The notes below the pieces were generated by a model. That model was given only the letters and a program-made list of their open reading frames with translations. It did no database searches and was not told where the DNA came from. This document shows positions 1-64,000 of a stretch of 64,000 nt of DNA, one piece after another. This DNA comes from Fennellomyces sp. T-0311 (lineage: Eukaryota; Mucoromycota; Mucoromycetes; Mucorales; Lichtheimiaceae): assembly GCA_025266875.1 (NCBI GenBank), contig JALLLT010000024.1, forward strand, positions 62,001 to 126,000. The letters run 5' to 3'. Every line of letters begins with the position of its first letter. Positions within the stretch are counted from its first letter, which is position 1. A program made the position numbers and the translations under genes.

Positions 1-2
1 AA

Positions 3-2081
3 CCCCTGATACAGCCATCAATACACGACTGGCGATTTATCGATGGCACACCGATAATCAGAGATGAAACTGATTTTACCATATTTTTTACAAACCCACT
101 ACCAGAACCAAAGATAATACCAGAAGGGACATTACTTGGTGTGTATGAAGGAGATATTCTCGACGGAAGGAACGTTGAAACACGAGCCTACGATATCAAC
201 ACCGATATGTTACAAAGAAGGGATATCACCATTGCAGAATTTACGTTCATGCATGCATCCATGGATGTTGGAGATGGTCCTCAACCATACCCAGAACATA
301 CAACCAACCGCTATAAAGTACGAATAGTGGAAGTGGTTTCGATACCTCCTAAAGACAGTATCGCCGTAAAAGGAAGATTACTTATACCCCCAACGTCGAA
401 ACTGAGATTCGTACCAAAGTACGGAGAATCTTCTCAGGACCTACGCCAGCATTCTTTCGAAGGATCTGATATACTGCCAGGAGAAACATCTTTTTGCATT
501 ACAATTAGCAACGCTTTAGATACAAGTTTAATAATGGTGCCACCGAAACTAATCGGAATCTACCTTTCTGAGGAAGAGATCCATGCCGAAGAATTATCCA
601 ATTCTTTCAAGATTCATCCAGTACCACTATCTGAAGAACGAAAACGAATGATCCCACCACCAGAGATAGATGATCCAGAAATCGTCAAGGACTTCTATGA
701 GTTGATTCGTGCTTATCAAGATGTTTTCAACTGGGATGGTGAAACCGTTGGAAAAACAGACCTTTTGACCTTTAAACTCGATGTTGGTGATGGACCACCG
801 ATTAGATCTCGCCCATATCGGCTATCTCACGCAGAATCACAAATAATGAAGCAAGAATTGGAAAAGCTACACCGAATGGGAATCATCCGTCCTAGCAAAA
901 GTCCATGGGCATCTCCCGTCCTTCTTGTTCGAAAGAAATCCGGAAAATGGCGATGCGTGGTTGACTTGCGCAAGGTTAATAGCCGACTTAAAGGCGACGG
1001 TTACAGATTGCCTCGCGTAGAAGATTTATTCGATAAACTTGGAACAGGAAGATACAGAAGTTCAATCGATACAACACATGCATTCCATGTCGTACCGATT
1101 GAAGAAAGCAGCATCCCAATTACCGCTTTTGTCACAGACACAGGTGCTCTTTGGGAATATACCAGAATGGTCCAAGGATGTAAAACGAGTGCATCCTACA
1201 TGCAACGTTTAAGTGATTTGGCATTCAAAACAGTGGTGGATATGCAAGCAGCCGTCATATTCGTCGATGACGTATATGTGTACAGTAAAACGGCCCGTCA
1301 ACATTTGTTCCATCTACAATGTACATTCCAGGCCTTACGAAATGGAGGACTTACCATATCACCATCAAAGACCTTTTGTTTCAAAAAGGAATTGACCTTT
1401 TTGGGGCACATTTTCACAGACGAAGGAATCAAACCGGATAACAGCAAGATCCAGAAGATCAAGGATATCCCAATTCCAAGAACGAAAACGGAGATTAAAT
1501 CATTCTTGGGACTCGCCTCTTATTACCGCCGTTTTGTACCAAGATTTGCAGCCATAGCAAGGCCATTACATAATCTTACCAAGGATGGATTACAAACATG
1601 GTCGCCAGCAGCAACAGAAGCCTTTAATAAGTTGAAGGAATGTCTGACTACTCCACCAATTTTAACATTACCGGATTACGAGTCAAAATCGCCAATTATC
1701 CTCCAAACGGATGCATCAAAAGATGGACTAGCTTGCATAGTTTGTCAAGAAGATGAAGAAGGAAGAGAAAGAGTGATAAGCTATTTATCCAGAGCAACAA
1801 ACAAGGCCGAGTCAAAGTACAGTGCAGTGCGATTGGAGTTATTATGTGTCTATTGGGCATGTTGCAAGTTACGCCCAATGCTATATGGACGCAAATTCTT
1901 ACTCGAGACAGACAATACCGGAATTGTTGGACTTATCACTTCATCTGACAAGCTAACAGGTGCTGTCGCACGTTGGGTTATGTACCTAAGTGAATTCGAT
2001 TTCACTTTACGTCATAAACCTGGAAAGAAGCATACCAATGTGGATTACCTATCACGATTACCTGGTTTAATCAAGAAATAG
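3..2081 (+). CDS. Retrotransposon pol, protease-like region/reverse transcriptase/RNase H (5'-truncated by window)
   Basis: The frame is open from the first bases of the window, so the protein starts upstream and the ATG at 141 is internal. The N-terminal third is compatible with a retropepsin region but shows no clear catalytic DTG/DSG. RT is recognisable from the [18 protein letters not shown] block (near 900-960), the VDLRKVN block, the catalytic FVDD box (near 1262) and the [18 protein letters not shown] thumb-connection motifs (1396-1530). RNase H follows with QTDASKDG (about 1705), a conserved E in the SAVRLELL helix and ETDN (about 1910). It ends at TAG 2079-2081, and the integrase frame begins at the very next in-phase base of the -1 frame. 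It is a replication enzyme of a fungal retroelement. RT identity is firm; the protease assignment is weak. Confidence 0.9.
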
Positions 2082-3702
2082 TCTACCAACCGACCAAACG
2101 GGATGTCATTAAACTCAACCGCCGCTTTGCTTTATTACCACGAAGATATCTATTAGAACACCGGAACAACAATTTATCTGTCAACACTATCAACATTTTA
2201 ACATTATCAGTATTACAACAATGGAAGACAAAACAGTACGACGCTTTGAAATATTACCTCGAAACCTTGGAATATCCTAAGGATATCTCGGCCAAAACTA
2301 AACGACAACTGAAAGGCCAATTCAAAAACTTTTTCGTCAACAACAACAAGATCTACAGAAGATCAAAGAAACTACCGCAACTTGTGCTTAGAAAGCATGA
2401 AATCGAAGAAGCTATATTCATGGCACATCAACACATTTTGGGTGGACATTTAGCATTCGCCAACACCCTAGAAAAGATCAAGCGACGCTATTGGTGGTAC
2501 GGAATGACTCAAGACGTACGCCAGCATATACTTCATTGCGATCGATGCCAGAAGCAAGGCAAACCATTAATACAACAAGAACTCCATCCGATCAAAGTAA
2601 TAGAGGAACCATTTGCTCAATTGGGAATCGACATCAAGCACGTGTCAGTATCGAGAAATGGATCAAGATACATCATAATAGCAGTGGACTATTTTACGAA
2701 ATATGCCATCGCCAAGTGTCTGAAGACAATAACTGCTTTGGATGTTTCGCTATTCCTAATTGACAACATTATCACACAACACGGGACCCCGAAGGTTATT
2801 ATTACCGACAACGGCCTTCCGCTGGTCAACAAATTAGTCGATGCCGTTTGCAAACAATACTCAATCACAAGGCGCCGAATAAGCCCATACGCTGCATCTT
2901 CAAATGGATTAGTCGAACGTCTAAACCGCAGTGTAAAATCTGCTTTACTGAAGCTACCACCTGAAGAAAGCAAGATTGGCATTTGTATCTTCAAGCCATT
3001 ATCTTTTCTTACAACTCTTTGAAGCAAGCATCAACCCGGCAATCTCCGTTTTTCCTCGCGCATGGAAGAGAGCCGCATACACCCTTTGATAGGATAATGC
3101 AAGATGAAGACGAATGGCTAGACGACAGCGATAGCGATATCGACTCGTCATTGATTGATAAGCTGGTACATTATCACACGACAGCCTTAAAGGAGATTAG
3201 AGATACCGCTGGTGCAATGATTATCCAAAGCCAAAATAACCAGAAAAAGACGATTGAAAGCAAGATTCTATCCACGAAGAAGGAGATCAAGCAACCGTTT
3301 AGCGTTGGAGAACTAGTCGAAGTCTATCAATCCATGATAGAAGGAACTCATCTAGCTAGCATAGAAGATCGCTGGAAAGGTCCAGTAATCGTACACAAAG
3401 CTTTCAAGAAAGGATACTATCAGCTTAAAGAAATGGATGGAAAGCTTTTCCCGCGCACAACTCATGGCAACCGGATACGTATCTATCGGTTACCTAATAC
3501 CGAATATCGATGGCCTACGGTCGACGCGTCAGCAAACATAATCACGATGAAAATACCCGATGATTACCTTGAAGAAGAAAATCTAGAGGACGATAGAAAA
3601 CGAGAAGTTAAAACACGAAAACGAGGACGACCTCCGAAAGCAAAGATGAGTCAAAAACAACCCGAAACCTTGCGTCGAAGAACAAGATCATCCACGAAAT
3701 AG
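2081..3702 (+). pseudogene. Retrotransposon integrase, frameshifted
   Basis: The -1 frame relative to RT is open immediately from 2081 and continues the coding sequence without a start codon. It contains the HHCC zinc finger (HQHILGGH near 2430 and CDRCQK near 2538), then the catalytic core with D in GIDIKH, D in TDNG (about 2808) and E in GLVERLNRS (about 2910). At about 2974-2977 the frame shifts: the integrase sequence resumes at a Trp codon at 2977 in another frame and runs to TAG at 3702. The C-terminal part has a GPVIVHKAF GPY/F-like module (about 3380) and a basic tail with an AT-hook-like KRGRPPK motif (about 3620). The second shift falls inside a conserved helix, so it is probably a mutation. 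I therefore call the integrase broken unless resequencing removes the shift. Confidence 0.85.
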
Positions 3703-4047
3703 ACAAGTTTAGTAACAAAAGATACAAAAAGATCGCCTTATGAGGAGGATATGAAATTTAATTCGATCGATCCCCACATAAGTCATGTGCCAGGAACGTT
3801 TGACAAGAGTCATGTGCATCATAGTACGGTGATTACCGTATCCCAGAAAACAACAAAAAAAGTTTACAATAGATTAGAACAGCAGTATCATAGAGAAATG
3901 AACAAAAAAAAATGAAAAAAAAAAATGAGAAAATGAGAAAAGCAAAAGAGAAAAACAGAAAAGTATAAAAAAGCAGAAAAACAAAGTAGAAATAGTATCA
4001 ATTATCCAACCAACCAAACCAAAGCCTTATCTTCAAAATTACAAACA
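3703..4047 (+). other. Purine-rich spacer between integrase and the 3' ORF
   Basis: No ORF is supported here. The stretch 3850-4000 is strongly A/G-rich on the top strand with many AAAAA runs. It could serve as an internal promoter or leader for the downstream ORF, but no specific element is identifiable. Confidence 0.4.
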
Positions 4048-5004
4048 ATGGCAGACAACAACAGAGAACAAGAAAACCACGATCCTATTCAGGAACAACA
4101 GTACCAAGAAGCTAATTTGGCATACGAAGCCATCATGGCCCATTTGACAGACCCATTGGCTGCACTTGGAGTACCAGAAGGAACCGAGGAACAAGAAACC
4201 TGGGGTAATAGTAACCTATTGGGACAAATCCCTAATTCGTACTACCCCCGTGAACAAGCAACAGTACCACAATTATCACAAAGTGACGGTCAAGAACATG
4301 AAGCCGCGGGTTCATTGCTTTTGCAAGCACCGTATGAGCCAGCCACTGCTGCTACCAATAGTTGGCGATATTCAGACCCCATCTTCCAACAGATGTTTGG
4401 TAACACCGAATTTTCTATTTTGGCTAATGCAGTAACTACTGCACAAGAAGGCCCAGGACAAGAACCCGTAGTCGATCAACAAGTGCCGGGCACACCAGCA
4501 TCAATTTCATCGGCGATTTCCCAAATTACACAAATTACTGAAGACGAAGAGCAGAACGCATTATTAAATGCATTGAACGATCCCAGAAATGGAATGGGAA
4601 CAGCAAGAAGTTACCTACTTATGGGTACAGCAGTAGAGACAAACGTCTTGGACATACGAGTCGCACTTGCAAGTTATCAGGAAGAAGAGGAACGAGCAAG
4701 AACACAAGTTAGAAGATATATTCAGAAACTTGTGAAGGAAGTTCACAGCTGCCCATCTCAAAATGGCAGGGAACAAGACGAGGTTGACCAAGATCGAGTA
4801 CTTCGCAAGCTACTTCGCAATGTAGTCCCCAACTACCATGAGCGACGTAATTTGGTCGCCCACTATAGACAAATGGCGCGACAGGAAAAGCAGCATCGTG
4901 AAGAAAGGTGGCGCCGGAGAGAGCGACATCAGCAGCGCCTTGCTCGTCGTGAAAAGCAACGGCGCGCTCGTAACCAAGAACAACATCAGAGCGAACAAGA
5001 GTAG
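4048..5004 (+). CDS. Extra 3' ORF of the Ty3 element, Gln/Glu-rich protein with basic C-terminus
   Basis: This is a 318-residue ORF between integrase and the 3' LTR, with its own ATG in a good context. It occupies the position of env in retrovirus-like Ty3 elements, but shows no signal peptide, transmembrane segment or Cys pattern, so it is not an envelope protein. The N-terminal 200 residues are acidic and rich in Gln, Glu, Pro and Thr. The last 110 residues (from about 205) are highly charged, with predicted helix and dense Arg/Lys/Gln repeats such as RRRERHQQRLARR. That composition suggests nucleic-acid binding or a coiled structural protein. I do not recognise the family. A misplaced gag-like gene or a host-derived accessory gene are both possible. 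The long uninterrupted frame, unlike the broken integrase, argues for a real coding sequence. Confidence 0.65.
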   Translation: MADNNREQENHDPIQEQQYQEANLAYEAIMAHLTDPLAALGVPEGTEEQETWGNSNLLGQIPNSYYPREQATVPQLSQSDGQEHEAAGSLLLQAPYEPATAATNSWRYSDPIFQQMFGNTEFSILANAVTTAQEGPGQEPVVDQQVPGTPASISSAISQITQITEDEEQNALLNALNDPRNGMGTARSYLLMGTAVETNVLDIRVALASYQEEEERARTQVRRYIQKLVKEVHSCPSQNGREQDEVDQDRVLRKLLRNVVPNYHERRNLVAHYRQMARQEKQHREERWRRRERHQQRLARREKQRRARNQEQHQSEQE

Positions 5005-5046
5005 GATGTAAATGCGAGGGACCGCATTAAGGAAGGCGGGGAGCAT

Positions 5047-5464
5047 TGTAACGAGTAAAGTCGGTTTGTGCTACCACAGTTTCCTAATCCAATTTTTCCA
5101 TCAGATTTTTATCTTTTTTTCATCATATTCTTATCTTCTTTTTATCTTATTTTTATAATACTATACACATATATTCAACTTCTTTTTATCTTTTATTACT
5201 ACTTCTTTATCAGTGTGTAACCGCTGAACAAGTATAAATAGCCCGATTTTGCAGAGCGAATAAAGCAGTTAACTTATACTCATTGTTTACACACAAACAT
5301 TAGGCAAAGCCTTGATATCTTTTTGATCTGAATAAGCCAAAAGTGCTAAGATCTATTATTTTTGTTAACTCACCCAGCCTACAAACCTTTTTTTTTTTCA
5401 CTCTTAAACTTATATTGTGAACTACCGTTCACTCTCCTACAAGAAATACTCTATCAACGTAACA
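5047..5464 (+). repeat. 3' LTR of the Ty3 element
   Basis: It begins TGTAACGAG directly after the polypurine tract AAGGAAGGCGGGGAGCA (5029-5045) and ends in GTAACA near 5464, giving the usual TG...CA termini and about 418 bp. It carries a TATA box (5233-5240) and an AATAAA signal (5259-5264) 26 bp later, followed by a T-rich stretch, consistent with U3-R-U5. The 5' LTR is not available for comparison, so the right boundary could move by a few bases. Confidence 0.75.
5233..5240 (+). promoter_or_regulatory. LTR TATA box (TATAAATA)
   Basis: TATAAATA lies in the middle of the LTR with AATAAA 26 bases downstream. This is the normal arrangement of retrotransposon promoter and polyadenylation signals. 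Confidence 0.6.
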
Positions 5465-5686
5465 TATAGAGTGAGCGCATGCATACAAAAAAGCATATTA
5501 AAAGGGAAATAAGTACTAAAGGAAGAGATTACAGTTGCATATATCATTCCAGAAGAATGTGATGGATAATAAAGTAGTGATATGTGACAATTTGCGTGGC
5601 TGCTCTAGAAGAATGGAGAGATACGGATTTTTTTGTTGGCCATCCGCTGTCGATCATCAGACCACATCGGAAGTAGTGTAAATCGC

Positions 5687-5914
5687 TTATAATCCATTGA
5701 GGGTCTCGGGCAGTGTTCTTGCAATCGCAGTTAATACGCCGTTTCTCATAAATAGCAGACTCAATTCACAGACATCAAAATAGGCTTCGTGCTTATGGTG
5801 AACGATGATATATCCATCACTGTAGCTCTGGTGTAAGGCCTCGACAATCGCATTACTTTTCGGATCCAATGGCATCCAATCGGTTCCAGCTTGATAAACC
5901 CAAATAAAGTCCAT
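5687..5914 (-). CDS. Small WWE-like domain protein, paralogue A (75 aa)
   Basis: The second ATG (5914) is chosen over the upstream in-frame ATG (5983) because a TATA box lies only about 15 bp upstream of the latter but about 85 bp from 5914, matching the 60-75 bp spacing in the four paralogues. The protein begins almost directly with WVYQAGTDWMPLDPKSN, then a conserved VE, and ends with a NG..TAIART motif. The spacing of Trp, Trp-x-Pro-x-Asp, Ser, Val-Glu and the terminal basic strand matches the WWE fold (about 70 residues), known in Deltex, RNF146 and PARPs to bind ADP-ribose or poly(ADP-ribose). Nothing else is attached: no RING, PARP or signal peptide. It is one of five same-strand copies. 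The family call is by eye and inferred; expression is unknown. Confidence 0.65.
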   Translation of the reverse strand: MDFIWVYQAGTDWMPLDPKSNAIVEALHQSYSDGYIIVHHKHEAYFDVCELSLLFMRNGVLTAIARTLPETLNGL

Positions 5915-5995
5915 GGTAACAGTTACGGCGTTTGCTGTTGTAAATATTGACACAAGATAGTACAGATCGAATCCGACATCCATACATGCATGTTC

Positions 5996-6032
5996 TTTTA
6001 TAATACATCATTACTTTGCGCCGCTTGCTAAG
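5996..6032 (-). promoter_or_regulatory. TATA plus GC-box promoter of WWE paralogue A
   Basis: Read on the minus strand, CTTAGCAAGCGGCGCAAAG (6014-6032) is followed by TATTATAAAA (5996-6005). The same two-part arrangement precedes paralogues B, C and E. The role is inferred from position. Confidence 0.5.
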
Positions 6033-7117
6033 CAATATTTCAAAGTAGGACGATATTCTAGGGGCTTACATGGCGCGCGTTGATATACTACGCCTTGCCG
6101 TTCATGATGGCGCTGTTTTGCTCAAGAAATGACTTAACTAAGTCTATTATGCTGAGCTTCCTCGTGACACCTTTTCCGTTCCTTATGTTCCGCTGTTGCT
6201 ACATATAGTCTACTCACAGAAGTATTACAGCTTCTGAAGTAAGAAATTAATCTAATTCAACTTACAGTACTCATTATCTTTTATTGGCATCATCAAGTTT
6301 TCTGTTTACCTTAATACTGAATAGTTACAGACCTATTGTTACCGACCTTTGGCCAAAAATAGCAGCGCTGTACCCTTTACTTTAAAATATTCATGGTTGT
6401 GTATACTTGCTAACATCCACCTTGTAGCATATTTGATTCCCGCCCGAGCTGTCTTGAATAATATGTCTATGCTCTGCTTTATCGCAAGATGGTCCAAGAA
6501 AAAGCAGCTTTTTCGGTATACGTTGCACGAAAGAGATTCTTATAGCGCTTGTATTACCGCAGAAGCAAGTTACCAATACAATACGTAGGAGGAACCTTTG
6601 TCCATGTTTTAGTTTATGTGTCGATATATGTCTTAAGAAAATGAGACGCTTCGTGTCTGTTTCCCAGAGTGTAAATTAGTTCACTCCTGTATATATTGAT
6701 TTTGCACCAATGTTTAGGTATGTATCTTTCCGTGAACCAGATGGCTTTCATCCTGTCGACCTGATTCTTCATATTTAACCTTTATACTAATTCAAAGTAG
6801 CTATTAACCGGTATATTCATATACTATATCCAATATTTATTGTTTAAATTTGTCGACAGTATTCCATAATAAACATATAAAACGATATGGATTACGAACT
6901 CTACGTACTAACAAAGTCATATGAAAACAACTAGAAAAGGAATGTATAGTACAAGAGAAAGTGAAGAATTGCATGCAATGGGAGTAAATGGATGTGTTTG
7001 ATGAAAAGTGAATATAATGTATATAATGGCAGTGATGTAAAAAAGGAGTATATGATGGTTGTTGATTTTGTAAGCTGCGTGTCACCTAAATAGCTCCACT
7101 GGGATTAATGATGCTTG
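6033..7117. other. Intergenic spacer, WWE array
   Basis: About 1.1 kb of AT-rich DNA with no supported gene. It contains a TGGCGCGCGTT motif near 6070 that recurs near 8795, so it may derive from the same amplified unit as other spacers in the array. Confidence 0.4.
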
Positions 7118-7348
7118 CTAAGCGCCAGTTCTTGCAATTCTGGCTGTCACTCCGTTGGAAAAGCGCATATATAAACCTCCTTCGAAGGTTGGATCCACGT
7201 AGACACGGGGGTCTTGTTGGAACACAATGTATCCAGGACGGTATTCACGATATAACTGCTCCACGCGAAAGTTACTCACAGGGTCGAGAGGAACCCATTC
7301 ATTTCCGCCGGAATACACCCATCTGGCCATCCCGTTGTTTTTGTACAT
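7118..7348 (-). CDS. Small WWE-like domain protein, paralogue B (76 aa)
   Basis: A single-exon ORF with two possible starts, ATG 7348 or in-frame ATG 7330; the second gives a protein starting MARWVYSGGNEWVPLDPVSN, closest in layout to paralogues C and E. It carries all array hallmarks: the first Trp, W-x-P-L-D, S-N, V-E, a Tyr-Val-Asp (YVD) about 30 residues later, and a C-terminal FSNGVTARIARTG strand. In WWE domains the last strand carries the Arg residues that contact ADP-ribose; the two Arg here are in comparable positions (inference). No membrane segment or signal peptide is present. A strong TATA and GC box lie 64 bp upstream. It is the best preserved member and a good reference for the family. 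Confidence 0.72.
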   Translation of the reverse strand: MYKNNGMARWVYSGGNEWVPLDPVSNFRVEQLYREYRPGYIVFQQDPRVYVDPTFEGGLYMRFSNGVTARIARTGA

Positions 7349-7411
7349 GATATGTTATTGATAGAAAAATGATGATATAACACAGGCGGAATTGTGCATT
7401 CCGCCCTTTTC

Positions 7412-7437
7412 TTTATATACTTTTGCACCGCGCCAAG
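7412..7437 (-). promoter_or_regulatory. TATA plus GC-box promoter of WWE paralogue B
   Basis: The minus strand reads CTTGGCGCGGTGCAAAA (7421-7437), then TATATAAA (7412-7419), 64 bp before the ATG at 7348. The GC box is nearly the same as that of paralogue E. Confidence 0.6.
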
Positions 7438-9758
7438 ATCATTTAAGAAAGGAGGCATGTTTCTTAGTCTAGCAATGGAGGAGCGCCATGTCGCACCGAC
7501 TTTGGGGGCGATCAGGCCGAGATACGTATTTCGGTCGCCGGAAGCGCCCTGTGCCTCTGTAACACGAATTCTTTTTTTTTGGGAGGGACAGGTTGGACTT
7601 CAATGCGGAGTGTCATTTTACTACCATCGGGCATATATGTTTAGACGATCAGTATAAACAATTCTGCAACCATATTATATTTTTCCCGCCTTTTTTTGGT
7701 CACGAAGCACAACTGACCCTTTGATCGCGCCACCATATGGAAGGCTTGGTAAGCGTTTTCTTGGTGATTTTGCTAGATTGCTGAGCAGTCATTTTATCCC
7801 ACTCCTTTCCACATGACTGGAATCACCGCCAAATTACGGAAGATACGATCAAATTGGCACGCAGGTACCATCATCGCTCACCTTCAGTAGTACAACATAT
7901 CTCGATCAACACATAAAGCAATGAAATGTCCGTCGTCAGATGCCAAGTGCTTCTGACTTCGTTTACCGAAACTTTATAATGTAATTATGCAGCGCCAGTG
8001 TGCAAAGCACGCCATCTATGACATGCGGTGATGAAAATGCGTATACATACGAAGCGTGACTTCAGCGATCAATTTATGATCGCGAAGGTACGAATTGTAT
8101 TGTTACTGCTTACCAGTCACTAGGATATATGTAGTGCATCTGTTACATTATCAAGTACAACCGAAACGCTTGTTTCTTTATAATTTTATGTGTGTATAAG
8201 TCTTCGTTTCAATAATTACAAAAAATTGGTTGAGATTTATTCAATCATTTAATTGATAAAAAAATATGGTGAGGCAATAACGCATTTCATTGAGGCCGGG
8301 AACTGATAATTTTATAGCAAGCAATAACTGAAATAAAGTATCACAGCTGGAAATGATGCATACCATGGAAAGAACCCGATGACTACACCAAAATGTTTGC
8401 TCCCAAATACTCTCTTGCTCTATGTAGCTGAATGGATTCAACATCTACTTACTCTAAAATACTTTATTATGATACCAACTCTTCACAAAGAGAGTTGCTT
8501 AAAAGATACTGTGTACAGCTCCCAAGGGAGCTCAATAACTTATTTTGCTATAAAGCTTTATGACTATTACGTGGTATGCCTAGCATATGACGAGTCTACT
8601 AGAGCAGATGAATTCATTACGATGACCGTAAAAGAGATTGTACATTCTGAGTGTATTCGAGTTACTATTCCTGGTCTGAATAAACTCAGCATTTTTTTTT
8701 TAGAATGTCAGCGATATGATCTATGATCTACACTTGCCAAGGTGCTGCTTCCGAGCGACGACGGATGAAGTCCGTTATGGCGCACTGGCGCGCGTTACAC
8801 ATTCTCTATTTAGAGAAGAAGGGGAAGTACCTATAAGCGTTAGCTGATCATTCACATGCTATCGTAACTAACGGCCACATCTGTACAATATCATGCCTGA
8901 GAACCAGCTCTCTCGATTTTGAGTTAGTAAAAGGAGAAGGACGACAAATAATGATTACAGGAACGCTTCAACATCAATGTCGTATATAGTACAAATGCAT
9001 ATAAAACGACCCACATAGTAGTATTCCATTGTATTACTTATGTTTATTTATCATAGTGCTGCTATACGCTAGCGAATACATAAAATTGTTGATAGGCAAC
9101 GTATCAGTTGCCTACTAGTGAGTTTAAAAGGCCATGTGATTATGTTACACAATATATCCAAAGTGAGGGATATGATACAACATTGCTGGGCTTAGCAATG
9201 TCCCCAGGTAAAAAGTCATTTCTGTTATTGGATTCTATATCAAAATTGTATTGCAGTACTCATACCAAGGACTAATCACCAAATTCGATCATGCGTAGTG
9301 CTTCGATCGTGCTTAACTTGGGCGCCACAACTTGTGTTTATAGCTGTACCATTTTCTTTTGCTTGTATTGCTCTTGAAATACTCTCATGCAAGCTTTTTA
9401 GGTATACGAAGAAGGATCTGGAAACGATATTATGAAGCTCTACTGTCGCTGATACGGGGCAGCAATTGATATATTTTTTCTAAGGTTTTTGTGCTTATGC
9501 ATAGGGGATTTGGACATACAATAAATTTGAATGAAAGAACGCGATTTAAAAAATGAAATGATAGTAAAGATTATAAGTTGGAAATGAAATGCTTTGGAAA
9601 ATTCGTAATGGAAGTGGGGTTAATGAGGTTTATGATATCACTTGGGTGCATGCAATGTCTAAATAACCGAGATTGGATGGAAAATTGGAGTGTATGGTAA
9701 CTGTGGAACATGCGTCCGTAGCCGGATAAGTAGTAGCAGTGAGAGAAATATCCGCCCG
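7438..9758. other. Intergenic spacer, WWE array
   Basis: About 2.3 kb without a supported gene. It includes a TTTCCCGCC-type motif near 7680 that recurs near 10320 and 10830, and a 115-codon plus-strand ORF (8379-8726) that has no recognisable domain. The spacer shares short motifs with the other spacers, suggesting old duplication of gene plus upstream DNA. Confidence 0.4.
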
Positions 9759-9965
9759 TTAGTAGCCTGTCCTTGCCATCTGGGCTGTGACACCATTAGA
9801 GAAACGCAGGAGAAGGCGACGGGCATCCACAAAGACTCTTAGGTTGGGATGGATTACGACGTAGTCGGCTTGTTGTAAATAGTGCATTCGTTCAACGACA
9901 TAGTTGCTCCTGTCATCCAAAGGTGTCCACCATTCATTCCCGGATTGATAAACCCAGCGGTACAT
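9759..9965 (-). CDS. Small WWE-like domain protein, paralogue C (68 aa)
   Basis: The ATG at 9965 gives a protein that starts MYRWVYQSGNEWW and is essentially nothing but the domain. Conserved positions are the opening W-V-Y, the central T-P-L-D, S-N, V-V-E, F-V-D, and the C-terminal RFSNGVTAQMARTG. It has an extra Trp next to the second conserved Trp. It keeps the N-G-V-T-A and A-R-T-G signature of A and B, although the surrounding DNA has diverged, which argues for selection on the protein. A TATA box lies 63 bp upstream with a GC box before it. Function is inferred as an ADP-ribose-type reader by family; no partner is visible nearby. Confidence 0.7.
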   Translation of the reverse strand: MYRWVYQSGNEWWTPLDDRSNYVVERMHYLQQADYVVIHPNLRVFVDARRLLLRFSNGVTAQMARTGY

Positions 9966-10027
9966 GATGCTGTATATTCGATGGAGATAGTTGATAATAG
10001 AGATAAAACGCTATTTAGCATATTGTC

Positions 10028-10056
10028 TTTTATACAATTTTTGCGCTACGGCGAAG
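10028..10056 (-). promoter_or_regulatory. TATA plus GC-box promoter of WWE paralogue C
   Basis: The minus strand reads CTTCGCCGTAGCGCAAAAA (10038-10056), then GTATAAAA (10028-10035), upstream of the ATG at 9965. Confidence 0.5.
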
Positions 10057-11242
10057 TACATCGTTTAAAAAAGACAGTGCTTATCCTTGTTACAATGACA
10101 CACATAGAGCGCCATATGGTTAATAAATTTGGATGCGATACGATTGTAATTTCGGCTGTCGGAAAAGCCAACCCACGGACAGAAGTGTCATGCTCAGCGG
10201 GAGCGCCAGATTGTACCACTTTTTTAATTTTAGACTGTACGGTAGCACGAAACACGTCACTTTACACTCATCCAACTCAATGTATTGCAGATCAAAGCTA
10301 ATATAAACTTATATATTGTTTCCCGCCATTTTTATCAATGAAGAAGCATTCAAAAGAGCTGCCACTTATTTTCCATTAAAATACATATTTAATCATATGG
10401 AGCTTTTGCAATAATAGCTCTTTCAATGCTAATAAAATGCTGAGCAACATTTATTTGACGTTTAACTTACCAACATCCCGCGGATGAGAGCGTTATGAAA
10501 TCGGGACATGAATCTAAATGCTGTCAGTCCGATCATGGAATAATGGATAGGTATCTTTAACGCCAAGTGATGTGCCGTGCTGCGTAACAATAATCATGTA
10601 CTACTATGTCACGGGCTGGGATAGGCCAAGCCGGCATATTATGGACCTGTGCATAGAATGGCTTTTTGCGGCGTCTCCAATTACATCATTTCTTCTGTAA
10701 ATAGTAAATATAGTCGGCGTTAATATGGATATGGACGTCAGTGTCTTGATACTATGTTGGCCATGTAGAACGGAGAGTACTACTACTTAATAAATAATGT
10801 TTAACACCGGGATGTATCCGGGCGTGGCCATCTTTTTTTCCCGCCTTTCTGGAAGAATTCCAATCTTGAGCCTTTTTAATACGTACGTATAAGCTAGCTA
10901 TTAGATGTCCCAGATTATTATGTAGCTATGCTATATTTATATTATGTAGCCTCTAATTTATTTTTGTTTGAAAAGAAAGTAGGCATAGAGAGTAATGTAC
11001 ATCAATTACCAGAGCATAGTAGCATGGGAACATCTAGATGTAGAAAGAATTGAGGGGTAGGACATGTAAGTAGCTGTAGTTTAAATGAATGAGAGGGTGT
11101 AGTAAAGGACAGGATGAACTATGTACATATGTAATCGAACATATTATGGTAGGGGGTAGTATGTTACAGATGACAGGTATATCTGGATCCAGCAAAAGCG
11201 TGCGCTCAGAGTCGCAAACAAAGATGTTGCCAGGTGCGATAT
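10057..11242. other. Intergenic spacer, WWE array
   Basis: About 1.2 kb with no supported gene. The part just upstream of paralogue C resembles the equivalent part upstream of B (shared GAGCGCCAT at about 10110 and 7482, and a CCCGCC plus T-run). A second CCCGCC motif at about 10840 may mark the edge of a decayed extra unit. Confidence 0.4.
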
Positions 11243-11482
11243 TCATTGAAAGCCTCGAAAAATGTACAGCTCCATACTATTAAGCCACATTAAAGTGCTT
11301 CCAGGGTCGACATGAGCGGGAAATTTCCCGTCGACAAATATATTCCCAGATCTGCCGAGTACCCACAACCTCTCCACCTCCAAGTTCGAATGAAAATCAA
11401 AGGGACGCCACGACGTTCCAGATTGATAGTACCATTGTGGCAGTAGAAGTCCAGGTCGAGGCCGTGCGTACATACGTCCCAT
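11243..11482 (-). CDS. Small WWE-like domain protein, paralogue D (79 aa, most divergent)
   Basis: Starts at ATG 11482 (or in-frame ATG 11473). After a 15-residue N-terminal extension rich in Arg and Pro, the domain begins WYYQSGTSWRPFDFHSN, then LEVE and a VDGKF/HVDPG segment. The first part aligns well with the other four copies. The C-terminal strand is changed: the N-G-V-T-A and A-R-T-G signature is replaced by a LNSMELYIF sequence, removing most of the basic residues that would contact a phosphate-rich ligand. It could be a neofunctionalised copy, or a copy with an unrecognised 3' intron or frameshift near 11270-11300. A TATA box lies 58 bp upstream; the GC box is not clear. Confidence 0.5.
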   Translation of the reverse strand: MGRMYARPRPGLLLPQWYYQSGTSWRPFDFHSNLEVERLWVLGRSGNIFVDGKFPAHVDPGSTLMWLNSMELYIFRGFQ

Positions 11483-11539
11483 GATAGAGTATAGAAATGT
11501 TGATTATGAGAAGACACTGGATTTGATTCTAATGGGCTG

Positions 11540-11547
11540 TATTTATA
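11540..11547 (-). promoter_or_regulatory. TATA box of WWE paralogue D
   Basis: TATAAATA on the minus strand, about 58 bp upstream of ATG 11482. Unlike the other copies, no clear GCGGYGC box follows upstream. Confidence 0.4.
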
Positions 11548-13398
11548 CTGGACTTTTCATATGACGTTACAAAACCTACGTATAATCCAACTTCTATCGA
11601 TTACTTGTAATCGGATGACTTTACTTCGCTCGTGCGCCACCGGCTCTGGCTAAGTATGATTTTGGATTGTGTTAATGGAACATATATGGATTTACATTGG
11701 GATCTACGAAGTATAAGTTCATAGCACGTAGATCAGTATCTGCACTGACCCTTGCGTAAGCATTTAGACCTTATCTATTAAAGTAATCAGCCTAGGTGAA
11801 TGGTAATAACGGTAGGTTTTTTGCCTATCGTCTAAAGTAAATATTTTCAGTGCGCCAACATTTTTCTACGCGAATGACTTCGGATATCGATCATTGGTGG
11901 ACCGATAGTGGCGTCAATAAGAGCAAAAAGTAGAAACTACATTAAAAGCGAGACGACTAAAAAAGGTTAGAACCGATCTGCTTTTGAAATCATAGCCTTC
12001 ATTTTGAGTTTCGTCTATGGCTCCCCTCGCTGTTCGCGTGGTGATGCGAAATGATCTTAGTCGTCACGGGATTTTTAAAAAGGGACGCCCCCACTTTTTT
12101 AGGAGATTCTCCTCGTATCATTCTGACGACGACTTTGCTAAAATTTAATCCATACTTCAAAGCTAACAACGGAATGCGTTACTTTGGAGACGTCTCTCTC
12201 CATTCAATTACTTTTTACCCATAGCCATTGATTCCTCCCGCTCATGACCTGACGTCAAAATAGAATAGTGGCGCACTCTCCCAAGAAGCTTGAATACGGT
12301 AGCATTTCTCTTTTTTTTTGGCAAACCTTATCGCCACGAGATCCGGGCAGAATCTGAAAGGTTATTCGATCAGATAATTCTGTTGATTTCCCGCGGCCGA
12401 TTACCGTTGACAAAACGCACAAAGCTACATATGGCATATTAACTGATAATTGATGCGGCTGGAACCGGTTTGAAATCATAATTGTAGTAACAAGAAGCCT
12501 TTAACGTTTTGATCGCCCTGCCACACAAGCTAGCGTTCTTAAACGTCATATATCCCAGATAAAGACAGATGTACGAGCTACTGCGGATTGCGTAGAAAGC
12601 GTGAAATATTTTAATGACAGATAAATTGTGTGCTAAGGCGGGCAGTGTTCAGTAGACCGAATGTTTACATCGCGCCGCACTATGGGTCACGCGTACATTC
12701 GCCATTTATTGGTGGTAAAAAGAAAATTCCCGTGCTTAGGCGATGCTTACATTAGGTCCCTGCTTCTATCATGAACATGAGCCAAAATTAGGACTTTACT
12801 TTGTCAATAAAAGGATTTGCTTGCGCCATGGAAACAAGCGAATAAGAAATCGTAGTCGTACTATTGCTTCCGGAATAGATCAGGCGCCACAGCTGATAGT
12901 GGGGCTTTGCTCTTCTGGATCCTAAAATAGTGCCATTGTTTCATTGCAACGGGAGAAGGCGATTGCCGTCATGATGTGCATGCTATCTTGCTGAAACATG
13001 CTGAGCCAGAAATTCAAAAATTTCGCTAAATAGAAAGCAGTTTTCATTTACAATTATACCTTATCCATTAGCTATGCCGTCGTTTTCTAGCTAGTGTTCC
13101 ATATCCCAATGACGGTAATCAAGCCACGTTAAAAAGACTTGCTTAACAGCTATTTGTATGTATGTGCGTATTGAACGTATCCTTGGAATATATTACATTG
13201 AAATGATGGAATTTGATGTACATAAAAATGAAGATCTAAGCATGAAGGCGAAAAAATAAACGTGCATAAAGTATAAAAACAAGAGCGAAGAAAAGAGAGT
13301 AACTACTGCAATTCAAATAATATCGGTGCCGCATATGTACGTAGATTGTTCGTTTGTGTATATTGAAAAGTGATGCAATGAGGGATCATCAAATTTCG
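11548..13398. other. Intergenic spacer, WWE array
   Basis: About 1.85 kb without a supported gene. An ATCGCGCCGCAC motif near 12670 resembles the GC box of the WWE promoters, but no WWE ORF follows it, so it may be the remains of a lost copy. Confidence 0.35.
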
Positions 13399-13605
13399 TC
13401 AGGAGCCTGTTCGCGCGATTTTGACCCAGATGCGATTCTTGTAGCAAAGACTGAGATCGTATGTATCGATATAGACTTGGTATCGCCGATGGAGAAAGAC
13501 GTGACCGCATCGACGACGATAGTAAAGACCTTCGACCAAATCATTACTGACAGGGTCAAAGGGCATCCATACGTTTCCTGCTTGATAAACCCAGAGGTAC
13601 GCCAT
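13399..13605 (-). CDS. Small WWE-like domain protein, paralogue E (68 aa)
   Basis: The ATG at 13605 gives a protein opening MAYLWVYQAGNVWMPFDPVSN, followed by LVE, a YIDTYD segment and a C-terminal VKIARTG. The N-terminal half is very close to paralogues A and B. The C-terminal half has lost the N-G motif but keeps the final A-R-T-G. Size (68 residues) equals that of C. A strong TATA box (13679-13686) and GC box lie upstream. It closes the array; the next gene (GET4) is on the other strand 1.4 kb away. A 189-codon plus-strand ORF covers this gene in antisense and is taken as a shadow. Confidence 0.67.
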   Translation of the reverse strand: MAYLWVYQAGNVWMPFDPVSNDLVEGLYYRRRCGHVFLHRRYQVYIDTYDLSLCYKNRIWVKIARTGS

Positions 13606-13678
13606 AGTCTCAATTATGTAGTAGTTACTGTAGCTATAAGGCCACTGATAATCATCAACAGCTCTTTTACCAGAACTA

Positions 13679-13706
13679 CTTATATACTGAATCGCGCCGC
13701 GCCAAG
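13679..13706 (-). promoter_or_regulatory. TATA plus GC-box promoter of WWE paralogue E
   Basis: The minus strand reads CTTGGCGCGGCGCGATTC (13689-13706), then TATATAAG (13679-13686). The first ten bases are identical to the box of paralogue B. Confidence 0.55.
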
Positions 13707-14970
13707 AGGTACGGGGCCCAAGGCAGACAGAAATCCAGGGTTAAGATTACTTGATAGCCCAAGAGTCATGTTGTTTGGGTATCCACTGCGGTTGATATCG
13801 AAAGAGGCTTCTACGTGTCATTTTCTGGAATTGCGGGAGAGAGCCGATAATAATGGTAAAAGCCCCCTATCAGATTCATGTACCACAAAGTCAAGGTTAC
13901 CCAAACACATCATTTCAGAGTAAGTTATGCCTGACTCCGGAGGACAAAGCCCAAATTTGTAAACTGCAATGGTGTCAACCATGTTGATAGACGGTTAGTT
14001 ATGCCCCTTTCACTTTGACGCTGTAGTAAAAAGATACCTTGTAAGGCAGGTAACTGTTGATAGATTTTATTTTCCACGGAAGCCTAGTTGTTGCTCAATG
14101 TGAGTGGGATAATTTTAACAGTCGGTCTTCTGTCCATTTTTGAAAGTTAAGCCAAGGAGATCCAGATAGAGTCACTTACACTTAACTGAAACATAATAAG
14201 ATAAAATATGGACCTTTATACGCCAGTTTAATATATTTTATTAAAGAAGATATTAAATAGTATCTGCTACTACCCCGCGATCGGCTGTGTATACATCAAA
14301 GTAAGAGGAATAGACTTGAATCGCCAAACGATTCTGTTGAAAGATTGCGAAAAAGTGTAACAGGCTGGTCAATATGGCGCGGTGGCGCGATAGACACGCA
14401 GTACATCAAAGATGAGTAGCACTTTTCCCAAGATTTGTGCTCGCGAACATGGTAAGTATTACTTCAGAAGGCAGTGTTCCTAGTTCAGCTGTGAGACTGT
14501 CCGGAAATTCTTGAGCACTGGCTGCAGCTCTGCCCTGGTGGCAAAATGCTATATCACAATACGTAGCCAAATGAGCCTTGAACCACAAAACCAATAATCT
14601 GAAGCTGTTATTGTTACAAGTCAACGAAACAAAGTACATCGCATTTCCCTTCCCCTTGGCGGACAAAAAACCATATATGTGACAAGAAGCCAAGTTCGAA
14701 TTCCCCTGCACACCCGGGTTGCCAGCTGGAGAAAGCAATAATTCATCCGATGAAAGCGACGATGAAGGTTCCGCGAGATACATAAGCATGGAATTGAAAG
14801 ATTATCACGCACGCAGTCAATTATATAGAAACCATCAATAGGGTGCAGTATCCATGAAATCATAGAAATTCTATGCAAAAGCTCGGATCACACAAGAGCC
14901 TGCTCGTCGTGACTGGAAATAGATGCACGTGCGAAAGTTGCGACTTTCAGTTCTTTCGTAAAACTTCATC
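13707..14970. other. Spacer between the WWE array and GET4
   Basis: No convincing gene. A plus-strand GGCGCGGTGGCGCGATAGAC sequence near 14378 resembles the WWE GC box in inverted orientation. The last about 80 bp (from about 14890) are shared with 20400-20460 and form the upstream part of the GET4/INO1 segmental duplication. Confidence 0.4.
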
Positions 14971-16306
14971 ATGGCGCATAAAGGCACTGAAAAAACTTTA
15001 CAAAAGCTCAAAGATTCCGTCAGCAATGGCAACTACTATGAGGCACATCAAATGTACCGAACAGTAGCTCGCAGGTACTGCAGGTTTATTTATACCAGCA
15101 ACTGAAACGCGTAACTAAACTCTTTGTTTCCTTTGAATGTGAAAAAGGTACAACAAGCAACAAAAGTATGCCAAAGCTATACAATTATTACACGATGGCG
15201 CTGTATCATTGATGGAACATAAGCAATATGCCTCGGGATCTGACCTTGCCAACTACATGCTGGACACTTATAACATGGGCTCCGTCACTGTCGATGAGAA
15301 ATCGCTTGGTAACAGTGTACTACTTTTGGATAAATACAGTCTGCTGATACGTATCGGTCATAGACCGTGTGGTTGAACTGCTCAGTCTGTATCCAGCCGA
15401 CGAGCCTGGCCGCAAGACGTTTATTCACAATGCTTTTAGGTAATATATGACTAACGAAAATGCGTACCGGACATCAACTAACGCCACTATCCAGTTGGAC
15501 ACAAAAGCATGGCGAGTATAGAGAAGGTGATCCAGAACTGCACGACTACGTTGGAACGATGTTTTATCATGGTACACGGCTGCTGGTGGATATGGATAGA
15601 AAGAGAATCTCACAAAAGTGGCGTGTTAGAGGAGCGCTATGCACCAGCAGAAGAACATTTGCTCGTTGGTACGGATCATAGTGCTGAGCTGTTGGGTCAA
15701 GTGGCAACTAGCTGGGCCAAAGCAGACGGAAACTCACCAGCTGGTCTTTTCATTGCTCGCGTCGTCTTCCAGTTAAGTTTGCGTCCATAAGAAATAGCAG
15801 AAGCTGACTGGATGGTTACAGATTGTTGGCGATGAAGAACGTTCATCACGCTTCTTTGGCATACACAAAGTTTATCGAGGATGCCAGTCCGGAAGGCACA
15901 GGTGCTGAAGCGAAGATCCGTCGTGCTCCTGCGGATGAGCCCATCTCTGAACCCGTGTACGCAGACAGCTGGCTTAATTTCGCGCGTCTTGTCCTGCTGA
16001 CGGTGCAGCGCGATGCAGCTGATCTATTCCGACAGCTGAGAGAATCGTACAAGCCGATGACTCAGGAACAAAAGGGCTTCGATGAGGTAAAGGTTGATAA
16101 ACAATAAGGGTTCGTATACTCAACTGCTTGAAAAGCTTTTGGATGACATTGGCGAAGTATTCTTCAACATACCGCGTCCACGAAAGCAAGGCAACATGCT
16201 CCAAGATCTGATGAGTAGTCTCTTTGCTGGAGGACCACCGCAACCACAACGTCAGCAAGTCACCGGCGGATCAAGGCCAGGAGGATCAGCGATGGAATTA
16301 GATTAA
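14971..16306 (+). CDS. GET4: GET4/TRC35 family protein, tail-anchored protein insertion
   Basis: Get4 bridges Get3 and Get5 in the cytosolic GET pathway that delivers tail-anchored proteins to the ER. Seven exons restore one frame of 331 residues: 14971-15074, 15148-15308, 15364-15439, 15495-15571, 15630-15771, 15822-16086 and 16136-16306. Family landmarks are YYEAHQMYRTVARRY in the first helices, IQLLHDGA, SGSDLANYMLD, GDPELHDYVGTMFYH, EEHLLVGT, the LLLTVQRD helix and the C-terminal IGEVFFNIP. Length agrees with yeast and human Get4 (about 310-330). Introns are 48-73 nt with GT-AG ends. It is convergent with an INO1 3' fragment 61 bp downstream, and a broken second copy lies at 20.4-21.0 kb. 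Identification is by family motifs; exon edges were fitted by hand and all phases agree. Confidence 0.88.
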
Positions 16307-16367
16307 GTTTGGTTTGCAACAAACAACAATTGTGTTTCATTTTCTGCATATAAAAAATCGGTATCTT

Positions 16368-16548
16368 TTACTGCTTCCAGATCTTGTACTCGAGACCTAT
16401 GTCGTTTTTGGGAGCCAAGCCGGTGCAAACTCTCAAGATGTTCTTAATAGCAGTGGGCTGTCTGCCGAGGGCGTTAACGGTGGGAACGCCGGGTGAGCCC
16501 ATGGGGACTTTGAGCATGTAGCTCAGAATCGGCGTGACGCTGTGGAAC
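16368..16548 (-). pseudogene. INO1 3'-end fragment (duplicate)
   Basis: The minus strand encodes the last about 60 residues of myo-inositol-1-phosphate synthase, including SYMLK, VNALGRQ and YKIWKQ followed by a TAA, aligning with the end of the complete gene at 21115 with many substitutions. Similarity stops abruptly at about 16548, within a codon run corresponding to about residue 465 of the intact protein. There is no start codon and no promoter. It is the truncated half of a segmental duplication whose other copy keeps INO1 whole and GET4 broken. Confidence 0.85.
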
Positions 16549-17281
16549 TTATTAATGGTCTGTTAATCCCTTTCATTCAGCCGCTCGTATTTGGGTGATT
16601 AAAGGGAATATATTGCGCGAATGCGGAATTCCTATATAGTGACATATTTCACTAGTATCATAATGGATGACAGTCATGATCACGTTGTCGTCAGATCAAA
16701 GGACAGCCTTGCGGTTTCAAAATTCATAACGGCTTTTTCTAGTAAATTTGCAACAAGATAGATATAAAACACTGTTTCTAAAGCATTGGGGTGGTCCATG
16801 TGGGAGAGCGAACAGCTAAAAGGATTTGCCAGTGCATGTATGACAGAATGCTGAGAAACATATGCTGAAGACAGTATTGCTCACTCTTGAAACGCTTTTA
16901 ATGATATCGATATGCACGCTTTTAAGCATCAATATTGATGAATACACTGTGTAATTCACTGCTACAATATACCGGAGATTTATCTACGATAAAATGGGAC
17001 GACAGAACTCTATGTGTACACTTTTTATGCTAACCAATACGAAAGTAACGGCACAATAGCTTCTGGTATATGTGCAACGATAGCTTTATACCAGTAAAGT
17101 ATTATAAATTACGCTCATTCGCACATAGTTACATGGACAACTTTGTTCTTCGGTTGTTTTTCCATGGTAATGGTAAGAGCATAGTATGCCATCCTTTTAA
17201 TGTAAAAGTTACATACATATACTTTGACGTATATATTCTGTATAAAGAAAAGATTTCGAGACTGTTTTTGGACATCATAGT
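16549..17281. other. Intergenic, no gene seen
   Basis: About 730 bp of AT-rich DNA between the INO1 fragment and a LINE insertion. Short ORFs only, with no domain, RNA gene or repeat recognised. Confidence 0.4.
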
Positions 17282-17296
17282 ACACCATGGTAGTAG

Positions 17297-18231
17297 TTGA
17301 AAATGTATATTTATTTATTTGTTGGAAAATGATTGACCTGCTTCTATAGGCATAAGGTCACTTCCTTGCGGTACGAAGAATAGTACAACCATGTCTGAAA
17401 AAAACCCTTTAGGAAGAAAAAGGACAGGTCGGATTTGAAAAAAATAATGGCCAGGTGCTTGGGATTTTAGTGGGAGATAATGCTATGATAGATACCATCA
17501 CACATATCATGTGCGTTGGGTTATGGTGTGGTCAGTAGGGGCTTGCAAGGCGATCTCCAGGGCTGGTTCTTCTTCCCCTATCTCAGCATTTGGGTGGCTC
17601 AGATAGTCGATCTTGCGTAACGTATGAATCAGGGCGGGCCATGCCCTCTTCCCTTTGCCTCGTAGCAGTCCAGCATTTGAACGCGGCAGGCAGTTCATTA
17701 TGTGGTCCAGCGGTTGCATCTCGTCAGTTAGCTCGGGGATAGTGCCGAATGCATCTAGTAACTCCTCCATCGAAGTACCTATTTGGGGGCAAGTAGTGTA
17801 GTGCTCTCGTGTCGCGGCAACAGTACCACATCGACAGTTCTTTAACGGGTATGAAGGGAGCCAGTGCATGTGCCACCGGACTAGCCGATGTCTATCCTTA
17901 GGGAAGGCGCTTAAATATCGTATTGGGTCAACTATTCTCTGTTGGCGGAGGCAGCGGATTGTCTTGTACTTGTTGGCTCGTGATTTGAATTCGTCGTCCC
18001 GTTTGTTTGCAATTGCAGCTTCAGTTGGGTCCTTCGGTGCATCTGGATGGCCGTGAAGTTTGGCGTACTCCTTATAAAGTGGTTTTGCTATTGTCAACTT
18101 TTTCCACTGGTCGTCGTTAGGCTTCTTCTTGGCGTCCCAGAGGATTGACAGCTCTACTGATCGTGCCATGCTCGACATCGGTAGTGTGCGTAATCGAGTG
18201 GCAAATTTGAGTTGTAGAGCTCGTGCCCGGA
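17297..18231 (-). mobile_element. 5'-truncated LINE (non-LTR retrotransposon) copy 1
   Basis: A minus-strand LINE tail of 935 bp flanked by a perfect 15-bp target-site duplication ACACCATGGTAGTAG (17282-17296 and 18232-18246). The body holds the post-RT C-terminal part of ORF2 and a 3' UTR with a block (17345-17430) shared with the copy at 45.1 kb, ending in an A/T-rich tail (ATAAATAAATATACATTTTC) rather than pure poly(A). Truncation at the 5' end and a long TSD are typical of target-primed reverse transcription. Confidence 0.87.
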
Positions 18232-18238
18232 ACACCAT
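17507..18238 (-). pseudogene. LINE ORF2 C-terminal fragment with zinc-knuckle-like motif (243 codons)
   Basis: The ORF is uninterrupted but corresponds only to the region downstream of the reverse transcriptase. It includes a RHRLVRWHMHWLPSYP block and a CxC...REHY..C motif (about residues 134-150), the Cys/His knuckle often found at the C-terminus of LINE ORF2 proteins. Its ATG and first two codons lie in the duplicated target sequence, not in the LINE, so the start is accidental. Homologous segments occur at 18.4-19.8 kb (plus strand) and 45.1-45.76 kb (minus strand). No activity is expected because RT and endonuclease are absent. Confidence 0.8.
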
Positions 18239-18391
18239 GGTAGTAGCTATGTATAATTCCGGTGTATGAATAGACAGAAGTCACTCTGCGAAGATTATAG
18301 AAGACCTACTGTGCTAATATACAATCGTACAACAGCCTTGACTTTCATCTATTCAAGCAACACATATTGATCGATGTATATGTTAATAAGT

Positions 18392-19815
18392 AAAAAGTGT
18401 GCCATTAATGAACCTGCAGCAAAGTCTCCGGCCGAAGCACCCAATCTCCAGGAACTGATACTATGAGAGTACCAGATATATAACACAGCAACCCCCATGT
18501 TCAATAGTTTCCAATACCTTATAATTCCGTTTACCTATCAGCGTATCGTCTTTATATGCTCATCAACCAGCGTATTACCAAGGCAATTGGAAGCATGGTA
18601 CTACTACGTGAAATTGAAATACACTAGTATGGTATTAATCTTCGGTCAGCTTTACGTCCGTACCGATCTTTTGTCAGACCGATCCTCCAGTACTGGCTCG
18701 CCGCTACAGCTCTCTTAGCCGCATAGTTATGACAAGTTACAGCAAACACAAGTAGGATACATCAAAATGGCGTTCAACCGTAATAAATCCACCATGTTTC
18801 CTACCATTATATCAATGGTATTGGCCAATCTTCCTTCCATGAAGCTGCACACACGTACTCTTCAACTCAAATTCGTAACCAGGCTTCAATCGCTTCCGGT
18901 TTCCACAATGGCTCGTGCGGTTGAGCTTTCAATTTTATGGAACAGTTGGACACCAGGTGATATACACTGAAGGAGGTTATATAACATCAACCAGTCCCCT
19001 CCATCAGCAGTATCACAAGTTACAAAAGGAACTGAATCCTCCCAAGAACCCGGTTACAGTGGCGGTCGACAAGAAACGTAACAAAGAGTTTATATATCGG
19101 TGTTCCCAATACAAGTTAATGCGGTGTCTCCGGCTATACCGACTTGTGGACTCCATATTGTATCCTACAGCCTCCTCCAAAGATAGATATCGCCTGGTCA
19201 AATGGTGTATGCGTTGGTTCCTTTCATATCCACTGAAGGGTTGCAAATGACGTGCTGTTAAAGCCTCTAGAGAGCACTACGCCACCTGGCCATTACTGCG
19301 AATAATATACCAAGAGCTCCTCGAAGCATTTGGAGCAGTATCGGAACAACGAAACGAGCCGTAGATCCTTGACCACATCTTTAGTAGCCTACAGGGTTCA
19401 AGTAATGGGCCGACCCGGGGCAAATATAAGTAAATGTAGTCAACACTTTTGCACGCCCTTCGAAAGATCGATAAGCTAAACCATAGAGATTAACCGTTCG
19501 ACAATGACGAACCGGCGCCAGAAGAAGGCCTACAAGTCCGGGCAGCCGCGTTCACAGGTAACCACATTTAGTGTGGTGCCTTAATACTCAAGTATCTTTT
19601 TCATTTTCCGTTTTATGCCTTCACAGCTTCTTTTCCTTCCTTTATCTTTTTCAACCTTTTGTTCATACAGGCCTATCTTTTTTCCGGTAGATTTTTTCAG
19701 ACACGGTATCAGCTCTCTTCACTATATATCTATACATTTGTACTGCAAGGAAGCGACCACATACCTGTGAAGCAGATTAATTAGCCTTCCAAATAAAGTT
19801 CATACTTTTCAACTC
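18392..19815 (+). mobile_element. 5'-truncated LINE copy 2, decayed
   Basis: A plus-strand copy of the same family, about 1.42 kb, flanked by a 13-bp repeat TATGTTAATAAGT (18379-18391 and 19816-19828). It extends further 5' than copy 1 and includes the end of the RT region (a RPILQYW-type segment near 18685) followed by the homologous blocks LQLKFVTRLQSLPVS (about 18868) and SSKDRYRLVKWCMRW (about 19174). Several frameshifts and stops show it is dead. The 3' UTR matches the 45 kb copy (TATCTATACATTTGTAC and the CTTCCAAATAAA tail). Confidence 0.82.
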
Positions 19816-19828
19816 TATGTTAATAAGT

Positions 19829-20399
19829 GATCAGAATTGTCAATAATAGCGATGCTTTGGTGTTGCGTACTTCGAGAAATCGTAGGGATATGACAGTGTT
19901 ATTTTTCTACAATGTGAGTTTCTATTCTGTCAAGCAAATATTGATAATATCGAAATCTACTGCTGTGTATTGGTCAGGGGCGATACCCTGTCAGTTGCGT
20001 GTAAAGCGTTAAGCCTGTCCTCCCGACTTGATGTTGAAGGAGCAACAGCAGAATACTCCAGTGCCACCAACACAGGTGATGTAAAGGTCTATTACCCATA
20101 CCTTTCGAAGTCTGTCCTGGCAACAAGATACCATCCCAACACTGTCTTCCGGAATATTAAGTATAACTCTGACCAACAAGCTAACAAAGCCTGTTAGTCG
20201 ATCTTCCGAGACGCAAACATGGCAGAAAATCTGATACTGAAGTATGGACAATGCTAGTTTAATTGCACTTGAAGAAGAAATATATATCAAGTTTTTGGCG
20301 AAGACAAAGAGGGTGAAGAGGATGATCAACTGTATCTAAAATGACATACAGCTGTGTATAAAGTCAAAGGATGGTACACTGGAGAAACAAAGAGCCTTG
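19829..20399. other. Intergenic between LINE copy 2 and the GET4 duplicate
   Basis: About 570 bp with short ORFs only; nothing recognised. Confidence 0.35.
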
Positions 20400-21046
20400 C
20401 ATGAGTGGCTGCTCGTACATACGGAAGTTGCGACTTTAAGCTCTTTCTTAAGTTTCGTGAACGTACTAACAAAAGCTCGGAAGTTCCATCAGCAGCGGGA
20501 ATTACTACAGATGCAGGAAGAAATAAAAGTATGCCACGACTGCTTTTGGATAGGTCTAAGTCTACCAAGAAACAACAGGAGTTGACCAAGCAATTGTATC
20601 TCTGGGGTGCACAAAGTTTATCGAGGATACCGGTCCGGAAGGTGCAGGTGCTGAAGCGAAGACCTGTCGTGCTCTCGTCAATGAGCCCGTCTCGGAACCT
20701 GTATACGCTGGCAGCTGGCTTAATTTCGTGCGTCTTGTCCTGCTGACAGTGCAGCGCGATGTAGCTGATCCATTCCGACAGCTGAAAGGATCGTACAAGC
20801 CGATGACTCAGGAACAAAAAGGCTTCGACGAGGTAAAGGTTGATAAACAATAAGGGTTCATATACTCAACTGCTTGGAAAGCTTTTGGATGACATTGGCG
20901 AAGTATTCTTCAACATACCGCGTCCACGAAAGCAAGGCAACATGCTCCAAGATCTGATGAGTAGTCTCTTTGTTGGAGGATCACCGCAACTGCAACACCA
21001 GCAACTTACGAGCGGATCAAGGCAATATCGGTAATGGAATAGATTA
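20400..21046 (+). pseudogene. GET4 duplicate, internally deleted
   Basis: Its start (20400-20460) resembles the GET4 upstream region, a short piece resembles exon 1, then similarity jumps to GET4 exon 6 from about 20610, covering EDTGPEGAGAEAK-like sequence, the LLLTVQRD helix, the intron with its conserved splice signals (about 20835-20885) and the terminal exon with IGEVFFNIPRPRK. Exons 2-5 are missing, and the start ATG is lost. Substitutions such as V for A in the RDVADPF segment and a changed C-terminus show relaxed constraint. It sits convergent to the complete INO1 gene, mirroring the functional GET4 next to the INO1 fragment at 15-16.5 kb. Confidence 0.82.
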
Positions 21047-21114
21047 AGAAATTTGGTTTGGAACAAACAACAATTGTGTTTCACTTTATTTCTGCATATA
21101 AAAAACGGTATTTT

Positions 21115-22773
21115 TTACTGCTTCCAGATCTTGTGCTCGAGACCCATGTCGTTGTTGGGGGCCAAGCCGACGCAAGCTCTCAAGATGTTCTCAATTGCAG
21201 TGCGCTGTCTGCCGAGGGCGTTGACGACAGGAGTGCCGGGCGAGACCATGGGGGCCTTGAGCATGTAGCTCAGAATCGACATGACGCTGTGGAACGAGCT
21301 GAACTTGCTCATCTCACCGGTCTTGTACTGGATACGGGTAAGCAGTTCACCGAGAACAACCAAGTCAATGATCAAGGGCGAGGCCAAGAAGGAATCCTCA
21401 CAGACGTTGTACACCGAGATGGACTGGCGACCACCCATGAAGATGTCGCACTCGTACTCATCCAAGGCACGCTTTGAGTCACCAACCGAGGGGACGTACT
21501 TGATGACAACGGTGTGGTCGGGGTGCTCACCGGGCTTGTACAGGATGTCATTGGCAGCAACCATATCGTCAACAACGGTCGACTTGGAGATTTCCTTGGA
21601 ACGGAACTGCTTGTGCGAGGACAAGTTCTTGCCGTCGTTGTTACCAAGGTGATTGTACGAAGTAATAGCAACGGGCTTGATACCAGCGTTCACCAAAAAG
21701 TCAACGATGGCGGACTTGAACTTGGTCTGGCCGGACTTGAAGTCATCACCACCAATGAAAGCACGCTCACGCTCGGCCAACTCGATCAGACCAGGAACGA
21801 AAGTGTTTTGGGGCGAACCGTTGATGAAAGGAACACCTTCTTCGATACAAGCCAGGGCAAAGATAGAAGAAGGAGCAACCTCGTCGTGAGAAGTAGCAAC
21901 GGCCTTCAAAAAGTTATCAGCAGTGTCGTTGACACCGGGGATGAGTTCGGCGTAACGCTCGGTGTTGGCGGTCCAGACAACGACAACCTTGTCGAGGTTA
22001 TTGGCGGCCTTGAAATCGCGAATGTCCTTGCGGATATGGTCGCAGTGCTTGCGCTTGTCTTCGCCGGGGATAAGGTTATCGGCACGGTCAGACTGGTTAG
22101 CGGCAATGAAGTCAGGGTAGTAGATGGATGGGAGAGGGACCATCTTGCTCATTTCATCGCGAACTTGGCGCTGCAAGTCGTATTCGAGGACCTGAGCACG
22201 TTCCATGGATTCAGCCATGTTCTTGCCCGAGATATCCCAACCACCAACGACCAAATCAGTAGGATCGACCATTGGGAGCATCTTGTGCAACGGCACGTAG
22301 ACATCTTCACCTTCGGGAGTCACACCCAAGCGAACAGTCGAGGCTTGAGTGACGGAACCCCAGTAGTTGGCCTTGTGGGTGCCGCTCTTGGTGCGCCATG
22401 TCAAATCGTGGCGGTGGGAGAGGATCGAAGCAGTCAAAGTGGTACCATTGTTACCACCCCAACCAACCATCATCAAACTGGAATCGAAGAATCAGCTTCC
22501 ATCGCCCATCATCACAGAGAAATCCCTTTTTTTCACTTACCCAACGCGAGGAACAGCGCGGTCAGTCTTGAAGTGGTAGGTCTGCTCGACAGGCTGAACG
22601 ACCATAGAACCATCGGCTTGTTTGTTCACGATGGTGTTGGTGTACGCGTACTTGGAAAGGATGTGCGAGTCAGTGTACTCGACGAGGTCGGATTGAACCT
22701 TGAAGAGAGGCTTGGGGGCACTTGCGGAAGCATTGGGTGCAGCAGTAAAATCTTCAGCGTGAGGAGGAGCCAT
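21115..22773 (-). CDS. INO1: Myo-inositol-1-phosphate synthase
   Basis: It converts glucose-6-phosphate to inositol-1-phosphate with bound NAD, the committed step of inositol and phosphatidylinositol synthesis in the cytosol. Two exons, 22541-22773 and 21115-22477, give 531 residues, the usual fungal length. The start MAPPHAEDF is chosen because it fits the family N-terminus, and the longer upstream frame crosses the apparent 5'-UTR intron acceptor. Motifs are the dinucleotide loop [10 protein letters not shown] (immediately after the intron), [25 protein letters not shown], and [10 protein letters not shown], ending HKIWKQ. Codon use is strongly biased (CC-ending codons and GAC, AAC and GTC preferred), consistent with high expression. 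It is divergent from nothing nearby; a 3' fragment duplicate lies at 16.4 kb. Confidence 0.95.
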
Positions 22774-22864
22774 GGCGGTGATCTTAATGGTCTTTTTTAG
22801 GTCTGTCACTGCAACGCTGGTGTCCTCTGTGCGGGTTATGGTGGGAAGATAAGAGATTGGCAAA

Positions 22865-22925
22865 CTGTGGATATGCAACCAATGATTAGCACGTCATTCT
22901 CGAAGTACCGCTTATGCATACTTAC
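22865..22925 (-). other. Putative 5'-UTR intron of INO1
   Basis: The minus strand shows GTAAGTATGCATAAGC (donor from 22925) and a TTGCATATCCACAG acceptor ending at 22865, 61 nt, about 90 bp upstream of the ATG. The donor is a perfect consensus and the length matches other introns here. Inferred from splice signals only. Confidence 0.5.
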
Positions 22926-23054
22926 CGTTTTGTTACTCTCTTTAGCTATGAGGGGCGATCTGTTTGGTACGCGCCTCGAAGTTATAAGGTTGTTGTATTG
23001 AAAAGGAAGTTCACAGAAAAGCGCCGAAGTAGACCCCATTTATAGTGGCTTACA

Positions 23055-23100
23055 GCGGACCGGATGACAGAACTCCAGGGGACACATTTTTCCGGTCCGC
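23055..23100. promoter_or_regulatory. Inverted repeat GCGGACCGG...CCGGTCCGC upstream of INO1
   Basis: A perfect 9-bp inverted repeat (23055-23063 and 23092-23100) separated by 28 bp, 280-330 bp upstream of the INO1 start. Each half contains CGG/CCG triplets like those recognised by fungal zinc-cluster activators. A regulatory role is inferred only from location and symmetry. Confidence 0.4.
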
Positions 23101-24659
23101 CCGTGCTACCACGTCGCCTTTCCAACCCTATTTTCCTTGTTCGATAAAGTGCCTAAACAACCCCAAAAAGCGAATTGTCACTTCGCATAATCTATTTTGC
23201 CAGCCGCATCGCCTGATGTGTCAGCCCCAGTGTGCGCTGTCTACATTTTGGAAAGGAGAAAATAAAAAAAATCCACCGCGTACACTATCGAACCGTGATG
23301 TCGTGACACCCCGGTCCCTGTCTCACTTGTCACCCTTCTTTTAATGTATACCAATCGAGCATAGCGACGCATCGATCATCCAACTCCCCCCAGCTATAGC
23401 AGCCACTGCATTATCGCATCAACCCGCCCCCATTGCCGTTGATCCATCGCAATTCGCCATATGAAAAAAAGCCATTCTCTGCTAATCAAGATTACACTTT
23501 GTCCCACTCTTGGCTTCAAATATGTTACGTTCAGCGGAGATGGCTCCGGGGGCTTGCACGTGGTGCCACGTAGCAGAGCAGATTACCCAAGTGCGAATAG
23601 TATCTCTGTTATCATCGGCATTCAAGTAGCAGTATATTTGCAAAGGAAACACAGCTGACGTGGTGCAAGCGACCTTAGTATGTGAGAACCCTTTCCATCA
23701 GCACAGAAGTCGTATTACGAATCCAGTGGGGCTGAACTGAGTTGGCAGAACTGGTTGACACAAAAAGGCAAGAGGAGGAGAGGTCTTTGGACAAAGCTGT
23801 GGTTTATATAGGACAGGCGGTGTTTATGTTGAGATTGAATACCCAACCATCGTCTGGATAGACATCTGTCAACTGTTTACAGATTTTACATCCTCCCTCC
23901 ATATGAAGCCGTGCGCCAAGGCTAGATAATAACAGTAATTACTCTTTTCGTGTATTGTGTTTTCATTAGCCCACAGTCTCTTTATATTGGAACGATATGC
24001 GTGCGGCTGTTCTGGTATAAGACAACCAAGTGCAAACATTACCATGACCCGAACGACTGGCGCACGATTAATCATCATACGACGCAGACTTGTGTGTGTG
24101 TAAGGATGCACATGATGCATCGTACATGTTCTGTGTACGTAAACACACTTTGGTTTTCTGTTTGCCTTGACAATTCGCTTGACAAGTGACTTGGACTGAT
24201 AAGGGCATGGCTGGAGACCTATGCAGATCAACTGGATCGCATCATCACGCAGGCGATACATGCATATGCAGTTATCGAGAAAAGGGGCACTCCCCCGTTC
24301 CCGGATACCACTTTTAACTGTATAAAAGATAGATAGATATATATATATATATATATAATACTGGAGAAAACTACTATAACATATGTAGGATGAAGTATAT
24401 AAGAATAATATGGATAAGCTAAATGGAGGGAGGAGCACCCTCGGTTGGATTTGGCTGTACATGCAAAGTAAGAGAGGCTCCTCCCTATGAAAGGATGTTG
24501 TGTGATATGTGCGTGTGTTATATATTTGCGTGAGTGTAAGTTGTAGTTGCTGTTGTTGCGTGAGTGTGATGAGGTGTGTGCTGCGTGTGAGTTGTGAATT
24601 GAGAGTGTATATGTTGGATTGCGTTTGTATAAAGTGGTTTCTTGGATGCGAGATGCAAG
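23101..24659. other. Intergenic: INO1 upstream region and 3' flank of the RRM gene
   Basis: No gene supported. It contains C-rich and pyrimidine-rich promoter-like sequence (23100-23460), an (AT)n microsatellite at about 24333-24357, and a TG-rich low-complexity stretch at 24500-24640 next to the 3' end of the downstream gene. Confidence 0.4.
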
Positions 24660-26074
24660 TTACTGAGAGTCGAACATCGACAAGCTTTCACGCCTGTAAG
24701 TTCCTGGGAATGAAGGCTGGCGGACACCCTAAAAAAGACAACGATTAAACCTTAAACCAAATAAGCAACAAAAAACCTTACAAGAGGGTTCTTGCTAAAG
24801 GAGAGGCGAATGCCGCCCTTTACGGAATTGCTCAACGGGTTCCCGTACAACTCATGGAGCGCTTGAGTCGCACACGGCACATCGTCAAACTCGACAAAGC
24901 ACATTGGCCCGCTGTTGGCTTTGCTCTTGAACGACAAGCGCTTGAACCCAACACACTTGACAAACATGGCCCTGAGTTCGTCCTCGTTGGTGTTGGGCGG
25001 CAGGTTGCCGACATACAAAGTATTGCAGGGCGGGTTGTTCTGGTCCATCGTGCCTATGGCACCAAACAGGCTTCGATAGTTGGGCGAGGTGACACCAGGC
25101 GGCGATGGAAGCCCGCCGTTACTCACGGCGGACGAGCTTGTGTTGATCGAAAGTCCGTTGAGTCTGGCATTTAATGCCGCCGACAAATCTGGATGATGCG
25201 ACGACGCTGACAACGATGGCTGCGGTAACGGTGGTGACGGTTGCTGTTGGTATGCCTCCTCCAACACGCTTGACAAGCCTTGCTGCGATTTAGTGAGACC
25301 TTCGCTGTCCATGTCAAACAGGCTGTAGCGATGTCCAAACAGACTGGGTCTATTGTTCGTTGTGTAGATGTCGCCCATGGACCCAGATCGCTCTGTTAAC
25401 GAGGGACGATGCTCAGGAAAGCTAAAGTCGAGTGGATGATGCTCTGGTGAGGTGACTGCCAGAGGAACTGAATAAAACGCTTCGTAGGGCGTGCTAGGGT
25501 ATCGCTTCTGCTGAGGGTATGACTGTGTTGGTACAGGCATAATTCCTCCTACAGCTGCTCCTGCGTTATGCTTCTGTTGCTCACTCGAGAGTCCCCGTTT
25601 AGTATGCAGGTTCTTTTTGGCCATTTCAGCCTTCAACACTGAGCCCTTTTCCGCGTCCACCTTGCGCCCACTCAGAATGTCCCTGGCTTCTAAGGCCTCC
25701 AGCCGCGTACGAAACTTGGCAAATCCGATCTAATCTTTTTGTCTTAGCGCACGCGCACGCGCGATTATTTACTTACAGATCCTGGGTAATCAAAAACAAC
25801 TTACGATTTGCTTGCGGCCATTGCTGCTGGCGCTGGGTAGGTCGTCGTCGAGGTCTTTGCTAGGGATCTTGAGCGTCGCCGCTTCGAAGCCGGAAGCAAA
25901 GATAAACATGTTTTGAAACTCGCGTTCTTGCATATCGTCAGGAAAGCCGACGACGAATATCGTGGAAATGTCTTCGCCTGGGTAGTCCCCGCCGTTGCCG
26001 TTCAGCAAACCATTGTACAGACTGCTGGTCATAAAAGGCTGCGGCTGTGGTGCTGGTGGAGGTAATGCACTCAT
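24660..26074 (-). CDS. Whi3/Scw1-type protein with two RRM domains
   Basis: Three exons, 25805-26074, 24782-25729 and 24660-24728, give 428 residues with matching phases. RRM1 (about residues 30-115) has IFVVGF as RNP2 and IGFAKF as RNP1, with the intron cutting before RNP1. RRM2 (about 325-405) has LYVGNL and MCFVEF and ends with the [15 protein letters not shown] sequence that marks the Whi3/Scw1 family. Between them is a low-complexity linker rich in Ser, Pro, Gln and His. The short last exon adds a serine- and arginine-containing tail. Known members bind mRNAs and control cell size, septation or cell-wall genes and form condensates; the Gln-poor linker here is shorter than in yeast Whi3. 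The ATG at 26074 is the first in frame after a T-rich untranslated stretch. Confidence 0.88.
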
Positions 26075-26603
26075 GGAATGTGCACTGCGGTGGGCCGAAA
26101 TGAGGGTGGACGAAAAGCAAAGGGAAGTAAAAAAAAGGGGGAGGTTAAACGACAGGGAGGTAGAAAGAGAGAAGAGAGGAGGAAAAAAGAGACAGTTATG
26201 GGTCCAAAGCTTTTTTATGTACTTTAGACACAAAAGGGTCCTCAGGTGCTCTAATACTCCTATGAGGCTCTCACACCTATCCAATCGGGTGCAGATCTCT
26301 GTCTTTGCTACCCACTTCTTTTTTAAATTGCTTGTCCATGTTTCAAAATACAGCATTACTAAAATGACAGGGCCGCCCCGTACACCACAGCAGCCGTCTT
26401 GGGTGATCACTTTACTGTAACGCAGCCGCACTTCCCTTTACGTCACGAGCGTGTGCGCGCTGTATATAAGTGCCGTGGTACGCATGATCTGTTGCCGGTT
26501 GTGGTCGCCACTTACTTTTTGATCTACTCTGTTTTTCGCTGTGTAACACTTGTTCACCCCCAATTCCCACCCTTGATCGGGTTGCCCAAAAACATTCGTA
26601 TAT
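26075..26603. other. Upstream region of the RRM gene; CRE-like site
   Basis: About 530 bp between the RRM gene start and the transporter stop. It contains TTTACGTCACGAG at about 26436, a CRE/ATF-type TGACGTAA on the minus strand, a candidate binding site for a bZIP activator of the RRM gene. No coding evidence. Confidence 0.4.
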
Positions 26604-28228
26604 TTACAGCGCATCCGCAACGGCAAAGTACATGATGGGGATGCTGACAAAAACCAGCATACATGAGCAGCACACCAAGAGCCACGATCCAGACACCGCG
26701 TACCCGGCAACCACTTTTTGGTGTGGCTGTGCACAAGCGGCAACATCAGTCGCTTGGCTATCACGCATAATCAGTTCCGGTAGAAACAGTGCCATGTAAG
26801 CTGCACCAGGCAGCAAGAGCCCTATAGTTTTTTTTTATCAGACTTTTTTTGGCCTTTTCGTTTACGCCATTACTTTTTTTTTCTTTACCAAGAGCTGTCG
26901 TGGTGAATCCACCAATAACGGCAAACACTTTACCCAGCGCCGTCAAGGTCGCACCCAGGTAAAGCACAACAACGAACACCACCCCTGTGGTTCCGTAATG
27001 TTCTTTGTTGCTAGGAATCCGCCCATGCGTGTTGTAACCTAGCAATTTCTGCAAAGCCTCTCGACAGGGATAGATCGACATTCTATATAAAGCGATTCTT
27101 TTAATCCCCTTATTTTAGTTTCAAAAGTAACTTACGGTATCGTGAATATCATAAAAATACATAGCGCAAGTCGGACGATATTGATGACGGTATCATCGCT
27201 CGGAAAGTTGAGCAAAACATTGGCCTTGACGTGGTCCCCAAAGCACAGGTATCCCATGACTGCAAACGTCATATTAATCACATAGCCTATCAGAACAGAG
27301 GATGTGTCCGCAAGCAAAAATTGAGACGGCCGTTGGTCCCTTTGGCTCAGATAGATCCCAAAAACATTTTGTGAGCAACCAAACGATAGGCCCAGAATTG
27401 CGAGGCCCGTGAACAGATCATTGGATGTTGGCCAGACCCAATCAAGGCTGGGAGGCGTTGTTGCGTATACGGGCATACGGATAAATACGCCCAACAAAAC
27501 AATAGGTAACAGCATCACGTTGAACGTTGACCATTTGGCAAGCGGTGCAATCGACCGAGGTAAACAAAGAGGCAAATTCTAAATGATTGCATACAAGTTT
27601 TTTTTTAGCAAATGAGTCACTTTTACCATTCCGCCAAGAACAAAACTTACACAAAGCAGCCCGAATATGATAACAGAGCCACGTCGATCTGCTAACCAAT
27701 GGAGACCGTAGTCTTGAAATAGTTCAGGAAGCATATCACCAAGGACTACATCGTTTTTTTAGATTAAAGAAAATTTATCTGAGTTACTTTCTTACGGATG
27801 TAATAAGAAACCACGGTGCCTGCCGTATGAAACACCATCAAGCAGTTCACCACATGTGAGCCAAGAGATCCCAGCATACTCACTCGTGTTAAATCTGCTA
27901 AGGTGTATTGGCCACATCTGATCCCTGAAAGGATCAAAAGCTGCATTGCGACAGCAGTGAGGCCAGCCATGGCGATTGAGCATAGTAGCCCCATCCACAG
28001 TCCACATAAGCGTAGCGCGAGTGGTAATCCAATGATACCAGAGCCCATCATTGCGTTTACCAATTGAAAGCATGAACCCATGGTTGATGCGGTACCGTAT
28101 CCTGGCCGATCAGCTTGTAATGCATCAAGGTTCGCAGTCGCACCGTATTCGGTCACCGTACCTGGCATATTAGGGCCACTGGGCAATAAGGTAGCCGAGG
28201 AGTCGTTATCAAAGTCATTCGAAGTCAA
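26604..28228 (-). CDS. AVT/SLC38-type amino acid transporter
   Basis: A multi-pass membrane protein of the amino acid/auxin permease superfamily, moving neutral amino acids across vacuolar or plasma membrane. Five exons fit one frame of 460 residues: 27796-28228, 27651-27745, 27136-27578, 26889-27082 and 26604-26821. The first membrane helix has the family signature VNAMMGSGIIGLPLALR. Later landmarks are YYILLGDMLPELF, LPLCLPRS with the intron just before it, FGCSQNVFGIY, GYLCFGDHVKANVLLNF, and a final LLPGAAYMALF segment. About 11 hydrophobic segments are visible. The 60-residue N-terminal tail is hydrophilic and Ser/Asp-rich, like vacuolar AVT proteins. The exact substrate cannot be told from sequence. 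The second exon is only 95 nt. Confidence 0.85.
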
Positions 28229-29625
28229 CAGATTCGTGGATGAGTTACTGTTGTGACGATATAGATCCTCTTTCCTATTTTTTTTCCTGTTAGTTTCTTT
28301 TTCGTTCTTATCACAAAGTAGAACATTGCGGGATCCCTACATTATATATGCGATTTAAGATTGAAAAAAAAGTAGGAAGAGAGCAAAAAGGAGAGAGAGA
28401 AAAGATACAAAAGAAAAAAAGTCTTTTGGATTTAATTATCGTCCATTAGCACGGTAGGCAGCAGGATGCTTGATCTTGTTGTGTTTTTTTCTATTTGTTT
28501 ATCCTTCATACACATGGCTTTATTTTGAGGTGCCGCCGAGATCCGTTGCATATTGTAATAGGTAAAAGCCGAGTACGAGCACCGATTCATAATCCAAAAA
28601 AGGTATTGGATGGTTGATGATCTTTGTTTCTGGTTTGTGTGCGAGATATAAAGAAAAACAGATTGTTCTAATGTTGAATCGAAACATTAAAGGAGGAAAT
28701 TCGTTGAGTCACGCGAGTGTATAGCAATGGATGCTGCAGCTTGACGCGTTCTTCCCCGCTGTATGTCTCCTCGCAGCGACAATGCAGACATATACATGTG
28801 TAGCAACTTTTCCAAATAACAAATAACCCTCTCGACCAGCATAGAATGGCGAAAGCACACTTTTTTCTCTTTGGAGTTTATGCTATTTCTTATCGAAGAT
28901 ACTGATTTGTTGAGAAAATTTAGTAGCGCATTAGTATAAATCGACCCTGGCGACTCTATACCAAAAGGCGCATTCTTTAACCGTTGTATCGGAACGCGCG
29001 ATATGTTTGGAATCAATACGATGCAGGTCCTTACTGCATCCAAAAGACATTCCGAGTGGATAAATTTGACAGTACGTATACAAAACAACACAGGCAACTA
29101 ACGGCAAATAGAGTCAAAGAAACTATTACCTATCAGTTACCAAAGGTTAATAATAAACGCTATCATACAGTAATACTTCATACTGAGGCGTTCGTTAACG
29201 CGATGGTATTTGTTGTAATTATCAAAACATGGAAAGAATCGCCATAGCAAATACGAGGGTCATGTGGCTTTTATGCATTTCTTTTTACAAACCTTATCGA
29301 CTGACTAAAAGAGATCCGTTGGATTCACTATCTGCCATATCCGTACAGGGCAGCAGTGATTCTATGTACCTATTGCATGTCTCATGTCGATGGTGGAACA
29401 AGTACCCCGTAGCAGAACTCTGCAAATGCACGAGTGTTGCAATGTTTTGATACTTTTTCCCATGGTATGGACCAATCCTGACACTATTTTGCCAACGTCA
29501 ATTACTTGTTAAAACAAAAGCATCGCTATGTTACTGCTGCTACGTTTATTTATTGGATAAATATTATTGGCTGATGCCACACAGCTGAAAGCAAAACGTT
29601 TTGGGACTTGTTGTCAGCTGCGTCC
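28229..29625. other. Divergent promoter region between transporter and ArgRS
   Basis: About 1.4 kb. The transporter side (28229-28450) is A/T-run rich. The rest has no coding signal that survives inspection; small ORFs at 28432-28590 and 28687-29097 lack domains. No RNA gene seen. Confidence 0.4.
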
Positions 29626-31533
29626 ATGAGTGCCACACAGTTCCGCCAAGCGATTGCTCGCCAATTGTCGCGTCTCACTTCATGTCCAGAATCGCAACTT
29701 GCTGGACTTCTCGGCACACCAAAGCCTACACTCCAACACCAATTCGGTTTACCTATACCTCGTCTTCAATCACAACGCGATTCTGTGGAATGGTGTAACG
29801 AACTAGCACGAAAGGTACAGCTGGAATGAGAGCTCTGTCAAAAAAAGTACTCACTCGATCGCTTTTTTCCTTAACTTTACAAGTTTGAGCCGAATGACCT
29901 CATTGAACAGGCTTCAGCAAGGGGGCCGTTTCTGCAGTTCAGTGTACGACCAACCGAGTATATCAAACAAACGCTTCTTCAGGTACATCGCGAACAATCA
30001 GCATTTGGATGCCATACACGTGATACGCCGCAGACGGTCGTGATTGATTACAGCTCACCCAATATTGCCAAACCGTTTCATGCGGGTCATCTGCGGAGCA
30101 CTATCCTGGGTAACTTTGTAAAACGGATCCATCAAGCCATGGGGTATGATGTCATGGGCATCAACTATCTTGGCGATTGGGGCAAGCAATACGGTAACTT
30201 TTGTTGGGACGTGTTAAAGGAGCAATGCTAAGGTGGGCAATCAATAGGTCTGCTGGCCGTGGGATTTGAGAAATTTGGCGACGAAACGTTGCTTGCGAAA
30301 GATCCAATCCATCATCTGTACAACGTCTATGTTAAAATCAATACAGAATTGACCGAGGATCTGGATCACCAAGCCAACGTATACTTTAAACGAATGGAGG
30401 AGGGTGATCCTTCCGCCCTAAGCCAATGGAAACGATTTAGAGAGCTCAGCATCGATAGCTACGCGTCTGTGTATAAGCGCCTCGGCATCGAATTTGAACG
30501 CTACTCTGGTGAATCCGAGACAGAGCCTTACATCCAGCCCTTGTACGAACTACTTCAATCGAAACAACTAATTACAGAAACATCTGACGGTGCATGGATT
30601 ATCGATTTATCGGCATACGGACTGGGGTCTCCGATCGTTCGCAGAGCGGATGGTACCAGTTTATACCTGACTCGCGATTTGGCCAACTTGATCCTGCGTC
30701 GTTCGCCAGAAAAGTCCATTTATGTTGTTGGATATGAGCAGTCGCTTTACCTGCAGCAAATGTTCAAAATTGCAGAATTGGCGTCGCTGGCTACCAACAT
30801 GCATCACGTTGCGTTTGGGCGTGTGCTGGGCATGTCCACACGCAAGGGCACCGTGGTGTTCCTTCAGGATATCCTCGATACCGCTCAGGAGAAAATGCGG
30901 AAAAGCATCAAGGAAAATGTGAGGAAATGTGAGGAACTTATGTCTTTGGGTATCCAAATGGGGGATAAGCAACTGTTTGGTCAACAGGCCGTGGATCAGG
31001 TCGCAGATCAACTTGGTACTTCGGCTGTAATTGTGCAGGACCTTATTTCAAAGCGCATCAAGAACTACACCTTTGATTACGATCGAATGACGGCCTCTCG
31101 TGGATATACCGGTGTATATCTCCAATACACGCATGCACGAATGTGCGCGTAAGTGCGAAAGTACGAGAAAATCCGGTTGATTTGTAAACTTAAAAAAGCT
31201 TCTTTTTATAGTATCGAGCGAAAGACGCAAACCCGCATTTCCACAGATTGTGACTACAGTCTTCTCAAGGAAAAGGAAGCCTTCGAGTTGGCATTGACAA
31301 TCTCGCAGTTCCCAGATGTTACCCGAGCAGCCTATCAAACCATGGAACCGCATATTGTGGTTCAGTATCTATTCCGGTTAGCGCAAGTCATGAGCCAAGC
31401 AAATTCCAGTCTACGAATCAAAGGAGCTGATCCAAATCTGGCAGAAGCACGGATGCTTCTGTTTTGGTCCGCTCGAACAACATTGTCCAACGGCCTGAAG
31501 CTGATTGGTATTAATCCACTTGAACGCATATAA
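29626..31533 (+). CDS. Arginyl-tRNA synthetase (class I)
   Basis: It charges tRNA-Arg with arginine using ATP. Four exons, 29626-29814, 29884-30193, 30248-31148 and 31212-31533, give 573 residues with consistent phases. The N-terminal Add-1-like region (about 1-120) precedes the class I HIGH equivalent HAGHLRST within VVIDYSSPNIAKPFHAGH. Other landmarks are NYLGDWGKQYG, GMSTRKGTVVFLQD (KMSK-region equivalent), SKRIKNYTFDYDRM and the anticodon-binding helices with a C-terminal LGINPLERI-type end in place of the usual MYL tail variants. Length is close to yeast ArgRS (607). The start at 29626 is the first ATG after upstream stops in this frame. No clear mitochondrial presequence is seen, so a cytosolic or dual role is inferred. 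Its 3' end is 61 bp from the convergent JMJD6-like gene. Confidence 0.92.
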
Positions 31534-31594
31534 ATGCTTTTTTTTATTCTAGAAAGTAAAGAGCTACCTTTTGCTACATGAATCGGTATAAACA

Positions 31595-33153
31595 TCATGT
31601 CCTTTTTTGATATGCACGTTCATGTTCGGTACGTTTCCGCTTCAGTTTGCATTTACGACACATGCATGTTCCGTCGCTTAGATCAGTTTCAGAATCGGTG
31701 GAGCTCACCTGCATCCTCCTCTTCTTTCCACTGTATTTGTTGGATGAACCATCACTATCATCACTGCTGCTACTGGTTGAGCTGCTGCTGCTACTGCTAC
31801 CGCTGCTGCTAGGAGGGATCTGTGGGACATATTGTAAGCACTCTAGTCGCTTGGCAAGATCACCATAAGTTTCTGGATTTTTAGTCCCTAATTCTTGTAT
31901 TTTTCGGTATAACTTGGCTCCTAGCTTTGGTCGGCTGTGTCGCGTATTAAGGTACACATGCTCAGCATTGGTTGGAGAACAGAAGTTCTGTGTTACTGCA
32001 AAAGTCATGTCTGATGTGGATACCAGTTTAGTATCTGTTAATTTGATGACATCTGGCCGCTAGACATACCTAGATTCATAACAACATGTGCCCAGCCACC
32101 AGGTACAAAAATAGTCTCACCAGGCCGTTGAAGAACTTGCACCATCCCCAGTTTTTCGCCTAGCGTTCGGTTGTCATAGGGATCGTCGCGCTTTTGGAAT
32201 TTCGGAAACACCGTGCTGAACCATGAAACTGCTTCGTGATCATAGGGCTTCATCGGAGGATCAACTATGTCCTTGGGAGTGCCTGGGGGAAACAAGCACC
32301 AGCGCTTATGTCCCTTGAGCAACGCATTCCATGCTGACGTGCCTAGCGGATCTGTGTGGATACTGATGCCCGAGTCAGATACATATCGGTTTTGCAAATC
32401 ACCATTCTATTTACCCAGTACCACTACGTGCACCACCAATGACCAGCCATCGATAGGGTGGACGACGGCGCTGGCCTGTTAGCTGGAACAGATCGTCAGA
32501 AAAGTACTCTGGCACATCGTAATCGCCAAGCAAAGTATTTGGTTGTCGATCGCGTTTCTTTTTCCGTCGATCCTTGTAAAAGCCGCTATCAAAGATATAC
32601 AGCGGCGAGTCGTCTTGCTGGCCGTCGGTCTCGGAGTAACGCAAAAAGTGCTTCATTTTCAAGTATACATTGTTGTCGTCGTCGTCTTCGCCGATTTTCA
32701 ACAGATGCGAGCCGTAATTCTCGAGGAAATACTATTTTTGGATTTAGTTTATAAATAAGGAAAAAACAAAGCCATACCTTGTCGTCCCAATATGTGCTTG
32801 CGCGCCATCGATCTGTCAAGTGCGTAATGACAACTGGCCGGTTCGGTTCTTCATACTGTTCAATAAACTGGGTTTTAGATGTCGACCGAGCATCAATCCG
32901 CGGTACAACATCGACGTAAGGACTAATCCAGTAGTCCTGCCGATGAAACTTCCATTTGTCCCAAGCGAACAGATCAAGTTCTAAACTTGGCTTAATAAGT
33001 CTTTTGTTTCACTTCAAAAGCTAGTGTACCGAGATTACCTGATCGGGCCTTGGTTTTTGCTCGTCGTATTTTACGTTCATATCGACTCCCTTTCGATTCT
33101 TTTGATTTCGATCGTTTCATGGGCGATCCGTCTTGTCTGCTTTTCGACGGCAT
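31595..33153 (-). CDS. JMJD6-like JmjC dioxygenase
   Basis: A nuclear Fe(II)/2-oxoglutarate oxygenase; JMJD6 homologues hydroxylate lysines of splicing proteins. Five exons, 33039-33153, 32778-32980, 32415-32731, 32070-32362 and 31595-32010, give 447 residues in phase. The N-terminus is basic (KRSKSKESKGSR), followed by LDLFAWDKW, MKHFLRYSE, DDSPLYIFDSGF and RRPPYRW. The iron site is visible as H-x-D in GIHTDPLGTSAWN and the distal His in PGGWAHVV; GHKRWCLFPP and NLDMTFAVTQNF complete the JMJD6 signature. The C-terminal tail holds a long Ser-rich acidic stretch (about residues 355-385) and a CRKCKLKRKR basic cluster, comparable to the poly-Ser tail of animal JMJD6. Start ATG 33153 is the first in-frame Met; a second Met at 33120 is possible. 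Confidence 0.92.
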
Positions 33154-33264
33154 GGAGACCACAGGTAAGCCTTTTTTGTTTCGAAAAGAAAGAAAAAAAG
33201 TAAGTCCCGCAGTGGCCTGATTTTTAAGTGCGGGAAAAATGCATTAATGCTGCTGCAAAACATA

Positions 33265-33456
33265 TTATGTCCAGACGTGCTTAACAGACTGCTTATAATG
33301 AGTATAATCAGCTCCGGTGCCTAATATATACACGTCTTCCTTCCCTACTCGGCGATTATACAGTGCTTTGAACATGTTGAAGAATTTGGTATACTCGATG
33401 TCCCAGGACCCTCGGATCATCATCCGCGCCTTTTCAACCGGGAACCTTCCCCGCAC
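33265..33456 (-). other. Short unrecognised coding-like segment (stop at 33265)
   Basis: A minus-strand frame of about 60 codons without an ATG at its start, containing MIRGSWDIEYTKFFNMF and a YILGTGADYTHY segment, ends just downstream of the JMJD6-like gene. Composition looks protein-like, but there is no promoter, no domain and no clear splice acceptor upstream. It may be the last exon of a lost gene or a transposon remnant. Confidence 0.25.
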
Positions 33457-36400
33457 TTGCTTTTGCTATTTTGTCACCAACCCAGTTGATTAGCCGTTGA
33501 ATAATCATATTTGCTATAGGTTTAAAAGTTTTTCACGAACTACTGCTATGTATTGATCCAAGATTGCTGCACGCTGACAACAGTATCTTAGCAATAGTAT
33601 ACTTATGTCAACATGCTTACATTTAAATGTAGCATATTCTCCTTAAACTGGTTAGTGTCCACTTTATGATACATGTATACGTGATAGCTAAGGGCGACTG
33701 ACAAAGCATCATCTACAACTTACGTATTCGAATGAAAAGTTTATAGGCTTTACAAGCAGATCGATAAACAATATATACTACTGTAAAGTATGTCAACTAT
33801 TTGGCGTACACACACTACTCCTGGAATTAAAGTCGAACACAATACATTCCAATACTTACTTACGAATTCCATCAATTGTAAATCGAGGACGTTGCTAATG
33901 GCAGATGTTCACCGTATTTCTTCAGGACTCTTTCCACATCAGCTGGGAACAAAGAGAAAAAATATGCCTTTGTAAACTTTTAATGCAATTTAGGAAAAAT
34001 GGATGTTCTGGTTTTTTTTTTTTGGCGTGCCCATGTGATCCTCTAATCGCTAGAATTCGATCATTTTTAATCACTGCTCATAATGTTTATTGTCCATGAT
34101 ACGAATACAAAGATACACTGATTATATAGGTGCAGAAAAATACCTTTCAATCACGTTCTTATGCCGTGTGGGCGTTTGTCAAGACGCAAACTTTCAAGTT
34201 TTGCAATTTGCTCGAAAAGTTAAGAGCGTGTATGAAAAATTGGTATACCTCACTCAAAGCTCGACCCTCACTGGCTAAAGTCGACATGTCCTCTTCGAAA
34301 GTCGACATGTCTGTTTTGAAAAAAATTGAGTCTTGTTCACAGCGTTTTTTCGAAAATCATGGCAGCCAATGGATAGTAAATTAACCAACGACCTTCTGCA
34401 ACTGACACGGTCAAGGGAGTTTGGAGCTCTACGTACAAAAAGAGTTTTGGGCACTCAGAAAGGTAATTGGCCTCCGTCTATGGCGTGCTGATGGACTACC
34501 TTTTGCTGTAATTCGGTCCCAAAGAATGCTAGCGCTACAAATTAACGTTCATGTTTTGACTACCACATACACAAGCTTAAAGAGCCTCTACTTGGTACTA
34601 TTCTTGAAATTCTCTACAAATATAGCGATACATGAAAGTGATCCAATCGATGAATCAGTGTTAATATCAGTTCAAAACCTATAATCATCGCGGTATAAGA
34701 GCCCACAACCTGTAATTCTCTACTTCTTAGTTGCTTTGCCTCCAGCTATTCATCCTTTATCCATTTTTTGCATAATACGCTTCATTTCCCATGATTCCCC
34801 ACTTTTCACTTTTCCATTTTCGAAGTTTTTCAAATATATCGTATCTGAACCTTGCTTCTTGGCCAGGTTCAGCCAAAGTCGGCCTATTTTTCGCAATATC
34901 CCGGTCCCAAACTACTGTTAGGTTATCTCTGGCTCTGGAAACTACAGTCTACAAGGTCGCTTAGAATTGTTAAACCTTATTCGTTCGTGTAAACCGAGAA
35001 ATGAATCTTCCGTCCAGAATATGAGATCTTGTACCGAAACAAATCCTTTACTAGAACAGGAATCAAGTTCGTGCTTGGTACGTTTATCCAAAATAGCATA
35101 AGATTTAAGAAACATATACTGTAGTTAGGAGTGTGGAAAAGTATGAATAGAGCGTTCGTAGTATCACTAAACTACAGCTTCTCTACTAAACTTCACTTTT
35201 AGCCTTTTCTCTTTTGAAGTCCATTTAACTTTCTTATCAAGGACCAGAACCTAAGATAGTTCTGGTCCATTTGAGAACCGTATTATTAGATAGAAGCAAT
35301 CGTAATATCCAATTTGTGGATATTACTGCAGTTGGCAAATCTGATTATAAGACAAAGCTCACGAACTCCTGTGGTTCACTTTAATTAGCCTTTAGGTCGC
35401 CAACATTTATTTAAAGCTCATTTAGACAAGCCGTTCTTGTCAATTTTCCGTTGTATCCCAACGGATACAGAAACGATATAACACTACGCAAGAAACACAA
35501 ACTAAACTATTCCGTATTGATCCTCAATGAGGTTATTCATTGTAATAGACTAAGCATACCCTCACCAAACTCGATTTTCTTGTACCTCGGTAAAGGACGA
35601 AAACCACCTACTCTAAATAAACTTTTCTGCGCCACCGCTTTGACTAACTGCTCGCATCATTGAATTCGCCTTTGAATTTTTTTTTTACAAAAGTTACTAA
35701 TGCATCAAGGAAATTCAACCACTAAATCAGTTTCTATTCAACGAAAGACTATGAAGATGATTTTCCAAGGTACTAGCCCTGAATAACGCTAGAGACACCC
35801 AACAGTTGTATGAAGCACATAGCTTAGGCCATCAGTTATAAAAGTTGGAACACACTTTAACCTATAGCAATGTAGTACAAAGCTCATTTATAAGTAGAAA
35901 ATTAAATTCCTTTCAAGTAAACTTTTCCCTCCACCGTTATTTTATGCTGTTATCATCACTGGATGCGTCTATAACTTCTCTACAAAGCCCACCTGTATAT
36001 GAAGGAGATTCAATACCTGGTTAAGCTAGTAAAGGTACTTAAAAGTTCCTGATGCATTCTGCTGCTAGCTCAAATGAGGAACGTAAAATGCTAGTACTTT
36101 TACTCTCAACAAGCTCTGTATGTTTCTTTAGAGGCCAATTTACCCATAAATTGGGTTCATTGGCGTAGGGATACCTTTGAATTGCTATAACTGGTTTGGA
36201 AAGCAACCAATTTTCACTTTTTGGCGTTAATCTCACTGGTCATACCCGGTGGTCTTCATATTTGACTTTCTATGCATCTTAACCCTCATTTATACTATTT
36301 TTCATACTAAATAATTGCTTAAAGTGTTCGCTGACCTGCAAAACATAATTAGAGATGACACCTGTCTACTCTCTAAGATAACTTTCCATTCAGTCGCATG

Positions 36401-37975
36401 CTAGACTAGCTTTAAAGACCATCGGATCTGCTTTTAGTTTTTCTACAGAATCCCGTACTGATGAAGTAATTCCAATAACTACATGAGCCCGCAAACGCAT
36501 CTATCGTATTTACTTACCTTTAACTAGTCATTTTACTCAATTGCTCCTTCGACTAGCCACCCGTACCACTTGATGTGTGTTTGTTTTTTCTACAATTTGT
36601 TCTTATACATTAAATTAATCCAGTCATGGCTGAGTTAACAAAGGTGTCTCTAGTCAATACATGTTAGACTTTTTTCTTATTCATCTAGCGATTAAGTTCC
36701 TTGCTATGCATGCACTGTTTGTAGGAAAGTGTAAAGAACAGCGACCACTGGTAAATAATCAACTGTAAAAGTGGCAACAGAGAAGAAGTTTGCTTGGAAA
36801 AGATGTAACTTTTGGCATTTAAGTGAGATTTTCAATGAATTTATGAGTTGTAAGAGCTTGGTTTAATATATGTATACATGGTCAAAGCTATATGTTTATG
36901 GAGCTGTTGCGTTTGTGGATCTAGCGTTATTTAGGATCGAGTTATGACTAAAAACAAGTCTGCTTCTGCTAAACACGAATAGACCAAAAAAATTGAAATG
37001 GAAGAAGCCAGAGGCGGAAAGTACGAAATGAAATTTCAGAGCAAGAAGAGCATATGAAATGAAAAAGATACAATAGTGAGTGACGTCGAAAAAGCCAAAA
37101 AAACCAAAGGTCAGTACCTTGGGAAATCACTCTGAAAATCTTTTCGTTGAATACGTAGACACGGATCCAGACATCGGATTCTTCCTATGTATTAGCACTT
37201 TTTGAAGAGAATTCAAGCACAGATTCAGTGATGTTAGCAGTTAGTCAGTCCAGCGATGCGGGAAAAGTTTATTTTAAGAAGTGTAATTTTCACCTTTCCT
37301 CGAGATATAAGAATATTTTATTAGATGGTAGTCTATTTTGTATTTAGTAATGAATGGTACTGTCAAAGGGCAATACGGGAAACTTTAGTTGTACTGGTAG
37401 CGTAATTTAGAATCGAGATATGGTAAAAAATATGTCAACCTTAGAAAGGTTCGACCAAAAAGTAAAGCCTGAATACAACAAATTTGAAAAACATGGAAAA
37501 TGTAAAGTCAAAGTTGAAAAGCGCATAGGAAACGGAATATAATATATATAAAAAGGACTATGTAATCATCTTTGAATACATATTTCAGCGGAAAAGCTCT
37601 ATTATCATAGTGATTGTCTTGTAACCCTGACAACCCGGTCTACGGTCATTACGCCCAGAAATGTACGCATGTACATGCTTCGCAGATTGTTTGGGTTGTA
37701 CATACGTATGATATTATCACTACGTAAATATGTATCCAGTATCTATATTTTCCGGTGGTGCAAATTCTAATCCTTACATATAAAGCCATGCTCCTTTATA
37801 TTTGCAGCATTGATGGACGATAAAGCTTGATTCATTATTAATGACTTCAGTTATATCATTGTATACAGATTATATCCTTGCTTATGTTTAAAAAAGCAAA
37901 TCATTTGCCCCCCTCCCCCCGCCACCAATGCCTTACTAAACCGATACTTGTATTTGCATAAAACACCATAGCCTA
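33457..37975. other. AT-rich gene desert
   Basis: About 4.5 kb with no gene I can support: ORFs are under 90 codons, with no domain, and stops occur at random-sequence frequency. A weak, diverged direct duplication is visible between about 36920-37010 and 37390-37470 (shared GCGT(T/A)ATTTAG(G/A)ATCGAG...CGA...GACCAAAAA). A C-run (37908-37922) lies near the end. Confidence 0.45.
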
Positions 37976-38137
37976 CACTGCAAAAAATTTCGATGGTTAA
38001 AACCGGTTACAGTGGTTAAACATAAGCTTTTTAACCACTTGTACTACCATTTTTGGTGACTCGAGCGGTTAAAAAGCTTATGTTTAACCACTTCAAAAAA
38101 ATTATTCACCAAAATTCACCAAAAATTATTTGCAGTA
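37976..38137. repeat. Palindromic MITE-like element, copy 1 (CACTGCAAA ends)
   Basis: About 162 bp with inverted ends CACTGCAAA and TTTGCAGT(A) and a strong inner inverted repeat: GTGGTTAAACATAAGC (about 38012) against its complement at about 38080-38095, each continuing through TTTTTAACC. Flanks CTA on both sides are a possible 3-bp target duplication. A second copy lies at 44277-44439. It has no coding capacity. Confidence 0.65.
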
Positions 38138-38185
38138 CTAGTAGTAGGGCTTTTCCATGAAAATTCTGCTTGCTTTATTATGCGT

Positions 38186-38521
38186 CTAGATATTTTTCGC
38201 TCCATCAAGGGAATCGTCTTTCGGGAAACACTTGTGCCGCAAGTGCATTCTTTTGATACAACATGCTCCGAACATAACTGTAGATCCTGAGGCACGACTT
38301 ATATCTGTAAAATTCTCAGTTATGATGCAGTAGTCTCCGTTCCAGACGCCCTCGGCCAATTCACAGCAATCTTTCGATGGTCTCAAGGCTGCTGAACTGT
38401 TCCCATACTTTCAATCTCTGCAAGCGCATATATCGGTTGAAGTGTTCTTGCTATCGGATGCAACCAGACTTGCTATAGCCAACATCAATGCGATAATGGG
38501 AATGGGTAGTAAAGACCGCAT
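38186..38521 (-). pseudogene. Small secreted Cys-rich protein gene with in-frame TGA
   Basis: ATG 38521 opens a typical signal peptide (MRSLLPIPIIALMLAIASLVAS), then a Cys-x-Cys pair. At codon 37 (38411-38413) there is an in-frame TGA, after which the same frame runs 74 more codons with a CC, C, CC, C pattern, giving eight Cys in all. A TATA box lies 50 bp upstream of the ATG. Reading through would give 111 residues, the size of many secreted fungal Cys-rich proteins. Either it is a recent nonsense pseudogene, or a 57-nt in-frame segment (GTTGCATCC...GATTGAAAG, 38408-38464) is spliced out, which would remove the stop but also the signal-peptide end and two Cys. The family is not recognised. 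Confidence 0.55.
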
Positions 38522-38570
38522 ATTGCAAGTCAATTTTGTTACCGAATAATGTAGCTTTTTCTATGGATTA

Positions 38571-38580
38571 CTTATATATA
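38571..38580 (-). promoter_or_regulatory. TATA box of the secreted Cys-rich gene
   Basis: TATATATAAG on the minus strand, 50 bp upstream of ATG 38521, supporting the chosen start. Confidence 0.5.
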
Positions 38581-39799
38581 GAAAAGGCGAGTTTCTGCAG
38601 GAGCTATTTTGTATTTATTTCTTAAGCATGTTTATAAAGTTCATGAATTTCCTCCTTGACTACATTTTTGAATATCAACAGCGTTGTCATGTTATCTGAC
38701 GTCCTCTTTCTTAGGGATCTGCACCATGCATTATGTTATGGTTTTAGCCCATGTTCTTTTGCAATCTATGCATAGAGCTGTACAGCCGGATAAGATGCGA
38801 GAATGGAAATGCAGGAAATGGTGATGATGATGCGTGGGCGCTTATGAAAACGCCCGCAGCTTACGCATAAATGCTATCTGTGCTGTTTTTGATGTCATAG
38901 AATCCTTAGTGCATTATCTAATTAATAGTAATGCCGTCGCGTGATATATAGTCATTATTCCTTATGGCTATTTCTTCATTTATTGTCCAGACCCAAGTAT
39001 CTGGATGATCAGCGGTGCACTATTACCCGGTATTCCTCCGCCACCACCAAAAAAGTAGTAGTCAAGAGATCAACAGCAAATAGAAAGTTACTTACCACTG
39101 CCATGGCTATATACTCGCAATACTATATGAGAAATTTGCTACCGTACGAGCAATTCAAAGGAGACGGTGAGGATAGCATAGACAGTATTTAACGATACTT
39201 CGTGTTGCTTGACGACATATTTCTTTACTCTTTCATATGCCTGTGTCATCATCCCCTGAAACTAGTCTTACACATCCGTCTATTTTTTTTAATTTCATAT
39301 TTACATAACCTCACAACTTCAATACATATAATTACAGCCGATACTGTAATGTAGATAGGAAGAAAGGAAAAACACACGTCCCAATAGTCATTCCGAGATG
39401 TCGCACAGTTTGTAACACACTAATGCGTGCATGGCATAATTCGATGGGTTATCACAGAATAGTCAATGCATGTGTATGTCGGGAGAAACGTAGTAGGCTC
39501 TCATCTGCCAAGTTATCTTTGATCCCGGAGCTCAATAATAGTTTCAGAAACAGGCTTGTGATAGTTCTTGATCATTTCAATGTGTGTGCTCACGCGTGTC
39601 AGCTTTAAGGACTGGCGGGATTCAGCCAAAAGCGACTACTACGTATGAAACAGGAAAGGAATGTACTTTCCATTCACATGGTCATATTTGCCACTATAAC
39701 CATTGAAAAATTAATCGACAAGCTCGATCAATTTGTCAAGATCAATTGCCATAGAAACATGCAAGTAACATGTTTACCGTAATAAATAATTACCTTAAC
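38581..39799. other. Intergenic, no gene seen
   Basis: About 1.2 kb of AT-rich DNA. Short ORFs at 38941-39192 and 39423-39608 have no recognisable features. Confidence 0.35.
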
Positions 39800-40500
39800 A
39801 TGGCCACCAGTCCTAAGTATGGAGATTTTGTCGGACAGCACCAGGAAACGATACTGGAAGCGCTTGAGCTTGGGCTGTTGTTGGAGGATACGGTGTATCC
39901 GTGGTATCAAGAGGCGGCAAAAGAAAAAGCACCCTTTCGTTTGTATCCGTGTCTCTGACCATAGCTTCACTGCTTAATACGTCTTTTTTTTGCTACTTTA
40001 GGTCACCCTAACTGATCCAAGTGATATAAGAGGGAGTTACATATCCGTCTATAAATGAACGCATTCAAAAACTAAAGCAACGTACCTAGTCATTTCGTGC
40101 TCACACTGAAGATGGATACAATACATCAGTACCCAGCTTAAGCACAGTATCGTCAACACGTAAAATTGGAAATCCTGCTACCGGTCGAATACATATTCGA
40201 AGAATTGGATAGAAAGAACACACAAACCTAAGTACAGGAAAAACCGTTGAAGAGGTAATGAAAAAAAGCGGCGTTAGGTTGTACTCACGAAGCGTAAGAC
40301 ATTTGGATAGAGTGCCCCTTATCAGCCATATTACTCACAGTTAATGTAGCCCGGATTACTCGCTGATACTTGACAGCAGCGATCCGATATGGACGGAAGA
40401 TGACTATTTCACCAAGGATGAGATGGGTGAGATCATCCGACATAATGCTCCTAAAGATAAACCATTAGCGGGTGAGGTTGCTTCGTACATATATGAATAA
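39800..40500 (+). pseudogene. Unrecognised coding-like region, probably a decayed multi-exon gene
   Basis: Several plus-strand segments look protein-coding: ATG 39800 with MATSPKYGDFVGQHQETI and 35 more codons; a segment near 40094-40215 (FRAHTEDGYNTS...); a helix-like KTVEEVMKKSGVRLYSRSV (about 40242-40300); and a final DYSLILDSSDPIWTEDDYF segment (about 40354) that runs to TAA at 40500. They are in different frames or separated by stops and lack convincing splice pairs throughout. It may be a real gene with introns I cannot fix, or a decayed gene. No family recognised. Confidence 0.3.
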
Positions 40501-41099
40501 TACCTAGAAAAGGTACGCTTGGAAATAGCACAGATAAATATATGTCATAGTAACGTATTGTATTGTCACGTGTAATGTTTGGAGACTTCTCTTTTTCTCC
40601 GGGTGTCCACTCACAGGTTTTTGACCTTCTTTCCTTTTTGACCTGTCTCTTTATTTTTCACGATACGACTTTCTTTTATATCGACGCTAACAATACGCTA
40701 ACTCTTTAGTCTGGTGCTGAGAACGGAAGAATGGAAAAATGGATGGGGAGGAATTGTGCAATCGGAGTCGGTTTAAAATATTATCTGTGGGAAGGTGGCA
40801 TAGGCGACATATAAAGGAAAACTTGGCTGCTAAGGTAGTGATACAATGCTAATTTATATGACAGTCGAATTGAAGGACTAATATACGTGCAATTGATCTA
40901 AAATGTAGTGCATTTCGAAAGGAATGGAATGGAAAAAGGTAATAAAGTACTTAGGTGCGAGGCCGGAAAGAAACTAACACGGCGAATAATGCCTGTGTCA
41001 GTATAATTAGGATACCATCAACAAGGTATTCGACCAATTAAAGTGCCAAATCTTCATCCAATGTGAGAACAAGATCTGTACTGGTTTCAGAGTTCATTC
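40501..41099. other. Intergenic, no gene seen
   Basis: About 600 bp; a pyrimidine-rich stretch at 40585-40680. Nothing else recognised. Confidence 0.3.
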
Positions 41100-41880
41100 A
41101 TGGATACGCTTTCAATGGTCCCACGTAACTATTGTGATGTGGTAAACCCAGCAGATACAGATTTCTTGAACAAGGTGTGGATTCTGATCGAAAACGTTTC
41201 GATCCAACAGAATTCAACTTCCGCAGGTGAGCTATTGATTTTCTTTACGCGCATGGCTGGCTTAATATTTTTATTGCAGTGGTACATTAGAGTGTCCTGA
41301 TTTACCTGATGAGCAGAGCTTTTGAGCGCGACTATTCCGAGTGTGATCCATTTAGTTGAAAAGTGTTGTAATGTGTGTGATCCATTTACCCGAGCGTTTT
41401 GCTTTAATAAAACCCAAACGGGTCAAAAGTTTGGATTCATCGAACTAGGAAGATACGACGCAGAGACTATTAAGATGCACAGCAAAAGAAAAATGATACA
41501 CTTAAAAGCACTCCGATACCCTTGCTGATCTCGCCATCGGAACGCACACTGATATTCATAGGATCATCGTTGTTGGCTTCGTTTACACAGGTCTGTGGTT
41601 ATTAGATGTCAATACAACCTGTTATTGACACGAGCATTAAATATTCAGGTTTCAAATCAGGGCTTTCGTCATGAATTGTCCTGCGGGAAGCGTGTACAGA
41701 TTACTAGCGCTCAGTCCATTTACCTTCTCTGATTCGGAATCAAACCTTTCTGATCGATTAGTCGATATGGAGGATGGTGTTACGAGTCAAACAGATTTAT
41801 CGATCGCTTGGAGACAACGGTCAAAGAAACCGAGCCATATGTTCCTACGTCCAGGGACCCCACCAACGTCTCATCGTTAA
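41100..41880 (+). pseudogene. Decayed coding-like region, family not recognised
   Basis: ATG 41100 opens an exon-like frame (MDTLSMVPRNYCDVV...) ending at a GTGAGC donor at about 41226. After the apparent intron, coding-like stretches continue with frame changes: a FCFNKTQTGQKFGFIELGRYD segment (about 41400), a LADLAIGTHTDIHRIIVVGF segment (about 41525) and an open frame 41671-41880. The order and residue character suggest a single former protein broken by small indels. I do not recognise a domain with confidence. Confidence 0.3.
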
Positions 41881-43462
41881 AACCTTCGCTCCACGAAGTG
41901 AAGCGGCTATCGAAAGGCAACGAACAAGCAATGACACGTAAACCGAGTGTGAGAACCCAAGATTGATACTCTGTTTCGTCAATGTATTGATATTTTTGCT
42001 GTTCTATACCTACGTTCACAGTTTATATTCATCGTATACATTATTACCTATCCGTTTGACCAGCTCCTGACCCGACCAAATTCATCTACATATGTACTTC
42101 AAGGCAATAATGCTCATGTATCCTGCACCATGAGTAAGCATTATAAAAGGAATCAATAGGGAATGATCTGGATAAAGTGCTGAGAAACCGGTTTTGTAAT
42201 ACCATAGGAAAATAAAAGAAGGTTTTTAGGGAGTGAAATCGTGCATGGCACTGTGGTCGGTATTTCTATAGCCGATCTAGTACCTTTGCCCTATAACGAT
42301 AGGAAAGAAAGTTACCCTGAGAAAAAGCGACACGATGAAAGTAGCCGATCTCATTACCAAGAAACAATTTAAGCCATGATATCACTTACCGAGGTTGATG
42401 CGTATCATATTGTATAATAAGCCTAGCAATGACGGCACATGGCTGATGTGTCTAGTCCTATACTAAATATGGTAGCACCACCTTCCAAATTATTTGTAGA
42501 TCCTTAAACTAAACGTAGACTTGTTAACAAATTGACCCTACATATTTCAAAATAAAATCCACTTTGACTATAATTGACCGCACGGGAATACCGAGTCACA
42601 ACCCAGATCACAGAACAGATGAACAAAAGGCGATCCCACAAGCATTTTGAAATAAATTTAACAAGTTTGAAACCTGCAATGTATATAAAGAATACTTTTC
42701 CGTCATTTTCATAAAGTTTCGCATGGGTACTAGGGAGCCTATTTCCCCACAAGGAGGTATACATGAAATGAGCACAAATCAGAAGCTGGGTAAGCGCATG
42801 TACATATTATCAACGCATGAAAATCAAAACTAGGAGGAGGATCTCTTTCTGTATGTCATGCAACGTGAATCGGAAGGGGGTATCTCCATAGATATATATG
42901 CTTTCGGGTATTGAAGGTCCTAAAGATAGGTAAACCAAGGATAAAGACATAGGAGGTTATGGAGGGTTAACGTTAGCACGATCACTCGTCATCAGTCATT
43001 TTATTTTCCGAGTCTTGAGCAATGTGTGAACAACAAAAGCTTATCCACAAATTTAACTTAAAGTATCCAACGTGCAAAAACTAATAATCCAGCGTATCCC
43101 TGCGCACTGGACACTAGGTGGAAAGCACTTAATCCTAAAGTGATATATCGACCTGGATTATGGACCAGATCCCCGATCTAAGCAAATCGAACTGAACAAT
43201 GCGCAGTAATAATTACTTACCCTATAAAGCCAAGCTTATAACATAAGTTAACGCTAATTTCTTGAATCGTGACATGTTAAGTATCTAATTCTACTTGATT
43301 TAACCCACAATCGATAGCTGGGAGCTATTACTATATCGAATCACAGTAAGAGTATTTCCAAATGCTATTTTGGTTTGCCACTTTCGATTTTTCATTTTTC
43401 AAAATAGAAAACGCGCAGTAAAATAAACTTTTCTTGCTCCTGAACTTTACACTTCAATCGAA
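41881..43462. other. Intergenic with a dispersed-repeat segment
   Basis: About 1.6 kb. The part 42770-42960 (AGCACAAATCAGAAGC and ATGTCATGCAACGTGAATCG motifs) is shared with 49250-49450. The rest is AT-rich with no supported gene. Confidence 0.4.
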
Positions 43463-44187
43463 ATGGCTAAATCTAAGACCACTACTACGAAAAATACTTT
43501 GAATGGCAAATCCCACTCAACCCCTGGAGCTGGACAGGGCTCTTCTTCTTGTTACACTCGCATACTGCGTGGTTCTGGTTGGGAAAAAGGGAAGACGTGC
43601 ATCTTTGCATGGCTTGGATCCACGTGCCCACTGACACTATCAAGGGTACAGGCCAAGATAGCAATAAGCTATAGAAGGGTATCTACGACCACTTCCTTCT
43701 TTTGGGAGGCTCTGTTGAGAGACGCACTACCCCTGAAAGCCTCTACAGTCGTTTGCACCACGTCCAGGCAGCTGTTTCCTTGTTTTGTGGCATGATCTCG
43801 AACATTGAGAACGCTCGGGGTAAACCAGCGAGTGAGACAACCCCCTGATGGTGTGACTATACGGTAGACTCTTTATTATACTGATTAGTACCCACTATAT
43901 TTCTTTTTGGTGTCAAGATCGAGAAAGCCTCGGAAGAAGTTCAAGGCTACAGTGAAGAGCGAGTCAGCTTTCATGTACTGCTATGAAGTGCTGAAAGGCG
44001 AGAAAGAGTTTCACATTCGCTACAACAGCGTGAAAAATGACAAGCTTCCTGCTCCCGTGGATCGCCCCTAAGGCTGCAAGGCCGCCAAAAGGAAGGAAAA
44101 AGAAGCTTCGAGTAAGCGCAAGTTCGACGACAGCCGGAAACATTCGTCCGAATCGAGGAAAAGCAGCTCACGTTGAGCGAACAATGA
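43463..44187 (+). pseudogene. PIF/Harbinger Myb/NAM-associated partner protein, broken
   Basis: In a frame beginning near 43590 the sequence reads EDVHLCMAWIHVPTDTIKG and LYSRLHHVQAAVSLFCGMI, the layout of the Myb-like (NAM-associated) DNA-binding protein encoded next to PIF/Harbinger transposases. The ATG at 43463 is in another frame, so a frameshift lies near 43585. A TAG replaces the expected Trp codon at about 43675. A C-terminal SAFMYCYEVLKGEKEFH segment (about 43970) and a Lys/Arg/Ser-rich tail to about 44185 follow, with another stop at 44069. The gene is convergent with the transposase at 44.6-46.6 kb. Known partners bring transposase to the nucleus and terminal repeats; this copy cannot make a full protein. 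Confidence 0.6.
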
Positions 44188-44276
44188 TTCGCCCTTCAAG
44201 AAGCTATTGAGGAGGACGAATTTATGAGGACGAACTTAGACGATTTGGATGAGGTCACGCGTGAGTACTTTATGCG

Positions 44277-44439
44277 CACTGCAAATAATTTCGATGGCTA
44301 AAAGTGGTTACAGCGGTGGACCATAAGCTTTTTAATCATTTGTATTAGCATTTTTAGCAACTCAAGCGGTTAAAAAGCTTATGTTTAACCACTTCAAAAA
44401 AAACCATTCACCAAAATCCACCAAAAATTGTTTGCAGTG
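44277..44439. repeat. Palindromic MITE-like element, copy 2
   Basis: 163 bp with perfect terminal inverted CACTGCAAA/TTTGCAGTG and the same inner GGTTAAAAAGCTTATG palindrome as copy 1 at 37976. It lies between the two broken Harbinger genes, so it may have inserted into the element. Flanks ATGC(G) and ATGC(T) are only a doubtful target duplication. Confidence 0.65.
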
Positions 44440-44604
44440 ATGCTCAGAAGGGCTGCTGTTACTACTGTTGTTCAGGAGACAATTGAAGTAGCAGTAAGAC
44501 AAGGAAAGGCAATGAAGAAGAAGGCGAACAATAAGAATAGAACGCTAATTTACTCGCTGCCATTATTTGCTGGCTCATGCTGTTGTACTGGTTGTTTGCG
44601 CTGA

Positions 44605-46627
44605 TGCATTCATAGATGCTCGACAAGATCGTGCTTCAATTGATGATGAGATTGAGCATCCTTAATCGCGAAAAGACGACCATAATAGTGCTGCATGAAT
44701 TCATCCGACGCGTTTCTTTACGTGTGGGTTGTCAGTGAAGGAATATTTTCCAAACATTGCGGTTCTTCAATGTCTTCGTTACGATGATAGCGCTGGTCTT
44801 CGATGATCAAGTTGAGCAATATGATTCGAGTTGCCATCGCCAAATAAAGCTCGTGAAGCTACCACAACCGTGCTGAATATCTAATTACAGCGAACTATGC
44901 TTGCAAGACACCGAAGGCACGTTCAACATCTTTGCGATGTGCTTCATGCGCTCTCGTGAACAACTATGGAAATGTTAGAATAGCTGGTTTACGTATACTA
45001 ACAGGGTCTTACGCTCTCTTCCGCGCCAACCGGAAATCTAATGGTATCCATAACTATGGGCCATGGCGGGTAAATGTCATCAACCGGATACTAGCTGAAA
45101 AAGTATAAATTTTATTTGGAAGACTTTTTGACCTGCTCCAATAGGTATATGGTCGCTTCCTTGCGGTACAAATGTATAGATATAAAAGGGTATCTGGTGC
45201 CTTGTCTGAAAAAACCCCTTACGGGGAAGAAGACAGGCCGATGTCGAAACGTTGTGAATAGTTATAGAAATGGAGAGAAGAAAAACAGTGTACACATAAT
45301 ATCAATAATGTAGACATGGGTACCACCCTAAGTGTGGTTGTTTGTAGGTGCTGATGGTCTGCCTTGGAGAGCTTCTTCTGGTGCCGGTTCATCATCATTG
45401 TACTGCTCGTCTTTATGGCTCAGCTTATCAACCTTGCGGAGGATAAGCAAAAGTGCGGGCCACGCCTTCTTCCATTAGCCCCGGGTCAGTCCATTATTTG
45501 AACGCGGAAGGCTGTTCAATATATAGTCGATCACTTGTGTACTGTTTTGCTGGTCAGGGACTGGTCCAAATGCTAGGAGTAGTTCTTGAAGCTCTGCCCG
45601 AAGCAATGGACAAGCGGCGTAGTGTTCTCGAGGGGCAGCAACTGTACCGCATTCGCAATCCTTCAGTGGATATGAGGGAAGCCAATGCATACGCCATTTA
45701 ACGAGTCGGTGTCGATCCTTAGATGAGGCTGCCAAGTGCAAGATGGGGTCGGCAAGGCGATATTCAACCGGATACTATTTTTTATCTATTCTTTGCCACC
45801 GATCATAATTTTTACGTCAGCGGCAACACCAGCTATCTGCTTGGCGAAAAGAGAATAACGGTGTAGGACAGTAAGATCATTGAGAGAGCCTGGGAGACCA
45901 AAGAATGCATGCCAGATCCATGCCTCAGCGTTCGGAGCAGCCTCCAAAATAACCGTCGCCGTTTTGGACCTTCCCTAGTAAGCACGTTTCCGTGCTGAGT
46001 GACAACTCTTCCATTCCCAGTGCGTACAGTCCAGTGAACCAAGTATACCAGGCAAACCGCGATCCGCAGCCTTTGCAAGGAATCGTTTGAAATCTTCGTT
46101 TGGTGAACGCATGTATTCATCACCATAAATGCCACCGATTGCGAGACAGAAGTGCTTGAGGGACTCCAATGCCGTACTCGCCCCAATTCGAACATATCTA
46201 TCTACTGCATCAGCGGCGACTCGGTAAGCAAGTTGATGAATATCTGCCGTTACTATTGAAGACGTGACGGACCGGGTTGTCGCGCAGTATGGTACTTCAG
46301 AGAAAAGTAGTTGTCATTTAGCTCCAACTGTTTAACGATATTGCAAAACGAACGGCGGCCCATGCGGAACCGAGTACGAAAATGCTTATCTAAGTAAATC
46401 GGGAATTCGGCAAAGTAGTCTTTAAATAGGCAGTGATGGCCTGCAATTCGATTGTGCTTAATGGTATCGCGGCCAGGAGCTGAGCCTTTCCTGCCTTTCT
46501 TGTCTTTGGGTTCTTCATCTTCCTCGAACATTTCTATCAAGAGCTTAACCCTTCGATGGCGCGGTACTTCTTCTAATGCGTCTTCAGCGAAATTTTGTCG
46601 AAGTAATTGTACTTTTTTGTTTGACAT
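44605..46627 (-). pseudogene. PIF/Harbinger transposase (DDE_Tnp_4 type), broken by LINE insertion
   Basis: The N-terminal frame (46253-46627) has FPIYLDKHFRTRFRMGRRSF, typical of the Harbinger DNA-binding region. A frameshift near 46255 leads to LAYRVAADAVDRYVRIG and then the catalytic core with GILGSLDCTHWEWK (first Asp, about 46010) and a second block TVILEAAPNAEAWIWHAFFG (about 45930); an in-frame stop lies at about 45973-45975. The gene is then interrupted by a 670-bp LINE. Beyond it the frame resumes with YPVDDIYPPWP (the DGIYPPW motif) and HEAHRKDVERAFG (about 44940), ending near 44605. The host gene family uses these transposases for TWA-targeted cut-and-paste transposition. This copy is inactive. 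Confidence 0.8.
45094..45763 (-). mobile_element. 5'-truncated LINE copy 3, nested in the Harbinger transposase
   Basis: 670 bp flanked by a 14-bp target-site duplication TCAACCGGATACTA (45080-45093 and 45764-45777). It encodes on the minus strand the ORF2 tail with SSKDRHRLVKWRMHWLPSYP, CECGTVAAPREHYAACP and LPRSNNGLTRG, close to copy 1 at 17.5 kb, followed by the shared 3' UTR (including CTTGCGGTACAAATG and AAAAAACCCCTTACGG). The transposase reading frame is continuous across the two TSDs, so this insertion came after the Harbinger element. Confidence 0.88.
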
Positions 46628-48134
46628 GGTCGCGTCAGCTTAATAAAAGAAAGTAATAGAGAATAGTATGCTTTTTATGGTCCAGCTACGATAGCGCCTT
46701 GCCGTTGGAAATGCTCTAAGTGTTCCTTATTAAGTAAACCTTAGTGTGTTATCTGGTTTAGATAGTGATAGAAGAACAAATAGAAGAGACAATAGGAATC
46801 CTTTGAGACACGGATTTATTCTGAATAACAGATCGAGTTCAACTATCAATTCAATATTCCTTTTATACTGGGCAATACGTTGTACGGATTGCACCATCCA
46901 TGATTCTAAGTGACAATGTAGTACGGATTGCACCATCCTTGATTCTGAACGCGCATTAAGCTGAGTGCGACTCGGTATTTTAATCTTCCATTTTCGGACT
47001 TAACTCTTGGACACCACACTTAGGCTACCACAGTCATCTTGTGTATATAGACACATTCAAAGCTTCTGGGATCCAATATTAAAATACGCAAAATATATTT
47101 TATGATACTGATTAATACACTCGTTGAGTTTTTCTTTACATAATTAACAGTCAGTTATATATTGGAAAGAGATTATTCACATACTTCTGGGTGGCAATAC
47201 TGTAGCAATGGCATAGGGTTAATAGTTTGATGGCTGGTGGGTACCTGTTAATATGAGTAATAGGACATTATGACATAACAAAGGAGCCTGAGATTGTAAT
47301 ACACTGGATTAGATACAGGTAGTCAATCTGAAATGCGTATATAGAGATTTCAAGGCAGTCGACAAACCATTGCCGAAGCACTTTAGTAATACCCCTCGGT
47401 CGCAAGCCCTTTGGACGCCCTAGGTACATCAGCCAGGCATGGCCGATCACCAGGACGTAAGCAAGCTCCCTTCAGTGGCTTTACAACACTTACATATGGC
47501 TTGACAATTAGCTTGACACTTTGCCTTGCATTTTCGGCATGTTAGTAAACCAATTTCGCAAAATCGATCGAGGTTTTCGCTAATTGACAAAATAAGCATT
47601 AGATCGGGCATTAGCCTTTAAACTACAAACTTAAGCGTAAGATCTCATATTTATCAAATGCATAACGAGTTAGTAAATTTAATTATATCCAAATGCAAGT
47701 CATTAAGACTAACTAAGATCTCTGTGAAATATGACCACACATGGTTTATTTGCCATGAGATTATGCTGCTGTTTTTGGTAAACATGAGATGTATCATGTT
47801 GATCGATTGTGTGATATGAAAGCCTCGGTGAGAAAAAGTTTTTTATATCAAAATACTTTTATTTTTATTACTATTCATAGGAGAAAATCGATGCTTTGCA
47901 TGCATGCGTGATGGTACTACGGTTATTATTTACAGTACAGGTAAAAAAAAACTACACTATCGTGAGTCATGCTACGTGAGTAGGTAATATAAGCACTGGA
48001 TATGAGGGAGCTGGTACGTGTGCTTTCTAATTATGTTTACAATAATGATGTGGTATGTCCAAGTATAAAATGCGTATTTGAGCAGAACAAACGATATCAT
48101 CGCAGCTATACGTAGGAGAAATGATAGCAACATA
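46628..48134. other. Intergenic, no gene seen
   Basis: About 1.5 kb of AT-rich DNA upstream of the transposase remnant. A short direct repeat GTACGGATTGCACCATCC(T/A)TGATTC occurs at about 46873-46898 and 46921-46945. No ORF of interest. Confidence 0.4.
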
Positions 48135-48324
48135 CAGTCGAACCCCGGTTTGTGCAGCTCCCGTTTCGTGCAAAACCTCACTATATGCATCAAAGTATTT
48201 GGAATTCTTAAAGCGGTACAAAGCAGGTATGACTGTATGGACTATCTCCCGGTTGGTGCACAACCTCACTGTATGCATCAAAATATTCGGATTTCCCTGT
48301 TCTGCACAAGGCGGGGTTTGACTG
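48135..48324. repeat. pogo/Tc1-type MITE (190 bp, TA target duplication)
   Basis: The left end CAGTCGAACCCCGGTTTGTG and the right end, read on the opposite strand, CAGTCAAACCCCGCCTTGTG, form terminal inverted repeats of about 24 bp, flanked by TA on both sides (48133-48134 and 48325-48326). Inside, a unit with GC(A)CAA(A)ACCTCACT(A/G)TATGCATCAAA is repeated in tandem (about 48160-48205 and 48257-48290). There is no transposase. TIR sequence and TA duplication fit the pogo/Tigger branch of Tc1/mariner. Confidence 0.7.
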
Positions 48325-49880
48325 TATATCAGAAGCGTTGTTAGAAAAGCAAGGTTTAGGAGAAATAGCAATCCGCACATCTGCAATTACTGTAAGAGAA
48401 AGTGAACACCGAAATTACCAGTAGGGTGGGACCGAGCGCCGGACACCTGCTTTGAATAGGAATATAAAAAGTGACTAAGTGCAGCAGATCGATGGCATCC
48501 CATATTCTGCGAGAAGAACTGCATAATAAACAAGATTGATTACAATAATGTAAGATGCACAGCAAGTTTTTTTCAATAAAATCAGTTCCCTCCTAAAGTA
48601 ACATGAAGCAGTGTGCAAAAGTAAAATTGATAACTTGCCCCATGCTTTTATTTTGGGGGGAGCGTAAGGGAGTGTGCATGATGTGTCCCTAAAGGTCACT
48701 CCGAAAATTGGGAAGGACCAGGCCCAGTCCCTACGATGGTAGGAACGAAGAACATTCTCTCCTGTAGATAAGAGACGACGTCGATCACGTCATTTTAAAA
48801 CTTTCAAGTCATGAAGTTGCTTATTAAAGATGTTTCTTGCACATGGCAATATCCAACACCGCCGATCGATAAAGACATCAATAAACCTTGTAAGATCTCG
48901 AATATGTTTATAGGGTTATCATATTACCCGTAAAGCCTCTCATTATCTCGCATATCTTGTATTACAAATAAGCGATCCTGGAAAAACAATCCGGATATCT
49001 GAAGCTCTTACTAGATACGCAAAAAGAGACTACTTGCAACCAGAACCGATCATATGAAAAAGGAGGTGCATGCAGTAGAATGTATTAAAAATGCAAATTA
49101 TAGTGGATGAATATTAAGCTTCTGAAACCCATGACTGGAAAGCATAATGATGGAGTTAATTCTTTGCATGGTTCATAGAAGACTCATGCGTCGATACTAG
49201 AGTGCCCATACATTTACACATGTTGTTCCCCACATCAAGGGCGTGAAGCAAGCACAAATCAGAAGCCGAATAGACGCATGGAAACTACGAAAGCACCAGG
49301 AAGGGGAAGGTTCTGCCGTATCATGTCATGCAACGTGAATCGTACAGGTATTGGGTCTCTCCGTGCTCATACGCTTCGAATGATGAACACTGAGAAGAGA
49401 GAGAGTTTCGGTAGCCAAGGGAAAGGTAGGGGCAGGGATAAAGGGCCAACGGCGCATACGTACACAGTTACGATGCAGATCCCCTGCCGATTACTACGAT
49501 AAAAAGTTGTCAAAATTTATGCTTTTGTATGAAATGGGATTTTAAGCACTCATCTTTACTATCACCATAGTAGCCAAATAAGGCAATTTAAAAATGCCCA
49601 ATTTCTTATACTACTTTTTAGCACTTTATGTGCGGCAAGGAGTGTGTCGCATCATGCTTTTTCGTGGTATGCCAAAAAAAAAAATATACGCGTTATGAAG
49701 ACGTTTAATATTTGCCTGTCTCCCCCTCGCTTCAAAAAAGAACATTGAGCAGGGTTACTACGCGACAGAATAGTCCAGAAGTTTCTACAGAGAGGTAAAG
49801 TCACAGAAATATGAAGGAGAGCACGCTTAACATACTTCTTTATTCCCTTTTCACTGCAATTACTGACGCGTCTTTGCACA
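48325..49880. other. Intergenic with a dispersed-repeat segment
   Basis: About 1.55 kb. The part 49250-49450 shares AGCACAAATCAGAAGC and ATGTCATGCAACGTGAATCG with 42770-42960. The rest, up to the AHA1 start, shows no gene. Confidence 0.4.
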
Positions 49881-51373
49881 ATGTCGAACTGGAAGAACGT
49901 TAATAACTGGTTTGTAATACTTTAAAGAAGCGCGTCGCATTCGGCTAATTGTATGGATTAGGCACTGGTAAGTATGCAACGATAGCTGACGACGTACCGG
50001 TTTCATTCATTCGCGGCTAGGGTCAATAAAAACTGCCTGAATTGGACGCAGGCGTATTTTACCGAACAGCTTATTGGCTTGGAGGCTGAAAAGAACGGCA
50101 ACAAGGTCAAGATCACAAAGCTCGATGAATGCACTGGCGATGTTGATCTGAACCAGCGCAAGGGCAAGATCATTACCATCTACGACGTTCAGCTTAAGCT
50201 CAGCTGGGAAGGTATATAGCTGATCGATACAATGTGGCCTGTCTTCACGGCTTAAGCCCCTCGTCTCCCCTTATCGCTAATCGTGTATATGCAGGGACAA
50301 CGAGTGATGGGACTGAGGCCACTGGCAAAATCCTTGTTCCCGAGGTGGCCCACGACACCGATGCAGATGATTATGTGGTTCGTATATCGTACATAATATC
50401 AATATAGGGAGAGAAAGAGGTAGCTCATCTGCGACCATAGTTTGACATTTCAATGAATGATGAAAGTAGCGCCAAACAGCCGCTTCGTGAAGTTATCAGA
50501 AAGGCTTTGACGCCATTGCTATGCAAGAAATTCGAGGCATTCTCCGGAGACCTCATTAAGCGTAATTATCTCATGTTTTTTTTTATTGGGGCAGGGACGG
50601 GGAACAGATCCGCAAGTGCGAGAAAGAGGACTGATCGATCGATTTGAATCTTATCAGAACATGGCGCAGACGTATATATCGAGAAAGATCAACTTGGCGC
50701 TGCCACGCCTGTCAGAGCACCTGAAACGGTAACCAAGGAACGCACATCCATCAACACTGCCAAGACAACAACAGCACCTGCCAAGGAACCGTCCACTGCC
50801 AGCAGCGGCAAGCTGAACACTACGACGCTTACTGACGTTGTTGAATTCCAGACCTCGGCACACGAACTGTACGAGACGTTATTGGACGCTCAGCGGGTCT
50901 CGATCTGGACACGCGGTCCTGCCAAGATCTCCAAGGAGACGGGAAGCAAGTTTGAACTGTTCAACGGCAATGTGAGGGGCGAGCTCCTGGAGACTGTAAG
51001 TACATAGTGGCAATGAGGTTCGCCCCCACATATGAATGCGAATATTTACGGGATTGCGACATGCATAGGAACCAGACAAGAAGATTGTGCAGTCTTGGCG
51101 GCTGCAGTCATGGCCAGAAGGTGAGTTGCACATAGGCCTCGTATATAGTTTTTTGTGAGTAAAAGTAACGTATCATACGAATAACCCCCATGAATCCCCT
51201 AAGGCCATTACTCGAAGGTGACCTTGACGCTGGACCAAGGAAGCGACTGCGTTCAATTGCATGTGAAGCAAACCGGTGTGCCGATCGGCGAGGAGGAACT
51301 GACGCAGCGGAACTGGAGTGGTTACTACTGGCGGTCGATCAAGCAGGCCTTCGGCTTTGGGGCGGTATTTTAG
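49881..51373 (+). CDS. AHA1: Activator of Hsp90 ATPase (Aha1)
   Basis: Aha1 binds Hsp90 in the cytosol and stimulates its ATPase. Seven exons give 327 residues in phase: 49881-49909, 50021-50211, 50295-50377, 50441-50561, 50658-50995, 51069-51120 and 51204-51373. The first exon is only 29 nt (MSNWKNVNNW). The N-terminal domain shows VNKNCLNW, FTEQLIGLEAEKNG, NQRKGKIITIYDV and FEAFSGDLI. A Thr/Ala-rich linker (about 170-200) leads to the C-terminal AHSA1 domain with SAHELYETLLDAQRVSIWTRG, IVQSWRLQSWPEG, HYSKVTLTLDQG and a final NWSGYYWRSIKQAFGFG. Length is near yeast Aha1 (350). The NxNNWHW motif of other fungi, which promotes nucleotide exchange, is reduced to NVNNWVNKN. A CT-rich region, not a clear TATA, precedes the start. 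Confidence 0.92.
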
Positions 51374-53111
51374 ATACAAATTAGACAAAAGAAGCAATTG
51401 GGGATATTGTCAACAACAAGAAATATTTACCAAAGCTTTATGTATGTCAACATCGGTGGGCCTTCTAGCCTCTCTGCCTTCTTATTCTCTATTGCGCGTG
51501 TGCATGTAAAATGGGTGGGTGCTTCTTGTGCCTTCTCCTTGAAATAGACCACCCCCCAACGGCATGGACGAAAATGGTAATTAGCTTTCTTTGGACTGTC
51601 GGCCGATCCCGGATATTGTCGCTATATGTATTCCGGTATACATGTTTTAGGAGCACCCTTTATTTTCTGCGTGTGCGGGGCTCGCGGAGCCAGTAAATGA
51701 CATTTTAGCTTGCAGAGCTGGTCTATACCGCACCCACATAAACGCCTAGGCTGTACATATGCAGAGTGTGTGAGTTTGAATCATGTTAATCACCTTTCTC
51801 GACAGACACTGTTTTCTGCACAATAGGAGTCGAAGGGGAGTTTTTTTTAATGCTCAAAGGGGATGGGTCGGATTTTATGAACGAAATTATTATTCTGGCG
51901 TGGAGCCATTGGATCCGTCGAGATGCACAGGGTCACCCTTAACTTTGAATCATTGTACTTGATATGCAGTCAATTCTGAAAAGACCTGCTCGTAAATAAA
52001 CATATAGGCGACGAGAAGCCACACGTATCGTGCGCAAAGAAAAGGCGTGTATGTATGGATGTGTGGTTCGTGCACTCTCCCTTATTTGGTTATGTCATGT
52101 ACGCAATATATTCCGCTCGTCATCGTATATGTGTGCGTGGATATGTCTGAGTAAGAAAGATGTAATTGCCCCCATAAAATCAACATCTACTATTGTTTGT
52201 GCGCAAACGCATGCAGTACAATGTGGACGGCGGTTACGCTGTTATATGGTCGGAGAGATAAATGTTATCGTACTGAGGGAGAAATGAACAAGAGGTAAGC
52301 GGAGGGGAGAATAGCAACCGACACGTTATCCCTTATTTTCTTAATTCGTCATCGCTCTGGAATTACTCAAGAGCTGTCAAAGGGTGTGACTGAAAAGGAA
52401 AAAAGGGTCTACGCACGGCACGACCTAGATACGTAATCGGGATGCAAGGCGGATAAAGGCAATCGCCCTGGTTTATGGTTGCGTGTCAAACAAGCATATG
52501 GAGACAAAATGATTTGCAGCTCATGCATAAATCCGTTAGCCACGATCATCACTGCGATCCAAAACGCATCTTTCGATCGCGCACTCCTTCCTTCTCCTAC
52601 GCTCCCCCCTTTTATTTTGTCAGAGTCATTCACTCACGTTGTTCGTCTGACAATGACATCGTCGTTCTGTTTATCCTCCCCTTATTTCTTCCCCCCATTG
52701 TACTCCCCCACCGGCACCTTTTTTTTTTCTTTTGCACTCTTTCACTCCTCCCCCCACACCCCTTCTTCACTACATTGAGACAGCTACCGGAGTCTTTATA
52801 AATAAGCTTATGAACGGGATCGTTCACTTTTTTTCCCTTCTTGTTAAGTGTGTCAAAAAAGAGCGCGTCGCTTCGCGTACCACCAAAAAAACCTCTTTGA
52901 ATTCATATTCTTCCTTCTTGTATAATCTATCTCTTGTATAAGTTTCGACATCTTCTCTTTCTTTGTATTATCAGAAAAACTCCGCCTATTGTTTTTATCG
53001 ATTTATCAACAAAAAACAACCAAAAAAAACATTGAAAAAAAACAGGTACAGCATTGTATATCCCAGCAACAGAAAAATTCGATTGCTAACGAACGACATC
53101 ACGCGATAGAA
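51374..53111. other. Intergenic: 3' flank of AHA1 and CT-rich promoter of the zinc-finger gene
   Basis: About 1.7 kb. From 52560 to 52790 the top strand is almost pure C/T with runs of C, followed by TATAAATA at 52797-52804, about 310 bp upstream of the zinc-finger ATG, so a long 5' leader is likely. The T-rich stretch 52800-53045 continues the leader. No other gene supported. Confidence 0.5.
52797..52804 (+). promoter_or_regulatory. TATA box of the C2H2 zinc-finger gene
   Basis: TATAAATA directly follows a 230-bp pyrimidine tract and precedes the ATG at 53112 by about 310 bp. It is the only TATA-like element in a suitable place. Confidence 0.45.
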
Positions 53112-54048
53112 ATGGATATTCTCGAATTGATTCACGTCGAAACACAAAACAACCCAGCCAAGCAGCACCGTTGCACCGTTGCCAACTGCAAAAAAGCATT
53201 TGGTATGTTCAACTCTCAAATGGCAATCGTGCACTATTCTAACATTATCCACATAAAGGCCGTCGTTCGGACCTAGCTCGACATCTCCGAATCCACACGA
53301 ACGAACGGTAAGAAAAAAGTCAAAAAAGAGTTTCCGCCCTTTTTTCTTTATGCTCCGTAGATGCATCTTTACTAAATCCCAAAACTTCCTTTTACAGACC
53401 ATATGCGTGTGACGAGAATGGATGTGGGAAGAGCTTTATCCAGGTATGTTTTTCGCTTTTTTTCCCCTAAAAAAACGCCCTTTTTAATTTTCGTATTTTT
53501 TTGGGGGGGTTCAATAGCGTTCTGCACTCAAGGTGCACATGCGAACACATTCAGGCGAACGACCGCATGTATGCGAATATGCTGACTGCGGCAAAAGTTT
53601 CAGTGACAGCTCTTCGCTTGCACGACATCGACGTATTCACACCGGAAGACGACCCTATAAATGTCGACATGAAGGTTGCAACAAGAGTTTTGCCCGCAAG
53701 ACTGTATTGACCAAGCATCAAAAGATGGCGCATGGAACAACGACCAAGCGTACAATGCTTCAATGGAAGCCTTTCGAAGTTCCACCACCACCACCTTCAC
53801 CAACATGGAGTCGACGTAGCAGCAGCTCCTCTTCATCCAACAGCGATTCGTCCTCAACTTCGCCTGTCCCCTCGCTTGCATCACCCACGCAACCGGAATG
53901 GCGCTCGCTGCCTCCACTCATGACCCCGCCTCCTAGCACCTATCAACTCCCGCCGCTGCTTCCTTCCGCATGTCAGCTTCCTTACCCCGCTTCTTCACCT
54001 TCCCCATTGTGTACGCGCCGAACTTCCTTCTTTGACATCCTTCCCTAA
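53112..54048 (+). CDS. C2H2 zinc-finger transcription factor with four fingers
   Basis: Four exons, 53112-53202, 53259-53307, 53398-53443 and 53518-54048, give 238 residues in phase. Four tandem C2H2 fingers occupy about residues 20-140, linked by TN/SG/TG-ERP type linkers: C-x4-C fingers with [30 protein letters not shown] and [11 protein letters not shown] helices. Introns cut fingers one and two. After finger four come a basic TTTKRT patch and a 90-residue tail rich in Pro, Ser and Thr with a run of prolines, typical of an activation or flexible region. The protein is nuclear by inference. The exact regulator is not identifiable; the x4 spacing between Cys resembles TFIIIA-type and Zap1/YY1-like fungal factors. 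Confidence 0.88.
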
Positions 54049-55565
54049 AATGACTTTTTCATCCTTTTTTTTTCTTATCCCGCTCTTTATGCTTCTTACT
54101 TGGTCTTTATTTCTCACTCTCACTCTCACACTTTATATGACCCCACAACTCTGCGCAGAGTTTTCCTCCTATGACCCTATCTTTTCTTATTAACTTTATT
54201 GGTGGCTCTTTTCTCTATGTTTAATTATGTTATTTGTCTTGCTTTTTTCTAACTTCTCATCCCATACTTTTTTTCCAGTACAGTGCAGTGCATCATCAAT
54301 TCAAATACCCAATTCTACCCGTCAAACCTCCCATAAAAACTGCCTTTTTTCCCTTTATTATTATTATTCTTCATCTTTCATTAACACAAAAATTTCAACA
54401 TCGGTACGTACATTGTATTCAACCAAATAAAATGACCATTTCACGGATTTTTTTCCAACAATAGCAAATGCACAGACTACTGCGGCTCAAATTGAAATGT
54501 AGAATTATATACTATTGTCTCATTCTCTTTTATCCAAAACTTCATCATAAACTTGTCATGACATCATAACAATAACATGTATAATAAGCAGGATCTCCTC
54601 AAATATTATCCACTCTGTTATAAAAAAAGCCCTTTATGACTAATATTAGCAACAATTATATGAGTGGTACGATCGCTTTTTCCTTTAAACTAATTAATTT
54701 ATTTTAATATCTACGTACCATCGGAACACGGAACACTCTCACCCGAGGAATACGCGATCAATGGCACGTCACGAAACAATATAGACATTTCACTTTGGTA
54801 TATATCTAATTGACCTATATATAGCTCAAATTCACATGTTTTTGGATTGAGAAGTTTTTTTTTATGTGATTGTGGTTTACACGAAACCCCGCGAACGTCA
54901 AACACTTTTTTGCCTTTGCGATAAACTTAAAAGTTTATCTTTCGTAAACTCAAAGTTACTTTAAAAAATTGTAAAAAAGCGACACTGAATTACTTATGCG
55001 GAAGCAAAGTAAATGAGAGGAAGGTTACACTTACTGTAATAAAAACGACAACAAAGATGTACAAAACATTATTTATTTGGCAAACAGTATTTATGCAATA
55101 CACAATGCAGCACGCGTTCGAGTTTAAGAGCATACCTTAAACCTTCCCCCCAACCCCATATGAATTTGAGAAAAAAAGAGTCGGGGTGTTCTATATGCAG
55201 CTAAGAGAGCAAAAAAAAATATGCTTATAAATTACCAGGGTGGGACCATTATGCAAGATCCTCATGCTGTATTCACCAGGGTGACCGCCACACCAAAATG
55301 TATCATATTCTAAAAAGACAACGCAAGTAAATAAAGTCAAAATCTTGTGTAACCCTAAGCGACAGAATGGAAGAGGGGCCCATAAGCAAATGCGTCAGGG
55401 CTAAATTAGGAGGTCAACGCCCACCTTTTTTAAACACATTTTTTGTACATGTTATACAATAATAGAGGTGCGCTTTCCAGGTAATCAAGACTTGTAATCC
55501 GCCCCTTTTTTCTCTTTTCTTTCTCTCTTCTTCTTTTTCTTGCGCAGTAAGAAGACCATGTCACT
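54049..55565. other. Intergenic, no gene seen
   Basis: About 1.5 kb. T-rich 3' flank with AATAAA near 54426, then AT-rich DNA and a pyrimidine tract just upstream of the next gene (55500-55545). No coding or RNA gene evidence. Confidence 0.4.
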
Positions 55566-56322
55566 ATGACTACGGATCGCCGAGACCTATCGAAGCTTGC
55601 TTCACAGCTGCACTCCGAGCATGATCGACAACATTATGCCAAGGTTATCTCTATAGCGGAAAATTTACAGGCACGAATCCAAGAGCTCCAGAAACTCAAA
55701 GCTTCATGCACTAGTAACAATAGTAAGTTTCTTGGACGATCGTTACTTTTTCTTTACCCTTCTTTTTGCTTTTTTGTGGATTCATTGTGTATATATTCTA
55801 TTCTCCTTGACTAACCAATTTCTTTTCTTTGGTCGTAATTAAGAAGGTCGATCAGCAGACGATAAACAACCGCTGGAACGGTATTATCGATTGCTCGAGC
55901 GTTCCCAATCTATCCAAAAGCAGTTGACACGTCTGTCTGCCGAATATTCGCTTCCACCACATCCACCTCCCTCTTTCCCTCCCCCTTCACTTCCTCCTCC
56001 TCCACCACCCCCAAAGAATACCTTGACGGCCCACCACAATCGTCTACCAACGACACCTCCACCAACACCCAAGAAAAACAACGATGATTCACCCATCACA
56101 CCACCTGCATCCCCACGCATATACACCAAACAAGTCCGGTTCGAAGAAAAAAATAATGATGAACCAATTGACGAACCCCCTCTCCCACCATTGCCACAAC
56201 CTAGTAGATTACCACCCATCACCCACGTCCAAAAGGTATTTGGAGTTGGCAAAACATTGTTATCCGCTACAAACAGACTCAACGTGCGTGTAAGAGAATT
56301 AATGGGTTACGCGGATTCCTGA
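55566..56322 (+). CDS. Proline-rich protein with N-terminal helical region, unknown function
   Basis: Two exons, 55566-55722 and 55844-56322, give 211 residues; the intron (121 nt) has GTAAGT, a CTAAC-like branch point (55810) and an AAG acceptor. Residues 1-90 are helical and charged (LSKLASQLHSEHDRQHY, ISIAENLQARIQELQKL, YYRLLERSQSIQKQLTRL), loosely reminiscent of MIT or TPR-type helical hairpins. Residues 95-165 are a proline-rich linker with runs of Pro and Ser-Pro/Thr-Pro sites, and the C-terminus has TKQVRFEEK, a possible PP1-docking RVxF-like site, and a final amphipathic helix. Pro-rich runs could bind SH3, WW or profilin. Function is unknown. A separate 113-codon ORF starts 33 bp after its stop. 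Confidence 0.65.
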
Positions 56323-56354
56323 CCAGAACGTATCAACTCAGTAACGACCTTGTC

Positions 56355-56696
56355 ATGTCGCGTGCCCATATTACCCCTTTGCGTCTTTTTACTGCAACTG
56401 AATTGCTCACTGGACAACCCAAAGCGGTGCTCAAGATTGTCATTACTGCTCATCACGACTACGGATTTTCTTTCTATTGGCCAAGCTCTCCAATCGAATC
56501 GTCCTCCAACAAACCTAACCGCGCCAATGATATCGCAAAGTTCGCCGTCGTTCCCGATTCTTTAGTTCAAGACGCTCTGGATAGTTGGATTGGTCAACAA
56601 GGAGGTGTTCTTCCACCGCTTCATCAAGCTACTCATATTCTCCGAGAAAGTATAAAGATCTACGTCGTGTATAATCGCTACCATTTTAATCTGTAA
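56355..56696 (+). CDS. Hypothetical protein, 113 aa
   Basis: A single-exon frame starting ATG 56355, 33 bp after the stop of the proline-rich gene and ending 125 bp from the convergent carbonic anhydrase. It reads MSRAHITPLRLFTATELLT, then ITAHHDYGFSFYW, and ends in a LRESIKIYVVYNRYHF segment. Composition is protein-like, without low complexity. It may be a separate small gene or a further exon of the preceding gene through a splice I could not place in phase. No family recognised and no signal peptide. Confidence 0.4.
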   Translation: MSRAHITPLRLFTATELLTGQPKAVLKIVITAHHDYGFSFYWPSSPIESSSNKPNRANDIAKFAVVPDSLVQDALDSWIGQQGGVLPPLHQATHILRESIKIYVVYNRYHFNL

Positions 56697-56820
56697 ATAG
56701 CTCCTCAGCACAACCATTTCATAGCAACAAAAAATACATTATTTCGACAAAAAGACACAATCTTTTTCTACTCTTTGTACACGTATATACATATATATAC
56801 ATATATATATATATATATAT

Positions 56821-57744
56821 TTACTCAAGGACATTATAGATGTCCTCCATCGACTTGATGTCGTTGGCGCGGTAGGCCAATCGTCGTGCGTGACTATAAG
56901 ATCCGGATCAGTTACTCCGTTCATATTTTTTTTCACTTGGATTCCTTACCCATCCGAAAGATCATAAGCCCACGCATGGACAGTCAGCTTCTGGCCGTTC
57001 TTCCATGCGTTTTGAACAATAGTAGAGTGGCACAGGTTCTCGGCCGAGTTGATAGCGTTCAGCTCAACCAAACGACGGAAACGACTCTGGTCATCAGAGA
57101 TGGCTTGAAGCTCAGCAGCGCGTACTATACCATAAATTGCCGTTAATTTCCAACCCTATAAAAAAAGCCACGACAACATTGTCTCCACGACAACACACAA
57201 CCCCAATGACAACTTACAGCGATAGACGTCCTTGATGTTTCTGAGCCAGTTATCGATCAAGCCATATTGATTATGGCCGGAAGCAGCAGCCACACCACCA
57301 CAGTTGTAATGGCCACAGACAATGATATGTTGGACCTTGAGGACCTCAACGGCATACTGCACAACCGAGAGACAGTTCAAATCGGAATTGCAGACCACGT
57401 TGGCAATGTTACGGTGAACAAAGATCTCACCGGGACCCAACTGCAAGATTTGTTCTGCGGGAACACGCGAGTCAGAGCAACCGATCCAAAGGATCTTGGG
57501 TTCTTGCTTCAAGTTGATGTTCTTGAAGAACTCGGGCTGTTGTTCCTTGACGGCAGCAGCCCATTTCCGGTTTGCGTCGAGCAACTTGTCGAGATTCTCA
57601 TCGGTGGGATCAAATTTGTTGGGGGTTGCACTAATGGGTGACAGGGAAGAAGCACCTTGCAATGGTTGAGGAGCTACAACCGAGGGGATCAGCAAAGATC
57701 AAAATGAAATTGATGATTCGGATCCCAAGTACTTTACCGGACAT
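56821..57744 (-). CDS. Beta-class carbonic anhydrase
   Basis: It interconverts CO2 and bicarbonate using zinc; in fungi it supplies bicarbonate for carboxylation and CO2 sensing. Four exons, 57738-57744, 57218-57673, 56950-57124 and 56821-56893, give 236 residues in phase. The first exon is only 7 nt (ATGTCCG), joined to a coding exon beginning [10 protein letters not shown]. The zinc ligands are visible as Cys and Asp in CSDSRVPA and His and Cys in [24 protein letters not shown] and the C-terminal AWAYDLSDG complete the family. The last exon ends [10 protein letters not shown]. No mitochondrial presequence is obvious. An (AT)n tract lies just past the stop codon (56790-56820). It is convergent with the hypothetical gene to the left. 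Confidence 0.92.
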
Positions 57745-58360
57745 TGCTAATGTAGAATGAAAGGGAAAAAAGAGTTAAGAACCGGGACCCGTCCCCACCG
57801 AAGACCCGTCCGTCTTATATGAACGTTTCGCGTTATCTGCGGAGTTTCCTGTCCAGGTTTGATCTTCAACAAAAGCTGCCTCAAAAATTTGCCTAGTTGG
57901 GGCAATGGTGATCAACTCTAACCAGATGATCAGTTATTTGTTTCGGGTTTCCCTCCTATTTACCGTTACACGCTTGGGTCACTCAATTCCCCAGTGTTTC
58001 CCATCCCTAGTATACTTTTTCTCGGGTCGGATATACTTTTAAGACGCGTCTGTTGCCGCGTGTTCAACCCAGCGTCATCCCTCCCCCTTTTGGGCTGTCA
58101 CACAAAGTGGCCAGAAAGTTTATGCAATAGATAGATGATGATGATGATGATGATGATTGTTTTTGTCATCGGATCGATAGATTCAGGAAACATTTGCGCA
58201 AGATGACGATGTTTTATTTGGTTATGTTTTTTCTTTCAAGCAAACTATGTGTGTGGGAGTATGTGTTTTTCAAGCAAGAAGTGGAGCGGCTTCTGGGCCG
58301 GTGGTCGAGGTACGAGCACCCAGCAATTTGTAAATGAACGGCTATTTTTTACATATTGAG
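57745..58360. other. Intergenic: carbonic anhydrase promoter and 3' flank of the membrane-protein gene
   Basis: About 600 bp. It contains a C-rich promoter-like stretch (57780-58090) and a (GAT)n microsatellite at about 58134-58158. No gene supported. Confidence 0.45.
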
Positions 58361-59448
58361 TTATAAATTTAGGCCGGGTCCATCTATGCGCATCTCTACC
58401 TTGACGGGCCAAAGAGTGCTCAAAATGGCAGCTGCCAATGCTGGCCAACGGATGATATCGAACCGTTGCTTTTTTCCAGTAGCACAGTTTATGTGTTAGA
58501 GCATATTTTCCCAGTAGCTCTGTTTTTGTACTTACTTTGTCGAAAATCGCCCACAGGCCAAATGCGATCACCCACGCCGACGTTACATCCCTACGATCAT
58601 GTTTGTATTGGACATAACCAAGTGCAGTGATGGTCAAAAACAAGAGTCCGATGTACACGAGGATGGTGTGCAACACATCCGGTGGCTGGACAGCACCGTC
58701 CATATCGATATGCACCCCCGTGAAAGCCACGAACGCGTTGAGAACGGCCAGAAAGACAGTAAAGCCATGCCAAAGAGAGAATGGTGCGTGGACGAACAGC
58801 TTGTCCATCCAGTAATCCGATTGATGCTCTTGTGCCAGGTTATCTGCATATAATTAATGAATGATTAAAAAGAGGATGAATATACAGCCGGGCTATTTTT
58901 TGACGTACAAAAGACAACAGACACCGAGCCAACGAGGAACAGACTGACAATGAAAGCCAGAACCGTATGGTTACTTTCCTAAAATATGGCATCAGAAGGT
59001 GCTATTCAGCGGAATCTTTTGCCAAACATACCAAAAGGCTGAACCACAACGAGTTTACCAGACCGGAGACGACAAACATCCATCCAACACCGTTAATAAC
59101 CGCTGCTTGCGCGGTCTCTGTCCACTGATATATGACAAAGCAGAAAAGCAACAGGTGGATTAAGGACCACACGAGAAATACCCATCGCGCTATGGATGTG
59201 CAATTATTACTGAGTGGCACTAGGGCGCCTCTCGGTTGCTCTGCTTACCGGGGCTGAAGTAGCTAGTAGAACAGAACAAGCAGTGTCAGCAACATGTACA
59301 CGTAATCCTTTAATAGCATTTACGTTGGAAAATCACCAAACAAGTCGGCAATCCTGTCTTTGCCGAAGAACGTATAGCCTGTAACGGCAGCAAAGTAAAC
59401 AAAAATGATAACGTTTGCAACTTTTTGAACGACGTCGATTCTCGCCAT
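58361..59448 (-). CDS. TspO/MBR-related multi-pass membrane protein
   Basis: Six exons, 59324-59448, 59249-59262, 59032-59189, 58909-58978, 58536-58843 and 58361-58468, give 260 residues in phase. The second exon is a 14-nt micro-exon. About seven hydrophobic segments are seen: VANVIIFVYFAAVTGYTFFG, then YFSPARWVFLVWSLIHLLLF, a GWMFVVSGLVNSLWFSLL helix, a VLAFIVSLFLVGSVSVVFY helix, and PFSLWHGFTVFLAVLNAFVA. The tryptophan-rich VFLVWSLIH and LWF pattern, the PFSLWHGF helix and the RRDVTSAWVIAFGLWAIF near the end match the longer (about 260-residue) TspO/MBR-related proteins. TspO proteins bind porphyrins or sterols and respond to stress; the role in fungi is unclear. The match is by layout and motif, not by alignment search. 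Confidence 0.65.
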
Positions 59449-60074
59449 GCTTGTCTGTGAAGTGTGTGCAAAGGAAGAAGAAAGGAAACTCTCACAGCCG
59501 GCTACTTTCGCTTTACAGAACAATGTGAGACCTTTTTCATGCAACTCAAAGTAGAGTGATAGATTATGGCCATTCGCTAAGAGGCCTGTGCCCTGGTTCC
59601 ACCTTGCAGCACATCAGGATTACGTATTTTAATAATAGCCCTTCTGGCAGATAGGATGGATTCTCTGACATTTGATATCCACACGCTGAAAATGACGTCG
59701 ATCACGGATTGGCATGGAACTTTCCATCGCCATCCACGCATTACCCTTTGTGGGTCCTAAGCCATAATGTAAACAGCAACTGTTACTTGATGCCAAGAAA
59801 AATAAAAGCTTATTGGCATCCAAGAACGCGTAACACTAGTATGCCTGAAAAGCTGTGCTCAGTTCGCATGAAAGAACGGCAACAAAGCGTACCACGTGTC
59901 GTCCTTGGAGCTCCGCATAAGAACTTGGCGACACCTTTTTCATTGCCTTCCCGTCTCTTTTCTCTCCTTATATACCTTGATGCAGTCCAGTTCCAACCCA
60001 TCATCCGGTATGGTTCCTCAATTAAAGGCAGCAATAGGAAACTCATTCGCTTTGCACTAGCCTCGTGGGAGACG
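59449..60074. other. Divergent promoter region of the membrane-protein and EH-domain genes
   Basis: About 620 bp, with a CTTATATACC TATA-like element at about 59967 upstream of the EH-domain gene. The upstream frame of that gene is open for 366 bp before ATG 60075, but it contains no EH-like sequence. Confidence 0.4.
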
Positions 60075-62530
60075 ATGCTTGACCCCAACGAAAAGGCCGC
60101 CTACGTGGGATTCTTTCGATCGGCCGACACCGAAGGCAAAGGCATCCTTCTCAAAGATGAAGCGATGGCGTTTTTTAGAAAATCCAATGTGCCAGGCAAT
60201 TATCTCAATGAGGTACAGAGGAAGAAGGAATGAAGATGGCATTAGCTAACTGGCATGGAAAACAGATATGGGACTCAGCTGACAACGACAAAAAGGGTTT
60301 CTTGACTGATCAAGAGTTTTGTCATGCACTCAAATTGATTGCCTGTGCCCAGCATGGCACGATACCTGCAACTCCTGTGCTAAGGACAACCGGTAGGTGC
60401 GTCTTTATATATCTGCTTACATGCAAGGTATTGATATAATCTAGTGCCGTTGCCGCAATTGGATGGGGTGTCCGTTCGAGCAACTCCACCACCGCCGCCC
60501 TCAACTCGGCCTACACCCGCCAGCCCCAGCCTGCAAAGCCCTCCCACCAACGACACCATCTTGCCAGAGGAACGCACCAAGTACATCAGCCTGTTCCAAT
60601 CGTCGGGGGGCGGGGAAGGTGTGTTGCAGGCTGACAAGGCACGCGATATCTTTCTGCGATCCAATTTACCTCCATCCACATTGCATCAAGTGTGGGCCCT
60701 GGCAGACACTCGCAAGTCAGGCACATTGAACCAGACAGAGTTCATCATTGCCATGCACTACTTGACTCGTGTCATGAGCGGTAATCCTTTACCGCCTTCT
60801 CTCCCTGCGTCGATCTATGCTGCCGCTGCATCCGGTCGAATGCTTTCTCCTGTCATGGCCAATCGCTCGCCCAATTTGCGTAGACAAACAACAACCATCT
60901 TTACTGGCGGTCAATCGCATCATCCTGGCCGAAGCGAAATGGATATCTCTCCGGAAGAATTTATAAAGTATCAGGCGTTTTTTGACAAGTTGGATTCGGA
61001 CAAGACAGGCCATATTTCAGGTGAGTGATTGGGTTTTGTATCTTGGCGCTTTTTTGATTGACCGTCAAGGTTAGGTGGCGATGCCGTGGTTTTCTTCAGA
61101 CATTCGAAATTGCCCGAGAATGACCTGGCTCGTATTTGGGATTTGGCGGATACGCAGCAATCCGGTCAATTGGATGTTCAACAGTTTGCTGTAGCAATGC
61201 ATTTGATTAATCGACGGATAGCAGGTGGACAGATTCCTAGCGCCTTGCCAGGTAACCATAAACTATTGTCGAAATATACGACTTTTTCTCTAACGGGTCT
61301 GAAGATCAAGTATTCTCGCAACAGCCTGCGTTTGCAAACGCTCAGCCGGCTGCCGCGCCTCCACAATCTGCTGTGGACCTGTTGGGCTTAGGTTCTGACG
61401 ACCAGCAACAGCGACAACTGGCACAGCAACCGCAACCACAGCAACCGGTACCGACTGGCAACAATTTCGGACAACAACGATCCGAATTAGAAGGTAATTT
61501 GGCAGCCATCCGAGCCGAAACACAAACCCAAATGGATCGGAACAACCAATTGCGTCAACAACTCGATAGCGAAAGCCAAGCCATCCGAGAATTGCAGCAA
61601 ACGATTGAGCGAGAAAAGGCCACGTTGGAACAACTCAAGCAGGCGGCCTTGCAAACCGAGCGGGAATTGGCCGAGGCAAAGGAGAAAAGGACAACGTTAA
61701 CGCAAGATTTGCAAGTACTTAAGCAAGAAGGCAAACATTTCAAGCAACGAGCTGAAAATGCCCAACAAGAAATCAAAGAAATGCAAAAACCTCATACGGT
61801 ATCGTCTCCAGCTCTCAGTGAGCCTGCATCACTACCTGCCAGCGACTTTTTCACACTTTCCAATGCGCCGCAATCCAATGAATTGTTTGCCAGTGTACCA
61901 GATACAACATCATCATCTCCTCCTCCTCCAGCAAGAAAGACCTTTGATCCGTTTGCCGGATTCAAGGAACAACAAAGCAAGTCGGCATCGTCCTCACCTG
62001 TCATGTCACTCAATGCACTCAAGGAAGATGCAGTGGCAAAGAAACAGGCTAGATCAGGCACTCCCAATGTGGATATCAGTGAAGTGGAAGCCAAGTTTCC
62101 TGATTTATCCACCATGGAGCACAGCTTCCAATCGCCTGCAAGCACTGGCAATTCCCGAGCCAACATGCAATCGCCAACCGTCAACGCTGCTCAAGTCCAA
62201 TCACCTGCCCATACAGGATCCGTGTCACCACCATTCTCGTCACCAAAAGCACCACCATTGTCACCATCGCAGAAGAAGTCGGTGGCCAAGTACGGGTTCG
62301 ATCTTTCTGCGTTTGAAGATAATTCGTCATCCACGCCCGCCACAGCCAACAGCGGATCTGTCAAGGACGACTTGAGTTCGCTATTCGGCAGCCCCATGCC
62401 CAACGAGCCCAGCACCAAGCCTGATGAGCCGGCCAAAAGCAATAACTTTGACGATATCTTTGGCGTGTCGCAGCAAGCGGAAAAGAAGCCCGAGAGAAAG
62501 CCGACGTTTGATGAGATGTTCTTTTCATAA
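60075..62530 (+). CDS. EDE1/Eps15-like endocytic protein with three EH domains
   Basis: A scaffold of early clathrin-mediated endocytosis that binds NPF-containing adaptors. Five exons, 60075-60212, 60266-60392, 60445-61020, 61075-61251 and 61305-62530, give 747 residues in phase. EH1 (about 1-88) begins MLDPNEKAAYVGFFRSADTE with an intron before IWDSADNDKKGFL; EH2 (about 120-210) has DKARDIFLRSNLPPSTLHQVW and ADTRKSGTLNQTEF; EH3 (about 255-340) has DKLDSDKTGHISG and IWDLADTQQSGQLD. A coiled coil follows (about 395-495, with QLRQQLDSESQAI), then a long Ser/Pro/Asn-rich tail with FDPFAGF and repeated DDIFG-like acidic motifs. There is no UBA domain at the C-terminus as in yeast Ede1, so it is nearer Eps15-type or truncated. 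Start at 60075 is the first Met before EH1; an upstream exon cannot be excluded. Confidence 0.9.
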
Positions 62531-62595
62531 AGCGCGCAAGTAGCCCCTCAACATACACACTGTACATTTCTCTCTATATATTTATTATAATAAAG

Positions 62596-63207
62596 TTACG
62601 CCGTCCACATCCGTTGAATGAACTCGGTCAGCCCGATCTCGTTGGTATTGAATTCAAAGCAGCCCCACATCACTAGACCTGTCAATCCAAAGTTGGTCCA
62701 GTTGGCAAAGCGGTTCATACGTGGATAGTTGCGCTTCTGGATATAATCAGTGATGCATGCGTCGAATCCCAGGTAGCAGTGGTAAGGGACCACCATTCCC
62801 AGCAATCCGTCGCAGATCGGGTGTGCGCCGTAAATAAGTTGTGTGGAGAACAATGGTATCAGCGCGATCGCTGACGCTCGTTCAAGTGTCCAGTGAAACG
62901 TGCCGTATTGATAACCTTGCTTGTCTTCGTCCTTTTGAACTGCCGGCTTTTCTATACAAACATCAGCCTTGTTTGTTTTCTTTACTGTGCAGGGACACAC
63001 CTTCTTTCTTTTCGAGTGGCGTCGAGATTGCATTTGCTGCGTCCGTACCAGCGCCAGCGCTAGCGTTGTTTGCCGTGGCCACTGTGTGTACAAGACGAGG
63101 GTTATTGAACTGAATCAGAGGGAGGCCACATTTATTCCAATCTAACCTCGTCGAATGGCGAGTGCTGGTCTATGCAGTGGTGCGCGCGACAGTAATCGTA
63201 GTGACAT
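62596..63207 (-). CDS. SDH4: Succinate dehydrogenase membrane anchor subunit (CybS)
   Basis: One of two heme- and ubiquinone-binding anchor subunits of mitochondrial complex II. Three exons, 63147-63207, 63001-63081 and 62596-62951, give 165 residues in phase. The N-terminus MSLRLLSRAPLHRPALAIRR is a clear mitochondrial presequence, followed by an Ala/Asn-rich linker. The mature part begins FHWTLERASAIALIPL, then HPICDGLLGMVVPYHCYLGF with the conserved His, DACITDYIQKR and two further membrane segments ending IQRMWTA. Size matches the CybS family after processing. It is convergent with the EH-domain gene (65 bp apart), and its start faces the DTW gene 140 bp away, giving a shared divergent promoter. 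Confidence 0.92.
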
Positions 63208-63347
63208 TTTGTATATTCTATAACCCCGGGTTTTATTTAAAGCAAGAGAGTTTAAAAGAAGTTCTAAGCCATCCGATTCTGCATTGACAGCTGCCTGTGA
63301 CTTACCCCTTACTCAACCCAACTCTCTTTTTTCGTATATTTGCAGGA

Positions 63348-64000
63348 ATGAGTGACGATCGACCCGAGACGAAGCGACCGCTGAGCGAGGATAATGACAC
63401 AAACACTAAGCGACCCAAGCAAGCGTCTCCATTTGACGATCTACAAATTGATGACGACAGTATACTCGATACCGTCAGCGATCGCACCGTGTGTCCAAAA
63501 TGCACCAAATCCGTAAAGTACTTTTGTTATCGATGCTTTGACGTCGTTGGTATGGAGCGGTCCCAAGTTCCTACCCTTAAACTTCCTGTGCCTCTCAATG
63601 TGTAAGCCTATCCTATCTGCACTGAAGAGGCTGGCTGCTAAACATGCATATATAGTATCAAGCATGAGCAAGAGCTGGATGGCAAGTCAACTGCTATCCA
63701 TGCTGGCGTGATTGCCAAGGACGACGTGCATATTTATTCATGGCAACAAATTCCCGAATTCGAGAACCCGGAAATGAGTCTGCTCTTGTTTCCCGGTCCG
63801 GATGCCAAACAGCTGAAAGATATCCCTCGCGAAGCATTCGATAGGATCACCGTCATTGATGGCACCTGGAAGCAGGCCAACAAGATCGTCAGGGAGACGC
63901 CCATTCTGCAGCGCATGCAGAAAGTAACCATCGCACCGCGCGTCACCCATTTTTGGCGCTACCAGCAGCTCAGCGAAAACCATCTGGCTACCATCGAAGC
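63348..64000 (+). CDS. DTW-domain protein (DTWD1-like tRNA acp3U transferase), 3' end cut by window
   Basis: DTW proteins transfer a 3-amino-3-carboxypropyl group from SAM to uridine in tRNA. Two exons are visible, 63348-63601 and 63656 to the window end, about 200 residues so far. The N-terminus is acidic and basic mixed (MSDDRPETKRPLSEDND), likely nuclear or flexible. A CPKCTKSVKYFCYRCF segment with four Cys marks the zinc-binding start of the domain. The second exon holds LLFPGPDAKQL and the namesake D-x-T-W motif in VIDGTWKQANKI, followed by HFWRYQQLSENHLATIE as in DTWD1. The upstream TTTGCAG just before the ATG could be the acceptor of a 5'-UTR intron. The protein continues past the right edge. 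Confidence 0.9.

Follow-up and report, generated by a model that had tools for sequence, protein, structure and literature searches.

A tandem array of free-standing WWE-domain genes in Fennellomyces belongs to a Mucorales-wide family that appears to lack the residues gripping ADP-ribose

WWE domains are best known for reading ADP-ribose as modules of large ligases and PARPs. In RNF146, HUWE1, TRIP12 and DTX1 the domain (PF02825) is one module of a large ligase and has a working ADP-ribose pocket, and the WWE of PARP14 lies within a 203 kDa PARP. PMC11269756 describes the pocket of ADP-ribose-reading WWE domains: a conserved Gln makes a hydrogen bond to adenine, against which a Trp stacks (in RNF146, a Tyr), and the proximal phosphate is held by a Tyr together with an Arg. 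The genes described here, from Fennellomyces sp. T-0311, share with the ligase domains the fold, the W-W-E core, the closing Arg and the domain length. In contrast to the ligase and PARP14 modules, the array domain is the whole protein, free-standing and amplified, and it lacks the pocket residues of the ligase domains. Giant viruses likewise have small proteins with a predicted WWE fold (Aureococcus virus, 101 aa, TM 0.84; Terrestrivirus, 100 aa); identity is at most 21% in the WWE rows of that comparison, and when one family member was searched against viral contigs no relative turned up.

The window is a stretch of 64,000 nucleotides, C100:62,001-126,000, in a genome of 45.6 Mb and 182 contigs. 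All five ORFs that the initial annotation reported on a single strand were found (Table 1), each running from ATG to stop without an intron; gene B has an alternative in-frame ATG at 7330, giving 70 aa. They are part of a tandem array of seven genes at C100:54,902-75,605, two of them upstream of the window and all seven with open frames, in keeping with the proposed amplification of the mini-gene. The shared motifs W-x-Y, W-x-P-[LF]-D, S-N, V-E and a later D were confirmed, but the [AS] reported for the first motif fails in B (WVYSGG); gene C carries an additional W (WWTPLD). A terminal A-R-T had been described for all genes except D. It is indeed absent from D, but in A eight more residues follow it, the tail after the closing Arg being TLPETLNGL and not the usual TG-x.

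Table 1. Features of the array locus; positions are those of the window unless prefixed C100.
Feature	Position	Strand	Description
Part of LTR retrotransposon within the array	1..5456	+	5' LTR beyond the window at C100:58,533-58,942
3' LTR	5047..5456	+	410 bp trimmed to TG...CA; identical to 5' LTR
Gene A	5687..5914	-	mini-WWE protein, 75 aa; start ATG at 5914
Gene B	7118..7348	-	mini-WWE protein, 76 aa
Gene C	9759..9965	-	mini-WWE protein, 68 aa
Gene D	11243..11482	-	mini-WWE protein, 79 aa; no ART end
Gene E	13399..13605	-	mini-WWE protein, 68 aa
Two further array genes outside the window	C100:54,902-55,108 and C100:56,175-56,375		genes F and G

Likeness among the array ORFs exceeds chance. 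Gene B, run in six frames against the 45.6 Mb genome, returned C (E 1.8e-13), E (E 1.5e-10) and A (E 1.9e-10), but D only at E 0.033; D joins the family through F (E 1.3e-16), the C98 gene (1.1e-8) and E (4.5e-5). Within window positions 5000-16000, the two longest families of direct repeats (D1 and D2) coincide with ORFs, and the remaining eight are two-copy repeats of 20-28 bases at 74-81% match. Six-frame genome searches with five family members and the Pfam WWE model, in which the best candidates were scored, brought the count to at least 16 family genes: seven on C100, three on C119, two on C172 and one each on C98, C106, C124 and C129. No single search lists all 16 copies, and one of the C119 copies is broken by in-frame stops. 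Start and stop sit tightly around the WWE domain in 15/15 open copies, as expected if the domain is the entire protein, and no ligase or PARP domain was found beside it in these predicted proteins. A search for a candidate partner gene common to the family loci found none, a point against the explanation preferred below.

AF2 models of genes E and D (pLDDT 93.8 and 89.2) bear out the proposed WWE fold, a half beta-barrel around one helix, and every high-Z match to either model in the structure comparison was a WWE domain. Across 15 own genes and 85 database proteins, W5 and W13 are present in 100/100 and E25 in 99/100, with one gap. The Pfam model gave a divided result. Against a cut-off of 21.1 bits, window genes E and D reach 18.5 and 14.8 bits and A, B and C show no match, whereas the copies at C100:54,962, C100:56,271 and C119:199,912 score above the cut-off; at E <= 1, the model matches 12/15, 23/31 and 20/28 members of three sets. 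Judged by sequence and models, the C100 set is a tandem array of seven genes, each predicted to encode one free-standing WWE domain of about 68 residues.

At the thresholds applied, three protein searches gave 20, 84 and 82 clusters, 118 distinct in total. These name 23 genera; the 13 checked are all Mucorales, from eight families, and the other ten we take to be Mucorales as well. Nearly all of the database proteins (114/118) are 66-100 residues long, in a search that admits proteins near the query's length and in which longer relatives cannot appear. Some clusters already carry the UniRef name WWE domain-containing and others are hypothetical; some deposited proteins are partial (P0011, P0014), and P0020 is without the middle of the domain. 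Free-standing WWE proteins are therefore widespread in the order, and the stand-alone state is not peculiar to this array. The earlier remark that no system of stand-alone WWE mini-protein arrays is described was supported: searches of the open-access literature found no prior description, and the array is apparently undescribed so far. Products of the C106, C124 and C129 genes occur among the clusters and those of A-E do not, which exposes an annotation gap: the window's five genes are absent from the database proteins listed. The best database identity of A-G is 0.29-0.49.

The tree was built from 53 rows, 15 of them own genes and 38 drawn from 88 database proteins (P0036 trimmed at its N-terminus); it has 72 alignment columns, and many forks are without resolution. 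A slow, order-wide branch with a TIARR or similar end includes the C124 and C129 genes and most deposited Mucorales proteins, which are small members of the same family, for example from Mucor, Thamnidium, Rhizopus and Phascolomyces. In contrast, the array lies in a second branch (100/97), mostly with an ARTG-x end, together with the two open C119 genes, the C172, C98 and C106 genes, one Circinella protein and two further clusters. Within this second branch, a slow set made up of the C172 genes plus seven relatives (Circinella, Phascolomyces and others) has a mean pairwise identity of 0.68 over nine rows, versus 0.32 over the seven rows of the array. The pairings of D with F (99/95) and of B with C (100/87) suggest that duplication probably went on within the array; a single origin of all seven genes is compatible with the alignment (p-AU 0.42). 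Overall, by sequence and models, the array is a lineage-specific, fast-diverging amplification inside a family of free-standing WWE proteins that spans the Mucorales.

The protein-level selection proposed earlier is supported by codon comparison. Identity at the three codon positions is 0.49, 0.61 and 0.34 across the ten A-E pairs (chance is about 0.25) and 0.79, 0.84 and 0.43 for the C172 pair, positions 1 and 2 being more conserved than 3. Pairwise codon fits, with synonymous sites saturated between copies, rejected omega = 1 in 9/9 fitted pairs of 105 possible (2dlnL 11.9-44.0); five of the nine are pairs of array genes. When substitutions alone were simulated, at 0.3 per site and lineage, 11% of copies kept an open frame, or about 2e-5 for five. 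These results, the open frames of 7/7 array genes and the high-confidence folds predicted for D and E all argue against the array copies being drifting products of tandem duplication, with only the slow C172, C124 and C129 genes of any importance. Such decay would fit the faster divergence of the array, the stop-broken C119 copy, the low database identities of A-G and the absence of A-E among the database proteins listed. We regard it as unlikely, and consider it very nearly certain that these are free-standing WWE proteins encoded by functional genes. Deviating tails in A, D and F could mark early decay, an observation that fits the drift reading and runs counter to the explanation preferred below.

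The ADP-ribose pocket was located in a register on which hhalign, the HMMER match to PARP14 and a gapless count from W5 agreed. The adenine Gln, stacking residue, phosphate Tyr and phosphate Arg correspond to gene E positions 53, 7, 44 and 61, and were counted in 130 sequences. These comprise the 15 open own genes, without the broken C119 copy, plus 115 of the 118 database proteins, the other three being entries that duplicate own genes. The Gln is found in 0/130 and the phosphate Tyr in 0/130 (one gap); only C119a has the Arg at its canonical place (1/130). In a smaller count of 100 rows, from 15 own genes and 85 of 88 database proteins, the place of RNF146 Arg110 is Gly in 97/100 and that of Trp114 mostly Val or Ile (76/100). 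If the register is shifted by one residue, none of the seven array genes gains the Gln or the Arg. Furthermore, the slow order-wide branch keeps its replacements (V44 in 93/110, L53 in 79/110, Y61 in 108/110), and this conservation argues for a new use over mere loss. By these alignments, the family keeps the WWE fold but is predicted to lack the residues that grip ADP-ribose.

The suggestion that the products are readers or decoys of ADP-ribosylation was consequently not supported, as the nucleotide-holding residues are missing in the aligned register. Proteins of this kind would mask modified targets or compete with WWE ligases, here through a rebuilt pocket. Besides the fold itself, the retained adenine-stacking Tyr (128/130), which is also RNF146's residue, favors this possibility and counts against the explanation preferred below. 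ADP-ribosylation probably exists in this fungus, whose genome holds a single PARP catalytic locus along with two macrodomain matches; sequence beside the PARP locus looks, by eye, WGR-like and PBZ-like. A PARG search of the genome, run without a working control, gave no match, in agreement with the report in PMC4245714 of no obvious PARG in Mucor circinelloides and Rhizopus delemar. Phycomyces, which PMC2964712 reports to lack PARPs, is not among the genera named in the matches, a point that would fit a reader role. The slow sister group (the C172 genes, Circinella, Phascolomyces and relatives) has Arg60 in 9/9 and Gln at 54 in 7/9 and at 55 in 8/9, which lie within one or two residues of the canonical sites; a nucleotide function is possible there, which, like the canonical Arg of C119a, also runs counter to the preferred explanation. 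Targets for a reader may thus exist, but the family proteins, judged by their residues, do not look like readers, and we consider a reader or decoy role quite unlikely.

The array is real and functional-looking, and its order-wide family consists of free-standing WWE proteins without the pocket, for which binding of protein in trans is the most likely activity. As an explanation of the whole, this combination comes close to an even call. Its mechanistic core, to which we give somewhat less credence, is that the products would be single-domain intracellular binders on a WWE scaffold minus the nucleotide pocket. In the aligned register, mostly apolar or aromatic residues stand in for the adenine Gln, phosphate Tyr and phosphate Arg, so that the groove should contact a peptide or protein surface and not ADP-ribose. 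The proteins would most likely act as adaptors or competitors in trans, meeting a partner otherwise met by WWE in cis. The slow order-wide branch would serve a shared task, and the array copies may be specialized or redundant under birth-and-death turnover. Precedents exist: PMC10450202 treats the PARP14 WWE as non-binding and predicts contact between the PARP7 catalytic domain and its own first WWE, and a reference title has the Deltex WWE binding the Notch receptor. That a family widespread in the Mucorales keeps the fold but not these contacts points to a second use of the WWE scaffold, independent of nucleotides, and these minimal, easily expressed proteins lend themselves to finding it.

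Fast-evolving conflict proteins had also been proposed, and the underlying rate difference between the array and its slow relatives is real. Here the groove would be the contact surface of diversifying recognition or restriction factors directed against viruses, transposons or incompatible nuclei. Lineage-specific tandem amplification fits this picture, as do ligand positions 14 and 61, which are M/V/T/R and T/A/L/V in the array and mainly V (63/110) and Y (108/110) in the slow order-wide branch. Giant viruses encode predicted WWE-fold proteins of about 100 residues, and PMC11361444 reports a positively selected residue in the WWE of ZAP. Nonetheless, overall selection is purifying, many positions outside the groove are equally variable, and saturated synonymous sites make these copies unsuited to a site-wise test of positive selection; a conflict role is improbable. 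It is a similarly long shot that the whole order uses the pocket-stripped domain as a small intracellular recognition protein, with the Lichtheimiaceae array as a binder repertoire whose gene-specific groove residues would follow changing targets.

The array had been described as lying next to transposons. An LTR element is present, but it is better read as a recent insertion into an older array, between the second and third of the C100 genes. Its LTR pair is identical across 412 bp untrimmed, and with the LTRs trimmed to TG...CA a 4-bp target duplication, ACGT, is seen at window 5457-5460; identical LTRs and target duplication together indicate a recent landing. The polymerase ORF of the element, which we take to be Ty3/Gypsy-like, has reverse transcriptase and RNase H domains.

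Only one of the 16 members of the mini-WWE family found in this genome is broken, namely the third copy on contig C119. The array on C100 has been entered by an LTR retrotransposon. The two LTRs of this element are identical and are accompanied by a 4 bp target duplication (in the window and in L047, another stretch of C100); judged from sequence, the insertion is evidently a recent event. Related sequences in opposite orientation, possibly a transposon, were also found close to two WWE loci, one each in the genomic stretches L049 and L050.

Features of the window and of other stretches of the same genome (L handles)
Feature	Position	Strand	Remark
LTR retrotransposon, LTRs and target duplication	window 5047-5460; L047:6529-6942		inside WWE array
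Third C119 WWE copy	L048:7551-7754		in-frame stops interrupt frame
WWE-type domain outside mini-WWE family	L051:3774-4553		PF02825
WWE-type domain outside mini-WWE family	L055:4469-4669		PF23463 WWE_2
WWE-type domain outside mini-WWE family	L056:4282-4722		sub-threshold PF02825
Related sequences, opposite orientation	L049:9317-9866; L050:6144-6551
PARP catalytic locus	L060:1189-3447
Direct duplication	window 15864-16548; 20610-21295		identity 89%
ORF	window 21115-22476	minus
ORF, 243 aa	window 17507-18238	minus	no Pfam match

Within the PARP locus, the upstream sequence is presumably WGR-like, and we take an adjoining segment (L060:909-1340) to be a PBZ-like finger, both as read by eye. Among giant viruses, several carry genes for proteins of ~100 residues that are predicted to adopt the WWE fold.

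Among the deposited Circinella proteins, P0020 from C. minor is missing the central part of the domain, and with it the conserved Glu, a gap that may reflect a wrong intron call. Both P0001 and P0115 from C. umbellata are slow proteins of the second branch, which holds the C100 array and its slow relatives, and they come from contigs of equal length, so that their genes perhaps form a pair on one contig, as on C172.

Elsewhere in the window, the second copy of the direct duplication overlaps the 3′ end of the longer minus-strand ORF, which we assume to resemble inositol-phosphate synthase; because of this overlap, the first copy may be a fragment of such a gene. The 243-aa ORF is presumably similar to the terminal part of a LINE-type element, and related pieces were found close by.
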